Virus record (IMG/VR): IMGVR_UViG_3300030104_007428
Location: 1-46,013 of that record
Strand: one strand, 5' to 3'
Origin: a virus
DNA: 46,013 bases
Positions 1 to 46,013 of the stretch are shown piece by piece. Position 1 is the first letter of the stretch. The number at the start of each line of letters is the position of its first letter. The translations under genes and the position numbers were made by a program. The notes beneath the pieces were generated by a model. The model made no database searches and was not told the origin of the DNA. It worked only from the letters and a program-made list of their open reading frames with translations.

Positions 1-736
1 CTTCGAGAAGAGTAAGTTGTCTCCAAATACGACGGGCTGGTTCAAGAACAGAAGTTCCATAAGGAGAATGTTTATCGTTTCCAAGAATACGGAAGTGAGC
101 CATTTGCCAGTTTTCTAAAGTCATACCAGCACTGTTCCATTGATATTGAACATAGTTTGGATTAGATGGATCTTCGCCTTCTAATCTTTCAATTTCTTGT
201 GGTGGTAATCCAATGCAGCTTCTAATTCCCATCTTATCATCAATATCCAAATATAAAAACAAATCTCCATACTTACACATTGTACGAGACCAACCAAATA
301 GGTTATGATCAATATTCAAAACATTATGATATAAAGAATGTAAAATAGATTTTATTTCTTCGTTAGGGCACTTAATTCTCAACATAGGTTGTAAAGAAGA
401 ATGTGTGGTCATTTCATCAGCATAGATGTCAATAGCAGAAGCGATGATAGGTTCATATTCCATTTGATCAAAATCAACATATCTCTCAGAGCGACCTCTG
501 TTGGAGATCATATTAAGAGTGGTCACATTCATTGGATTGTATTCTGACTTCTTAAATTGCTGGCCAGAGGCAGACTTAAACTTAGAAGAATAAATATCTA
601 AATGTCTTCTTCTCAATTGACGGCCAGTTTGGGTTCGTCTCTGTGTTAGAGGGCCCGAAAATAAACGTGTCAGTTGTTTAAATAAGCCTGATTCATCATT
701 ATAGGGGTTTTTAGTATTCTTTCTTCTTGGGGCCAT
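1..736 (-). CDS. Portal vertex protein, gp20-like (partial, C-terminus beyond left edge)
   Basis: An open frame runs from an ATG at 736 to the left edge without a stop, giving the first 245 codons. It begins MAPRRKNTKNPYNDESG and has the gp20-type run 'YEPIIASAIDIYADE' followed later by 'SVLEPARRIWRQLTLLE', the portal core that in T4 gp20 precedes the long stem helices. Portal proteins form the dodecameric ring at the capsid vertex through which the terminase pumps DNA and to which the neck attaches. It follows the large terminase with a 5-nt gap and has an AGGAT ribosome-binding site, so the two packaging genes are co-transcribed. T4 gp20 is 524 aa, so about half is missing here only because the window ends. 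Assignment to the portal family is firm; the residue-level boundaries are by eye. Confidence 0.9.
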   Translation of the reverse strand, partial: MAPRRKNTKNPYNDESGLFKQLTRLFSGPLTQRRTQTGRQLRRRHLDIYSSKFKSASGQQFKKSEYNPMNVTTLNMISNRGRSERYVDFDQMEYEPIIASAIDIYADEMTTHSSLQPMLRIKCPNEEIKSILHSLYHNVLNIDHNLFGWSRTMCKYGDLFLYLDIDDKMGIRSCIGLPPQEIERLEGEDPSNPNYVQYQWNSAGMTLENWQMAHFRILGNDKHSPYGTSVLEPARRIWRQLTLLE

Positions 737-741
737 TATTT

Positions 742-2325
742 CTATCCTTTAAAAATCCAAACAAAATCTTTCATTTGTTCTTTTGCTTCTAATTGTCTTT
801 CCTTTATATCTGAACCATATCCATTCATACCTTTGATCGAAGTATTCATTGTAGTTTTGTTTAGATACATAGAATTTAAGATTGCTTTTTTGTATTCTAC
901 ATCTCGCTCATTTACTTGAAGTGCTGTGTCTCTTACCCAACAAGCAATAGCTAAAGACATAACCAAATCGTCATGGTAAGATCGCATGGCTTGAGGTTTT
1001 CCATTTTTCCAAATGAAAGTTTTAAATTCATGAAAAGTTCTTGACGAATAAATATTCAACATTTTATTTCTTATAAACTCCTCAAGTTTTGCCACAATCA
1101 AAGGACGAGTCTTCGTAGAGGTTGTAAAACCCGCTATTGCTCCGTCCATAGCTTCGCCTTGAACAGATTCAACAAACTCATGTGTCGATTTAATTGAGTA
1201 ATAAAGATTTGGATATCCAAGAGTAATTAGTTTTTCCAAGATGGATATGCCAATTCCGTTGTTTTCGACAACTAAAAGGCAGTTTCCATATTCTGTACCT
1301 GCTGAATATAACATCTGGGCATACATATCTAAATTTGGTTTCCCTTGATACTCTGCGACTATCTCCATAGTTTCTAATTTTAAAACATGAAATACAGAAT
1401 TATCAGCACCATCGCCTCTCGCAACATCAGCAACAAGAAGATAAGTGTTTCCTTCTTCAAACTTCTCCCAAATCCAAAAGTTTCTATCGTATCCTGTTCT
1501 ATATACTGGTTCTCTGATTGTTTGATTTAACCAAGCAATATCATCGGGATGAATTACTGTATCGCCTGATGTATTAAAATTACATTCTAACTCTTGAGCT
1601 ATTTGTCTCCGAGACATATTCTTTGTCTCTTTCTCAAACCATTCTTGATTTCTTTCGGGATGAACATCCCAAGGAAGACACACAGGGTGGAAATCATTCT
1701 CTTTATTGTCGGCATCGACATAAGTTTTATGAAACCAGTTACCAACACCATTTGGAGTTGATAGGGCAATACAACGACCACCAGTTGATAGAGTGGGATA
1801 TAGACCAGTCCAGAGTTCTTTTAGGCCATCGACGTGTGCGGCCTCATCAATTACCAAAAGCGAAAGAGCTTCAGAACGACCAGCATCACCAGATGTCGAA
1901 GCGGCTTTAATTTGAGAACCATTTGATAATTCAAATGATGTTCTATTGTCAATTGAAATTGTAGCCACTTGCAACCAAGGTGGCAAATTCTTCATAATAT
2001 GTTTTACTTTCTTTACCAAGTTGGCAGCGGTCGCAAATTTAGTTGCGATAACCAAAACATTTTTATCACGATGAAACAACATAAGCCACACACAATATGC
2101 GGCTGTAATAGTTGAAATCCCCAACTGTCGGGCTTTTAGGATAACTGTAAAGCGGAAATCGTTATAGTCGTTTAATAAATCATCTTGATACGGATAAGTT
2201 TTAAACGGAACAAGACCTTTGAGCGGGTGTGAGATCCTACAAAAATTGTTTGTAAAGTAAACCGGATCTTTTCCGCACTTAAGGATTTCTTTTACAATCT
2301 CCTTTTTTGAGAGTTTAAAAGACAT
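742..2325 (-). CDS. Large terminase subunit (ATPase-nuclease), gp17-like
   Basis: This 527-aa protein is the DNA-packaging motor that docks on the portal, translocates genomic DNA with ATP and cuts the concatemer. The N-terminal ATPase shows an adenine-binding Q motif (KTYPYQ, residues 42-47), a Walker A of the deviant type KARQLGIST (64-72), Walker B LLVIDE (156-161) and coupling motif LSTPNG (188-193). The C-terminal RNase H-fold nuclease shows D300 in VADVARGDG, E364 in VVENNG and D452/D453 in YHDDL. The P-loop has Ile-Ser where T4 gp17 has Lys-Thr, a variant seen in other phage terminases that is not expected to inactivate it. The start ATG overlaps the previous stop (TAATG), implying translational coupling with the 180-aa gene. 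Length is slightly below T4 gp17 (610 aa). Confidence 0.95.
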   Translation of the reverse strand: MSFKLSKKEIVKEILKCGKDPVYFTNNFCRISHPLKGLVPFKTYPYQDDLLNDYNDFRFTVILKARQLGISTITAAYCVWLMLFHRDKNVLVIATKFATAANLVKKVKHIMKNLPPWLQVATISIDNRTSFELSNGSQIKAASTSGDAGRSEALSLLVIDEAAHVDGLKELWTGLYPTLSTGGRCIALSTPNGVGNWFHKTYVDADNKENDFHPVCLPWDVHPERNQEWFEKETKNMSRRQIAQELECNFNTSGDTVIHPDDIAWLNQTIREPVYRTGYDRNFWIWEKFEEGNTYLLVADVARGDGADNSVFHVLKLETMEIVAEYQGKPNLDMYAQMLYSAGTEYGNCLLVVENNGIGISILEKLITLGYPNLYYSIKSTHEFVESVQGEAMDGAIAGFTTSTKTRPLIVAKLEEFIRNKMLNIYSSRTFHEFKTFIWKNGKPQAMRSYHDDLVMSLAIACWVRDTALQVNERDVEYKKAILNSMYLNKTTMNTSIKGMNGYGSDIKERQLEAKEQMKDFVWIFKG

Positions 2326-2867
2326 TATTTCCTAGTGTCGTTGCTTGGCCTCTTCTTAGAATTAAGAGAAAGAAAATCTCTGATTGACTTATCTACTGTG
2401 TCCTCAGAAGGAGACAAGATTGGTTCTGAATCAACACCTGAGATTTTAAACCATTGGTGTGCTTGTACCCAAGAATGAACGCGAGAAACTGACTGCACCA
2501 TAACATGTACTTCATCATCTTTCATAGGAGTGATTCTAACTGATTCGCCCGTGATGGCTTTATATTCTTTTTGTAAGAACTTTTTAATTTCATTAATTCG
2601 TCTTGCGATTTCGTCTTCGAACCCACCAGCATACACTTCTTTAAGTTTAATCTCTGATTGGTAATTAATACACATTCCATTACCAGAAAATTTAACTTTA
2701 AATCCATCGATCACTCTCTTGTCAAAAATAGGATCACCCTCTTCGCGGCTAAGACCGGCCTTTCGTGCTTTTCCATCGGCAGCATATCGTTCATCATGTG
2801 AACCATCATAAGCATTTGCGGCAGCTTGTGCGATACCTTGTACGATTTTTAGTGTGTTTGAACTCAT
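2325..2867 (-). CDS. Unknown 180-aa protein directly upstream of large terminase
   Basis: I do not recognise this family by name. The N-terminus is Ala-rich (IAQAAANAYDGSHDERYAADG). The centre is a predicted mixed region with 'INYQSEIKLKEVYAGGFEDEI' character, followed by an amphipathic Lys/Glu helix, and the tail is polar and basic. There is no signal peptide, membrane segment or visible helix-turn-helix. Its position immediately before and overlapping the large terminase is where T4-like phages usually carry the small terminase gp16. It might therefore be a packaging or capsid-associated protein, but sequence alone does not show it. The start ATG at 2867 overlaps the stop of the preceding 36-aa gene as ATGA. 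Confidence 0.75.
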   Translation of the reverse strand: MSSNTLKIVQGIAQAAANAYDGSHDERYAADGKARKAGLSREEGDPIFDKRVIDGFKVKFSGNGMCINYQSEIKLKEVYAGGFEDEIARRINEIKKFLQKEYKAITGESVRITPMKDDEVHVMVQSVSRVHSWVQAHQWFKISGVDSEPILSPSEDTVDKSIRDFLSLNSKKRPSNDTRK

Positions 2868-2974
2868 TTGTTTGTTTCCTCTTCGGTGTTTTGTTCTTCT
2901 GAGGAAGAATCTGTTGTAAGTTTTTCAAGCTCTTCTTTAATAATTTGCTTGAGTTGTTCTTTTGTGAGTTTCAT
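2864..2974 (-). CDS. Small 36-aa protein with MKLTKEQL-type leader
   Basis: A short frame between two larger genes starts MKLTKEQLKQIIKEELEKL and continues with an acidic, Ser/Glu/Thr-rich tail before TGA. Both ends overlap neighbours by ATGA, the pattern used by the surrounding real genes. The first eight residues equal those of the 108-aa protein at 3836-4162, and the 133-aa protein at 4159-4560 has a related start, yet the codons differ at synonymous positions. That indicates selection on the peptide rather than a recent duplication. The leader is an amphipathic helix ending I-K-E-E, and the rest looks disordered. Function unknown; a capsid-targeting or scaffold-core peptide is one idea. 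Confidence 0.65.
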   Translation of the reverse strand: MKLTKEQLKQIIKEELEKLTTDSSSEEQNTEEETNK

Positions 2975-3348
2975 TTTTTAGGTCTCCATCCTTTTTTCCA
3001 TCTATCTTCCCGGCCTTCAATCCATTGTATATAGCACTTTTCACAACAACCAAACTTCGTCATATAGACATCATCGTTTGATTTAAAAGAGTATGTATTA
3101 CAGACCGGACAAGATCGCTCGGATTCTTTATTAAGTAGTTTTTTGGGAATAAAAACCCCATTTACTTCTTCTCGATCAAAATCTTCTTTATCTTCATAGT
3201 ATTTGTGTGTTTCTTTTAATTGAGCCAAATACTCTTTTTCTTTCTCATCTGTCCAATTGCTCTTGGGGTGTTGTATTGTTTCTTCACCATATTTCTTCGC
3301 AATTGCTTTCTCAACTTTTACTGTATAATTCGGATCCTTTTTGCTCAT
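2971..3348 (-). CDS. Small zinc-ribbon protein, 125 aa, unknown function
   Basis: The start is placed at the internal ATG at 3348 (MSKKDPNYTVKVEK). It overlaps the previous stop as ATGA, whereas the longer frame begins inside the previous gene with a Cys/Trp-rich, unlikely extension. The N-terminal half is charged and helical. The C-terminal third carries CPVC and, about 20 residues later, CCEKC, a four-cysteine zinc ribbon typical of small phage nucleic-acid-binding or scaffold proteins. It ends in a very basic, Trp-rich tail (EDRWKKGWRPKK). The gene is coupled on both sides within the pre-terminase cluster. No catalytic domain is visible and I cannot name the family. Confidence 0.75.
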   Translation of the reverse strand: MSKKDPNYTVKVEKAIAKKYGEETIQHPKSNWTDEKEKEYLAQLKETHKYYEDKEDFDREEVNGVFIPKKLLNKESERSCPVCNTYSFKSNDDVYMTKFGCCEKCYIQWIEGREDRWKKGWRPKK

Positions 3349-3776
3349 CGCAACCCCGGTGCGACAGCATACATAATGCCGATTGCTGCCCCTGCACCAA
3401 CTGTGAAGCCGCCAATGGCCCACCAATGGGCATTTGAAGGGCGAACATACTTTTCTAAGCTCTGGATATGTTGGTCTCGAATATTAATCACGTCGGTAAA
3501 TCGTTGATTGTCTGCTTCTGATTTAGCATACAGAATATCGTATCTATATTGTTCTTCGGCTTTTACTTGGCCGATCTCAAAATCAACTCTTAATTTACAC
3601 TCAAGGTTTTGGAATTGACTATCAACAATAATCTTGGACACAGCAGCATTGTTAAAAAGCCGCCCATCAAATGGTGCGACTTCGCCTTGTTTTATGTTAC
3701 TAAATTTAGGTTTCTCATCTTCACCGTGTGCGGCAGAAGACCAAGTAAGCAGTGTGCCCATAAGTAAATACTTCAT
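3345..3776 (-). CDS. Exported membrane-associated protein, possible spanin-type lysis protein
   Basis: This 143-aa protein starts MKYLLMGTLLTWSSAAHG, a short signal peptide with a plausible signal-peptidase I site after AHG. It then has 'GEVAPFDGRLFNNAAV', a proline/aspartate/glycine motif I associate with small phage periplasmic (Rz- or holin-accessory-like) proteins. A charged stretch of coiled-coil character follows (about residues 75-112), and a C-terminal hydrophobic segment (about 118-139) could be a membrane anchor. A role in envelope disruption at lysis is inferred from this layout and from the holin-like and coiled-coil membrane proteins just upstream. It sits directly behind a consensus sigma70 promoter (3806-3834), so it may be transcribed apart from the genes to its right. 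It could instead be an unrelated envelope protein. Confidence 0.7.
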   Translation of the reverse strand: MKYLLMGTLLTWSSAAHGEDEKPKFSNIKQGEVAPFDGRLFNNAAVSKIIVDSQFQNLECKLRVDFEIGQVKAEEQYRYDILYAKSEADNQRFTDVINIRDQHIQSLEKYVRPSNAHWWAIGGFTVGAGAAIGIMYAVAPGLR

Positions 3777-3805
3777 GTTGACTCCATGATTAAAAGGATG
3801 AATGT

Positions 3806-3834
3806 ATTATAACATATTTTTTTAAACTTGTCAA
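3806..3834 (-). promoter_or_regulatory. Consensus sigma70 promoter, extended -10
   Basis: On the minus strand TTGACA (3829-3834) and TATAAT (3806-3811) are separated by exactly 17 nt, with TG one base before the -10 (TGTTATAAT). All twelve hexamer positions match consensus. It overlaps the tail end of nothing but intergenic DNA and lies about 30 nt before the ATG of the exported protein at 3776. It would start a transcript running into the zinc-ribbon, terminase and portal genes. Confidence 0.9.
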
Positions 3835-3835
3835 C

Positions 3836-4162
3836 TTATTTTTTATCAACAGTTTCATCAAGATCATATCCACCGGATTCTAATGCTTCAGCACCTTGAT
3901 CCAACCACATAGCAAATTGACCTAATTTAAGATTAACCGCATTCCACATGTCAGATAATTTTGCTGCTTCTATTTCTTTTCCGTGCTTCTCTCCAAGCTG
4001 TCTCCACATTTCAATCATTTGATCTACTTCTTTAGCTGATTCTTGGTTGTACTCTTGTTCAGATTGTGATCCCATATCAATAGCTTGGTCACCGGGGCCA
4101 ATACTAACTTCTGCAAGTTCTTCTACTATAATTTTTACAAGCTGTTCTTTTGTTAATTTCAT
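3836..4162 (-). CDS. 108-aa acidic protein with MKLTKEQL-type leader
   Basis: The protein starts MKLTKEQLVKIIVEELAEV, the leader shared with the 36-aa and 133-aa proteins nearby. The remainder is acidic and helical (…QEYNQESAKEVDQMIEMWRQ…), with no membrane segment and a charged end (LDETVDKK). Its start overlaps the stop of the 133-aa gene as ATGA, and its stop lies just before the sigma70 promoter at 3806-3834. The family is not recognised. The leader ends in I-V-E-E and L-A-E, patterns like the L/I-x-E sites cut by T4-type prohead protease. An internal capsid or scaffold-core protein is therefore possible but unproven. Confidence 0.75.
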   Translation of the reverse strand: MKLTKEQLVKIIVEELAEVSIGPGDQAIDMGSQSEQEYNQESAKEVDQMIEMWRQLGEKHGKEIEAAKLSDMWNAVNLKLGQFAMWLDQGAEALESGGYDLDETVDKK

Positions 4163-4560
4163 TTTTCTGATACCTCTGGTTTGTCTGTTTTATCAAGCAT
4201 TTTACTAATTCCTAAAGCAGCACCGGCGGCTGGGGCGACCAAAAGACCAAGATCTTTAAGTACATTAATAACCATCATAATATTTTCTGGTGTGATGTGC
4301 TCCATGGATGGAGATTCATTAAGCGGTATGTCCATAACATCGGAAAAAAGCATTTCAACCATCCCTTCAACATCTTCACGACTAAGATTATTTACCTCTA
4401 CAAAGTTTTGAAATTCTCCAAAAATTTCTTTTGGTGATAATCGCTTGGGCATATCAAGAACATTATACATTTCATCTTCGCCGCCCATGTCGTGATAATG
4501 ACCTTCTTTCTGTACTTCTTCTTGAATAAGTTTTTTGAGTAATTTCGCTGTGAGTTTCAT
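4159..4560 (-). CDS. 133-aa protein with related leader and C-terminal hydrophobic segment
   Basis: It begins MKLTAKLLKKLIQEEVQKE, a variant of the MKLTKEQL leader with the same spacing to an I-x-E-E pattern. The middle is acidic and Met-rich. Residues about 103-122 (DLGLLVAPAAGAALGISKML) form a hydrophobic, Ala/Gly-rich helix that could be a membrane or packing segment, and the end is charged. The gene overlaps the preceding 56-aa gene (ATGA) and the following 108-aa gene (ATGA). The function is unknown. It may belong with its leader-sharing neighbours in the head interior, or it may be a membrane-active protein of the lysis cluster. Confidence 0.75.
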   Translation of the reverse strand: MKLTAKLLKKLIQEEVQKEGHYHDMGGEDEMYNVLDMPKRLSPKEIFGEFQNFVEVNNLSREDVEGMVEMLFSDVMDIPLNESPSMEHITPENIMMVINVLKDLGLLVAPAAGAALGISKMLDKTDKPEVSEK

Positions 4561-4727
4561 TTTTTAATTTTCCTTTTTTTGACCTTTGAAATTTCTATCT
4601 CAAGATCGGTAATTTTTGTCTCGATATGATCAAGACGATGTTGAGTTGTATAATAAAACCCGCCAAAAACAATTGCGGCTGTTATGAAAGTAATTACTGT
4701 TTTTATATCAAATTTTACTTCACTCAT
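4557..4727 (-). CDS. 56-aa single-span membrane protein with charged tail
   Basis: A short frame starts MSEVKFDIKTVITFITAAIV, with one clear transmembrane segment (about residues 10-27). It continues with a charged, coiled-coil-like stretch (HRLDHIETKITDLEIEISK) and a Lys-rich end. It starts 8 nt before the end of the spanin-like gene and ends in an ATGA overlap with the 133-aa gene, filling what would otherwise be a 159-nt gap. Small proteins of this design are common in phage lysis clusters, but no named family is evident. Confidence 0.65.
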   Translation of the reverse strand: MSEVKFDIKTVITFITAAIVFGGFYYTTQHRLDHIETKITDLEIEISKVKKRKIKK

Positions 4728-5124
4728 CTTTTGTTATTCCCAACTCATCCTCTAAAATTCTATTAATTTCATCTGGGTCGTTTTTTGCTTGTTTTAATTT
4801 TTTTCTAACTTCTGCTTCCTTCTGCATATTAAGAGAATTAAAATCGTTCTTGTATTTCTCGCGAACAATCTGCATCGCATTATCATACTTTCGTTTCGCT
4901 TCTTCACGAAGTTTCTTTTCAGTCTCGTATGCTTTTACAATAGCATCTTTCTCTTGCTTATAATGTTTAAGAGTGAGCTTGGCTTGGATGAGTTCCGCTC
5001 TGTTTTGTCTCTTACCAAGAAGATAAACAACAACAAGAGCAGCCATCATCACAAGCCAACGCCAATGTTGCCGACACCAAACGGAAGCAATATCCCACCA
5101 TTTCTTAATCAACAACATAGACAT
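4720..5124 (-). CDS. Coiled-coil inner-membrane protein, i-spanin-like
   Basis: The start is set at ATG 5124 (MSMLLIKKWWDIAS), which has GGAG upstream and lies 5 nt after the holin-like gene's stop. The longer open frame starts inside that gene with a Cys/His-rich sequence and is rejected. The 134-aa product has an N-terminal membrane anchor (about residues 21-37, WRWLVMMAALVVVYLLG). A long, highly charged Lys/Glu coiled coil follows to about residue 120. Membrane anchor plus periplasmic coiled coil is the architecture of inner-membrane spanins (Rz type), which help disrupt the outer membrane at lysis. The call rests on architecture and on the holin-like gene in front, not on a conserved motif. 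Confidence 0.65.
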   Translation of the reverse strand: MSMLLIKKWWDIASVWCRQHWRWLVMMAALVVVYLLGKRQNRAELIQAKLTLKHYKQEKDAIVKAYETEKKLREEAKRKYDNAMQIVREKYKNDFNSLNMQKEAEVRKKLKQAKNDPDEINRILEDELGITKDE

Positions 5125-5129
5125 AAAAC

Positions 5130-5339
5130 TCACTCTCCGTGTTTGTAAACCTTCACAGTGTCGATGACTGATTGGCCACCAACATAAACAATCGCAATCA
5201 TGCCCCAAGTCTCTGGGTCAAGAAGCGAGTAGGCCATAAGACCTGTTGCTGTTGCGAATACAAGAAGCTTTCTTGAAATTGCTTTTTCAAGCATCTTATC
5301 AATTACACTTCCGGTTTTTTCTTTAATTGCTTGTACCAT
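5130..5339 (-). CDS. Holin-like small membrane protein (two transmembrane segments)
   Basis: This 69-aa protein has a charged N-terminus, two hydrophobic segments (about residues 25-40 and 44-60) split by a short DPETWG turn, and a basic C-terminus (VKVYKHGE). The second segment, 'MIAIVYVGGQSVIDTVK', resembles the final helix of small two-span phage holin-type proteins. Holins permeabilise the inner membrane to trigger lysis. The gene is followed within 5 nt by a spanin-like gene, has a strong site (TAGGAGAT) and lies behind a TATTTATT element (5361-5368). No endolysin gene adjoins it; the only muralytic domain in the window is in the baseplate hub at 43663-44964. Confidence 0.65.
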   Translation of the reverse strand: MVQAIKEKTGSVIDKMLEKAISRKLLVFATATGLMAYSLLDPETWGMIAIVYVGGQSVIDTVKVYKHGE

Positions 5340-5360
5340 ATTTATCTCCTAATATGATAC

Positions 5361-5368
5361 AATAAATA
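5361..5368 (-). promoter_or_regulatory. Candidate phage late promoter element TATTTATT
   Basis: Reading on the minus strand, TACTATTTATTGTATC ends about 22 nt before the ATG of the holin-like gene. The same octamer recurs before three virion genes (16430, 32030, 35396). T4 late promoters have a single TATAAATA element at -10 read by gp55, and a gp55-like factor is encoded here. The assignment is inference; the octamer also occurs by chance in AT-rich DNA. Confidence 0.4.
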
Positions 5369-5375
5369 GTAAGTT

Positions 5376-8300
5376 CTATTTTAAAACAACATTTGCATAA
5401 CCATCAATTCTATCTATATCGATGGTCATATCTACAACATCTTTTAATGATTCGAGATGAGAAACAAGCAATACAATCTTAAATTGTGATTTTACCATAT
5501 CCAATAGTCGCACAAAACCTTCCATATGCTCCGCATCTAAAGCAGTTGCTGGTTCATCAAGAACAAAAAGATTTCCTACAGGCAGGTTGGTAATTGAAAT
5601 CATACCAAGTCGAATCGCCATGGAAGCTAATGTTTTCTCGGCACCAGAGGCCATAGAAAGAGGTCGTGGTTCATATGCTGGGTGTTTGATAAAAATATCT
5701 AACTTGTTGTCTGTATTATCAAAAAAGACCTCGAAGTCAACAATGTTGGCCAGAACCTTTCCTATTTCTTCATTAATAATTGGAAGACGGTCTTTGATGA
5801 TATTATATGAGATTCCATTGGCGTGCATACATCGCATAAACATTTCATAAGCAACCCACTTGTTTTCATAACCCTTGTATTCTTCAAGTTCCTTTTCGAT
5901 GTTCTTTATAATTTGGGCGGTTGACCCTTGTTCAATAAGACATTCTTGCAACTGCTCATTACATTTAGTATATACTTCTCGCAGTTGGGATAACTTTGTT
6001 TCAAGTGCTTTCTTTTCTCTCGTAAGTGTTCCAAGGTTCTCGATGGCTTCTCTGTTCTCTTCATATTCCGCTTCCTGATTTCTTAAGCTTTCTATTTCAT
6101 TTTTTAAAAGATTTAATTTATCTTTGTTAGACGAAGCTTCTAGTCGTTTTATTTCATTTTGATTTTCTAATTGTTCAATATCTTGAGAAAATTTATTATG
6201 TTTTTCAATATTTGAAGATACCACTTCTGGGTTTATAAAATCGATCTTTTCTTGTATGTCTCCGATAAACCCTTGTAATTCCTCAATCATTTTTGTTGTG
6301 GGCATTATTTTAGTTGATGCATCATGAGCATCTTTCACAAATTGATTACTTACACAATATTTGCAATTGGGATCATATTGGTGCTCCTCAAGAAGCTTTA
6401 CTTTAGACTTAAGATTATCCAATACTTTTGTTTGTTGATTTAATTTTAAAGTTATTAGAGACTTGCGTTCTTTATGTGTCTTGCAGGTTTCATTTAATGA
6501 TAAAAGATTATCAATGTTTAGATCTTCTAAAACAATATTATATTGTTCAATAAATTCTTGATTATTTGAAATCTCTTTTTCAAGATCAAGATTTTCATGT
6601 AAGATTCTCTTAACATCCTGTTCTTTAGAAGAAATATCACTTTTTACTTTATCAATGTCAATAATCTCTGCTGGTATTGAAGAAATAATCTCTTGCACTT
6701 CTTTCATTTTTTCAGTAAATGATTCTATTGAATTCGTTGTCTTTTGACATTCTTGCTTTTTATTTTGAATAGCCTCTTTAATTTCTTCTAAAAGTTCTTG
6801 ATTTTTAGTTATTTCATCAAGATAATTTCTCGCTTCAAATTTCTTAATTAAAGTTTTAATATCAGAGGAGTCTTTTTTAGCTAGCTTAAATTTCTGATCA
6901 AAAATATCTAAGTCAAGGAATTTAGCAATAATCTCTTTTCTCTTCGTTGAGCCTTCTTTGATAAACGACAAAGAGTCAAGCTGTGAGGCCATAGAGGTTA
7001 ATAGAAAATCATCAATCGTTCCAAATTTTCTTCTAATGTTGGCATCTGTTTCGTTGCGAGAGGTGCCATTTAAACTCTCATCAACTCCAGCGATCTCTTT
7101 TGTAAAATCAAGATCAACCTTGGCTTCAATTGTCTCTTTACCTTTTAATTTTCTTGTATACTTGTTCAGATTACGAGCAATTTTATATGTCGCATTGTCT
7201 GATTCCAACTCAAGAAGAATTTTAGCTTCTTGTTTATTCTGGTTGATTATGTGGACGTTTTTTCTTTCATTTTTAGAAGTTGTATTATAAAGTCCGTATA
7301 AAACACTATCAATAATAGAAGATTTGCCGGAGTAGTTCTTACCAAAAATACCCACGATACCATTAAGTCGATCAAAGTTGATAGTGTTCTTTTCGCCATA
7401 GTTAAAAAGATTGTCCCAAGTCGCACTCTTAAGTTTCCAAATAACATTTCTTGTTACCTCCTCATTCTCTTCGACGGTTTGATTGTATTTTCTGTTTAAT
7501 TCCAACACCTTATCCATAATCCCATCATCGAGTTCCATATCTTTAAGGTATTTTCTAATATATTTCTCTTGTACTGTAATATCTCGAAGGTTTTCTTTCT
7601 TCAGAGCATCAGAAAGGTTTGTTTTTTCATTACCCTTGTGGCCCGTTTTAACACTAAAAGAAACACTTGTTGGTCTCCACTTGACCTTGGCGAAATCCAT
7701 AGCTCGTTTCATTTTAATTGGAGGTATGTGATTTGATCCAATCAGTCTCAAACGACAACCCACAGGTACATCAATTTTAGGCAACTGACCTGTCTTGGTC
7801 AATACGACGTTAACAAACGGTCGAGGATTGTTAAGCTTGTTAAACTTAACTTTGAAATCGGTTTTGTTATTAATGTACCACATTAAATAACCTTTATCAA
7901 TGTCCTCTCCAAAGTTTTGTTGGACTGTGGAGCCGCAATAAGCGATTGTGCCTGTTTTATTAAGGAATTGTTTCTTGTGTATATCTCCAAGAAAAGCATA
8001 ATCAAAATTCTTAAATATATCCGAATCATGCTCTCCAAATTCCATGGTATAACCCAAATCGGTTTGACAGTTTGAAATCGCTCCATGATATAGGGCGATA
8101 TTAATCTTGTTATCATCAGTTGGTTGTGTCCAGTTCTCTTCATCAAACACAGACAAAACATTAAATGTTATCTTATCATCAAGTGAAAATTCACCCGCAT
8201 CCTTAAGAAAATGAAGATTAGGATGTTTTAGTGCCGCAACGATTGGGCCAATAGCATCTTCACGATTAGCATTCTTTAGATTGCCGTCATGATTACCTGC

Positions 8301-8543
8301 TATAATAATAGTCGGGGCTATGTTCGCAAGATTACTTAAAAACTCTGTTGCAAGAGAAAAATACTCTGGTGAAAGCTGTGTCTTTGTGTGGGCCAAATCA
8401 CCACAATGAACAATATAATCTGGTTGAGATTCTTTCAACTGCTTATAAAGGTCAGCAAATGCTTCACGATATTCAAAGTGATATTTTAAATTACGGATAT
8501 GAGTATCGGCTATATGAGCCAACTTAATTGTCTTATCTTGCAT
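5376..8543 (-). CDS. Fused Mre11-Rad50 (gp47-gp46 / SbcD-SbcC) recombination nuclease
   Basis: One 1055-aa frame contains both halves of a complex that T4 makes from two genes. The N-terminal Mre11-type phosphoesterase has D13-T-H15, CGDL (47-50), GNHD (83-86), H153 and GDIH (186-189). After a linker near residues 340-370, the Rad50-type ATPase starts: Walker A GKNYSGKSS (about 401-409), a long coiled coil interrupted by the zinc hook CKYC (C727, C730), the signature SMASGAEKT (about 963-971), Walker B LFVLDEPATALD (992-1003) and the H-loop VSH (H1029). All catalytic residues of both enzymes are present. The complex resects DNA ends for recombination-dependent replication. The gene follows the carboxykinase by 8 nt with its site (TAGGA) overlapping that stop. 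No stop or frameshift separates the domains. Confidence 0.95.
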   Translation of the reverse strand: MQDKTIKLAHIADTHIRNLKYHFEYREAFADLYKQLKESQPDYIVHCGDLAHTKTQLSPEYFSLATEFLSNLANIAPTIIIAGNHDGNLKNANREDAIGPIVAALKHPNLHFLKDAGEFSLDDKITFNVLSVFDEENWTQPTDDNKINIALYHGAISNCQTDLGYTMEFGEHDSDIFKNFDYAFLGDIHKKQFLNKTGTIAYCGSTVQQNFGEDIDKGYLMWYINNKTDFKVKFNKLNNPRPFVNVVLTKTGQLPKIDVPVGCRLRLIGSNHIPPIKMKRAMDFAKVKWRPTSVSFSVKTGHKGNEKTNLSDALKKENLRDITVQEKYIRKYLKDMELDDGIMDKVLELNRKYNQTVEENEEVTRNVIWKLKSATWDNLFNYGEKNTINFDRLNGIVGIFGKNYSGKSSIIDSVLYGLYNTTSKNERKNVHIINQNKQEAKILLELESDNATYKIARNLNKYTRKLKGKETIEAKVDLDFTKEIAGVDESLNGTSRNETDANIRRKFGTIDDFLLTSMASQLDSLSFIKEGSTKRKEIIAKFLDLDIFDQKFKLAKKDSSDIKTLIKKFEARNYLDEITKNQELLEEIKEAIQNKKQECQKTTNSIESFTEKMKEVQEIISSIPAEIIDIDKVKSDISSKEQDVKRILHENLDLEKEISNNQEFIEQYNIVLEDLNIDNLLSLNETCKTHKERKSLITLKLNQQTKVLDNLKSKVKLLEEHQYDPNCKYCVSNQFVKDAHDASTKIMPTTKMIEELQGFIGDIQEKIDFINPEVVSSNIEKHNKFSQDIEQLENQNEIKRLEASSNKDKLNLLKNEIESLRNQEAEYEENREAIENLGTLTREKKALETKLSQLREVYTKCNEQLQECLIEQGSTAQIIKNIEKELEEYKGYENKWVAYEMFMRCMHANGISYNIIKDRLPIINEEIGKVLANIVDFEVFFDNTDNKLDIFIKHPAYEPRPLSMASGAEKTLASMAIRLGMISITNLPVGNLFVLDEPATALDAEHMEGFVRLLDMVKSQFKIVLLVSHLESLKDVVDMTIDIDRIDGYANVVLK

Positions 8544-8551
8544 TGAAATTC

Positions 8552-10006
8552 CTATCGTTGAGGTTTCAGTTTTTTCATTAACTCTGCTGCTGTCTTCTTG
8601 TATTCTTCTACATCAGGCCAACCTTGTTCGGGAAACATAATATTGTTTGGAGCATAATTAACCAACGGTATTGAAAAATCAGTATACCGATGTTTAGTAA
8701 ACATAACCTTTGACAATTCTCCTGTCAAGATCATATCAATGATTTTTCTTGTAGTTTTTAAAGGTATTCTCTCACCTGTTCCATAGCTGCCGCCTGTCCA
8801 GCCGGTATTTACAAGCCAACAATTTACATTGTGCTTTTCTATTTTTTCTTTTAAAAGATCAGAATACACTTCAACATTTAGAGGCATGAAAGGTTGGCCA
8901 AAACAAGATGAAAATGTTGGAACCGGTTCTTTGACTCCTTTTTCCGTTCCAGCAACTTTAGCAGTATAACCTATTTTAAATTGTTGCACGGCTTCTTCGG
9001 AAGTTAGTTTTATCACAGGAGGTAAGACCCCAAAAGCATCACAAGTCAGCATAATTATGTTTTTTGGATGTTTATTAACATACCCTGTTATATGTGAATT
9101 AGGTATCACATCTGTTGAATAAGAAGCTCTACCATTTTCTGTAATGGAAGAATTATGAAAATTTGCAATTCCTCTATTATCAATCATAACATTTTCTAAA
9201 ATTGTTCCAACTGTTTTACAAGCACTCCAAATCTCTGGTTCGTTATCTTCAGATAAATTTAATGTCTTGGCATAACAACCACCTTCGATATTTGCAAGAC
9301 CATCATCTGTCCAAAGATGTTCATCATCACCTATCAACACTCTATTTGGATCGGCAGATAAAGTTGTCTTTCCAGTACCTGACAGACCAAAGAAAATAGT
9401 TGCGTTTTCATTGCTTTTGTTAACATTGACAGAACAATGCATTGGTAAAAAACCCTTACTCGGTGTTAAATAATTAATAAGAGTGAAAGCAGCTTTTTTA
9501 ATTTCACCAGAATAATAAGTCCCAGAAATAAGAATTAATTTTTCCTCAACACTTATCATCACTTTTGGTTCATCTAAAAATGATGGAAAATGAATAATAG
9601 TATAAGTGTCTTTTATATTTGGCATCTCAACCATTTGTTCTGCTGTGATAAACATATTACGAACAAACTGAGAATGTCGAGCATGTTCTGTGAAAACTTG
9701 AAATCCAATAGAATAATTTGGATCTCTAATCAGAACAACATCTTGCAAATAAGAATCCTTTTCAGTCAATAATTTAAGAAACTTACGCTTCATTTTTCCA
9801 AAAGCACCTTTTGACATTTTATTATTTTGTGACCAATCTACTTTGTTCTTTGTAAATCTATCGCTAACAATATGTTTTGCAGTTGGACAGCGACCTGTAT
9901 ATTCACCTGTATAAGTGACGAGTACTCCATCTGCGGTTAAGGTGCAGCCCTCTTTTTCTACTGCTATTTCTAAAAGTTTTGGTGTTTCTAAATTTCTATA
10001 AATCAT
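8552..10006 (-). CDS. pckA: Phosphoenolpyruvate carboxykinase, ATP type
   Basis: The 484-aa product matches bacterial ATP-dependent PEP carboxykinase, which interconverts oxaloacetate + ATP and PEP + CO2 + ADP. Conserved sites are present (E. coli residue in brackets): R39 in TGRCPTAK [R65], Y165 and K170/K171 in GTYYSGEIKK [Y207, K212/K213], H190 in PMHCSVN [H232], kinase P-loop GLSGTGKTT 207-215 [248-256], metal-binding D227/D228 in IGDDEH [D268/D269] and R293 [R333]. The later blocks CDAFGVLPP and GYTAKVAGTEKG are intact. It is about 55 residues shorter than the E. coli enzyme, losing roughly 26 at the N-terminus plus short loops, and looks catalytically complete. Its ATG overlaps the primase stop (ATGA) behind a GAGGA site, and base use matches its neighbours. 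It therefore belongs to the phage and is not an assembly artefact. Its use during infection is not shown by sequence. Confidence 0.96.
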   Translation of the reverse strand: MIYRNLETPKLLEIAVEKEGCTLTADGVLVTYTGEYTGRCPTAKHIVSDRFTKNKVDWSQNNKMSKGAFGKMKRKFLKLLTEKDSYLQDVVLIRDPNYSIGFQVFTEHARHSQFVRNMFITAEQMVEMPNIKDTYTIIHFPSFLDEPKVMISVEEKLILISGTYYSGEIKKAAFTLINYLTPSKGFLPMHCSVNVNKSNENATIFFGLSGTGKTTLSADPNRVLIGDDEHLWTDDGLANIEGGCYAKTLNLSEDNEPEIWSACKTVGTILENVMIDNRGIANFHNSSITENGRASYSTDVIPNSHITGYVNKHPKNIIMLTCDAFGVLPPVIKLTSEEAVQQFKIGYTAKVAGTEKGVKEPVPTFSSCFGQPFMPLNVEVYSDLLKEKIEKHNVNCWLVNTGWTGGSYGTGERIPLKTTRKIIDMILTGELSKVMFTKHRYTDFSIPLVNYAPNNIMFPEQGWPDVEEYKKTAAELMKKLKPQR

Positions 10007-10938
10007 AAATTCCTCAAAGCATTATATAAAAAGAAGTTGTCATAATCTACTGGTTTAGCATGGTTTTTTCTCTCAAGAAAAACATCATGTGACATTGAGC
10101 CAACATCTTCGCAACCAGAAGTATCTATTTCAAGCAACTCAATATCATATTGTAACATATTTTTTACTATTTGTCCAGTCTTTTTTTTCGCGTCTTCGTC
10201 CAAAGCCAAATAAACTGGTGTATCATTTATCGCAATTGCTTGAAATAATTTGGTGTTTTCTCGGAGAGTTGAGCCGAGAATGGGAATAGCATTTTCCCCG
10301 GCCACTATGGCATCAAAAACTCCTTCTACGAGGATCACCGGACTATCCCAGTCCACAGAAAGTTGATTGAATATTATGTCCTTCTCGGCTGTTGGATTGA
10401 GGTATTTTCTTTGATGGCCGACATACGATCTCGCAATAAAATAATTAATATTTCCGTCATTGTTAAATGACGGTATAATTACTCTGCCGCCGAAACGACC
10501 ATCATCGCAATAGCCGATCTTCCATTTCAAAATTTGTTCTCTGGTGATGCCTCTTAATTGAAGATAATTAAGAACTCTTTTGGAGGATCGAGGAAGTCGT
10601 TTGTTGCAGAGAGAGATAAATTCTTTAGGCAATTCAATTACTTGCTCTTCTTCTACATCATTCATTTCTGCGAAGATGTTCTCGAACTCATTTAAATCAA
10701 GGCGACCTTCAAGTTCCAACCACTTCTGTCGTTGTTGATATGTTCCAAACTTGCGAACAAGACGATAGATATTCTTGCCTCTTGTGTCGCAGATCCAACA
10801 TTTCCAATAACCTTTTGCAAAATTAACGGACATCTTCTTTTTGTGGTGATTACAAAAAGGACAAGAAAACAAATGCTCGTCGCGAGAACGACGAGACGAA
10901 CCAAGTATTTGGTGAATGATCTTTCTTTTTTCTTCCAT
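10003..10938 (-). CDS. DNA primase, DnaG/gp61 type
   Basis: The 311-aa protein makes RNA primers for lagging-strand synthesis. The zinc-binding domain shows C26-P-F-C29 and C47-W-I-C50 (CHC2-like). The core has GRFGGRVIIPSFN around 147-159, and the TOPRIM metal site has VEG (E205) and the acidic motif LDED (about 246-249). It resembles a compact DnaG lacking a long helicase-binding tail. The start chosen is ATG 10938 (MEEKRKIIHQ), which has a GGAGG site 6 nt upstream. An ATG nine codons earlier has none. It has its own weak sigma70-like promoter (10956-10983) and is translationally coupled to pckA. No replicative helicase is seen in the window. Confidence 0.92.
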   Translation of the reverse strand: MEEKRKIIHQILGSSRRSRDEHLFSCPFCNHHKKKMSVNFAKGYWKCWICDTRGKNIYRLVRKFGTYQQRQKWLELEGRLDLNEFENIFAEMNDVEEEQVIELPKEFISLCNKRLPRSSKRVLNYLQLRGITREQILKWKIGYCDDGRFGGRVIIPSFNNDGNINYFIARSYVGHQRKYLNPTAEKDIIFNQLSVDWDSPVILVEGVFDAIVAGENAIPILGSTLRENTKLFQAIAINDTPVYLALDEDAKKKTGQIVKNMLQYDIELLEIDTSGCEDVGSMSHDVFLERKNHAKPVDYDNFFLYNALRNL

Positions 10939-10955
10939 GTTGCCCTCCAGAGAAC

Positions 10956-10983
10956 AACATAACATATTATATTATTTTGTCAA
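10956..10983 (-). promoter_or_regulatory. Probable sigma70-type promoter for primase-pckA-nuclease
   Basis: On the minus strand a perfect TTGACA (10978-10983) is followed after 16 nt by TATGTT (10956-10961), four of six matches, preceded by an extended TG. It overlaps the end of the nucleotidyltransferase gene. The predicted RNA would begin roughly ten bases before the primase ATG, with GGAGG near its 5' end. Weaker than the sites at 3806 and 13039, but it shares their A/T-rich spacer and ATGTTAT core. Confidence 0.55.
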
Positions 10984-11594
10984 GAAGAAACGACTATTCT
11001 CATGAAATCATCATACATGGCCGGGAGCGGGAGGGCTTTTTCTACCTCTTCTTTGTTTCCGTCAGCAATAGCATTTCTTAAATTTGTGGCTGATATTTCA
11101 TCAGCATTAACCGTGATTGGGGGAATATCTGTTTCGGCATTATTATAATCTTTTGTTATCTTTGCGAACTTCTCTCCGCGATCGGCATCTTTTGATGAAT
11201 GCCCAAGGGCAAATATCTTGCCTTGAAATAAAGCAGGGTCGGCGTCTTTTACAAAATCAATCGCATCGGCAAATGGGTTTTCATATTCTTTACCTTTGCT
11301 TGAGATTCTTGAAGACGATCTAATCAACTCAACCTTGGGATCTTTGGTAACTCCGTAAAGATCAAATATTTTAAGAGTCTTATCAACATCAAAAGACATT
11401 TTTCCATCGTCACTTTGTCTTGGAGCAGAGCCAACAAACACAAACACCTTCTCAACATCGGGATGTTCGGCATACTTTCTGATCATTTGAAGATGACCTT
11501 TGTGTGGTGGTTTGTATCCACCGGGAAGAAGAATAATATATTTATCTTTGTCCTCGGTTAAAAACCTTCTCCAATTTTCAAACAACTTTCTCAT
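10980..11594 (-). CDS. Nucleotidyltransferase-fold protein (cytidylyl/adenylyl type) with LFExWRxx leader
   Basis: The start is ATG 11594 (MRKLFENWRRFLTED). It overlaps the upstream stop as ATGA and has GGGAGG eight nt before it, and the longer frame reads into the previous gene. The 204-aa product has GGYKPPHKGH (25-34) with the nucleotide-binding HxGH (H31-H34) and a C-terminal ISATNLR (167-173) equal to the ISxTxxR signature. These mark the nicotinate/nicotinamide, FAD-synthetase and glycerol-phosphate transferase superfamily. The enzyme would couple NTP to a phosphorylated substrate with release of PPi; the substrate is unknown, and NMN (NAD salvage) is one option known from other large phages. 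Residues 1-15 are not part of the fold and match the leaders of the two genes upstream. Confidence 0.82.
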   Translation of the reverse strand: MRKLFENWRRFLTEDKDKYIILLPGGYKPPHKGHLQMIRKYAEHPDVEKVFVFVGSAPRQSDDGKMSFDVDKTLKIFDLYGVTKDPKVELIRSSSRISSKGKEYENPFADAIDFVKDADPALFQGKIFALGHSSKDADRGEKFAKITKDYNNAETDIPPITVNADEISATNLRNAIADGNKEEVEKALPLPAMYDDFMRIVVSS

Positions 11595-11932
11595 AACATC
11601 GCCTCCCTCTTTTCGTACTCTGCCATGATAGTATATAAGTTTCCAAGCCAATCTGCTCCTAAATACATAACGGGTATCCCTATCATCTCAAGGGCCAACT
11701 CTATTCCATTATTTTCTACTTTTTCTAAGAAAGCATATTTTAATATCTCTGCTCTTTCAACAACAAGTTTATCATAGTTTGGATCGCTTTCATCAATGCT
11801 CGTATCTTGATAAGCTATGTCTTCAAACCATTTATAAAGATCCATAGAGGCTTTGTTAAAAGCATAACGATGCAAATTAACTACCTTTGATTCATCAACA
11901 TATTTACGCCATGTTTCAAAAAGCGATTTCAT
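11591..11932 (-). CDS. 113-aa protein with LFExWRxY leader, unknown
   Basis: It begins MKSLFETWRKYVDES, nearly the same leader as the nucleotidyltransferase (MRKLFENWRRFLTED). The rest is an acidic, aromatic, mostly helical small protein (…LYKWFEDIAYQDTS…; later GIPVMYLGADWLGNLY) ending EKREAML. No signal peptide or known domain is visible. It is adjacent to the 173-aa gene on one side and overlaps the nucleotidyltransferase on the other. It may be a partner of that enzyme or an internal head protein. Confidence 0.75.
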   Translation of the reverse strand: MKSLFETWRKYVDESKVVNLHRYAFNKASMDLYKWFEDIAYQDTSIDESDPNYDKLVVERAEILKYAFLEKVENNGIELALEMIGIPVMYLGADWLGNLYTIMAEYEKREAML

Positions 11933-11933
11933 T

Positions 11934-12455
11934 TTACTCTTTTACGAAATCGAGCGTTCCTTTGTTGGCATCTCGAACTCGTTGCTGTATGGTTTTAGAT
12001 GAAGCATCGTCTTCTTTTTCTGCTTTATCGGCTGAAACTTTACCTTGAAGCTTATCTACTTTTAATTTTAATGCTTGTAATTTTTCTGGTGAGTCAATTT
12101 GACTAGCCATTTGATCAACTAAATATGCATCAGCCATTTGCTCTGCTTCAATATCTCCGAAACCAAGTTTTTCTGCTGGGTTTTCTGATATGTCTGTGGC
12201 TAGTTTTGCTGCTCCTCGCAAAGAGGCATCTTTTTGCGAAAGTATTTGAAGGGCATCTGCGACGGTATCCATTGTAGCATCATCAGCATTTTCAAAACCA
12301 GCACCCAAGGCATTTGGGCTAAAGCTCATTCCCAAACCTAATAAGAGAGCACCAATTTTTTCTTTCATTCCCTCTTCAAGCAAATCTTGTTCTGTTTTTT
12401 GGGGGGCTGAATATTTTCTCCAACCTTCCATAATAAGCTTCATATCTTTAGACAT
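11934..12455 (-). CDS. 173-aa Ala/Asp-rich helical protein with WRKY-type leader, unknown
   Basis: It begins MSKDMKLIMEGWRKYS. From Met5 this aligns with the leaders of the next two genes (MKSLFETWRKY and MRKLFENWRRF). The upstream AGAGGA site favours the first ATG. After the leader come a second acidic helix (TEQDLLEEGMKEK), a short hydrophobic patch (IGALLLGLGMSF) and a long Ala/Asp/Lys-rich helical part that looks like scaffold or internal-head protein. It has no catalytic motif. Its low-complexity charged composition and Ile-Met-Glu in the leader would suit processing by a T4-type prohead protease, but that is inference. Confidence 0.75.
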   Translation of the reverse strand: MSKDMKLIMEGWRKYSAPQKTEQDLLEEGMKEKIGALLLGLGMSFSPNALGAGFENADDATMDTVADALQILSQKDASLRGAAKLATDISENPAEKLGFGDIEAEQMADAYLVDQMASQIDSPEKLQALKLKVDKLQGKVSADKAEKEDDASSKTIQQRVRDANKGTLDFVKE

Positions 12456-12485
12456 AATAAATCCTCTTAATTTATTCTTAATTAG

Positions 12486-13031
12486 TCAAGAATTTAGGAT
12501 TATTCCCGCTAGAGCAACAACAACAGCATCGGCTTTATCATCTGTTCCCGGTTTAGGATTTCCATGTCTTGTAAGATCGTAATTAAAATCTTCTGGATAT
12601 TCATTTTTAACCCACTCAATGACTTTCTTTTTTGTGTCTTCGCCTCTTTTGATCTTGAGGCCAACTGCACCTCTCGCTTTATTTGCAGCAATTAATTCAG
12701 CGTCAAAGCCAAACTGCTTTCTTACCATATAAGAAATCATGCCGTTAAATCGTTGAAGTTTACTCATCGTCATGGCAGTTGTCTTTCCACCAGAGAACAT
12801 CATAAACGGAGATTCAATATATACTTTGGTGATATTGTATCTATTTTTCTTATTGATATAATTTTCTGAATTTAAAGAAGACAGGATATGTTCTACGGCC
12901 AAACATCTTTCTTCTAATGAGGTTTTGTTATCTAATTTTATTGTTTCAGATTTTACGAGGTTTTTGTTAGTATCAAGTATAGATAACCCTAATTTACTTG
13001 TGCTAACATCCAAGCCTAAAATATAATTCAT
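12486..13031 (-). CDS. RuvC-like Holliday junction resolvase (RNase H fold)
   Basis: The start is ATG 13031, placing the first beta strand (ILGLDVSTSKLG) at residue 4. The upstream ATG lies in the promoter. The 181-aa protein has D8 in the first strand, E73 in YIESP, and the closing acidic cluster D164/D165 and D168 in PGTDDKADAV. These are the four-carboxylate arrangement of RuvC-type resolvases. It would cut branched DNA made during recombination-dependent replication before packaging, the job done in T4 by the unrelated endonuclease VII. A consensus sigma70 promoter ends 7 nt before the ATG and there is no Shine-Dalgarno site, so the message from it would be leaderless. Confidence 0.88.
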   Translation of the reverse strand: MNYILGLDVSTSKLGLSILDTNKNLVKSETIKLDNKTSLEERCLAVEHILSSLNSENYINKKNRYNITKVYIESPFMMFSGGKTTAMTMSKLQRFNGMISYMVRKQFGFDAELIAANKARGAVGLKIKRGEDTKKKVIEWVKNEYPEDFNYDLTRHGNPKPGTDDKADAVVVALAGIILNS

Positions 13032-13038
13032 AAGTGTT

Positions 13039-13067
13039 ATTATAACACAAACCTTATCAAATGTCAA
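13039..13067 (-). promoter_or_regulatory. Consensus sigma70 promoter for RuvC-like gene, extended -10
   Basis: TTGACA (13062-13067) and TATAAT (13039-13044) on the minus strand are separated by 17 nt, with the extended motif TGTTATAAT. Every hexamer position matches. It overlaps the last codons of the tail gene at 13057-14280. Only 7 nt separate the -10 from the resolvase ATG, so transcription should begin at or within a base or two of the start codon. Confidence 0.9.
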
Positions 13068-14280
13068 GTTTTAATTTGAATGTATATTGATCTGCTTCTG
13101 TCTTGCGAACAGGGGTGGCCATTTTTGCTATTCCAATTAAGTTTTTATCTTTGTCGTAAATTCCAATTTTTGAAAGATAAACGGTTTTTTCAAACTTTGG
13201 ATCCTCATCTGTGAAAGAGGAGCTTACAACGTTTGTTATTTGCTTCGCTTGTTCAACATATTGATATGAACCAGTAGATACAGAAAAGGAATTTGAAGAC
13301 GATACAAAAGTTGGATTAGTGGAGTGGTTAAGTTCGTTATAGGTTGCATGAGCCAACATTGTCATAGTTTGAAATTGACTTGAGCCAGAAAAATCTAATG
13401 AATAGCTAGCTGATAATGTTGTTAATGCAATAGAAGCAGCATCGTGCATACCATAGCCAAAATGAATCCACTTTGAAGTGGTGGCTGATGCATTATCATA
13501 TTTTATTGAATGTGAATCCAGATCCCAACTACCAGTTAAAAATATAAAACCTTCATTATATAAGATAGAGCCCGCAACTGAACCTGATCCTGTTGAACCT
13601 TCTGGTCCTATTTGGATTAAATCTCCATTTTGCCTATAATCGCTTAATTCTCCAACAAGTGTACCAGTAATATAATATTTTAAACTTACGGTGCCTTTTT
13701 TGATATTTGATCCATAAGCGATGGATGGGATTGTTATTAAACTACCAGTTTGTTCTGATTTGTCTCCCAACGATGAAGAATATTGATAATGAGGTGAAAT
13801 ATACGAATAATGATTAAATATATTTTCTAATGAAGCTATTATGCTACCTGTTGTGTTTGCTATAAAAGAAACACCTGGCCATTTATATATTGAGCCATGT
13901 GTATCCGGTGGATCTATATAAAATCTACTAATACTAGCAGACATATTATATGATGAAATTATTTTTGTGGCCTCACCAGTGGTGGCATCGATATATGGAA
14001 GTGCATCCCAAGCACCCCTGTCATAAGATTTGAAACTATTTTTGGAAGCATCTTTGTACACAAAAGGATAAATACTATTATTTGCTGGTCTATCAATATT
14101 GTATTCATATAATGATATGAACCCCCTAGGCACCCCAATAATATTATCCGTATTGGCACCGGAAATGTGCGGTTGGTTATTAATATAGACCGACCCACTT
14201 TGAATATAAAATTTATTCTGTGGGTATGTCTGAACAGTATTTAAAAATAGATCATCTTCATCAAATTTATAAAAAGACAT
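13057..14280 (-). CDS. Virion/tail structural protein, paralogue of the next upstream protein
   Basis: This 407-aa protein is rich in Ser, Thr, Tyr, Asn and Gly in the manner of beta-rich tail and fibre proteins. It starts MSFYKFDEDDLFLN and has 'KKGTVSLKYYITGTL' near the middle. The C-terminal hundred residues contain HATYNELNHSTNPTFVSSS, LSKIGIYDKDKNLIGIAKM and a final KLKLDI. These align with the C-terminal part of the 370-aa protein at 14329-15441. It ends the long structural block. A possible RNA hairpin in its leader (14286-14318) could cover the GAGAGG site. Its exact place in the virion is not readable; a baseplate or tail-fibre component is likely. Confidence 0.75.
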   Translation of the reverse strand: MSFYKFDEDDLFLNTVQTYPQNKFYIQSGSVYINNQPHISGANTDNIIGVPRGFISLYEYNIDRPANNSIYPFVYKDASKNSFKSYDRGAWDALPYIDATTGEATKIISSYNMSASISRFYIDPPDTHGSIYKWPGVSFIANTTGSIIASLENIFNHYSYISPHYQYSSSLGDKSEQTGSLITIPSIAYGSNIKKGTVSLKYYITGTLVGELSDYRQNGDLIQIGPEGSTGSGSVAGSILYNEGFIFLTGSWDLDSHSIKYDNASATTSKWIHFGYGMHDAASIALTTLSASYSLDFSGSSQFQTMTMLAHATYNELNHSTNPTFVSSSNSFSVSTGSYQYVEQAKQITNVVSSSFTDEDPKFEKTVYLSKIGIYDKDKNLIGIAKMATPVRKTEADQYTFKLKLDI

Positions 14281-14285
14281 TTATT

Positions 14286-14318
14286 AACCTCTCTCTCTTA
14301 AATAGTTTTATTGAGGTT
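14286..14318 (-). promoter_or_regulatory. Possible hairpin sequestering a ribosome-binding site
   Basis: In the minus-strand RNA AACCTC (14313-14318) can pair with GAGGTT (14286-14291) across a 21-nt loop. The second arm contains the GAGAGG site seven nt before the ATG at 14280. It could reduce translation unless melted. The six-base stem is short and unconfirmed. Confidence 0.3.
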
Positions 14319-14328
14319 TATTATTTGA

Positions 14329-15441
14329 TCAATAATCTAATCTAACACGAATAGTGAATTCTGTATCTGGTGATTTTTTAAGAGGCTCTGATAGTTTTGA
14401 AACAGCCATCAACTCATTGTTGTCATTATAAAGACCAACAGTTGTGATATAAGAAACAGGAACATCAGTTGTTTTTGTCTTAACACGAATTTTACTTCCA
14501 CTTAAATAAGTTGGATTAGATGAATAATTGTATTCGCCATGGTTTACACGACAGAAATAAACTGTCGAATTAAGCTCGACTGTATTATTAAACTGAACAT
14601 TATAAAGACGTGTTCGAATATTATCAGCAGAAGATGAAATGGCCGATCCTGTCAAAACAGCATTGATATTCTCAGTGATTGATGATGGACCAGACATAGA
14701 GACACTATGATGAGTGTTCTTTAAAATACCACCATCGCCCTGTTTTAAAAACACAGAACCACTAATAACAGCAACACCCGCTTGATAAAAAAGTAAACCA
14801 ACTGGGTAGCTTCGATTTGCAGCTAAAACCTCTGATCCGGCACTTGCTGTTGCAAATAAAATTCCATATTCTCCGACTGGGGAATTGACCAAATAGCCAT
14901 CAGACCCGCTTGCATCGGTCAGTTTGATTCTAGAATTAAAAACAGCAGTTGTTTCTGTATATGCTGGGTTCACTCCAAGTTCCAACTCAAAGGACCCTTT
15001 TTTAATTTCATCTTTAACAAGCAAACGAGAAAAATTTAAGAAAACATTTTCCTTTTGTTTGGTCCCACCTGCTAACAAATCACCATCTTCATCAAACTGA
15101 AGGATAGAGCCTGTTTGGTCATACCCCATCATAACTTGTGCCATTTGATTATAGATATTAATTTTTTTGGAATTTTGATTATTGGCAGCACCAGAAAGAC
15201 TAGAGTCATTTGCATAACCAACAGTAATATCAAAAATGTGATTTGCTGAAGAACTTAGATAAGGATAGTCATAGACCGACTGGAACATACCGTGTGAATA
15301 ATTTTTGATATTATGTTCTGTTGTTCCAGCATTATATGTACCAGATACAATTGTTCCAGTTAGAGGAATTGCTTCGTGAAGTAATGTTCGTGTGTTCACG
15401 ACATCGTTAGTTTGATTTAATGTTTTATAAAAATTAGCCAT
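14329..15441 (-). CDS. Virion/tail structural protein, paralogue of 13057-14280
   Basis: A 370-aa Ser/Thr/Asn-rich beta-type protein starting MANFYKTLNQTNDVV. It has 'FSRLLVKDEIKKGSFELEL' in the middle, comparable to 'IKKGTVSLKYYITG' of its neighbour. Its C-terminal section (NHGEYNYSSNPTYLSGSK, then TTVGLYNDNNELMAVSKL, ending RVRLDY) is clearly related to the neighbour's end, so the pair arose by duplication with divergence of the N-terminal halves. It lies 11 nt after the 314-aa gene with a GAGAG site. A tail or baseplate location is inferred from the block it sits in. Confidence 0.75.
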   Translation of the reverse strand: MANFYKTLNQTNDVVNTRTLLHEAIPLTGTIVSGTYNAGTTEHNIKNYSHGMFQSVYDYPYLSSSANHIFDITVGYANDSSLSGAANNQNSKKINIYNQMAQVMMGYDQTGSILQFDEDGDLLAGGTKQKENVFLNFSRLLVKDEIKKGSFELELGVNPAYTETTAVFNSRIKLTDASGSDGYLVNSPVGEYGILFATASAGSEVLAANRSYPVGLLFYQAGVAVISGSVFLKQGDGGILKNTHHSVSMSGPSSITENINAVLTGSAISSSADNIRTRLYNVQFNNTVELNSTVYFCRVNHGEYNYSSNPTYLSGSKIRVKTKTTDVPVSYITTVGLYNDNNELMAVSKLSEPLKKSPDTEFTIRVRLDY

Positions 15442-15452
15442 ATTTTACTCTC

Positions 15453-16397
15453 TTAAGAAACTACTGTTTTGATAAAGCGAACAGGTATATCTATGGTATA
15501 CCCAGTTGACATTCCGGTAACCCTGACCATAGCATCAATAAAATTAACTGTTTGGCTTACCGAAGCAGCTTTATTTTTCATTAAAGCTGTACCACCAAGT
15601 TGGTTAAACAAATATGTGCTTGTATTCAAATCTAAACTAGCACCAATTTTAAATTCAACAGAGGTGCCTCTTGGGCCAGCAATTGTTTGTGTTGTTGAGT
15701 TAGAGTCATCCAAATTATCTACAACAATGCCATCGCTTGAATCGACTGTGTAGAATCCGATATTATCGTCATCAATAAAATCTGGTGCGACTCTATTACC
15801 ATTTCGATCAGTAATAAAACCCAAACGGTTATCGATTTGGATAATATATGAACTCTCAATCATATCACCTATAGAAGTTCTTTGTTTGGGAGAAATTTCT
15901 GTTGTGTCTAACCCTTGGTCTATTCTAATATAATTTGAATCTTCAAAAGATTCTCCAAACAATATCCCTTGAACTTGATCAGTGCCAACATAACCAACAG
16001 CAGAATTAGTACCAGCAGCATCAGTTCCTTCAGTGGAGCGGTCTACTGCTATAAAAAAAGCACCGGATGCGTGCATCTTTGTATCGATAAGATTAACATT
16101 TGTCTTAAGGACTGGTAAATAAAGTAAATTATTGTTTGATAGAGTAACCAATTTTGTTTTCATAGAAGAACCATTGTTTGTAAATGATTCAAGAACTGGG
16201 GTTTGTAAAATCTCTAAATCATAATAAGCAGAACCAGACGGCTGGTTTGCATTATATAAAGAATAATTTATTTCTTCATCACCAAGGGCAAATTTTGTGA
16301 TTCGGAAAGACCCATCGCCCTTTGCAAGAACCTTTCTACCATGATCGGTCAAAACCGCATCAAGTATAATATCACCACTGTTATCTAAAAAAGCCAT
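15453..16397 (-). CDS. Virion structural protein with LTxHGR N-terminal module
   Basis: This 314-aa protein begins MAFLDNSGDIILDAVLTDHGRKVLAKG, then ITKFALGDEEINYSLYN. The LTxHGRxxLxKG…DxxIxY pattern recurs at the start of the 308-aa protein at 21314-22240 and is a module I know from phage tail and baseplate proteins. The rest is beta-rich, with a conserved-looking tail (AMVRVTGMSTGYTIDIPVRF) resembling an immunoglobulin-like strand set. A TATTTATT element lies 33 nt before the ATG and a GGGAG site is present, so a late transcript may start here. The precise role is unknown. Confidence 0.78.
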   Translation of the reverse strand: MAFLDNSGDIILDAVLTDHGRKVLAKGDGSFRITKFALGDEEINYSLYNANQPSGSAYYDLEILQTPVLESFTNNGSSMKTKLVTLSNNNLLYLPVLKTNVNLIDTKMHASGAFFIAVDRSTEGTDAAGTNSAVGYVGTDQVQGILFGESFEDSNYIRIDQGLDTTEISPKQRTSIGDMIESSYIIQIDNRLGFITDRNGNRVAPDFIDDDNIGFYTVDSSDGIVVDNLDDSNSTTQTIAGPRGTSVEFKIGASLDLNTSTYLFNQLGGTALMKNKAASVSQTVNFIDAMVRVTGMSTGYTIDIPVRFIKTVVS

Positions 16398-16429
16398 TAA
16401 AAGTCTCCCAAATGTATCACTTTTCTCAT

Positions 16430-16437
16430 AATAAATA
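16430..16437 (-). promoter_or_regulatory. Candidate phage late promoter element TATTTATT
   Basis: On the minus strand ATCTATTTATTATGAG lies 33 nt before the ATG at 16397, in the 42-nt gap after the 638-aa gene. It is the same octamer as at 5361, 32030 and 35396. Being intergenic, it is one of the better candidates. Confidence 0.4.
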
Positions 16438-16439
16438 GA

Positions 16440-18356
16440 TTATACAGAGAAATGTTCATCCTTTATCAAATTAACTTTAACATTAAAATCTATAATTTTC
16501 CCGCTATCGTTTGATCTAATTCTAAATTTAAATTTTCTTCCCCAAACTTTATGTTCCAAATCTCCACCTGCTTCATCATTTTTTCCAAGACTTATTAGGT
16601 TTACTTTATTTCTATAAGTGGCAATTGTAGTGCCATCTGGTCCAAGAATATCATCCAAATTAAATGCAAGCTGTTGTTCTGCGACATTTAATTGTAACAA
16701 GCTTCTCAAATTTATATTATATGATTTAGATTCCTCTTCTTCGATTGTTTCATCTTTAATTAGATATGAGTTCACCAAAACTCTTGAACTATCAGCGTCT
16801 TTTAATAACTCCACTTCATAAACCGGGCTTGGATTTGAAAACGACCCATAGCGATTAACTGTTCTAAATATATAATAATATTTCTTATTTGGCCTGATTC
16901 CATCCAAAACAACCATGTTTTCCATCATTTTGTTATTTTCAAATTGTCCAATAAAATTTTCTGCAAAATCAGCATAAGATTTAGGAGGTTCAGACATCCT
17001 ATAGGCTTCAAACATTGCAGCACCTTTTGAATATCTATATTGTATAAAACCATCGGGAAGTATATCAAGACGATTAAATCTATTTGTTTCATTTGAAACT
17101 GCTATAGGGTGTGCCTTATGTTCTCCCTTTTGCAATTCTAAATAAATTTTAATTTTTCCAGCGGAAGACATTTTATTATGAATTGAAACAAACGGTGGTA
17201 ATGGAGGGGGAGCAATATTATCAAGCATGTCTTGAAATGCCATTGTGCTATAAAGTTTTATCACAGGGTATGTATGTACTTTACAATCTCCGGTTTCTCC
17301 ATAATCATTAACATCGGTAAAATAATATTCTTGTGTAACAACAGAATAGTATGCAGTTACACGATAAAAATAACTTTTATTATCTTTTATTTGTTTATCA
17401 ATAAATAATTTAGAAGTATCAGTTGCCGGTAAAAAGAAGATTTGACCTGGGGTTCCCACAGGATCTTCAGAGAACCATTTCTCAACCTTAAAAAAAAGAT
17501 ATTCACTTTGATTTTCTTTGTTTAAAAACATTTCGGAATAAATCATTGAATTTTCTGAGATTGTCTTTTTTATTGATCTTAAAATTTCTTGCTCTAGAAC
17601 ATCATAAGATAAATCAGGAGATTTCTGGGCTGTATCGGCATTAGAAATAACATAATAAGCATCTGTTGGGAAAGGATAATCATATCGATCAATTAATGTT
17701 TGAATTGTTAAATCATCATTAAACCCTAAAGCTTTAATATTATCGGCATAATGTCCAACAAGTACCATCATTCTTTCGTAAAGGTTAAAGCCGTAATTTA
17801 ATTGATCAGCATCTTGCATGTATTGTGAAATAACATTTTTTGTGGGCCAAGTCATATAAATGCTATTGTAAAACTTATTTTTGCTTTTATCGGGCTCTGG
17901 GCTACCTGCAAAATCAAAGCTACTATCAAACACTACATGTCGCTGATCTGTTGCTTCTTCTTTGTCGGTATAAAAAGAATCAATCTCACGCTCAGAAGAC
18001 ATTTCAAATTCAATGTCTGTTTCTATTTGTTCATTAACTTCATTATTAGTTTTTAAATAATCAAAACTATTTCTTCTATAAGATTCTATCGAATATGCCG
18101 CTATACCAGTTTTTTCAACATCAGTAGAATCTTTTATAAACTTTCCTATTTTATAGTTCTCATAAATTCTTGTTTGACTTGTGAGCATATCTTTCGCATC
18201 TATGTTTGCATTTGGCTTGTTAAATTTTACTGTTACGACTTTATGATAAACATCTCCCATATCAATTTGTTGATTATCGACAAATTCTTCTACAATAAAT
18301 GTACCATTTGCCAAAGGATCTATCAGTTCTCCAGTTTGAGTAATATTATCAGACAT
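16440..18356 (-). CDS. Virion structural protein, 638 aa, with FN3-like regions
   Basis: The protein starts MSDNITQTGELIDPLANG and is acidic, with no membrane segment. A proline run (APPPLPPF, about residue 380) separates an N-terminal part from a C-terminal half. That half contains 'NKKYYYIFRTVNRYGSFSNPS', the pattern of a fibronectin type III repeat (YYYxxRxxNxxGxxSxPS). A similar phrase, 'NKSYFYRVTAYYS', occurs earlier, so there may be two such domains. FN3 domains are common in phage tail and adsorption proteins. The protein overlaps no neighbour and is 2 nt from the 329-aa gene. I cannot assign it to a T4 gene. Confidence 0.75.
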   Translation of the reverse strand: MSDNITQTGELIDPLANGTFIVEEFVDNQQIDMGDVYHKVVTVKFNKPNANIDAKDMLTSQTRIYENYKIGKFIKDSTDVEKTGIAAYSIESYRRNSFDYLKTNNEVNEQIETDIEFEMSSEREIDSFYTDKEEATDQRHVVFDSSFDFAGSPEPDKSKNKFYNSIYMTWPTKNVISQYMQDADQLNYGFNLYERMMVLVGHYADNIKALGFNDDLTIQTLIDRYDYPFPTDAYYVISNADTAQKSPDLSYDVLEQEILRSIKKTISENSMIYSEMFLNKENQSEYLFFKVEKWFSEDPVGTPGQIFFLPATDTSKLFIDKQIKDNKSYFYRVTAYYSVVTQEYYFTDVNDYGETGDCKVHTYPVIKLYSTMAFQDMLDNIAPPPLPPFVSIHNKMSSAGKIKIYLELQKGEHKAHPIAVSNETNRFNRLDILPDGFIQYRYSKGAAMFEAYRMSEPPKSYADFAENFIGQFENNKMMENMVVLDGIRPNKKYYYIFRTVNRYGSFSNPSPVYEVELLKDADSSRVLVNSYLIKDETIEEEESKSYNINLRSLLQLNVAEQQLAFNLDDILGPDGTTIATYRNKVNLISLGKNDEAGGDLEHKVWGRKFKFRIRSNDSGKIIDFNVKVNLIKDEHFSV

Positions 18357-18357
18357 T

Positions 18358-19347
18358 TTAGTACCCTCCCCCGGTTGATGTAACAGTGGCAGTTGATGTC
18401 GGAGCTACAGAACTTGGAGCTTGAGGCCCAGGGGTTGAAACAATCCCGCCGCTGCCATCATTTGGCTTAGTATATGTCGGAGCATTTTCATTAGAATAAT
18501 TTATGATATTTGAAGTGCATTTCGTAATATCATAATTTCTAGGTGATATATGCTGGATGGCTAGTTTTTTTGTCTGCTGTTCGGTGTTTCTAAAATATGG
18601 TTTAACAGGCTTATAATTATTTGGCTGTATAAAAAATATTTGCCCTTCAAATGGAAAAGACAACATATCTCTCTCAAGTTTTAAATTATTATTATAAAAT
18701 CTTGTTAACCTGCACATAGTAGGGACCTTAATATTGTCAAGATCACTTTCTTTTAAAAGTTTAAATTTTGGCTCGTTTATTTTCTTTTCTCCGTTTTCTG
18801 TCATTTCATAACCATCATGTATTTCAATCCTAGCTAATTTAAAATAGTTTATATTAATCGCAGCCTGAGTTTTTAAATTTTTAATTAAATCGGCACTTCT
18901 GGGTACTTGCATTTTTTTAACGAAATTCATTTGATATATAAATAATGCTCTGATTTGATTTGGAAGAGATTGAACAAAATCACTATAATTTGATTGTTTT
19001 AAGTCTTCCATGGCTAAATTAAGTAAATTTTGTTCAAATAATAAATTATAATCATTAGCATCAGAAATATTTAAATCAACGGGGGAGTCAAATTTTTCAG
19101 CTATTTCTTCTTCTACTTCTGGCGAAGCGATATTAAAAATTTCGTTTTCATCTGGAGAGTCGGCATACCTTACAAACAAAGAATTGTCACCCAAGAAATC
19201 GCTAGACTCTACAAAATCTTCATATTCTTCAATAACAACAGAGGGGCTTGTTAAAACTTCTATTTCTTTATAATTGTTGCTAGTTTTACTAGCTAACGTT
19301 ATTGTAGTAGAACTCGATTCAGCTTTATCAGAAACATATCCAGCCAT
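18358..19347 (-). CDS. Virion-block protein, 329 aa, unknown
   Basis: The N-terminus MAGYVSDKAESSSTTITL is Ser/Thr-rich and disordered. The middle is acidic and helical (FEQNLLNLAMEDLKQ; ALFIYQMNFVKKMQVP), then a short beta part includes PFEGQIFFIQPNNYKP. It ends in a Pro/Ser/Thr/Gly low-complexity tail (APSSVAPTSTATVTSTGGGY). It has an AGGAG site and is spaced 2 nt from the 654-aa gene. It has no known domain. Its position suggests a baseplate or tail-associated adaptor. Confidence 0.72.
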   Translation of the reverse strand: MAGYVSDKAESSSTTITLASKTSNNYKEIEVLTSPSVVIEEYEDFVESSDFLGDNSLFVRYADSPDENEIFNIASPEVEEEIAEKFDSPVDLNISDANDYNLLFEQNLLNLAMEDLKQSNYSDFVQSLPNQIRALFIYQMNFVKKMQVPRSADLIKNLKTQAAININYFKLARIEIHDGYEMTENGEKKINEPKFKLLKESDLDNIKVPTMCRLTRFYNNNLKLERDMLSFPFEGQIFFIQPNNYKPVKPYFRNTEQQTKKLAIQHISPRNYDITKCTSNIINYSNENAPTYTKPNDGSGGIVSTPGPQAPSSVAPTSTATVTSTGGGY

Positions 19348-19349
19348 AT

Positions 19350-21314
19350 TTATTTCTCCTGTTTGTTGATATTAGGTTTGCTCATTTCTTCAGAAACATC
19401 TTTAATAAGCATTTCCTTTTTAGATGACATTTTATAAATGTTTTTATCATAAGAAGGGTTAAACAATTTATTTACTTCATTTAAATTTATTTTTGATATA
19501 TCGTTTAGTTTAATTTGTTCTTGACCAAGGTTTATTGAGGACGGACTTATATAAGAATACATGCTATCATTTAAATTTAATAAATTATGATATTTTTCGG
19601 GAACCATTTGAATATCTTGAGAAGTTGGCGACGAAGTAAAGAATTTATCAAATTCTTTTTTCATCAAAGATTTAAAATCATTGTTTTGTAAAATTGTTAC
19701 ACCATCACTATTTGATGGCAAATAATCATATGAAATGGAATAATTTTGTAATATAACTGGTTCTTTAAACATGTGATTCATAAAAATAACATTTTTGCTA
19801 TTTGCAGTTTTGACAAATGTTTTTACCGCATCACTTTGGCTATTTGTTTTGTCAAGATCCATCAAACGATGAAAATCATTTATTTTTTTGTTTAATTGTT
19901 CTTTAAAATGCTCCAAAGAAAAAACTGTTGCATTCTTTGGATCCAACTTGGTTGAATTAGAAATTGTTAATTGATTTTTCTCCAATTCTGTTAAATTGTA
20001 TAACATAGATGTCAATTTTGTTTGTAAATTATTCGCATCAGTCCATGCTGCTGAAATAGTGCTTCTAAAATCAACATTGTTATATTGAGAATTATAAAAT
20101 CTTGCTCTTGTTTTGTCTAAAACATAATTGTAATTTTTTTTCTTAACAAAGGAATCATAATAATTATTTAAGTTACGATATACTCTTCTTGATTCATCAA
20201 GCATTGTTTCAACATATTGTACAGTTGGGTCAACAAAAGAAAAGGATATATGATATTGATATCTTCCTAAAGAATTTTTTTCAATTGAATTGTCTGTAAA
20301 TGTATATGTTCTCATTTCTCGATTACCATCATTTATTTCTCTTATCGATCCAATATCAGTTGTGGCGGGAAGCATTATGCCAGTTTGAATATTAGAAAAA
20401 GATTTAATTACAATATGGGTTTCATCAACATCTATTCTTTTTCTTTTAATTATAAGATTTTTTATCTTTAGATTTTTAATATTTTCATTTTGTGCCATGG
20501 CGCTCAAGCTTCTTAAAAAATATCCATATTTTGTGTTATACAAGATTATATTTTTAAAATCTATGGAAAAAATACCTCTAACATTTCCTTTTCTATTGAT
20601 AGAATAATTTAAATTACTATAAAAGGGTGAATTTCTTTCTCCCAACGATATTGGAAATTCATATTTTTTTTCTCTAAAGTCTTTTATTTTAAAATTGATA
20701 ACTTCAGTTGTTGAAAGCAAAGGATGATTCTCTTCTGTGTGTCGGGCACCAGCCATATATCCCTTTGTGGGGTGAAAATGAACGGGACCCACATATTGGG
20801 TTTCACCATCTATAAGAAATACAGTGGTCGTAGAAGAAACATTTCCATTTTGAATAATTGCATCAGATGCTATGTTGCCATAACGACGATAAGCCCCAGA
20901 AGTGTTTAATTGCACTGATTGCAAGATCTCTGTCATTTCAAAATAAACAGCACAAAATACCTTTACTTCTTCCTCATTATTATTAAAAATTGCTTCAAAC
21001 CTTTCAAACAAAGAACCTTCTTTTGTTCTTTTTATATCAATTGCACGTGTTATTATTGTAACACGATCATCATCAAGACTTCTTTTTTTAAGCATATCTA
21101 CATCAAATTTCACTGATCCGTTTGATATACTATTATTTAAACCTTGATTTGAAGAAACAACTACAAGAATTTTCATATGGGCCGATGATTCATTTGACGA
21201 CCATCCTCCAGAATCTTCCATTTGAGTTGTGATTTGAACTGTTGTTTTATCGCTGTTAAAGTCAAATAATTCAATTTGTTTTATATAAATGTCTGGTGTA
21301 TATTTACCGCTCAT
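19350..21314 (-). CDS. Virion structural protein, 654 aa, with His-rich HxHP motif
   Basis: It starts MSGKYTPDIYIKQIELFDFN, typical of a beta-sandwich baseplate protein. Near residues 175-200 is a histidine cluster, 'GPVHFHPTKGYMAGARHTE' then NHPLL, that could bind metal. I have seen similar text in virion proteins of other large marine phages but cannot name it. The second half is helical and Asn/Lys-rich, with 'YVETMLDESRRVYRNLNNYY'. The start overlaps the upstream 308-aa gene's stop (TAATG-type overlap at 21314). No enzyme domain is recognised. Confidence 0.75.
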   Translation of the reverse strand: MSGKYTPDIYIKQIELFDFNSDKTTVQITTQMEDSGGWSSNESSAHMKILVVVSSNQGLNNSISNGSVKFDVDMLKKRSLDDDRVTIITRAIDIKRTKEGSLFERFEAIFNNNEEEVKVFCAVYFEMTEILQSVQLNTSGAYRRYGNIASDAIIQNGNVSSTTTVFLIDGETQYVGPVHFHPTKGYMAGARHTEENHPLLSTTEVINFKIKDFREKKYEFPISLGERNSPFYSNLNYSINRKGNVRGIFSIDFKNIILYNTKYGYFLRSLSAMAQNENIKNLKIKNLIIKRKRIDVDETHIVIKSFSNIQTGIMLPATTDIGSIREINDGNREMRTYTFTDNSIEKNSLGRYQYHISFSFVDPTVQYVETMLDESRRVYRNLNNYYDSFVKKKNYNYVLDKTRARFYNSQYNNVDFRSTISAAWTDANNLQTKLTSMLYNLTELEKNQLTISNSTKLDPKNATVFSLEHFKEQLNKKINDFHRLMDLDKTNSQSDAVKTFVKTANSKNVIFMNHMFKEPVILQNYSISYDYLPSNSDGVTILQNNDFKSLMKKEFDKFFTSSPTSQDIQMVPEKYHNLLNLNDSMYSYISPSSINLGQEQIKLNDISKINLNEVNKLFNPSYDKNIYKMSSKKEMLIKDVSEEMSKPNINKQEK

Positions 21315-22240
21315 TATTCACAATCCTCGATGTCTTGGTCGGTGACTTCTGTTTGATATATATTGACATCATTGAATATCCTTTCATCGCACTGGATATC
21401 TAGCCCTAAATAAATATTTTTTTCTTTCAATTTTTTTATACCTCGGCACAAATCAGAATCAGATATCTGTCTATCTGTTCTTACAAAGAAATAATTTTCA
21501 ACATAATTTTCATTTACAGTAACTGAAGTATCCCCAGGGCTTTCTTCTGGTGTATCTTCTAAAATATCAGTTTTCAAAGATTCGTTTTCCGCTATCATCA
21601 ATAATTTATAAAAATTTGTTTCATCAAAGTCATATTTAAAAACTTCAAGCGAAAGTGAATCTTTATAGGAAAAACCATTTTTTTCCAATAAGTGTAAAAG
21701 TAACTGATCTGTTTCTAATTTTAAAAATGTTTCGTCATTAGCAACAAGAGAGGTATTGTAATTAACACTAACGTAATCGTTTATTCTTAAGTGCCCTATC
21801 GACATTGTAAAATTTAATTCACATTCCACTTGAGGCACAGTGTGCATTGCACTAACTTGTGAAGAAATAAAACTAGTAGAGGAGGAAAACTCACCAAGTA
21901 TTGCTGTTGTTTGCCAGCCGTTAGCTTTAGTTGAAGTTAATTTATTGGTTCCAATTGGGTTTAAAAGAATATTATCATCTTCAGTAACAAACTGATCAAA
22001 AAATCTACTTTCCACTCCAGTCTGTGTTGTTTGTGGTTTCAAGCTGGGTGTATCATTTATAATTCTAGCTTTGATCTCATTGTTATTTTCAGAAAACCCA
22101 GCAGCAGTTGTATCATACAAAATATCATCATCAAAGAATGCATAATATTTTGGGTTCAACTGTCCTTTTCTCAACAGATCTCTTCCATGAGGTGTTAACT
22201 CAATTTTCATTACATCTTCTTTTTTATTAAAAAACGTCAT
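21314..22240 (-). CDS. Virion structural protein with LTPHGR module, 308 aa
   Basis: It begins MTFFNKKEDVMKIELTPHGR, then LLRKGQLNPKYYAFFDDDILYD. The LTPHGRxLLxKG…YYxFFDDDILYD pattern recurs in virion proteins of other T4-like marine phages, and the 314-aa protein at 15453-16397 carries a diverged version. The remainder is acidic and beta-rich. The protein ends DQDIEDCE. It lies in the tail/baseplate block between the 1364-aa and 654-aa genes and overlaps the latter. It is likely a baseplate component. The structure and partners are unknown. Confidence 0.78.
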   Translation of the reverse strand: MTFFNKKEDVMKIELTPHGRDLLRKGQLNPKYYAFFDDDILYDTTAAGFSENNNEIKARIINDTPSLKPQTTQTGVESRFFDQFVTEDDNILLNPIGTNKLTSTKANGWQTTAILGEFSSSTSFISSQVSAMHTVPQVECELNFTMSIGHLRINDYVSVNYNTSLVANDETFLKLETDQLLLHLLEKNGFSYKDSLSLEVFKYDFDETNFYKLLMIAENESLKTDILEDTPEESPGDTSVTVNENYVENYFFVRTDRQISDSDLCRGIKKLKEKNIYLGLDIQCDERIFNDVNIYQTEVTDQDIEDCE

Positions 22241-22249
22241 ATTTAAACC

Positions 22250-25200
22250 CTATCCGAAAAAATTCCTATTGAAATTGCTCATCAAATTAACAAAACCAAA
22301 CCCTTGATTAAAAGCATTCATGATCTCTTGCTGTGGTCCGGCGGCACCTGGGAAGAAGCCACCACCGGCTCTCATATCATATTGAGAACCAACACCAACA
22401 CCAAGATCAACACCAACACCAAATCCTTCTCTTGCAATATTGCCAGCGCCGCCATAGCGACCTAAACCACCAGCAAATGCTATATCCCTGGTGTCGAGCC
22501 TTGATACAAGATCAGCTTGCATTTGCGGTGCATTGGTGATCTGAGTGTCTGGATTAGTTGCTTGAATGACCGCTGGATCAATATCAGTTGAAAATGTTGG
22601 TCCGGGGCCTGTTGGGGGTCCGTACATTTCATCAACCTGTAACTTAGGTAATGTCTGTCCCTGTGGTTTTATTAGGGATTTAAGAGGACCACCTTCACGT
22701 TGAGCCACAACCACACTAGCATCTATTTTGGCTAATTCAACGAGCGAGAAATAATCATAAGGCCAATTATAAGTAATATTTGGAACCTCTTGAAGTAAAT
22801 CTCCGCTAGAATCTGCCATTTTGCGCCAATAATTTGTTGTTGCTCTTTGTTTTACTTTAAATACCATCCATCGTATTTTTGAAGGTAGCGGTGTACCTTC
22901 GGCACCGGTGTCTACCATAAAACCACCAGCCTGTTGAACCAATTTGGAGCCACCTCCAAGTATTTCTTGTGCCAACAGCGGATGAGCGATTTCTGATTTG
23001 CAAGTTTCAAATTTCTCGGTGACCTTTGGATACAGACCTTGCCAAATATCTGCTAGATCTCGCTGTGTGAGAGTATGCGAGAACTCAAATATATACATTG
23101 CAAATGGATCCAATGAACGATTATTTAAAAAATCCATATTTGGTGGAAACACATACTTTTGCATCTTATTGACCATAGCTTCAACGGTAGCACCAGTTCT
23201 AATATTTCCAATAAGAACATTGTCTACATCTTGTCGAGGTACATGAAAATACTTTCTAAGACCATCTTCTTCTACAAACGGAACAGCAACAATCGCTTCA
23301 CTAATAACCTTTGCATCAGCAACTTCTCCAAGGCGCTTTGGTTTAGTAGAAAAATTAAGCTTTTCTGCCAATGAAAGAACATTTTGATTTTCCTTGCCTA
23401 ATATATTTGTTACCCAGGTTTCTTTCATATCTTCAATTTGCATGAAGATACCCTTATTTTGATCCTCTTCTATTAAGCCATATTGATGCCACATACCTCT
23501 AGGAACAGATTGAGAAGCATTTAAAGGCAATGTAACAGAGGTTTTAGAGGATAAATGATTGAAGTTGAGCATTGGTGATTCCCATTTAGTTTGAATTACC
23601 CATCGGGCAGTCTCTTCCTCAAGGGCACCTTGTTGATCTCTTTCAATGGAAAAAAGATTAACAGAAGCACTTAACTGTAATGCATTTTTATTATAGAAAT
23701 TATTTTGTATGTATGCTGGGCCTGTTTTCGCAGAACCACTTGGAATATCAAAAATATTTTCTCCAGTATCTGTATCAGGATGAACATATCTATAATATGT
23801 AACAGATGCACTGTTTATAATCTGTTTCACACTGTAAGGACCATCGGCAGTTGGTGTAAATTTAATATCTGCCCATGATTGACCATGATAATAAGGAGGT
23901 GTAAAGGGGTAATTTTCTCCCAAGTCAGATCGATTACCAAGAAGATGATCATCTTCTAAAACATAAACATCATTGCTAGCTGAATAATTATATGCCTTGG
24001 TGCCAGCAAGTGTCACAGAAGAGGACATTTTTGAAGGGGGCCCGAAGGCACTAGGTCTCGAATACATTGTAAAATTTTCGTTAGAAGAACTAGCATATTG
24101 TGGAGCAACAAAATATTTTTGTCCGACACCACCGGAGACATTAGATATTTGAGCATCATCTGTTGTTTTATACATCTTCACACGCATCATATAATCTTTA
24201 TCTTTTTCAAAGTGTTCTAATTGGTTTGATGGTTTTGAATAAAATGTCGTATAATTTTTTCTTTCCAAAAAGAAATTAGATGTCTCTGATAGAAAGTTGT
24301 GCATCATTAGGGAATATAATCTATCTCCAGAAATTCCATTTATTGTTGCTGATGAAGAATGATTGGCAAAAATACTTGGCTCATTACAATATAAATCCAT
24401 GCCACCCAAAGCTTCTGGTTTCAATAAAACCTCAAAAGGGATTCTTCTGTCAAAAATCAAACCATCATGTATGGTATAATACCATGTAGCACCAACATTT
24501 CCAGAATGTGAGCAATAATAATCATCTGTTTCTTTAAGAACTAATCCATTTGTTGTTCCGTCTTCAGATAAGTTTTTTCTAATTGTGGGGTAATCAACAG
24601 CTACACCAGACTTTATTGAATTAAATAAAATTCCTGGTGCAAATAAAGGTGTTAAAACATTTTGAAAACCAATTAGTGCTGGGTTTGCTGCAAAGGCTTC
24701 ACTTGATCCAGACATTGCTACAGAGGCACTATAAGAGCTAAAAAATTGTTGAGCAATCTGTACTGTTCTTTGTTGTGGATAAAAACCGTCATAAGGTAAT
24801 AATTTTTTAATTCCGCTACATTTTAATCCTATTTTAATTGGAGATCCCATACTTTCATTGTCGTCAACAAACATTTCAAAGCTTTTCATAAAATCGCTAT
24901 TTGAATAAATTTTATAAAAATTATCTTGATTTGATCCAGTTGTGTTTGATAAACCCCCAGTTATTTCAAAAACATCTAGATTTTCTTCTAATGGAGATTT
25001 TGTCTCATAAAAAGAAACATGATTTGAAATTCTAAATTCTGGTATGATTGACATGTCTTTTCCAATCTGCCTGGCGCCATCAATATAGTTTTCATAAGAA
25101 TCGTAAAATGGGTTTTTACCTGATTGTGAACCTGCTTCCCATTTAGCTTCGCCAGCGGGTAATTGATTCTTATCAATGGGGTTAAAAAGTGTGCCGTTAT

Positions 25201-26332
25201 TTATTCCTTCTATAATCATTCCATTCATATTTATGGAAGATGTCAAAGGAGTTAAAAAATGCTTTCTATTATAAAGCGGTGCAGGTCTTAATATTTCATC
25301 AAGGTCGGCAAATGAACCAGAATCAAGTAAATTTACTACTGCATAACAATACTGATTCTGTAAAATTCCATTATCACAATCGCCAAGATCATTAGCAATA
25401 TTTCTATCAAAGCCAGTGAATTGAACTATTGTGGAATTTAATGCAGATGGTCTTACAATTGCAGTTTCAAACTTTGAATAAGCATCCATATTCCATTGGC
25501 TTGCAGTGATATTTGATCCAAAGCCATTATCAACAAGTGAATCAGGTGTTCGATTTTCTCTTACATCTCGCCAAGGAAATGTGAATGTTGTTCTCTGTCT
25601 CACATAATTTTTATATGTATAAACTTGCGGGGGGTAAACTGTTTCTCTGTAAATTGCGGCTTCAAATATATCAAGAGGACTCTTATCTCCAACGAGAGCA
25701 CCTTTTAAATATAGTTTTTTAAGTTCTTCGTAATCAGATGCAGTTAGATCAACCAAACCCAATTCTTTATTTAAATCAGGATTATTAAATTGTACGATAG
25801 CATTGGCAAGAGGAGTGGTAATACTGATTCTTTTCATTCCTTCGCTTGTGTTTGTAGAACCTTGAATAAGCACTGGTTTGAATTTTGATACAACTGGTGT
25901 TTCTGTGAATGGTAAAATATCGCCATATTTAGCTCTTTGACGTCTTGTTGCACCGCTTCTTGTAAAGATAAACTCTGGGCCCGGCTCTCGTACAACTGTT
26001 AAAACATTTTCTTTAATTTGTCTGCGAGTTAATGTATTTTGGCCAACTCTTACTTGCTTCCATGTTGGGAACCCATAAGGGCCATTTCTGTGAAGCATAA
26101 GAGCGGGGAAAAATGATGCTGTTGTTGGTAAATGATGTGAAAAATTAAAATTTTTATAATTTGATAAAACAGCATTAGATTCTAGTGTCACTGGTATGCC
26201 AATTATATTCTGTTCTTTGTTAATAGAAACACCACTTGTGAGTGTTTCGGATAGATCTTCAACTATGTCCCAACCCACAGGTTCATATATAAATGTATTT
26301 AATCCAATAAAATCTTGATAATAATTAGCCAT
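22250..26332 (-). CDS. Large virion structural protein, 1360 aa
   Basis: The start is ATG 26332 (MANYYQDFIGLNTFIYEPVG) with GGAG seven nt upstream. A TTG four codons earlier is inside the site and rejected. The protein is aromatic, Asn/Pro-rich and predicted mainly beta, with no membrane segment. The last ~150 residues turn Gly/Pro/Gln-rich (GGPLKSLIKPQGQTLPK; GLGRYGGAGNIAREGFG) and end in NFNRNFFG, which looks disordered. It sits between the LamG-bearing protein and the LTPHGR protein. I do not recognise a T4 equivalent. A baseplate or adsorption-apparatus protein is inferred from size and context. Confidence 0.75.
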   Translation of the reverse strand: MANYYQDFIGLNTFIYEPVGWDIVEDLSETLTSGVSINKEQNIIGIPVTLESNAVLSNYKNFNFSHHLPTTASFFPALMLHRNGPYGFPTWKQVRVGQNTLTRRQIKENVLTVVREPGPEFIFTRSGATRRQRAKYGDILPFTETPVVSKFKPVLIQGSTNTSEGMKRISITTPLANAIVQFNNPDLNKELGLVDLTASDYEELKKLYLKGALVGDKSPLDIFEAAIYRETVYPPQVYTYKNYVRQRTTFTFPWRDVRENRTPDSLVDNGFGSNITASQWNMDAYSKFETAIVRPSALNSTIVQFTGFDRNIANDLGDCDNGILQNQYCYAVVNLLDSGSFADLDEILRPAPLYNRKHFLTPLTSSINMNGMIIEGINNGTLFNPIDKNQLPAGEAKWEAGSQSGKNPFYDSYENYIDGARQIGKDMSIIPEFRISNHVSFYETKSPLEENLDVFEITGGLSNTTGSNQDNFYKIYSNSDFMKSFEMFVDDNESMGSPIKIGLKCSGIKKLLPYDGFYPQQRTVQIAQQFFSSYSASVAMSGSSEAFAANPALIGFQNVLTPLFAPGILFNSIKSGVAVDYPTIRKNLSEDGTTNGLVLKETDDYYCSHSGNVGATWYYTIHDGLIFDRRIPFEVLLKPEALGGMDLYCNEPSIFANHSSSATINGISGDRLYSLMMHNFLSETSNFFLERKNYTTFYSKPSNQLEHFEKDKDYMMRVKMYKTTDDAQISNVSGGVGQKYFVAPQYASSSNENFTMYSRPSAFGPPSKMSSSVTLAGTKAYNYSASNDVYVLEDDHLLGNRSDLGENYPFTPPYYHGQSWADIKFTPTADGPYSVKQIINSASVTYYRYVHPDTDTGENIFDIPSGSAKTGPAYIQNNFYNKNALQLSASVNLFSIERDQQGALEEETARWVIQTKWESPMLNFNHLSSKTSVTLPLNASQSVPRGMWHQYGLIEEDQNKGIFMQIEDMKETWVTNILGKENQNVLSLAEKLNFSTKPKRLGEVADAKVISEAIVAVPFVEEDGLRKYFHVPRQDVDNVLIGNIRTGATVEAMVNKMQKYVFPPNMDFLNNRSLDPFAMYIFEFSHTLTQRDLADIWQGLYPKVTEKFETCKSEIAHPLLAQEILGGGSKLVQQAGGFMVDTGAEGTPLPSKIRWMVFKVKQRATTNYWRKMADSSGDLLQEVPNITYNWPYDYFSLVELAKIDASVVVAQREGGPLKSLIKPQGQTLPKLQVDEMYGPPTGPGPTFSTDIDPAVIQATNPDTQITNAPQMQADLVSRLDTRDIAFAGGLGRYGGAGNIAREGFGVGVDLGVGVGSQYDMRAGGGFFPGAAGPQQEIMNAFNQGFGFVNLMSNFNRNFFG

Positions 26333-26333
26333 T

Positions 26334-29300
26334 CTATACTCCAAAAATCTCTGAGGCGGTTGGGAAAGTTATCGCTGGTATTTCAAAACCAGAATCCCCT
26401 TCTATAATTACTGATGAACTCAAAATTCCATCTTTTGGTGCATAACCGTAAACTCTTTGTTTTCCACTTGTAATTGAATAATTACTGCCCAGTGAAGAAG
26501 TTAACCAACTATATTGAAAATCAGATTGCGGTATTGGCGAGGTTAAAAAAGCATTGTCGCGAGTGTTTTTAAGAACTGGTGATAAAACAGTTGATGCATC
26601 TGTTGGACGTTTTCTGCCATTTCTTTGAATTTTATGAAAATTTGGAACAACAACATAACTTTCTGGTACAGGTGCGGCATGAATTGAATCTGCTCCAAAT
26701 TGTCCACAAGGTCTTCTTAAGAGAGTTTGTAATCCTTCTCGGTAATTATTTTGACTGTTCATTCGGATTGTACCGGCTTCGCCAGAACCCGATGAACGAA
26801 CAGAGAGATTGCGATAATTCAAACTGTTGTAAACAGAATATTCTCTTGAATATACATCAAGATACCCAAGTGAGCTAACCTCAATGCCACCGGGTGCAGA
26901 AAAACGAGAAGTAATGATTGTGTTTGTAGCTGAACTTGTTATAACAGCATTTACAACATCTAATGAGTAAATTCTTGACTCAGTAACACCAGCAACTCCA
27001 CCAGTAACTGCTGTGAGGCTTTCAAAACTACTACCGGGATCTGGATTTGGAACATAGCCAGAAGCAGCAATTGCCAAATTAGGATCACCTGTGCTGGAGG
27101 TGATTTGAATTACAGCTTTACCAGCAGATGGAGCATCAGCCGTAATATTGAAAGTGTAATTTGTATCAAAGAAAGAATTGCTTGTCTCGATGGCCCCCGT
27201 AACATTCGCAAAATATTCAGCATTAGAGGAACCTGTTAAAATAGCTGTCGAACCAACAGCAACTCCGTTATTGTCGGGGTCCATTTCAATGGTTGCTATC
27301 TGGCCAGCGACAGTTGCTATTCTAAGTTTATCACCTTCACCAACACCTGATCTTGTATCTACAACAAAAGATCCGCTGTGCAATACCGCTGTTACACCAG
27401 CATTACCAATAACATTAGCATCAGGCTGTCGATTGTTAACATAAGTTCCAAAAACATTGCCAGAGGGGTAAGGTGCGATGCCTAACAAAGACATAGGCTG
27501 TGTTGTTTCTGGGAGGAGCGCTCCAATATCAGTCGGCAAATAAAGCGATTGCTCTGGGTTTTTTCTCAAGTATAAATTATTTTCATGCTTTCCAAAGCTT
27601 TGAACAATTTCGTAATTTTCTTTATAATTTCCATGAGAAAAGAATGGACTACCATCCGCATTGGTTTTAATATTCTTAATATTAACTGGTCTTTTTGCTC
27701 TTTCTTCGCGATAATATGTTGCAGCTTTTCTTGCCGGGTCTGGATAAGGACCACCATAATCGGCACCGACAAAACCAAGTGCTCCATCTGATCCAGACCA
27801 TTCACTAAGAACTATTTGCCATGCTTCTTCACGTGTATATTCATTATGAAGTCCATTTGGAGGTGCAGTGCCAGTGTCGTCATCTATTCTTAAAGCATCA
27901 TAATAGTTTAAATCGACATGTCGATGTTGGTGACCACCGACCCAATTCTGGGTAAAAGACCCTTGCATGGGAATTTCATTTGTGTAATCTGTGGTATCTG
28001 AGTGAATATTAGTTAAAATTGTAGCACTATGAAAATGTTCGGCAACTTGGGCATTAAATCCAGAATCAAGTGTACCAGAAACAAAATTTATAGGAGCCTT
28101 TTCTGTTCCAAATGTAAAGAAATAAGAATCATTATCATCGGCAGCACCATCAGGTATAACTGGGTCATTGGCATACTTTCCAACATAACCTTTAAGAATT
28201 GTTTTTTTCTTTTTATTTGGATCTAAAACATCATCACATTGTTGTGGGTCTATTACTCCCTGTCCAGTGCCTTGTCCGAACAAAAATGTATTCAATGGAA
28301 CACCACCATCGGTTTCACCTGCTCGTTGAACAAAATTATGTATAATGTTTCTATCTTTATCTTCTGGGTAGTTAATACCTCCATGAATAACTGGTTTTAT
28401 AACTTTATTTAATTTATATGGTTTCGAAAGTGACCTAAAAACATAAGCAGAGCCTGAGTATCGTGTACTATTGGCTTCATGAAAAAACGGAAGAGTGGTT
28501 TTATTATTAAAGTTTGTTGCTTCTCTTATAGATTCACGATCAGCAATATCTTCTCTTTCTTTTCTATGTCTTTGCCATAAACAATTTTCATCCTCATTTG
28601 ACACAACCGGTGCATGTCCGAATTTCCAATTGTAATTTAACTCAGCATGTCCTTTAGCAGAGCCTTCGGTAGATGAATATCTTGTTGTTAAAGGAAATTT
28701 ATTTTGATATTTGTTTCTTTCTAAAATATGACTATCAATAACATTCGTCACACCACCGGAAAAACGTGCACTAACAGGAAACAAATCTTCTACAATTCTA
28801 GAAATAGCGGTATCAATCCACTTAAAATATTGCATATAATTATCAAGGTCAGGAGTATCTCCAACTCTATCAAAAAACAACCTTCTAAGAAGATTTAAAT
28901 TTTTATATTCAGATCGATATTTGTCTACTGAGTTTCCAATTAAATTACTAAATTCAGAAATTGAGGAAAACATATTAAGCATTTCTTCAGAAATTGTCTG
29001 GTACATGCTTTTCTCAAGTGTGAAAAAATTATCAGATACATCTTCATCTTTTATAAAAAATTGTTCTTGATTGGATTTAATAATGACATTATCAGAAATT
29101 ACAGATATCTCAGGAAGTTCTTTTTTATGAGAATAAATATTTTCGTTAGACACAAAAGAAGTTTTAGAAGCACCAAAACTAAATCCAACACCTCTATGTT
29201 CTCTTCTGATAATATTATCAATCCAACCATAAATCGTATCAGTAGAGCCACTAGAAAAATCATCAACTATAAAGTTTCCTGTTGCATTGGAGCCACTTAC

Positions 29301-32009
29301 TAAATCAAAATTCCAATTTATAGCCAATACATCAGCACTTGGAACTGAACCAGTCAGATCATATGCAAAAGTAGTGGGTGGAAATATACCATCTCTTAAG
29401 CCATAATTAGAAGGATCAAGATTATGCTGTCGTATAATGTCTTTATCTAAGTAATCTTCATAATATCTAAAAGAACCCACTTGAATATCAGAATAATCTA
29501 TTATATTGCCATTAAAGCCATTCCAGTGGGCACCGGCATAAAAACGTTTTGCATTACTAAGGAAACTCGAACCACTATCATAATTCAATGTAGTTGTTAA
29601 TAAAAATTCATCTCTTACTTCACCGAAATCGTGTGTCACACCATAAAATTCTAATGTATATGTGGTAGGTGCACTCCCAGTTGCCACATTGCCTATCAAT
29701 TCATATTTGTCTGGTCTAACACTAACTGCTATATTCCATCTTTGATCATCATAGATGTCTACATATTTTTGTGTTTCGAGTAGAAGTAATCCATCTTGAT
29801 TTTTTAATACAAATTTAGCATTTTTACTGTCTATAGATTCTTTTACCAAATAAATTTGAAAGTTAGCTTTTTCGCCCGAAACCCAACCATAATCATTAGG
29901 GTTTGCTGGGTTTGCTTCATGTAGCCCAAATACAGATGATGATAAAAAAGATGTATTAAAGTGCCCTGTTTCGTGAGGAGAAATTTTATAAGGAACAATA
30001 ATATCAGCTTCTGCTGTAAAGGCCGAATATCTTTCTAACTTTTCTACTCCCGAACCTGATATAAAGGTGTTTGTATTATTTGCAGATGAAGTTTGATATA
30101 TTGTTGAGGAGAAATAATCTGGATCATTAAAATTTATATACTTTGTATTTAATGTTGTTCTTTTTGATTTATTGTTAAAATAATGAGTACCACCATCAGT
30201 GTAGACATTTAATTTTAAAATTTCATCATCGATACCAAAACAACGAAGAAGGTTTCTTACCGACCTTTCTGTTCCTTTTGATTTATAAATATGTTCTAAA
30301 TTATTATAAATATTGGTATAGATTAGGTTCTTGACTTCAAGGATATTTTTTTCGTATATATTAGCTTCACTATCTCTGTCTCCAAACTTCTCTAAAATTT
30401 TAGAATCAACAAATAAATTATTAACTGTGATTCCTTTTTCTGAGATGAGCCTATCAGCAAATGGCAGTGGCTTTTCGTCACTTTGTATGTATTTTTTATT
30501 TTTTAAATTTGGTATCTCAGTGATTTGAGTATGCAATGTGTCAAAATAGTTTGATATAATTTGAAATAAATATTTAACATTTTTATTGGAAGCTTCATCT
30601 TCTTCTACCATCCAGTTTGGTAATGTATTATATAACATATTACCATTTTCTTGATCCCAATCTGAACCAGATGTCTGCATCTCGGTTTTTAAATTAATAA
30701 CATCTGGATGTGTGCTATATATGATTGGATCGGCTATCTCAGAAGAGACTAGACCGGACTCAGTAAAAGCAGAATCGGTTGACCGAGCACCAGAAGAATA
30801 TCCCGTCCAAGAACCGTTAGCGATTCGTCCAGAATAATCTAATATAACAGAATCTGTTGTTGCTACACCAACTACACCTTCATTAAATTTATAATAAACA
30901 CCAAGTTTAACATTTGCATCGTCCGTGTTGGTTCCACCGCCAATACCGCGATACCAATTATTATGAATTTCTTCTGAGGTTCTCCGAGTTTTCCAAAAGC
31001 GGAAATCATCAAGAGAAGCAGAAAGCTTACCAGCGAATTGTGCGCCATGGCCAGCCTTCGCGTCTGTTTGTAGAGCACCGATATACCCATTCACTAATCC
31101 TGGGAAATCACCAAAACCTGTTGCTCCCAAGGTTCTTTCGTCATCTAAATTACCATTTTGGTATAGACGAGAAGTGATCCCAGAGGAGGCAGAAACAAGG
31201 CTTAGAGCATAATGTGACCAATTTGCAAGAGATCCAGTAGTGATACTTGTTGAACCAATAACACCTTCATATACCCCCGTAGAGCCCGATTGTAGGGTAA
31301 TTCTAAATGGATTTGCCCCAGCAGTTGTAGAGCTTGTAAGTATAAGAGTTAGACGACCATAATCAGCCGCCCCTACTGCGTTGCCATTCCAAAGGTCAAC
31401 AATAACTTCTTTTTCTGTTTTTGTGATATCAAAGGCATCTTTTTTAAGCCAGAATTCAATCGTGACACCTTCAGAGCCATTAACATCGTATGTAATTGTC
31501 CTATCTTTTGAGGCATCATAAATGACTGATTTTTCAAAAGTATTTCTTAATGGCTTCCCTTCCATCCCAGCAGAAGCTGTGTGCATTCCTCCGCGAGAAT
31601 AGATATACTCATAATCCGCTGATGAATTTGGTAAGCCATAGCCGTTAGTTATGGAGGCGGCGGTGCCCCATCCGTTTGCTGAAAAGATAGCATACCCAGT
31701 TGATTTTGGATATTTATTATCAAAAACCCACTTATCAAGATAAGAGGAAGATAATTCAAATAATATTTTTTCTTTCTCAGAGCCGTCATATGGATAATCT
31801 CCATATATTCTTTCTATTGTTTGAGTATAATATTCATAAGCAGAACCATATTTTGCAAAATTAGAAGAAGTTGCAAAATCTATATTTGGCTGGAATGTTG
31901 AATTCTGTTCGGCCTTTGTTTGAATAAAATCAAAAGATTCAACAGTCGAGCTACCGCTTGTTGCATTTTGAAATGTTGTTCCTTTTGTAAATAAATTTTT
32001 AATACTCAT
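26334..32009 (-). CDS. Giant baseplate/adsorption protein with LamG-like lectin domain, 1891 aa
   Basis: Residues about 170-375 form a laminin-G/concanavalin-like domain: VTIEFWLKKDAF, NWSHYALSLVSAS, RLYQNGNLDDERTLG, LDDFRFWKTRRTSEEI and YYKFNEG. These are the strand and DDxRxW patterns of LamG/pentraxin-type jelly rolls, which usually bind sugars. Around residues 450-620 lies a helical baseplate-like part (NWMVEEDEASNKNVKYLFQ; YNNLEHIYKSKGTERSVRNL), and a second jelly-roll-like stretch follows (FTAEADIIVPYKIS…). The C-terminal third is Gly/Asn/Thr-rich. It overlaps the DNRLRE-like gene by 11 nt, and a TATTTATT element lies 20 nt before the ATG. It may link the baseplate wedge to the host surface; that role is inference. 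Confidence 0.78.
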   Translation of the reverse strand: MSIKNLFTKGTTFQNATSGSSTVESFDFIQTKAEQNSTFQPNIDFATSSNFAKYGSAYEYYTQTIERIYGDYPYDGSEKEKILFELSSSYLDKWVFDNKYPKSTGYAIFSANGWGTAASITNGYGLPNSSADYEYIYSRGGMHTASAGMEGKPLRNTFEKSVIYDASKDRTITYDVNGSEGVTIEFWLKKDAFDITKTEKEVIVDLWNGNAVGAADYGRLTLILTSSTTAGANPFRITLQSGSTGVYEGVIGSTSITTGSLANWSHYALSLVSASSGITSRLYQNGNLDDERTLGATGFGDFPGLVNGYIGALQTDAKAGHGAQFAGKLSASLDDFRFWKTRRTSEEIHNNWYRGIGGGTNTDDANVKLGVYYKFNEGVVGVATTDSVILDYSGRIANGSWTGYSSGARSTDSAFTESGLVSSEIADPIIYSTHPDVINLKTEMQTSGSDWDQENGNMLYNTLPNWMVEEDEASNKNVKYLFQIISNYFDTLHTQITEIPNLKNKKYIQSDEKPLPFADRLISEKGITVNNLFVDSKILEKFGDRDSEANIYEKNILEVKNLIYTNIYNNLEHIYKSKGTERSVRNLLRCFGIDDEILKLNVYTDGGTHYFNNKSKRTTLNTKYINFNDPDYFSSTIYQTSSANNTNTFISGSGVEKLERYSAFTAEADIIVPYKISPHETGHFNTSFLSSSVFGLHEANPANPNDYGWVSGEKANFQIYLVKESIDSKNAKFVLKNQDGLLLLETQKYVDIYDDQRWNIAVSVRPDKYELIGNVATGSAPTTYTLEFYGVTHDFGEVRDEFLLTTTLNYDSGSSFLSNAKRFYAGAHWNGFNGNIIDYSDIQVGSFRYYEDYLDKDIIRQHNLDPSNYGLRDGIFPPTTFAYDLTGSVPSADVLAINWNFDLVSGSNATGNFIVDDFSSGSTDTIYGWIDNIIRREHRGVGFSFGASKTSFVSNENIYSHKKELPEISVISDNVIIKSNQEQFFIKDEDVSDNFFTLEKSMYQTISEEMLNMFSSISEFSNLIGNSVDKYRSEYKNLNLLRRLFFDRVGDTPDLDNYMQYFKWIDTAISRIVEDLFPVSARFSGGVTNVIDSHILERNKYQNKFPLTTRYSSTEGSAKGHAELNYNWKFGHAPVVSNEDENCLWQRHRKEREDIADRESIREATNFNNKTTLPFFHEANSTRYSGSAYVFRSLSKPYKLNKVIKPVIHGGINYPEDKDRNIIHNFVQRAGETDGGVPLNTFLFGQGTGQGVIDPQQCDDVLDPNKKKKTILKGYVGKYANDPVIPDGAADDNDSYFFTFGTEKAPINFVSGTLDSGFNAQVAEHFHSATILTNIHSDTTDYTNEIPMQGSFTQNWVGGHQHRHVDLNYYDALRIDDDTGTAPPNGLHNEYTREEAWQIVLSEWSGSDGALGFVGADYGGPYPDPARKAATYYREERAKRPVNIKNIKTNADGSPFFSHGNYKENYEIVQSFGKHENNLYLRKNPEQSLYLPTDIGALLPETTQPMSLLGIAPYPSGNVFGTYVNNRQPDANVIGNAGVTAVLHSGSFVVDTRSGVGEGDKLRIATVAGQIATIEMDPDNNGVAVGSTAILTGSSNAEYFANVTGAIETSNSFFDTNYTFNITADAPSAGKAVIQITSSTGDPNLAIAASGYVPNPDPGSSFESLTAVTGGVAGVTESRIYSLDVVNAVITSSATNTIITSRFSAPGGIEVSSLGYLDVYSREYSVYNSLNYRNLSVRSSGSGEAGTIRMNSQNNYREGLQTLLRRPCGQFGADSIHAAPVPESYVVVPNFHKIQRNGRKRPTDASTVLSPVLKNTRDNAFLTSPIPQSDFQYSWLTSSLGSNYSITSGKQRVYGYAPKDGILSSSVIIEGDSGFEIPAITFPTASEIFGV

Positions 32010-33576
32010 CTTTTTCTACTCTGAACTTGAATAAATAAGGCTGCTCTCGGTAAGAAGATACAGAATCCTCATAAAAACTATACTGGAATCCGTAAGTGTA
32101 CCCCGCCTCTAGCATAGATAAATCAAGATCAAAATAGTTGCCAGAAACATCGTAAGATAACATAGAGTATTCATTGTCACTTGAAGCTGTACCGTAAGGG
32201 ATAACAACCTTTTGATCAACAACTCTTGTTACTTGATATGAAGCACTTTCAATAATTAATGTTTGAGGAGTTGCTTGTGCTTTAGTATATATATTTGGGC
32301 TCCAATTTTTGTTTCTCACATATATTCTGAATCTCTCTGTTTCATTGGCAGAGTAAGAATCTTTAAGATTTGGCATCGAAACAACATATTTTCCATTCGG
32401 ACTTATGTTAGACGATTCAAGAATGTATGGTTTGATCGAACTAGTATGGAGTTGTACAACACCTGATGACTTAGCATGTGCAGTTGAATTGCTACCGCTA
32501 AACCAAATATCATAAATGGTTTCTAATGTTGAAGAACCTGTATATGCAAAAGAAGCAGAATATATTCCAGTTGAAACATAGCCCCCAGTTACAACCAATG
32601 TTGCACCAGTGTTAACACCGCCAGCAGACTGATCATCAACAGATAAAACCAAAGCACTACCTGTTGGTTCATCATCAGAAGCAGAGCCAGAAAAAATACT
32701 AACATATATTGGCTCAGTTGCTCCAAGGGCTGGTATATTTGTGAGTCTTCCTCTAACATAATTATATAAATAAATTGTATTTAAATTATCAGCAGCGGGT
32801 GCTAAAGAAGAACTAAAATAAAAATTACCTCGTTGGTCTTTTAAAGAGGAGTCCCAACGAGCTTCAATATTTGGACGTTCAAAGAAAAATTCACTATTTC
32901 TAGCAAAAAATTTCTTTGTATAATAAGATATAACCGCCCCTTCAAGATTTGCTGAACTTGATGCTTCATATGAAGCGGATAATTTAATCAAAAATCCATG
33001 ATTTTCTTTTGAACCAAGAATATTCCCAGCACTATTAATCCATTGTTCAACAAGCGGAGTGACATCAATAGATAAATTTTCAGTTCCAATTGGGAAAGAT
33101 TGTTCAAAAGATGAACTTGCATCTGTATAAATGTCACCGCCAGCGGATGACCATGAAGTGGACCCTTGTCTTTTTATCCAATTTGATCCTATTTTATCAT
33201 ATGTTAGATCAGTATAATTATCTAAATCCAAACCATAACCCTCTTCCCATGAGCCGCTTGCACCATTTATTGTTAACTTAAAATCTCTTGGTAGTGTTGT
33301 GGAGTGTGCAGCATTATATAAGTTTAAGAAAAAATTTACACTGCCAGAAGCAGGTATAATTCCTGCTGTTCTATCAGAGGAAATGTCTGAAATTGGAAAT
33401 TGAACTAAAATTCTTGAAAGCTCACCGGATGTTGATGACTGTTGACCATAAATTGAAAATGTCTCTAATATGTCAGCCGCCCCAGCATTGGAGCCTGTTC
33501 CTCTTTGTGTAAGGTTTTCTTCAAACGCATTAGTTATTGTATTATCTGCATCTGCTATGTATCTTTTAATAGACAT
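31999..33576 (-). CDS. Virion structural protein with DNRLRE-like N-terminal domain, 525 aa
   Basis: Residues 1-200 read like the DNRLRE fold of surface and adhesion proteins. They have an opening 'MSIKRYIADADNTITNAF', then LSRILVQFPISDI, VNFFLNLYNAAHS, SIDVTPLVEQWINS and NHGFLIKLS. Those four strands (…QFP…, …LxLY…, …DVTxxVxxW…, …GFLI…) are the hallmarks. The rest is a series of beta-sandwich segments with Ser/Gly-rich turns. It follows gp6 with an overlapping stop/start at 33576, where T4 encodes gp7, but I see no similarity to gp7. It is probably part of the baseplate periphery or a fibre attachment. Confidence 0.75.
   Translation of the reverse strand: MSIKRYIADADNTITNAFEENLTQRGTGSNAGAADILETFSIYGQQSSTSGELSRILVQFPISDISSDRTAGIIPASGSVNFFLNLYNAAHSTTLPRDFKLTINGASGSWEEGYGLDLDNYTDLTYDKIGSNWIKRQGSTSWSSAGGDIYTDASSSFEQSFPIGTENLSIDVTPLVEQWINSAGNILGSKENHGFLIKLSASYEASSSANLEGAVISYYTKKFFARNSEFFFERPNIEARWDSSLKDQRGNFYFSSSLAPAADNLNTIYLYNYVRGRLTNIPALGATEPIYVSIFSGSASDDEPTGSALVLSVDDQSAGGVNTGATLVVTGGYVSTGIYSASFAYTGSSTLETIYDIWFSGSNSTAHAKSSGVVQLHTSSIKPYILESSNISPNGKYVVSMPNLKDSYSANETERFRIYVRNKNWSPNIYTKAQATPQTLIIESASYQVTRVVDQKVVIPYGTASSDNEYSMLSYDVSGNYFDLDLSMLEAGYTYGFQYSFYEDSVSSYREQPYLFKFRVEKDEY
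32030..32037 (-). promoter_or_regulatory. Candidate phage late promoter element TATTTATT
   Basis: The octamer on the minus strand (CCTTATTTATTCAAG) lies 20 nt before the ATG at 32009, inside the last codons of the 525-aa gene. As a coding sequence can produce it by chance, this site is weaker than the two intergenic ones. Confidence 0.3.
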
Positions 33577-35372
33577 TATTTAACTGTCCCTTTAATATTC
33601 GACTCGTCGTTTTTTAACTCATAGATGGCATTTTGTGGAATTTTTATAAAAGTGCCATCTTTAGAAAGTGCATCATCAAAATTTAATGGTGTTGTAGAGT
33701 AGACACCACCTGTTAAATTAACTAATTTTACTTGCTTTACATCTATGATTCCATCAATATCATTTAAAACTTTATAAATTCTTGTTATATAAATCGGCTC
33801 GCCAATATAACCAACCTCTGAAAATAAATCTTTTATCTTATTTATACATTTTGTTAATGTTTCGTCTGGGTCATACCTTTTATCAAGATGAGCAGAAAAT
33901 TCTACTGAAAAATTTATTATTTTAGCATCATTTATTTCAATTACATCGTTAAGCATCTTATAGGAGCCAAGCCAATTTTTTAAATTATTTTTTGTGATTT
34001 CTCCACTTGAAGCTAAATTTCCATTTGCATCTTCAGAAATAATATATAATGCTAATCTACGATTAGTTGCTGATGGATCATTTATAATATTTGCTCTTTT
34101 AATTGCCCCAAACTTTGCTGGCATATTATAGACTAACGATTCATAATCTTGTTTTGAAACAGCACGGTTTTGGGAAGCATAGGAACTTATTGCTCTTTGT
34201 TTTAGTTCTTCTAAAGATATAGATGTATTGACAGAAGAAATCGGCTCATCATTAGTAACTTCTAAAGAATTTTTAACAATTGACAAGGCATCGCCATCGA
34301 GTAGTATTTCATCTTCAAACACCATATCTATCTCTCCAATCGTAACAATACTGTTTGCCCCAACACTGCTTCCTATGGCTTCATTTGTTCTAAAAGAAAT
34401 TGCTAATGTTGTGTTGACCGGGGCAATTCCCAACTTATTGGTTGATAATAATTTAGTAGGATCGAAAGATCTATTAGTTATCGTTTTTTTACCATGTAAA
34501 TTTAATGCTATTTTAGCTGGATCTATAATACCTTCTGATTCTTCATCATTAGACCCAAATCCAAATTGAATGTAAGTTCCACCATCATCTCTCTGAACAA
34601 CAAAACGTCTAGTTGCCACAAATGGCTTTAAAATTGAACGAACCCCATCAGACGAAGCATTTGTGTTTGTTGTTTCTACAAAGATTACTTCTTGTGCTAG
34701 GTTATCAACCTCATGATATTGATGACCTTCTGAATCGTAAACACTTGTGATTTCTGTAATATCAGAGCTACCGACTCTAATTCTCTTAAATCTCTCGAAT
34801 ACAGAACCAACAGTAACATTAATTGTATTGAACACACCAGATTGTACCATACCAGATGCCCGCACAGCAAAATAAGTGGTGCCGCCAGTTGTTGCATCAA
34901 ATCTGGCTGCTACAAATTCATTATCAGAACTATTAAAGAGTACATCTTCCAATAAATTAAAATTAATACCTAAATTAGTTGTAAAAATAGATCCTCTCTT
35001 TAGTGTTGGTAAATAAGATAAATCTGGTGCGGTCCCTTCAGCATTAGCAGGGCACAAAATGTATGCTGTTATTATACCATAAGAACACGGTGTTCCAGAA
35101 TAATTATATCCCAAAGCACGGGCATGTTTTCTAATGTTATCAAACTCTATAGCCGTATCCAAGAAGCTTTCATTTACACTATAATCTATATAATATGATA
35201 ATATATCTCCTATATATGCCACAGTATCCAACACTAGAGAACCAAACGATGCATCTGTAAAATCCTGATATGAATCAGGATAGTATCTTTTAGCATAGTC
35301 TACTAAATCTTGCTTTATTGAAGCAAATTCTCTATTTGTATATTTTATATTTATGTTTTTACTATTTGGCAT
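33576..35372 (-). CDS. Baseplate wedge subunit, gp6-like
   Basis: The ATG at 35372 (MPNSKNINIKYTNREFASIK) is preferred; a TTG six codons earlier is part of the leader. Residues about 20-80 contain 'DASFGSLVLDTVAYIGDILS' and 'ESFLDTAIEFDNIRKHAR', the signature of gp6/J-type baseplate wedge proteins. 'VSKQDYESLVYNMPAKFG' near residue 415 matches the later conserved block of the family. In the T4 baseplate gp6 dimers form the iris ring that joins the six wedges to the hub. It follows gp25 directly, as in T4-like phages. The 598-aa length fits T4 gp6 (660 aa). A TATTTATT element and a GGAG site precede it. Confidence 0.92.
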   Translation of the reverse strand: MPNSKNINIKYTNREFASIKQDLVDYAKRYYPDSYQDFTDASFGSLVLDTVAYIGDILSYYIDYSVNESFLDTAIEFDNIRKHARALGYNYSGTPCSYGIITAYILCPANAEGTAPDLSYLPTLKRGSIFTTNLGINFNLLEDVLFNSSDNEFVAARFDATTGGTTYFAVRASGMVQSGVFNTINVTVGSVFERFKRIRVGSSDITEITSVYDSEGHQYHEVDNLAQEVIFVETTNTNASSDGVRSILKPFVATRRFVVQRDDGGTYIQFGFGSNDEESEGIIDPAKIALNLHGKKTITNRSFDPTKLLSTNKLGIAPVNTTLAISFRTNEAIGSSVGANSIVTIGEIDMVFEDEILLDGDALSIVKNSLEVTNDEPISSVNTSISLEELKQRAISSYASQNRAVSKQDYESLVYNMPAKFGAIKRANIINDPSATNRRLALYIISEDANGNLASSGEITKNNLKNWLGSYKMLNDVIEINDAKIINFSVEFSAHLDKRYDPDETLTKCINKIKDLFSEVGYIGEPIYITRIYKVLNDIDGIIDVKQVKLVNLTGGVYSTTPLNFDDALSKDGTFIKIPQNAIYELKNDESNIKGTVK

Positions 35373-35395
35373 TAAAAGAAAACTCCGCAAATCAC

Positions 35396-35403
35396 AATAA
35401 ATA
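35396..35403 (-). promoter_or_regulatory. Candidate phage late promoter element TATTTATT
   Basis: On the minus strand ATCTATTTATTGTGAT lies 24 nt before the gp6 ATG (35372), in the short gap after gp25. Six bases on the upstream side (ATCTAT) are shared with the site at 16430. Confidence 0.42.
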
Positions 35404-35412
35404 GATTTCTAG

Positions 35413-35790
35413 TTAATTATTTGATACAGTTATATCAAGGATATCCACAATTTTTGCAAAATCTATTTCATATTTTAAAGATATTCTAATGCTAATCTCA
35501 CTCACAGGATCTATTAAAAGCTCTAGGATTGTAATATAGGGAGCATAAATAGAAATTTGTTGAACTAATCTATCTCGAATTAATTCCAATAAATCATACG
35601 AATTTCTTTCAAATAAAGCTTGAGTTATTCCGACACCAAAATCGGGAATCATTATTCTTTCATTTGGGTTTGTTAAAATAATGTTTTTTAAATTAAACCT
35701 AACCGTCTCTTTTAGTTCAGCTAATTCATAACCTGCATTTTCATCTGTTATTTGTAACGGGAATTTTAAACCCGGTGTATCTTTTGGCAT
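35413..35790 (-). CDS. Baseplate wedge subunit, gp25-like (lysozyme-like fold)
   Basis: The 125-aa protein has the family signature ILTNPNERIMIPDFGVGI (about residues 38-55) followed by helical 'LLELIRDRLVQQISIYAPYI'. It ends in beta strands (ISIRISLKYEIDF). Proteins of the gp25 family are conserved sheath-initiator/wedge components of contractile tails and type VI secretion, where they nucleate sheath polymerisation; they are not active lysozymes. The length equals T4 gp25 (132 aa). It sits between the 2300-aa gene and gp6, the conserved gp25-gp6 order, with an AGGGG site. Confidence 0.95.
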   Translation of the reverse strand: MPKDTPGLKFPLQITDENAGYELAELKETVRFNLKNIILTNPNERIMIPDFGVGITQALFERNSYDLLELIRDRLVQQISIYAPYITILELLIDPVSEISIRISLKYEIDFAKIVDILDITVSNN

Positions 35791-35801
35791 ATTTTATACC
35801 C

Positions 35802-38800
35802 CTATCTTTTAATATTAAATAATGAACCAAATTGGTTTTTACATGGTTTTCCTTCTTTATCGGTTGGTTTTCCAGGCTTTACTCTTCTTCGCACAAGCCA
35901 CGATACCTCTTCAGTGAAGGCAGTCGCTGCATATGTTTTAGCGAGGGCTCTTTCGGTTGCAAGCGATAATTCATCAATCTCTTCTTCTTCACTAGGTGGG
36001 TCAAAATCATTTCTTTTGTAATTTGAAACAAAAAGTTTTCTACATTCAGACCTACAATCATTAAAAAAGTCTGTTCTATCATCTTCTGTTGGAAATGAAG
36101 CTTCATCGGCACCAAACAAACCAGCTAAAGCACTCACATCAGGTTCCTGACGTTCGTTTATGTCCTGACCCAGAGAAGCAATCAAATTCATATCGGAATA
36201 ACATGCAAGTGCTGACCCTATCTTTTTAATATTAAAGACTCTATTAAAAATAAGATCAAACTTATTGCTCTGTGTTAGTCCATCTATAAAGCATTTTATA
36301 TCTTGATTAAAATCTTCATTTGCTTCTTTAAAAGAAGATAATTTTTTATCTAAAATATCCTGTTCATAAGAAGCTAATGGAATAAAAATTATATCATTAT
36401 CTTTATTTAATAAGAATGTTTTTTGTTCTCTAGATTTTGTAACAATATCATCAATATTGGTAATGCTTAACGAAGTCTTAAAACTTTTGGGAGTTGCTAA
36501 TACCACTCTAACGCCAAATTTTATTCCAATAGAGCCTTTATATTTGTTTTCATCTTTTGAATCCACTTTTGCATTTCCAAACCAATCAGAAACATTAACT
36601 TCTTCTGGTATTTCTACAGTGTTTAAAAATTGTATAAATTCTTTAACATTTTGAATACCAGAGGGCAAATTATCAGGAATTAAAAATTTTGCAGTTTCTC
36701 TCATTTCCGCAGGTGTCATTCCGGGTGTTAATCCAGTTGTTTCAGATTTATCTGCTTTTGGAACAATTCTTAAGTATTTTTCTAAATATAATCCACCTAA
36801 ACGACCGACTTTTTCTATTTGAAAATCATTTAAATTCATTAAATCGAAAGCACTTGTTCCATCGGATTTAGCACAATGATTTATTGTACCATATGCCTCA
36901 GTTGAAGATTGTACACCCAAATCGACGCCGGATGCACCTCCGATGGGAACTTCAACATCATATATCCCGGCTCTAATTTTATCTCCCAACAGAACTCTTG
37001 ACCCGCCAATGAAAAATTTATTAATATCATATACTAAAGGACGAGGGTTCAATTCAACAGCTAACTTATCAGAATATCTTTTCATTTCCATACTAATAAG
37101 TCTCTTTAAAAATACTATTGCTGCATTTTCATTTTCAGCTATTGTAGCTATTTTTGCAGCAAAGTTCATTTGAGATTGTGTCCAAAATCTAAACGAACCT
37201 CCGTTCATTATTGTTTGGAGAGTTACTGATCCTCCCTTGAACGACCTATCTCTTTCAAACATGGAAGGTTTGAAAGTATCTGCCCAACGACGAGTATTTT
37301 GTGCGATTAAATAACCACCTACGGCTGGATATGCATATACATCATCAAATGCCTCTCTGGCTGCTGATAGAAACTGTGTTATATTTCTTGGTCTAGTTTT
37401 TGGGTCTCGCAATTCAACTTTAAAAGCATTATCAAAAAGAGCACCAGTATCTCTCTTTGGTTTTACATAAGCTATTTGAGCAGCATTTATTTGATCCATT
37501 GCGGATTGAGCTTCTTTATCAACAATTACTTGACCAAGTTGTACCATTCTATTGTATGTTTGTGCGCACTGCTCTAAAAATAAAAGCCAATAAGTGTATC
37601 CCTCATATGTCGAAGCAAACATAGAATATTCACTTGACAAAGATTGTTGCATTTTTGAAGATATATACTCATATACTAACTCATCATAATTTTTATCATT
37701 CAATGCTAAATTGCCATGAATATTAAATGAATTAATCAAAAATTGTGTCACATGTACACGTATTGTTGCTATTATTACCTGTTCTAATGCAGCAAGGGTT
37801 GCAGAGGAGGCAATCTTTTCAAATGGCACCTCTGTTAAACACTCTGGTGATTCTGATAATTTATCGCTTGGTGTTATCTTGTCTTCTTTTTCTTGTAATT
37901 CTTTTTCTAATTGTTCTAGAGAAAGAAAATTTGTACCTCTTGGGTCGCACCCATCTATATTTGGAACTATTAATTTAGTAAACGAAAGCCAACCTGATGG
38001 CATGTCTGGTTCTATATAAATGTTTGGCAGTGTATAAGATCCACCGTGCCTCAAGGGGTCCAAAAATTTAACCCTTGGGTTATCAGTCATACTTTTCCCT
38101 AATATTCCGTCTTCTTCTTCGTGAGTATATTCGGTTGCACCAGGGACTGGATCTACATATGTTAAATCTTCAAGTGTTATAAGTTCTTGTTCGCCCCCGC
38201 CGTGTACAAATCCATTACTAGGTGAATCTGAATCTTCTTTATTTAAAAGGGTTGGCATGAAATCTCTAAACATAAAATTATTAACTTCAGATAAAATTTT
38301 AAATGTCTCATCTTTTGAAAATTCAAATTGTCCAATTTTTGAAACACTTGATTCCAAGAAGTTTTTAAAAACGAGATTTCGAAATGTATTTGTACCACCA
38401 ACTGGCATCTCTGGTTTTTCAAGAGCTATTTCTTCATCAGTTGGGATAAAATTATTAATATATTTATGTTTATCAGGTGGTATTATATTTTCCACTATAA
38501 AATTGTTTGTTGTATCGCTACTGATACCTTGGAATTGATAATTGAAATTGGAACTGTGGTATTTAACATTGTTTGTAACAGTTTTGATTGATTCCATTAA
38601 AGTAATTTTTGATGTATATCTTCCTTCTTTCTCTATTATACCATTATCATATTCAAGTAATATTTTAGATTCGTCTGTATATTTATAATTTTCGTTACCC
38701 GCATCTACATTTTCAATCAATCTTGTTCTCATTTGATTACCAACTGTATCTGGAAATGGTGCTTCATTATCATAAAAACCAGCCCATGCTAGAATTCTAA

Positions 38801-41800
38801 AAAATAAATTATTTCGAACATTCATATGTTTTGCATAATTGTATCCCACTTTATCACTTGTCAATACCAATAAAATACCTTTTGTATCCCAAAATTCAAG
38901 AACATTTTCTTCAATAGTATCATCAATAAAGGCTTTCTGGAGACGAGCAAACATACCTTTCGATAAAGCTTCTATATCTTTTTTTATTTCTTCTGGTGTT
39001 TGTAAAAGCGATTTATTCACAGCACAATCTGGGTCTGGGTCTGCGAAAAGTTCATTTATTTGGTCTTGAAAATTTGGACCCTCTGCTAAAGCCTTAGCTA
39101 AGTCAGATAGATCCGATTTAGCTCTATTTCTCTGGTTGTCTACAAATTGCTGTGCTATATCGGGATCTCCGATTTGAGTAGCATATACATTTTTTAAATC
39201 TTCATAATATTGCTCCGCTTGTTCATTTGTTAAACAAATGCTTGGATCAAGAGGAAAAAATTGTTGTGGATCAGCAGCTAATTCTGCGGCACGCTGTTTT
39301 TGTTCATCTGTAAGATAATTTCCAGCATTTTGTAACATCTGGTCAAGCCCTTGCGGAGTAGCAAGATTTGAATAATCAGGATGTAAAATTGATAATGTTC
39401 TTGATACATTGGCAAGAAAATCTGGATCTCCTCTACCAATCATTGCATTTAAATAATCACTTTCTGATCCTAATGTGGACATTGTATCTAAAATGTCTTG
39501 AGGAGTTGTAGCACCACGTTGTGGAGAACCAACCAAATCAAACAAATTATCAATCGCTTTATCTTTTTCTTCTTCAGTTAGTACATCTCCACAAACCACA
39601 TCTGCTAAAATTTCTGAAAAGGATCTTGGATATCTACCACCATTTTTAGCAGCTTCGTAATTATCTTTAACAATTTGGCCTAGTCCTGTTAAACCTTTAC
39701 AACTTGTATCAAATCCAACACTAATTGATTTTAACATCAGTGCGGAAACAACTTGTGACATTGTTTTTTTAAAAGCATATAAAAAAGTGTCTTTAATATT
39801 TTTCCACATATCAAATTCATCAGGAAGGGCACTTAATCCTGGGAGTGAAAAGGGTCTTGTTTTTCCTTTTCCGCAAGCCCCAAGGGTAAAGGTGCCCATA
39901 AATTCATCTATTGGTGGATAAAAGAAAGAGTGGTTTGGACAATCGAAGGCAGCGAAAAACTCACTAACAAGAGTAGACCCAGGAAGTTTGTCCAGTCCCT
40001 TCATAATATCTTGAACCGATCCATTTTGTAAAATTGCATCAGCATAGGCTCCCATTAGCTCTTTTTGTACATTACCGACTGCTCTTCCATAGGTCCCTTG
40101 TTTGAGTTGATCTCCTTTTTTATGCTGTGCATACCAAACTTTTTCTTTTTCTTGTTCAATAATTTCTGCTTGTTCTTCCTCTGTCTTATCTGAGAAACCA
40201 ATATAATCTGGGTTTTCTTTAATTTGTTCTCTGGATTTTTCTCCAGCTTCAAGCATTTTTTGTTCGAGTTCTTTAAGTTCTTGTTCTGATTGTTTAATTA
40301 ATTCATTAAATTCTTGTTTATATTGTTCTTCTGGTTTGACTTCAATTACTACACTTTTAAATTCTTCAAGTTGTTCTTTAGCTTGTTTTAAATCATCCTT
40401 GACCTTTTCAAGTTGATCGGTCTCGGCACTATAATTGTCTTTTGCAACATCTAGTCTTGTTCTAGCTGCTCTCATTGCATCTGCATCGGTTGCGGCGGTG
40501 ACGGCATCTCTTAATTCGTTTTCATATCTAGTTACAAGTTCTTTTAATAATGGGAGTTTAGCTTCAGTTAATAATTTTGAATTCTCTATACGCATGACTT
40601 TTTCTTCATGAAGAGAAATATTAGAAGACAATTCATTTGCTCGCTGCTCTATTGCCTCAATGTAGGTAGCATAATCAGGACCTTCATTTCTTGATCTTTC
40701 TAAAGATTTTGATTTTGCGGTCCACATTGCAAACAATTCCTCATATGTTTCATGAGTTCCTTCGCTTTGTTTAATATTTTCCAATGATTGGCGATCGTAT
40801 GCAGCTTCCACATCTCCTGGTTCGTATCCTACCTCCCACGGTGCAGGTAACCCCTCAAATTCTTTTTCAACTTTTTCCCTTACAGCAGCTTGAGTGTCAG
40901 CAGGGAGCCCAGATAAAATTATTTCCATGCCTTCAGAAGTAACGGTTCCCAATAATCCTTTTAATATCTGTTGTATTCCTGTTTCAAAGGTCATTCCAGA
41001 CATTAGGCATTGAATCCCCTTCATTACTAATTTTTTGTAATTACAAGGATTTATCGTGTTTAATAATTCAGCGAGCTTAGAATCATCCATATCTTGAGAT
41101 GTTGTTGTGCTTTTAACTGCTTTCTTCTCCATTAAGCCCATTTCTATGAGTTGTCTGTTTTCCCTTTCTTTTTGAGCCCTCTCTAATTTTTTTAAATCCT
41201 CATCGCTGTTAAACACAGTTATTTTGCCTTTATCTTTATCTTTTAATAAACGACAACTGTTTTTACTAAATTGATATTGTAGTGCATCAAAAAATGTCAT
41301 TGTTGAGTTCAATATCGCATCATCAAGAGGTTGAAATCCATCCAAGATACAACCAATTGCATTAAATTTCGAATCCATGGAATTTCCATAATTCACCCCA
41401 AGAGTGGGGTATGTATGTTTAACAAGAAAATCTAGCCAAGGTGGATTTTTATTTGCATCAAGCTCAGTTTTTATCTCTTTGTACTTAGCAATGTACCCCA
41501 TTAAAGTTTGATCAAAAAAAGCTGTGTGTCTAATATTGTCACCCGTTGGTAATAAAGGGTCGGGTTCTTCTGGTAATTTTAAAGTCACATCATCGCAGTT
41601 TGCTGGTTTAATAATAATTGTATCTGCAAGTTTGAAAGGTCTTTTTTCATCTGATTTATCAAATTTTAATTCCACTTCTAAAACTGAACTATTTGAATTA
41701 TCCAAAAAAGCCCAAGAAGAATAATAATCATATCCTTTATTTTCCAAAAACTTAGCTAAATTGGTCTCAAACTTTTTAAACCTTCCTGTCATAAATTTGG

Positions 41801-42704
41801 TATAAAATGGAACTTCTTTACCATCATCTAATTGAAACAATCTACCTTCTTCAGTTTTATTAAAATAAGATTGAAATTTTGAAAATAATACAAAAGATGC
41901 CTCAAGCTTTGCAATCCAAGTGTGAAATTCTGGTAATTTAAATCTAACACTCTCTGTGCTAGTGTCCACATCTGATGGAGTAGGTATACCGGGTACTTGA
42001 TCAAATATATGTGCTGGTATTGTAATCAACACTGCCATTATACCATTGGCCATTCCATAGAAATAATAATCACTAGCTTGAGCATATAATTCAAGTGCAT
42101 TTGGATTATCTATCTCTGGTAGTGGTTCGATAGCTTGTTGTTCTCTTCTAGCCCACTCAGTAAATGAAATATCAGAATTCATCGAAGCATGTAGTTTTCT
42201 TTGTGTAATAAACATTCTTGCTTCAGAGGTTGTAAAAACTGAACAATCTTCTCTAGCACACACTATTTCATCATTTTCTAACTTTTCGTAATGTCTAAGA
42301 AGAGAGCGAATTCCAGGTTTTACAAAACTTCTTTTAAGTCTGTCAAACTTTTCTTTATTCTTAATTTCTTGTTCTTCGGGAGTTCCTAGCTCATTCGACA
42401 CAGTGGCAGTTGTTTTTGGTGACTCAGGAATACCAGACTCGGATATGACAACTTCTTTGGGTTCTAAAATATCTTTTAAATCGCTTAAACGATAACTTTC
42501 ACCTTCTTGGTTTACAAATACAGCAACAGAATATTCACATGTTTTTTCATTCAACCATGGTGTCTCCTCTTTCCACCATTGAGGTTCTAAAAAAGAAGGA
42601 TTTGGAATACAAGTCGGACATACTCTATCAAGAGGTTTTTCTTCTGGTTCGACCAGATCACAAGGATCAGTCTGCATATCAATGAATTTTGATTTATTTG
42701 ACAT
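35802..42704 (-). CDS. Giant virion protein, 2300 aa, with central coiled coil
   Basis: This 6.9-kb gene is the largest in the window. The N-terminus has a Cys pattern (DPCDLVEPEE…CPTCIPNP) and an acidic, Trp-rich stretch. Residues about 650-885 are a long, highly charged coiled coil (ELRDAVTAATDADAMRAART; EQELKELEQKMLEAGEKSRE). The rest is mixed and acidic, with many Asn/Asp-rich turns and no membrane segments. The C-terminus has further Cys residues (FNDCRSECRKLF; GKPCKNQFG). It lies between the 311-aa virion protein and gp25. Tape measures have longer, more continuous helix and hydrophobic segments and usually follow the tube genes, so I do not call it one. A hub-associated or wedge-linking structural protein is likely. 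The family is not recognised. Confidence 0.72.
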   Translation of the reverse strand: MSNKSKFIDMQTDPCDLVEPEEKPLDRVCPTCIPNPSFLEPQWWKEETPWLNEKTCEYSVAVFVNQEGESYRLSDLKDILEPKEVVISESGIPESPKTTATVSNELGTPEEQEIKNKEKFDRLKRSFVKPGIRSLLRHYEKLENDEIVCAREDCSVFTTSEARMFITQRKLHASMNSDISFTEWARREQQAIEPLPEIDNPNALELYAQASDYYFYGMANGIMAVLITIPAHIFDQVPGIPTPSDVDTSTESVRFKLPEFHTWIAKLEASFVLFSKFQSYFNKTEEGRLFQLDDGKEVPFYTKFMTGRFKKFETNLAKFLENKGYDYYSSWAFLDNSNSSVLEVELKFDKSDEKRPFKLADTIIIKPANCDDVTLKLPEEPDPLLPTGDNIRHTAFFDQTLMGYIAKYKEIKTELDANKNPPWLDFLVKHTYPTLGVNYGNSMDSKFNAIGCILDGFQPLDDAILNSTMTFFDALQYQFSKNSCRLLKDKDKGKITVFNSDEDLKKLERAQKERENRQLIEMGLMEKKAVKSTTTSQDMDDSKLAELLNTINPCNYKKLVMKGIQCLMSGMTFETGIQQILKGLLGTVTSEGMEIILSGLPADTQAAVREKVEKEFEGLPAPWEVGYEPGDVEAAYDRQSLENIKQSEGTHETYEELFAMWTAKSKSLERSRNEGPDYATYIEAIEQRANELSSNISLHEEKVMRIENSKLLTEAKLPLLKELVTRYENELRDAVTAATDADAMRAARTRLDVAKDNYSAETDQLEKVKDDLKQAKEQLEEFKSVVIEVKPEEQYKQEFNELIKQSEQELKELEQKMLEAGEKSREQIKENPDYIGFSDKTEEEQAEIIEQEKEKVWYAQHKKGDQLKQGTYGRAVGNVQKELMGAYADAILQNGSVQDIMKGLDKLPGSTLVSEFFAAFDCPNHSFFYPPIDEFMGTFTLGACGKGKTRPFSLPGLSALPDEFDMWKNIKDTFLYAFKKTMSQVVSALMLKSISVGFDTSCKGLTGLGQIVKDNYEAAKNGGRYPRSFSEILADVVCGDVLTEEEKDKAIDNLFDLVGSPQRGATTPQDILDTMSTLGSESDYLNAMIGRGDPDFLANVSRTLSILHPDYSNLATPQGLDQMLQNAGNYLTDEQKQRAAELAADPQQFFPLDPSICLTNEQAEQYYEDLKNVYATQIGDPDIAQQFVDNQRNRAKSDLSDLAKALAEGPNFQDQINELFADPDPDCAVNKSLLQTPEEIKKDIEALSKGMFARLQKAFIDDTIEENVLEFWDTKGILLVLTSDKVGYNYAKHMNVRNNLFFRILAWAGFYDNEAPFPDTVGNQMRTRLIENVDAGNENYKYTDESKILLEYDNGIIEKEGRYTSKITLMESIKTVTNNVKYHSSNFNYQFQGISSDTTNNFIVENIIPPDKHKYINNFIPTDEEIALEKPEMPVGGTNTFRNLVFKNFLESSVSKIGQFEFSKDETFKILSEVNNFMFRDFMPTLLNKEDSDSPSNGFVHGGGEQELITLEDLTYVDPVPGATEYTHEEEDGILGKSMTDNPRVKFLDPLRHGGSYTLPNIYIEPDMPSGWLSFTKLIVPNIDGCDPRGTNFLSLEQLEKELQEKEDKITPSDKLSESPECLTEVPFEKIASSATLAALEQVIIATIRVHVTQFLINSFNIHGNLALNDKNYDELVYEYISSKMQQSLSSEYSMFASTYEGYTYWLLFLEQCAQTYNRMVQLGQVIVDKEAQSAMDQINAAQIAYVKPKRDTGALFDNAFKVELRDPKTRPRNITQFLSAAREAFDDVYAYPAVGGYLIAQNTRRWADTFKPSMFERDRSFKGGSVTLQTIMNGGSFRFWTQSQMNFAAKIATIAENENAAIVFLKRLISMEMKRYSDKLAVELNPRPLVYDINKFFIGGSRVLLGDKIRAGIYDVEVPIGGASGVDLGVQSSTEAYGTINHCAKSDGTSAFDLMNLNDFQIEKVGRLGGLYLEKYLRIVPKADKSETTGLTPGMTPAEMRETAKFLIPDNLPSGIQNVKEFIQFLNTVEIPEEVNVSDWFGNAKVDSKDENKYKGSIGIKFGVRVVLATPKSFKTSLSITNIDDIVTKSREQKTFLLNKDNDIIFIPLASYEQDILDKKLSSFKEANEDFNQDIKCFIDGLTQSNKFDLIFNRVFNIKKIGSALACYSDMNLIASLGQDINERQEPDVSALAGLFGADEASFPTEDDRTDFFNDCRSECRKLFVSNYKRNDFDPPSEEEEIDELSLATERALAKTYAATAFTEEVSWLVRRRVKPGKPTDKEGKPCKNQFGSLFNIKR

Positions 42705-42711
42705 TTTTTAC

Positions 42712-43647
42712 CTACGTTATAAATACATTTTTACTCAAAATAGAGTTGGCACCTGGAACAATTGCATCATTTAAATAATTCATATCGTTTATTGTTTCAT
42801 TATATAAAGCAGTCAACAGGCTTCTTATATTTTGAATATTTTCAGCAGCTTGTTGGGCGGCGACTGATCCCATCGCACCAAATGTTAGTGGAAGCAATGC
42901 AGCAGTGTTGACTGTGACTTGTTTGATAAGACTTTGAAGAATTTTAATTTTTTTATTACTTATTTCATTATTTTTTTTCAAATAAGCAACCAAATGCTGT
43001 CCTAAGACTGCTGGTTGCATATCATCTTCCCCTTGATTTCCAACTATCAATTCAATCCTGGGATTATCAATATCAGAACCATCGGCCCTCTTTTCTCCAA
43101 AAGGCCCGAAACCATCGGCTCTAGCACCTCCAGCATAAATTCTAACACTCTCTCGACCGACAACTCTAGTGCAATCTGATTTCACTATAACTGTTGATAG
43201 ATTTTGAGAAGAACTGCCTTTTTCATTTTTAAAGCCAAGATATTCATCAACATTGATAACTCTCTGGCTTATATAAACTCTTGCAGCATCTGCAAAAAAA
43301 TTATTATCTATGGCATATTTGCTATCAAAAGGTTTTGATGAGTCTCTCTTCAATTGATCCATTATTACTGATGACACTCGACCTGCCACCAAATCTATCA
43401 TACCGCAATGTGAATCACCTCTACCACCACATCCAGAGAATTGATTTGATGGACGGTCTCTTCCTAATACAATTTGAGTATTGTTTCTACCACTTCTTAC
43501 TATTTCGCAACCACCAGCATCATAAATCGGTATTGATTCGACCATAGCAGTGCAACCAATACCGTTAAGTGCCGATGCACCGAGGCCCTTGGCATTTTGT
43601 AAATATTTTTTTATTTGTGGGTCTACAATTGTTGCTTTTATGCTCAT
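42712..43647 (-). CDS. Virion structural protein, 311 aa, Cys/Gly-rich N-terminal half
   Basis: It starts MSIKATIVDPQIKKYLQNAK and has an N-terminal half with unusual Cys/Gly-rich text, GCTAMVES…IYDAGGCEIVRSGR and FSGCGGRGDSHCGMIDLVAG. That half could bind metal or be disulphide-linked. A beta-rich middle includes 'ESVRIYAGGARADGFGP'. The C-terminal third is helical with a hydrophobic, Ala-rich patch (LLPLTFGAMGSVAAQQAAE). It is placed between the peptidase-bearing hub and the 2300-aa gene, so a baseplate spike or hub part is plausible. I do not recognise the family. Confidence 0.72.
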   Translation of the reverse strand: MSIKATIVDPQIKKYLQNAKGLGASALNGIGCTAMVESIPIYDAGGCEIVRSGRNNTQIVLGRDRPSNQFSGCGGRGDSHCGMIDLVAGRVSSVIMDQLKRDSSKPFDSKYAIDNNFFADAARVYISQRVINVDEYLGFKNEKGSSSQNLSTVIVKSDCTRVVGRESVRIYAGGARADGFGPFGEKRADGSDIDNPRIELIVGNQGEDDMQPAVLGQHLVAYLKKNNEISNKKIKILQSLIKQVTVNTAALLPLTFGAMGSVAAQQAAENIQNIRSLLTALYNETINDMNYLNDAIVPGANSILSKNVFIT

Positions 43648-43662
43648 AATTTTTCTATTCCA

Positions 43663-44964
43663 TTACTGTACTTTATCATAATATTCTTGAGGAATTGGAT
43701 ACCATGCTTTAGGGTTTTTTTCGCCCTTAAATGCTGTTGCTCTGAACATCCACTCAAAATGCCAAGGCTCTGCCCAGTCGCGGGACATTGGACCGCGAGC
43801 CCAATCTGGATTTAGCCAACCATATTTATAACTATTTTCTTTAAGCCACAGATGAGTAGAAGATTTAAACCATGTTTTTCCATTTTTATTATATTTTGGT
43901 TCTCCAGTTTCAAAATCTATCGCAACTCCCCAACCATGCTTTGAATTTCCAGGTCTAGCGGCTTTTTTGCCTTTTGTTATACCATCGCCTTTTATACTAA
44001 CTTGTTTCTCCCAAGATCTATTAATAGAAGAGTACGGCAAATCATGACCAAACTCAGCTTTAAAAGCCTCATTCATCTTTTTAAAGCTAGGTGCAGCATC
44101 AGCTAAAATTAAGTATTTTCTTGGTTTACCAATAGTGAAAGTTCTAGAAGCACCAGTTCCTGTATATGTTGCCAAACTGCATGTAACTTCTGAAAAAAAC
44201 TTTTCATCTAAAACACCATTATAAACTGTCTGTCCTTTAAACAACGAACGTGCATTACCTATGTATGTTCTTTTTGCAGGTTTGCTTGTAGAAGGTTGCC
44301 CATCGTGATAACCTGACCAAGAAAGTGTTTCGGGATCAGCTTCTGTACCGCTACTTTGGCCAAGTAATATTGCAGCTTTATTGAAAAAATGTTTTGGATT
44401 GGCACCAAGTTTGACAGCCGCAGCAAAAAATTCTTTATCAAGACCAACAGAGACAGGTGTGAAAGTAATATTTCTAACATGGCCGGAATCATCTGGGCCA
44501 TCTTCAATTGTACACATTACAATATCACCACAAGACAAGACTCCAGCGAGAGCATTTGCTGAAGGTTCGGATCTAGCATACGGGTGCGATCGCACTACTC
44601 CCAGCGAAGGGTGTTCAAAACCAATAGACAGCAGACTACCATCAGTGCCTGGGGTAACTTTGAAACCTTTACAAAACCATGGCTCTGGTTCAGAATAAAA
44701 CCATTGTGGTCTAATATATGCTTCATAGTAATTTGCAGGTTGTCCATCAGGTATATCTGTAACAGCAAAGCCGTTGCCCGCAGCGGAAATGACCTGTCTT
44801 TTTTGTATCTGCAAGATAGTTGCTGGAAATGGTCCTAAATCTTTTAAATTATTATTATAAGAGTCATCTACCATTCTTGCAAGATTCTGTTTATCTAAAG
44901 AATAGCTTGCTTCTTTGTTTGATCTTGCTTGTTGGTATGCTCTAAATCGGTTTTTTTTCGACAT
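43663..44964 (-). CDS. Baseplate hub/spike protein with C-terminal M15 peptidase (VanY-like)
   Basis: The N-terminal ~175 residues are beta-rich (GPFPATILQIQKRQV; SCGDIVMCTIEDGPDD) and suit the OB-fold hub of gp5-type spike proteins. Residues about 285-433 are a zinc D-Ala-D-Ala carboxypeptidase/endopeptidase of family M15: SKHGWGVAID has the SxHxxGxAxD zinc site (H343, D350). EPWHFEW supplies catalytic E399 and zinc ligand H402. In T4 the equivalent gp5 carries a lysozyme that locally digests peptidoglycan during tail contraction; here a peptidase seems to do this by cutting peptide cross-links. It is the only cell-wall hydrolase visible in the window. It abuts the 97-aa gene with no gap (TAA then ATG). 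Confidence 0.85.
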   Translation of the reverse strand: MSKKNRFRAYQQARSNKEASYSLDKQNLARMVDDSYNNNLKDLGPFPATILQIQKRQVISAAGNGFAVTDIPDGQPANYYEAYIRPQWFYSEPEPWFCKGFKVTPGTDGSLLSIGFEHPSLGVVRSHPYARSEPSANALAGVLSCGDIVMCTIEDGPDDSGHVRNITFTPVSVGLDKEFFAAAVKLGANPKHFFNKAAILLGQSSGTEADPETLSWSGYHDGQPSTSKPAKRTYIGNARSLFKGQTVYNGVLDEKFFSEVTCSLATYTGTGASRTFTIGKPRKYLILADAAPSFKKMNEAFKAEFGHDLPYSSINRSWEKQVSIKGDGITKGKKAARPGNSKHGWGVAIDFETGEPKYNKNGKTWFKSSTHLWLKENSYKYGWLNPDWARGPMSRDWAEPWHFEWMFRATAFKGEKNPKAWYPIPQEYYDKVQ

Positions 44965-45258
44965 TTAGCTGCTATCCTCTTCTTTAGAGATCATTTCATA
45001 AATGCCATCCATATCAGCAGCAGTAAGTCTATCTGATCCTTCTTTTTTCGCCATCAAGTTGGCAACTTTTACAAGTTGTTCGTTTGATCTTTGAAGAGTC
45101 TCAACATATTTTGATAAAGTGATACCTATCTCTCGATGACGAGACTCATCTTTCGCAAGCCACTTTATAGCATCATCAAGAAGTTCTTTTGTAACCTCTC
45201 GATCTTTTCTAATATTGTTAACTGCTTCTTCTAAATATGTATCTACTTTTTTGGCCAT
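44965..45258 (-). CDS. 97-aa charged helical protein, unknown
   Basis: The product (MAKKVDTYLEEAVNNIRKDR…) is nearly all amphipathic helix with heptad-like Leu/Ile and many charges, and ends SKEEDSS. It has no membrane segment or catalytic motif. It lies between the late sigma factor and the baseplate hub. Its leader carries AAAGGA followed by a perfect 14-nt palindrome (45263-45276) just before the ATG. It may be a chaperone or structural adaptor; the sequence does not decide. Confidence 0.75.
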   Translation of the reverse strand: MAKKVDTYLEEAVNNIRKDREVTKELLDDAIKWLAKDESRHREIGITLSKYVETLQRSNEQLVKVANLMAKKEGSDRLTAADMDGIYEMISKEEDSS

Positions 45259-45262
45259 AGTA

Positions 45263-45276
45263 AAACTAATTAGTTT
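45263..45276 (-). repeat. 14-nt perfect palindrome in the leader of the 97-aa gene
   Basis: AAACTAATTAGTTT is its own reverse complement. It lies between the AAAGGA ribosome-binding site and the start codon at 45258, immediately after the sigma-factor stop at 45280. It could be a protein-binding operator. As RNA it could form only a hairpin with an impossibly short loop unless two inner bases are unpaired. Confidence 0.5.
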
Positions 45277-45279
45277 CCT

Positions 45280-45966
45280 TTAAATTTTACCATTATCCCA
45301 ATCAGCCTTGAATAAGAAATATCGTTTTCGTAGTTTATTCAACTGAGAAACGATTTGTTTTGTATTGAGACCAGTAAGTTCTCTTAAATATAAGTACACA
45401 GCTTTTTTATTAAAAATTTCTATATCATCAACTGAATTAAGAATGGTTCTAACTGCATTATAAACCTTTCGTTCATTCTCTTTCATATCGTTGGTTTCCC
45501 AACATTCAATCTCAGACCACAAAGATTTCCAAAAATCTTTAAACTCTTGTTCCGCTGGGAAAGGATTGTATGTGATGATTTTCTCTTCATCTACTTGTTT
45601 CAAAGCATCTTCATAATCAACCTCACGTTTTGCTCGCTTGGTTGTTTGTTTTACTTTGTGAATAAACCAATTCTTTGTGATAACAGAGAAGTAAGAAAAT
45701 GCTTTGGATCCACGATTTGGATCATATTTTGAAAGTATAGTGGTTAACCATATCTTACACTCATCTCTTAATTCATCTATATTTGGAAGAGTTGTAAACT
45801 TATATGTATAAACAATCTTATCGACCATTTCATCAAATGCTGGTTGTATCCAGTCTACATATAATTTAGTTCTTATTACATTGTCACTTGTGCTGCAATA
45901 TTTAATTATCGCGTCTTCGTGAACCTGCGTAAAATACATTCTCTTCGTTGATTTGCGTCTCGCCAT
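45280..45966 (-). CDS. Late-transcription sigma factor, gp55-like
   Basis: The 228-aa protein has the compact sigma region-2-like core of T4 gp55. 'DELRDECKIWLTTILSKYDPN' is followed by 'RGSKAFSYFSVITKNWFIHK', where the aromatic FSYF…TKNWF stretch corresponds to the -10 recognition helix. A charged linker and a C-terminal helix-turn-helix-like part (LNTKQIVSQLNKLRKRYFL) complete it. gp55 replaces sigma70 on host RNA polymerase and reads the single TATAAATA-type late element with help of gp33 and the sliding clamp. The start at 45966 has an AGGAGA site nine nt upstream. The length is near T4 gp55 (185 aa). It is the first complete gene of the window and would activate the late genes downstream. 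Confidence 0.88.
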   Translation of the reverse strand: MARRKSTKRMYFTQVHEDAIIKYCSTSDNVIRTKLYVDWIQPAFDEMVDKIVYTYKFTTLPNIDELRDECKIWLTTILSKYDPNRGSKAFSYFSVITKNWFIHKVKQTTKRAKREVDYEDALKQVDEEKIITYNPFPAEQEFKDFWKSLWSEIECWETNDMKENERKVYNAVRTILNSVDDIEIFNKKAVYLYLRELTGLNTKQIVSQLNKLRKRYFLFKADWDNGKI

Positions 45967-46013
45967 CAGGCTGATCTCCTATTAAATCTTGATTTTCTTC
46001 TTCATATATTTCC
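45902..46013 (-). CDS. Possible C-terminus of an upstream gene (partial, uncertain)
   Basis: A frame enters at the right edge reading EIYEEENQDLIGDQPDGETQ and ends at TAA 45902-45904, overlapping the sigma-factor start by 65 nt. The acidic composition would suit a real C-terminus. Both other minus-strand frames, however, stop within the last 45 bases, so the upstream gene could equally end there with a more usual spacing. Undecidable from this window. Confidence 0.25.
   Translation of the reverse strand, partial: EIYEEENQDLIGDQPDGETQINEENVFYAGSRRRDN

What the first reader, a model, noticed from the sequence alone, without database searches (positions are those of the whole stretch)
8552..10006. 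Complete ATP-type PEP carboxykinase embedded in a phage replication operon
All substrate, metal and P-loop residues of PckA are present. The gene is coupled by ATGA overlap to primase upstream and 8 nt from the Mre11-Rad50 gene downstream, so it is a true phage gene. Phages often carry metabolic genes, but a central gluconeogenic/anaplerotic carboxykinase is not one of the common ones I know. It could redirect oxaloacetate to PEP to feed pentose and nucleotide synthesis. Running in reverse, it could fix CO2 and make ATP from PEP. Placement with primase suggests expression with DNA synthesis.
Basis: partly seen in the sequence, partly recalled or inferred. Interest (0 to 1): 0.9.

Follow-up and report, generated by a model that had tools for sequence, protein, structure and literature searches.

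The report
Phage-encoded PEP carboxykinase, virus-only clade
Uncultured large phages carry their own intact PEP carboxykinase, the enzyme that commits carbon to making sugars from organic acids; it forms a virus-only branch, is kept under strong selection, and probably helps an infected cell make building blocks for phage DNA.

Summary
Window 8552-10006 encodes a 484-aa ATP-type PckA (PF01293, 568.5 bits against a 26.5 cut-off) with every catalytic residue checked. It overlaps the primase gene by ATGA and ends 8 nt before an SbcD-SbcC fusion.

It is a real phage gene. The order primase-pckA-sbcDC recurs in three independently assembled relatives (PckA 63-79% identical). A wider IMG/VR scan found 77 viral contigs with PckA, many 75-285 kb. 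The window's protein sits in a virus-only clade (18 tree rows, support 100/99); a second virus-only clade and a huge-phage group also occur. Catalytic residues are essentially unchanged in 63 viral-contig rows; dN/dS is 0.02-0.17.

PHROGs has no PckA family. I found no convincing isolate phage with this clade, and one paper that merely lists pckA among viral AMGs.

Most likely it runs oxaloacetate + ATP to PEP + CO2, feeding gluconeogenesis and pentose/PRPP for nucleotides. Two related huge-phage records pair PckA with fructose-1,6-bisphosphatase, one also with PRPP synthetase. A conserved sigma-70-type promoter precedes primase. Direction in the window's own phage is inferred; aspartate supply by carboxylation, or PEP for phage glycans, remain open.

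The parts
8552..10006 (-). pckA, ATP-type phosphoenolpyruvate carboxykinase, 484 aa; P-loop GLSGTGKTTLS at residues 207-217, metal residues D227/D228, K170/K171, H190
   Evidence: Pfam PF01293 568.5 bits; residues; dN/dS 0.08-0.17 against L013 and L014
10003..10965 (-). DnaG-type primase (zinc ribbon + catalytic core); its stop overlaps the pckA start (ATGA)
   Evidence: PHROG 47 DNA primase 144.8 bits; PF08275/PF01807
5376..8543 (-). SbcD-SbcC (Mre11-Rad50) fusion, 1055 aa, 8 nt downstream of pckA
   Evidence: PF00149 + AAA_23; PHROGs 77 and 100
10956..10983 (-). sigma-70-like promoter TTGACA-16-TATGTT (10/12, extended -10) just before primase
   Evidence: scan; same arrangement before primase in L002, L014 and G003
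13039..13067 (-). perfect sigma-70 promoter TTGACA-17-TATAAT with TG (12/12) before the RuvC-like gene that heads the block
   Evidence: kept 12/12 at the same place in L002 and G003; 0.15 such sites expected on this strand by a Markov model
12486..13067 (-). RuvC-like Holliday junction resolvase, first gene of the block (true start probably inside the listed ORF)
   Evidence: PHROG 159, 57 bits
10980..11651 (-). cytidylyltransferase-like protein, upstream of primase
   Evidence: PF01467, PHROG 395
742..2325 (-). terminase large subunit (phage hallmark)
   Evidence: PF03237, PHROG 2; nearest isolates Flavobacterium phage immuto 47.6%, Microcystis phage Mel-JY01 43%

Best explanation
The gene makes a working phage PEP carboxykinase. 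It is transcribed with primase and SbcCD from host-type (sigma-70) promoters while phage DNA is replicated. It catalyses oxaloacetate + ATP -> PEP + CO2 + ADP, the committed step from TCA intermediates into gluconeogenesis, so that a host living on amino or organic acids can make pentose phosphate/PRPP (and sugar nucleotides) for phage DNA and glycans. Shown here: enzyme family, active-site residues, phage context, conserved operon and promoter sequences, purifying selection, virus-only clade. Inferred: activity, reaction direction, metabolic sink, timing of expression.
For: Family and catalytic residues; residues essentially invariant in 63 viral-contig rows. dN/dS 0.02-0.17 in 14 viral pairs. 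Same gene order in L002/L005, L003 and G003 from separate assemblies. Terminase on 17 of 46 other PckA records searched (16 over the cut-off), 13 of them clade A. Virus-only clade A 100/99. Huge-phage records W01 (636 kb) and G045 pair PckA with FBPase, the other dedicated gluconeogenic step; W01 and clade B G046 have PRPP synthetase; clade A G031 has a TalC-type transaldolase and by eye an RpiB-like gene. Nucleotide genes (class II RNR, ThyX, dUTPase, IMPDH, PurA) on the same genomes. Conserved sigma-70 promoter sequences.
Against: No FBPase, PRPP synthetase or transaldolase was found in the window's own contig or its closest relatives (46, 75 and 185 kb records), so direction there rests on analogy. 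FBPase occurs only with clade C, a different PckA lineage. PckA is reversible and in some anaerobes carboxylates. Nucleotide genes are also common in PckA-less relatives (PurA 9/28 against 5/24). No expression or enzyme data; host unknown.
Confidence: 0.62

Rival explanations
1. The phage PckA runs in the carboxylating direction: PEP + CO2 + ADP -> oxaloacetate + ATP, giving aspartate for purine (PurA step) and pyrimidine synthesis, plus ATP.
For: Several PckA phages also carry adenylosuccinate synthetase, which consumes aspartate (9/28 records), and glutamine synthetase (8/28 records against 1/32 PckA-less relatives; Fisher p 0.009, but many of the 8 are close kin).
Against: PurA is not clearly enriched (5/24 in PckA-less relatives). 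ATP-PckA is normally decarboxylating in aerobic bacteria (established knowledge). FBPase and PRPP synthetase partners point the other way.
Confidence: 0.17
2. The enzyme makes PEP chiefly for phage-directed glycans: PEP is the direct substrate of nonulosonic-acid and KDO synthases.
For: The closest long relative G001 has two CMP-sugar synthetase-like genes (PF02348), a class III aminotransferase and a sugar nucleotidyltransferase in a glycan cluster; the other large PckA genomes read also carry many sugar genes.
Against: No convincing NeuB or KdsA-like sequence was found in the loci held (crude motif search), and G001 is incomplete.
Confidence: 0.1
3. The gene is a recent host pickup or assembly chimera with no role.
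For: Phages do pick up host genes; some PckA on IMG/VR contigs (L036, L037, L040, L042/L083) does nest with bacterial PckA.
Against: Same context in four independent assemblies; at most 47% identity to the sampled bacterial PckA, versus 79% to the nearest phage; low dN/dS; virus-only clade.
Confidence: 0.03
4. The protein has been turned to a non-metabolic use (regulatory or scaffold role near primase/SbcCD) while keeping the fold.
For: It is shorter than host PckA (about 484 against 520-540 aa), scores below NCBI's TIGR00224 equivalog cut-off (495 against 590), and sits between replication genes.
Against: Substrate, metal and nucleotide residues are all kept across the viral clades, which a non-catalytic role would not demand; in other phages the gene is not next to replication genes. 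No match in the anti-phage defence library.
Confidence: 0.06

Closest known systems
Bacterial ATP-dependent PEP carboxykinase (PckA; E. coli 1AQ2/1AYL, Thermus 1J3B, alphaproteobacterial PckA)
   Same: Whole-length homology (phmmer E 9e-117 to Thermus 1J3B); all active-site residues identical
   Different: 482-492 aa in nearly all clade A members; lacks N- and C-terminal ends and a 9-residue loop; at most 47% identical to sampled bacterial PckA; below the TIGR00224 equivalog cut-off; encoded by phages
Cyanophage and other phage auxiliary metabolic genes that feed pentose phosphate/nucleotide synthesis (TalC, Zwf, Gnd; from general knowledge)
   Same: Host-type central carbon enzyme on a lytic-type phage beside nucleotide genes
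   Different: Acts at the TCA-gluconeogenesis junction rather than in the pentose phosphate pathway; no isolate phage found with this clade
pckA listed as a viral AMG in trench sediments (PMC12448302)
   Same: Same KEGG gene name on virus contigs
   Different: In the passages found there it is one name in a gene list, with a general sentence on its function and no sequences, tree or context (main text only; supplements not read)
PEP carboxykinase in environmental giant viruses of eukaryotes (Mimiviridae; reviewed in PMC9270025)
   Same: Virus-encoded PEPCK alongside FBPase as gluconeogenesis genes
   Different: That review gives EC 4.1.1.32 (GTP-type) for one data set; eukaryotic hosts; here ATP-type in tailed phages
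PckA of the 636-kb uncultured huge phage LR756504 (clade C)
   Same: Phage-encoded ATP-type PckA, 42% identical to the window's
   Different: Full bacterial length (524 aa), different tree position, other gene context, paired with FBPase and PRPP synthetase on the same genome

Membership tests
ATP-dependent PEP carboxykinase (PF01293) | Profile match over the curated cut-off across the full length | tested here: met
   568.5 bits against 26.5, residues 2-447, profile 3-456 of 465
ATP-dependent PEP carboxykinase (PF01293) | Substrate, metal and P-loop residues (E. coli R65, Y207, K212, K213, H232, S250-T256, D268, D269, R333, R449) | tested here: met
   All present; essentially invariant in 63 viral rows (one gap at R449, T255S in two)
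PckA equivalog TIGR00224 (NCBIfam) | Score over the curated equivalog cut-off of 590.05 bits | tested here: not met
   495.1 bits; the clade C huge-phage protein reaches 694.3. This is an annotation threshold, not a catalytic criterion; subfamily NF006821 is passed (392 against 369).
ATP-dependent PEP carboxykinase (PF01293) | ATP-dependent oxaloacetate decarboxylation in vitro | not testable with these tools
   Needs purified enzyme
Phage auxiliary metabolic gene | Encoded within a genuine virus genome, flanked by viral genes | tested here: met
   Terminase, baseplate and primase genes in the window; synteny in relatives; terminase on 17 of 46 other PckA records
Phage auxiliary metabolic gene | Kept under selection as a functional enzyme | tested here: met
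   dN/dS 0.02-0.17
Phage auxiliary metabolic gene | Expressed in infection and changes host metabolism | not testable with these tools
   No isolate or transcriptome at hand; only promoter sequences

The most novel reading that the evidence does not exclude
Gluconeogenesis is a recurrent target of large phages of organotrophic bacteria: a virus-only, streamlined PEPCK lineage, and at least one other separately acquired PckA, take over the TCA-to-sugar junction, as cyanophages take over the pentose phosphate pathway. Some huge phages encode both dedicated gluconeogenic steps (PckA and FBPase) plus PRPP synthetase.
Probability: 0.5. Interest if true: 0.75.

Novelty: new variant of a known kind. 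Interest (0 to 1): 0.62.

Why it matters
Phage reprogramming of carbon flow is known best for cyanophages, whose hosts make sugars from CO2. A phage-owned PEPCK kept in a virus-only clade would be the matching strategy for phages of bacteria that eat organic and amino acids and must make ribose by gluconeogenesis. It gives a single-gene, testable handle on whether lytic phages limit or open that junction, and it adds a CO2-releasing viral enzyme to carbon budgets. The family is missing from PHROGs, so routine phage annotation with that library will not name it.

Tried and rejected
A frame break in the G003 copy turned out to be a run of Ns (assembly gap), not a mutation. T4-type late promoter TATAAATA is at chance frequency (8 against 6.3 expected). 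A PADLOC defence role for PckA: no match. A single origin of clades A and B: not rejected but not shown (AU p 0.17). PurA as a PckA-linked gene: not clearly enriched. NeuB/KdsA motif search: nothing convincing. Phage-database hits UPMK_1, the 515-582 kb Salmonella contigs and 1.5-3 kb fragments were set aside as likely host sequence (not each tested). IMG/VR loci L036, L037, L040, L042/L083 set aside as host-like. The genome-contig scan with the window protein gave one alphaproteobacterial hit only.

Full report
OBSERVATION. The ORF at 8552-10006 is on the minus strand, 484 aa. Pfam PF01293 (ATP-type PEP carboxykinase) matches residues 2-447 at 568.5 bits against a cut-off of 26.5. Against E. 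coli PckA all checked substrate, metal and P-loop residues are kept. The start overlaps the primase stop by ATGA, and the stop lies 8 nt before an SbcD-SbcC fusion.

IT IS A PHAGE GENE. The window is a 46,013-base IMG/VR virus record with a T4-type terminase, baseplate and primase genes. The order primase-pckA-sbcDC recurs in L002/L005 (PckA 79%, two separate samples), L003 (64%) and the 185-kb G003 (63%). Among 80 IMG/VR loci found by SbcDC, 18 have primase directly next to SbcDC, 42 have other genes between or near, and one has PckA; none of 32 long relatives searched whole has PckA. Genes seen in that slot elsewhere include short Smr-like, thioredoxin-like and other ORFs (read by eye). So pckA looks like cargo in a variable slot of a conserved block. 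Nearest isolates by terminase are Flavobacterium phage immuto (47.6%) and Microcystis phage Mel-JY01 (43%); neither appears among PckA hits.

A WIDER VIRAL FAMILY. A profile-based scan found 77 IMG/VR loci with PckA. In the careful tree (75 rows, haloarchaeal outgroup) the window's protein lies in a virus-only clade A of 18 rows, support 100/99; clade B is 17 viral rows, 100/100; clade C is three huge-phage rows. Whether A and B share one viral origin is open (AU p 0.17). Viral clade A and B proteins are mostly 482-493 aa. Bacterial sampling was mainly Pseudomonadota plus one or two members of Bacillota, Fusobacteriota, Planctomycetota and Bacteroidota, and Thermus and Trypanosoma; the best bacterial identity is 47%. 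Catalytic positions are unchanged in the 63 viral-contig rows except one gap at R449 and T255S in two. dN/dS is 0.02-0.17 in the pairs where it could be computed.

EXPRESSION. A perfect extended sigma-70 promoter (TTGACA-17-TATAAT with TG) lies at 13067-13039 before the RuvC-like gene and is kept 12/12 in L002 and G003; a second, weaker one precedes primase in the window, L002, L014 and G003. This agrees with transcription of primase-pckA-sbcDC by host-type RNA polymerase. It is sequence evidence only.

HOW IT WORKS. The best reading is the ordinary PckA reaction in the decarboxylating direction, moving TCA carbon to PEP and on to sugars and ribose. Support: the huge-phage record LR756504 and its relative G045 carry FBPase as well as PckA; LR756504 and the clade B genome G046 carry PRPP synthetase; clade A G031 has a TalC-type transaldolase and, by eye, an RpiB-like gene. 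Class II RNR, ThyX, dUTPase, IMPDH and PurA genes occur on PckA genomes. Limits: none of the three sugar-side partners was found on the window, G001 or G003, and nucleotide genes are common in such phages anyway (PurA 9/28 against 5/24 in PckA-less relatives). Glutamine synthetase is found in 8/28 PckA records against 1/32 PckA-less relatives (p 0.009), but the records are not independent. Rivals: the carboxylating direction for aspartate, or PEP for acidic-sugar glycans, suggested by CMP-sugar synthetase-like genes in G001.

KNOWN OR NEW. PHROGs version 4 has no family that matches. NCBI's TIGR00224 equivalog cut-off is missed by the clade A and B proteins tested and passed by clade C. In the open-access library I found one study that lists pckA among viral AMGs (PMC12448302), a review noting PEPCK in environmental giant viruses (PMC9270025), and none that describes a phage PckA clade (PMC11360552 main text has no mention). 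Subscription journals and preprints were not searched, so priority is not proven. The enzyme is a known kind; the virus-only, shortened lineage and its breadth appear undescribed.

Noticed in passing
8600-9800: pckA is an island of lower DNA identity between the window and L002 (71-79% against mostly 80-95% in flanking genes; dS 1.59 against 0.56-0.72), as if the allele had been swapped by recombination.
   Followed up: partly
3806-3834: Second perfect sigma-70 extended -10 promoter (12/12) before the ORF 3345-3776.
   Followed up: no
45280-45966: Protein that by eye resembles a T4 gp55-type late sigma factor; no Pfam or PHROG match.
   Followed up: no
L087 / record G046 (270 kb): Clade B genome carries, read by eye, PorP/SprF-like and TonB/carboxypeptidase-D-like proteins typical of Bacteroidota, suggesting a Bacteroidota host.
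   Followed up: no
L061, L043, L050, L074 (clade B): A DNA methyltransferase-like gene lies directly upstream of pckA in clade B (ATGA overlap in L043 and L050); it recurs in 40 loci.
   Followed up: partly
L173:5280-6275, L191, L205 and others: Short (332-348 aa) adenylosuccinate synthetases in many of these large phages, with and without PckA; in the three read by eye the GD..KGK aspartate is kept, unlike what I recall of PurZ.
   Followed up: partly
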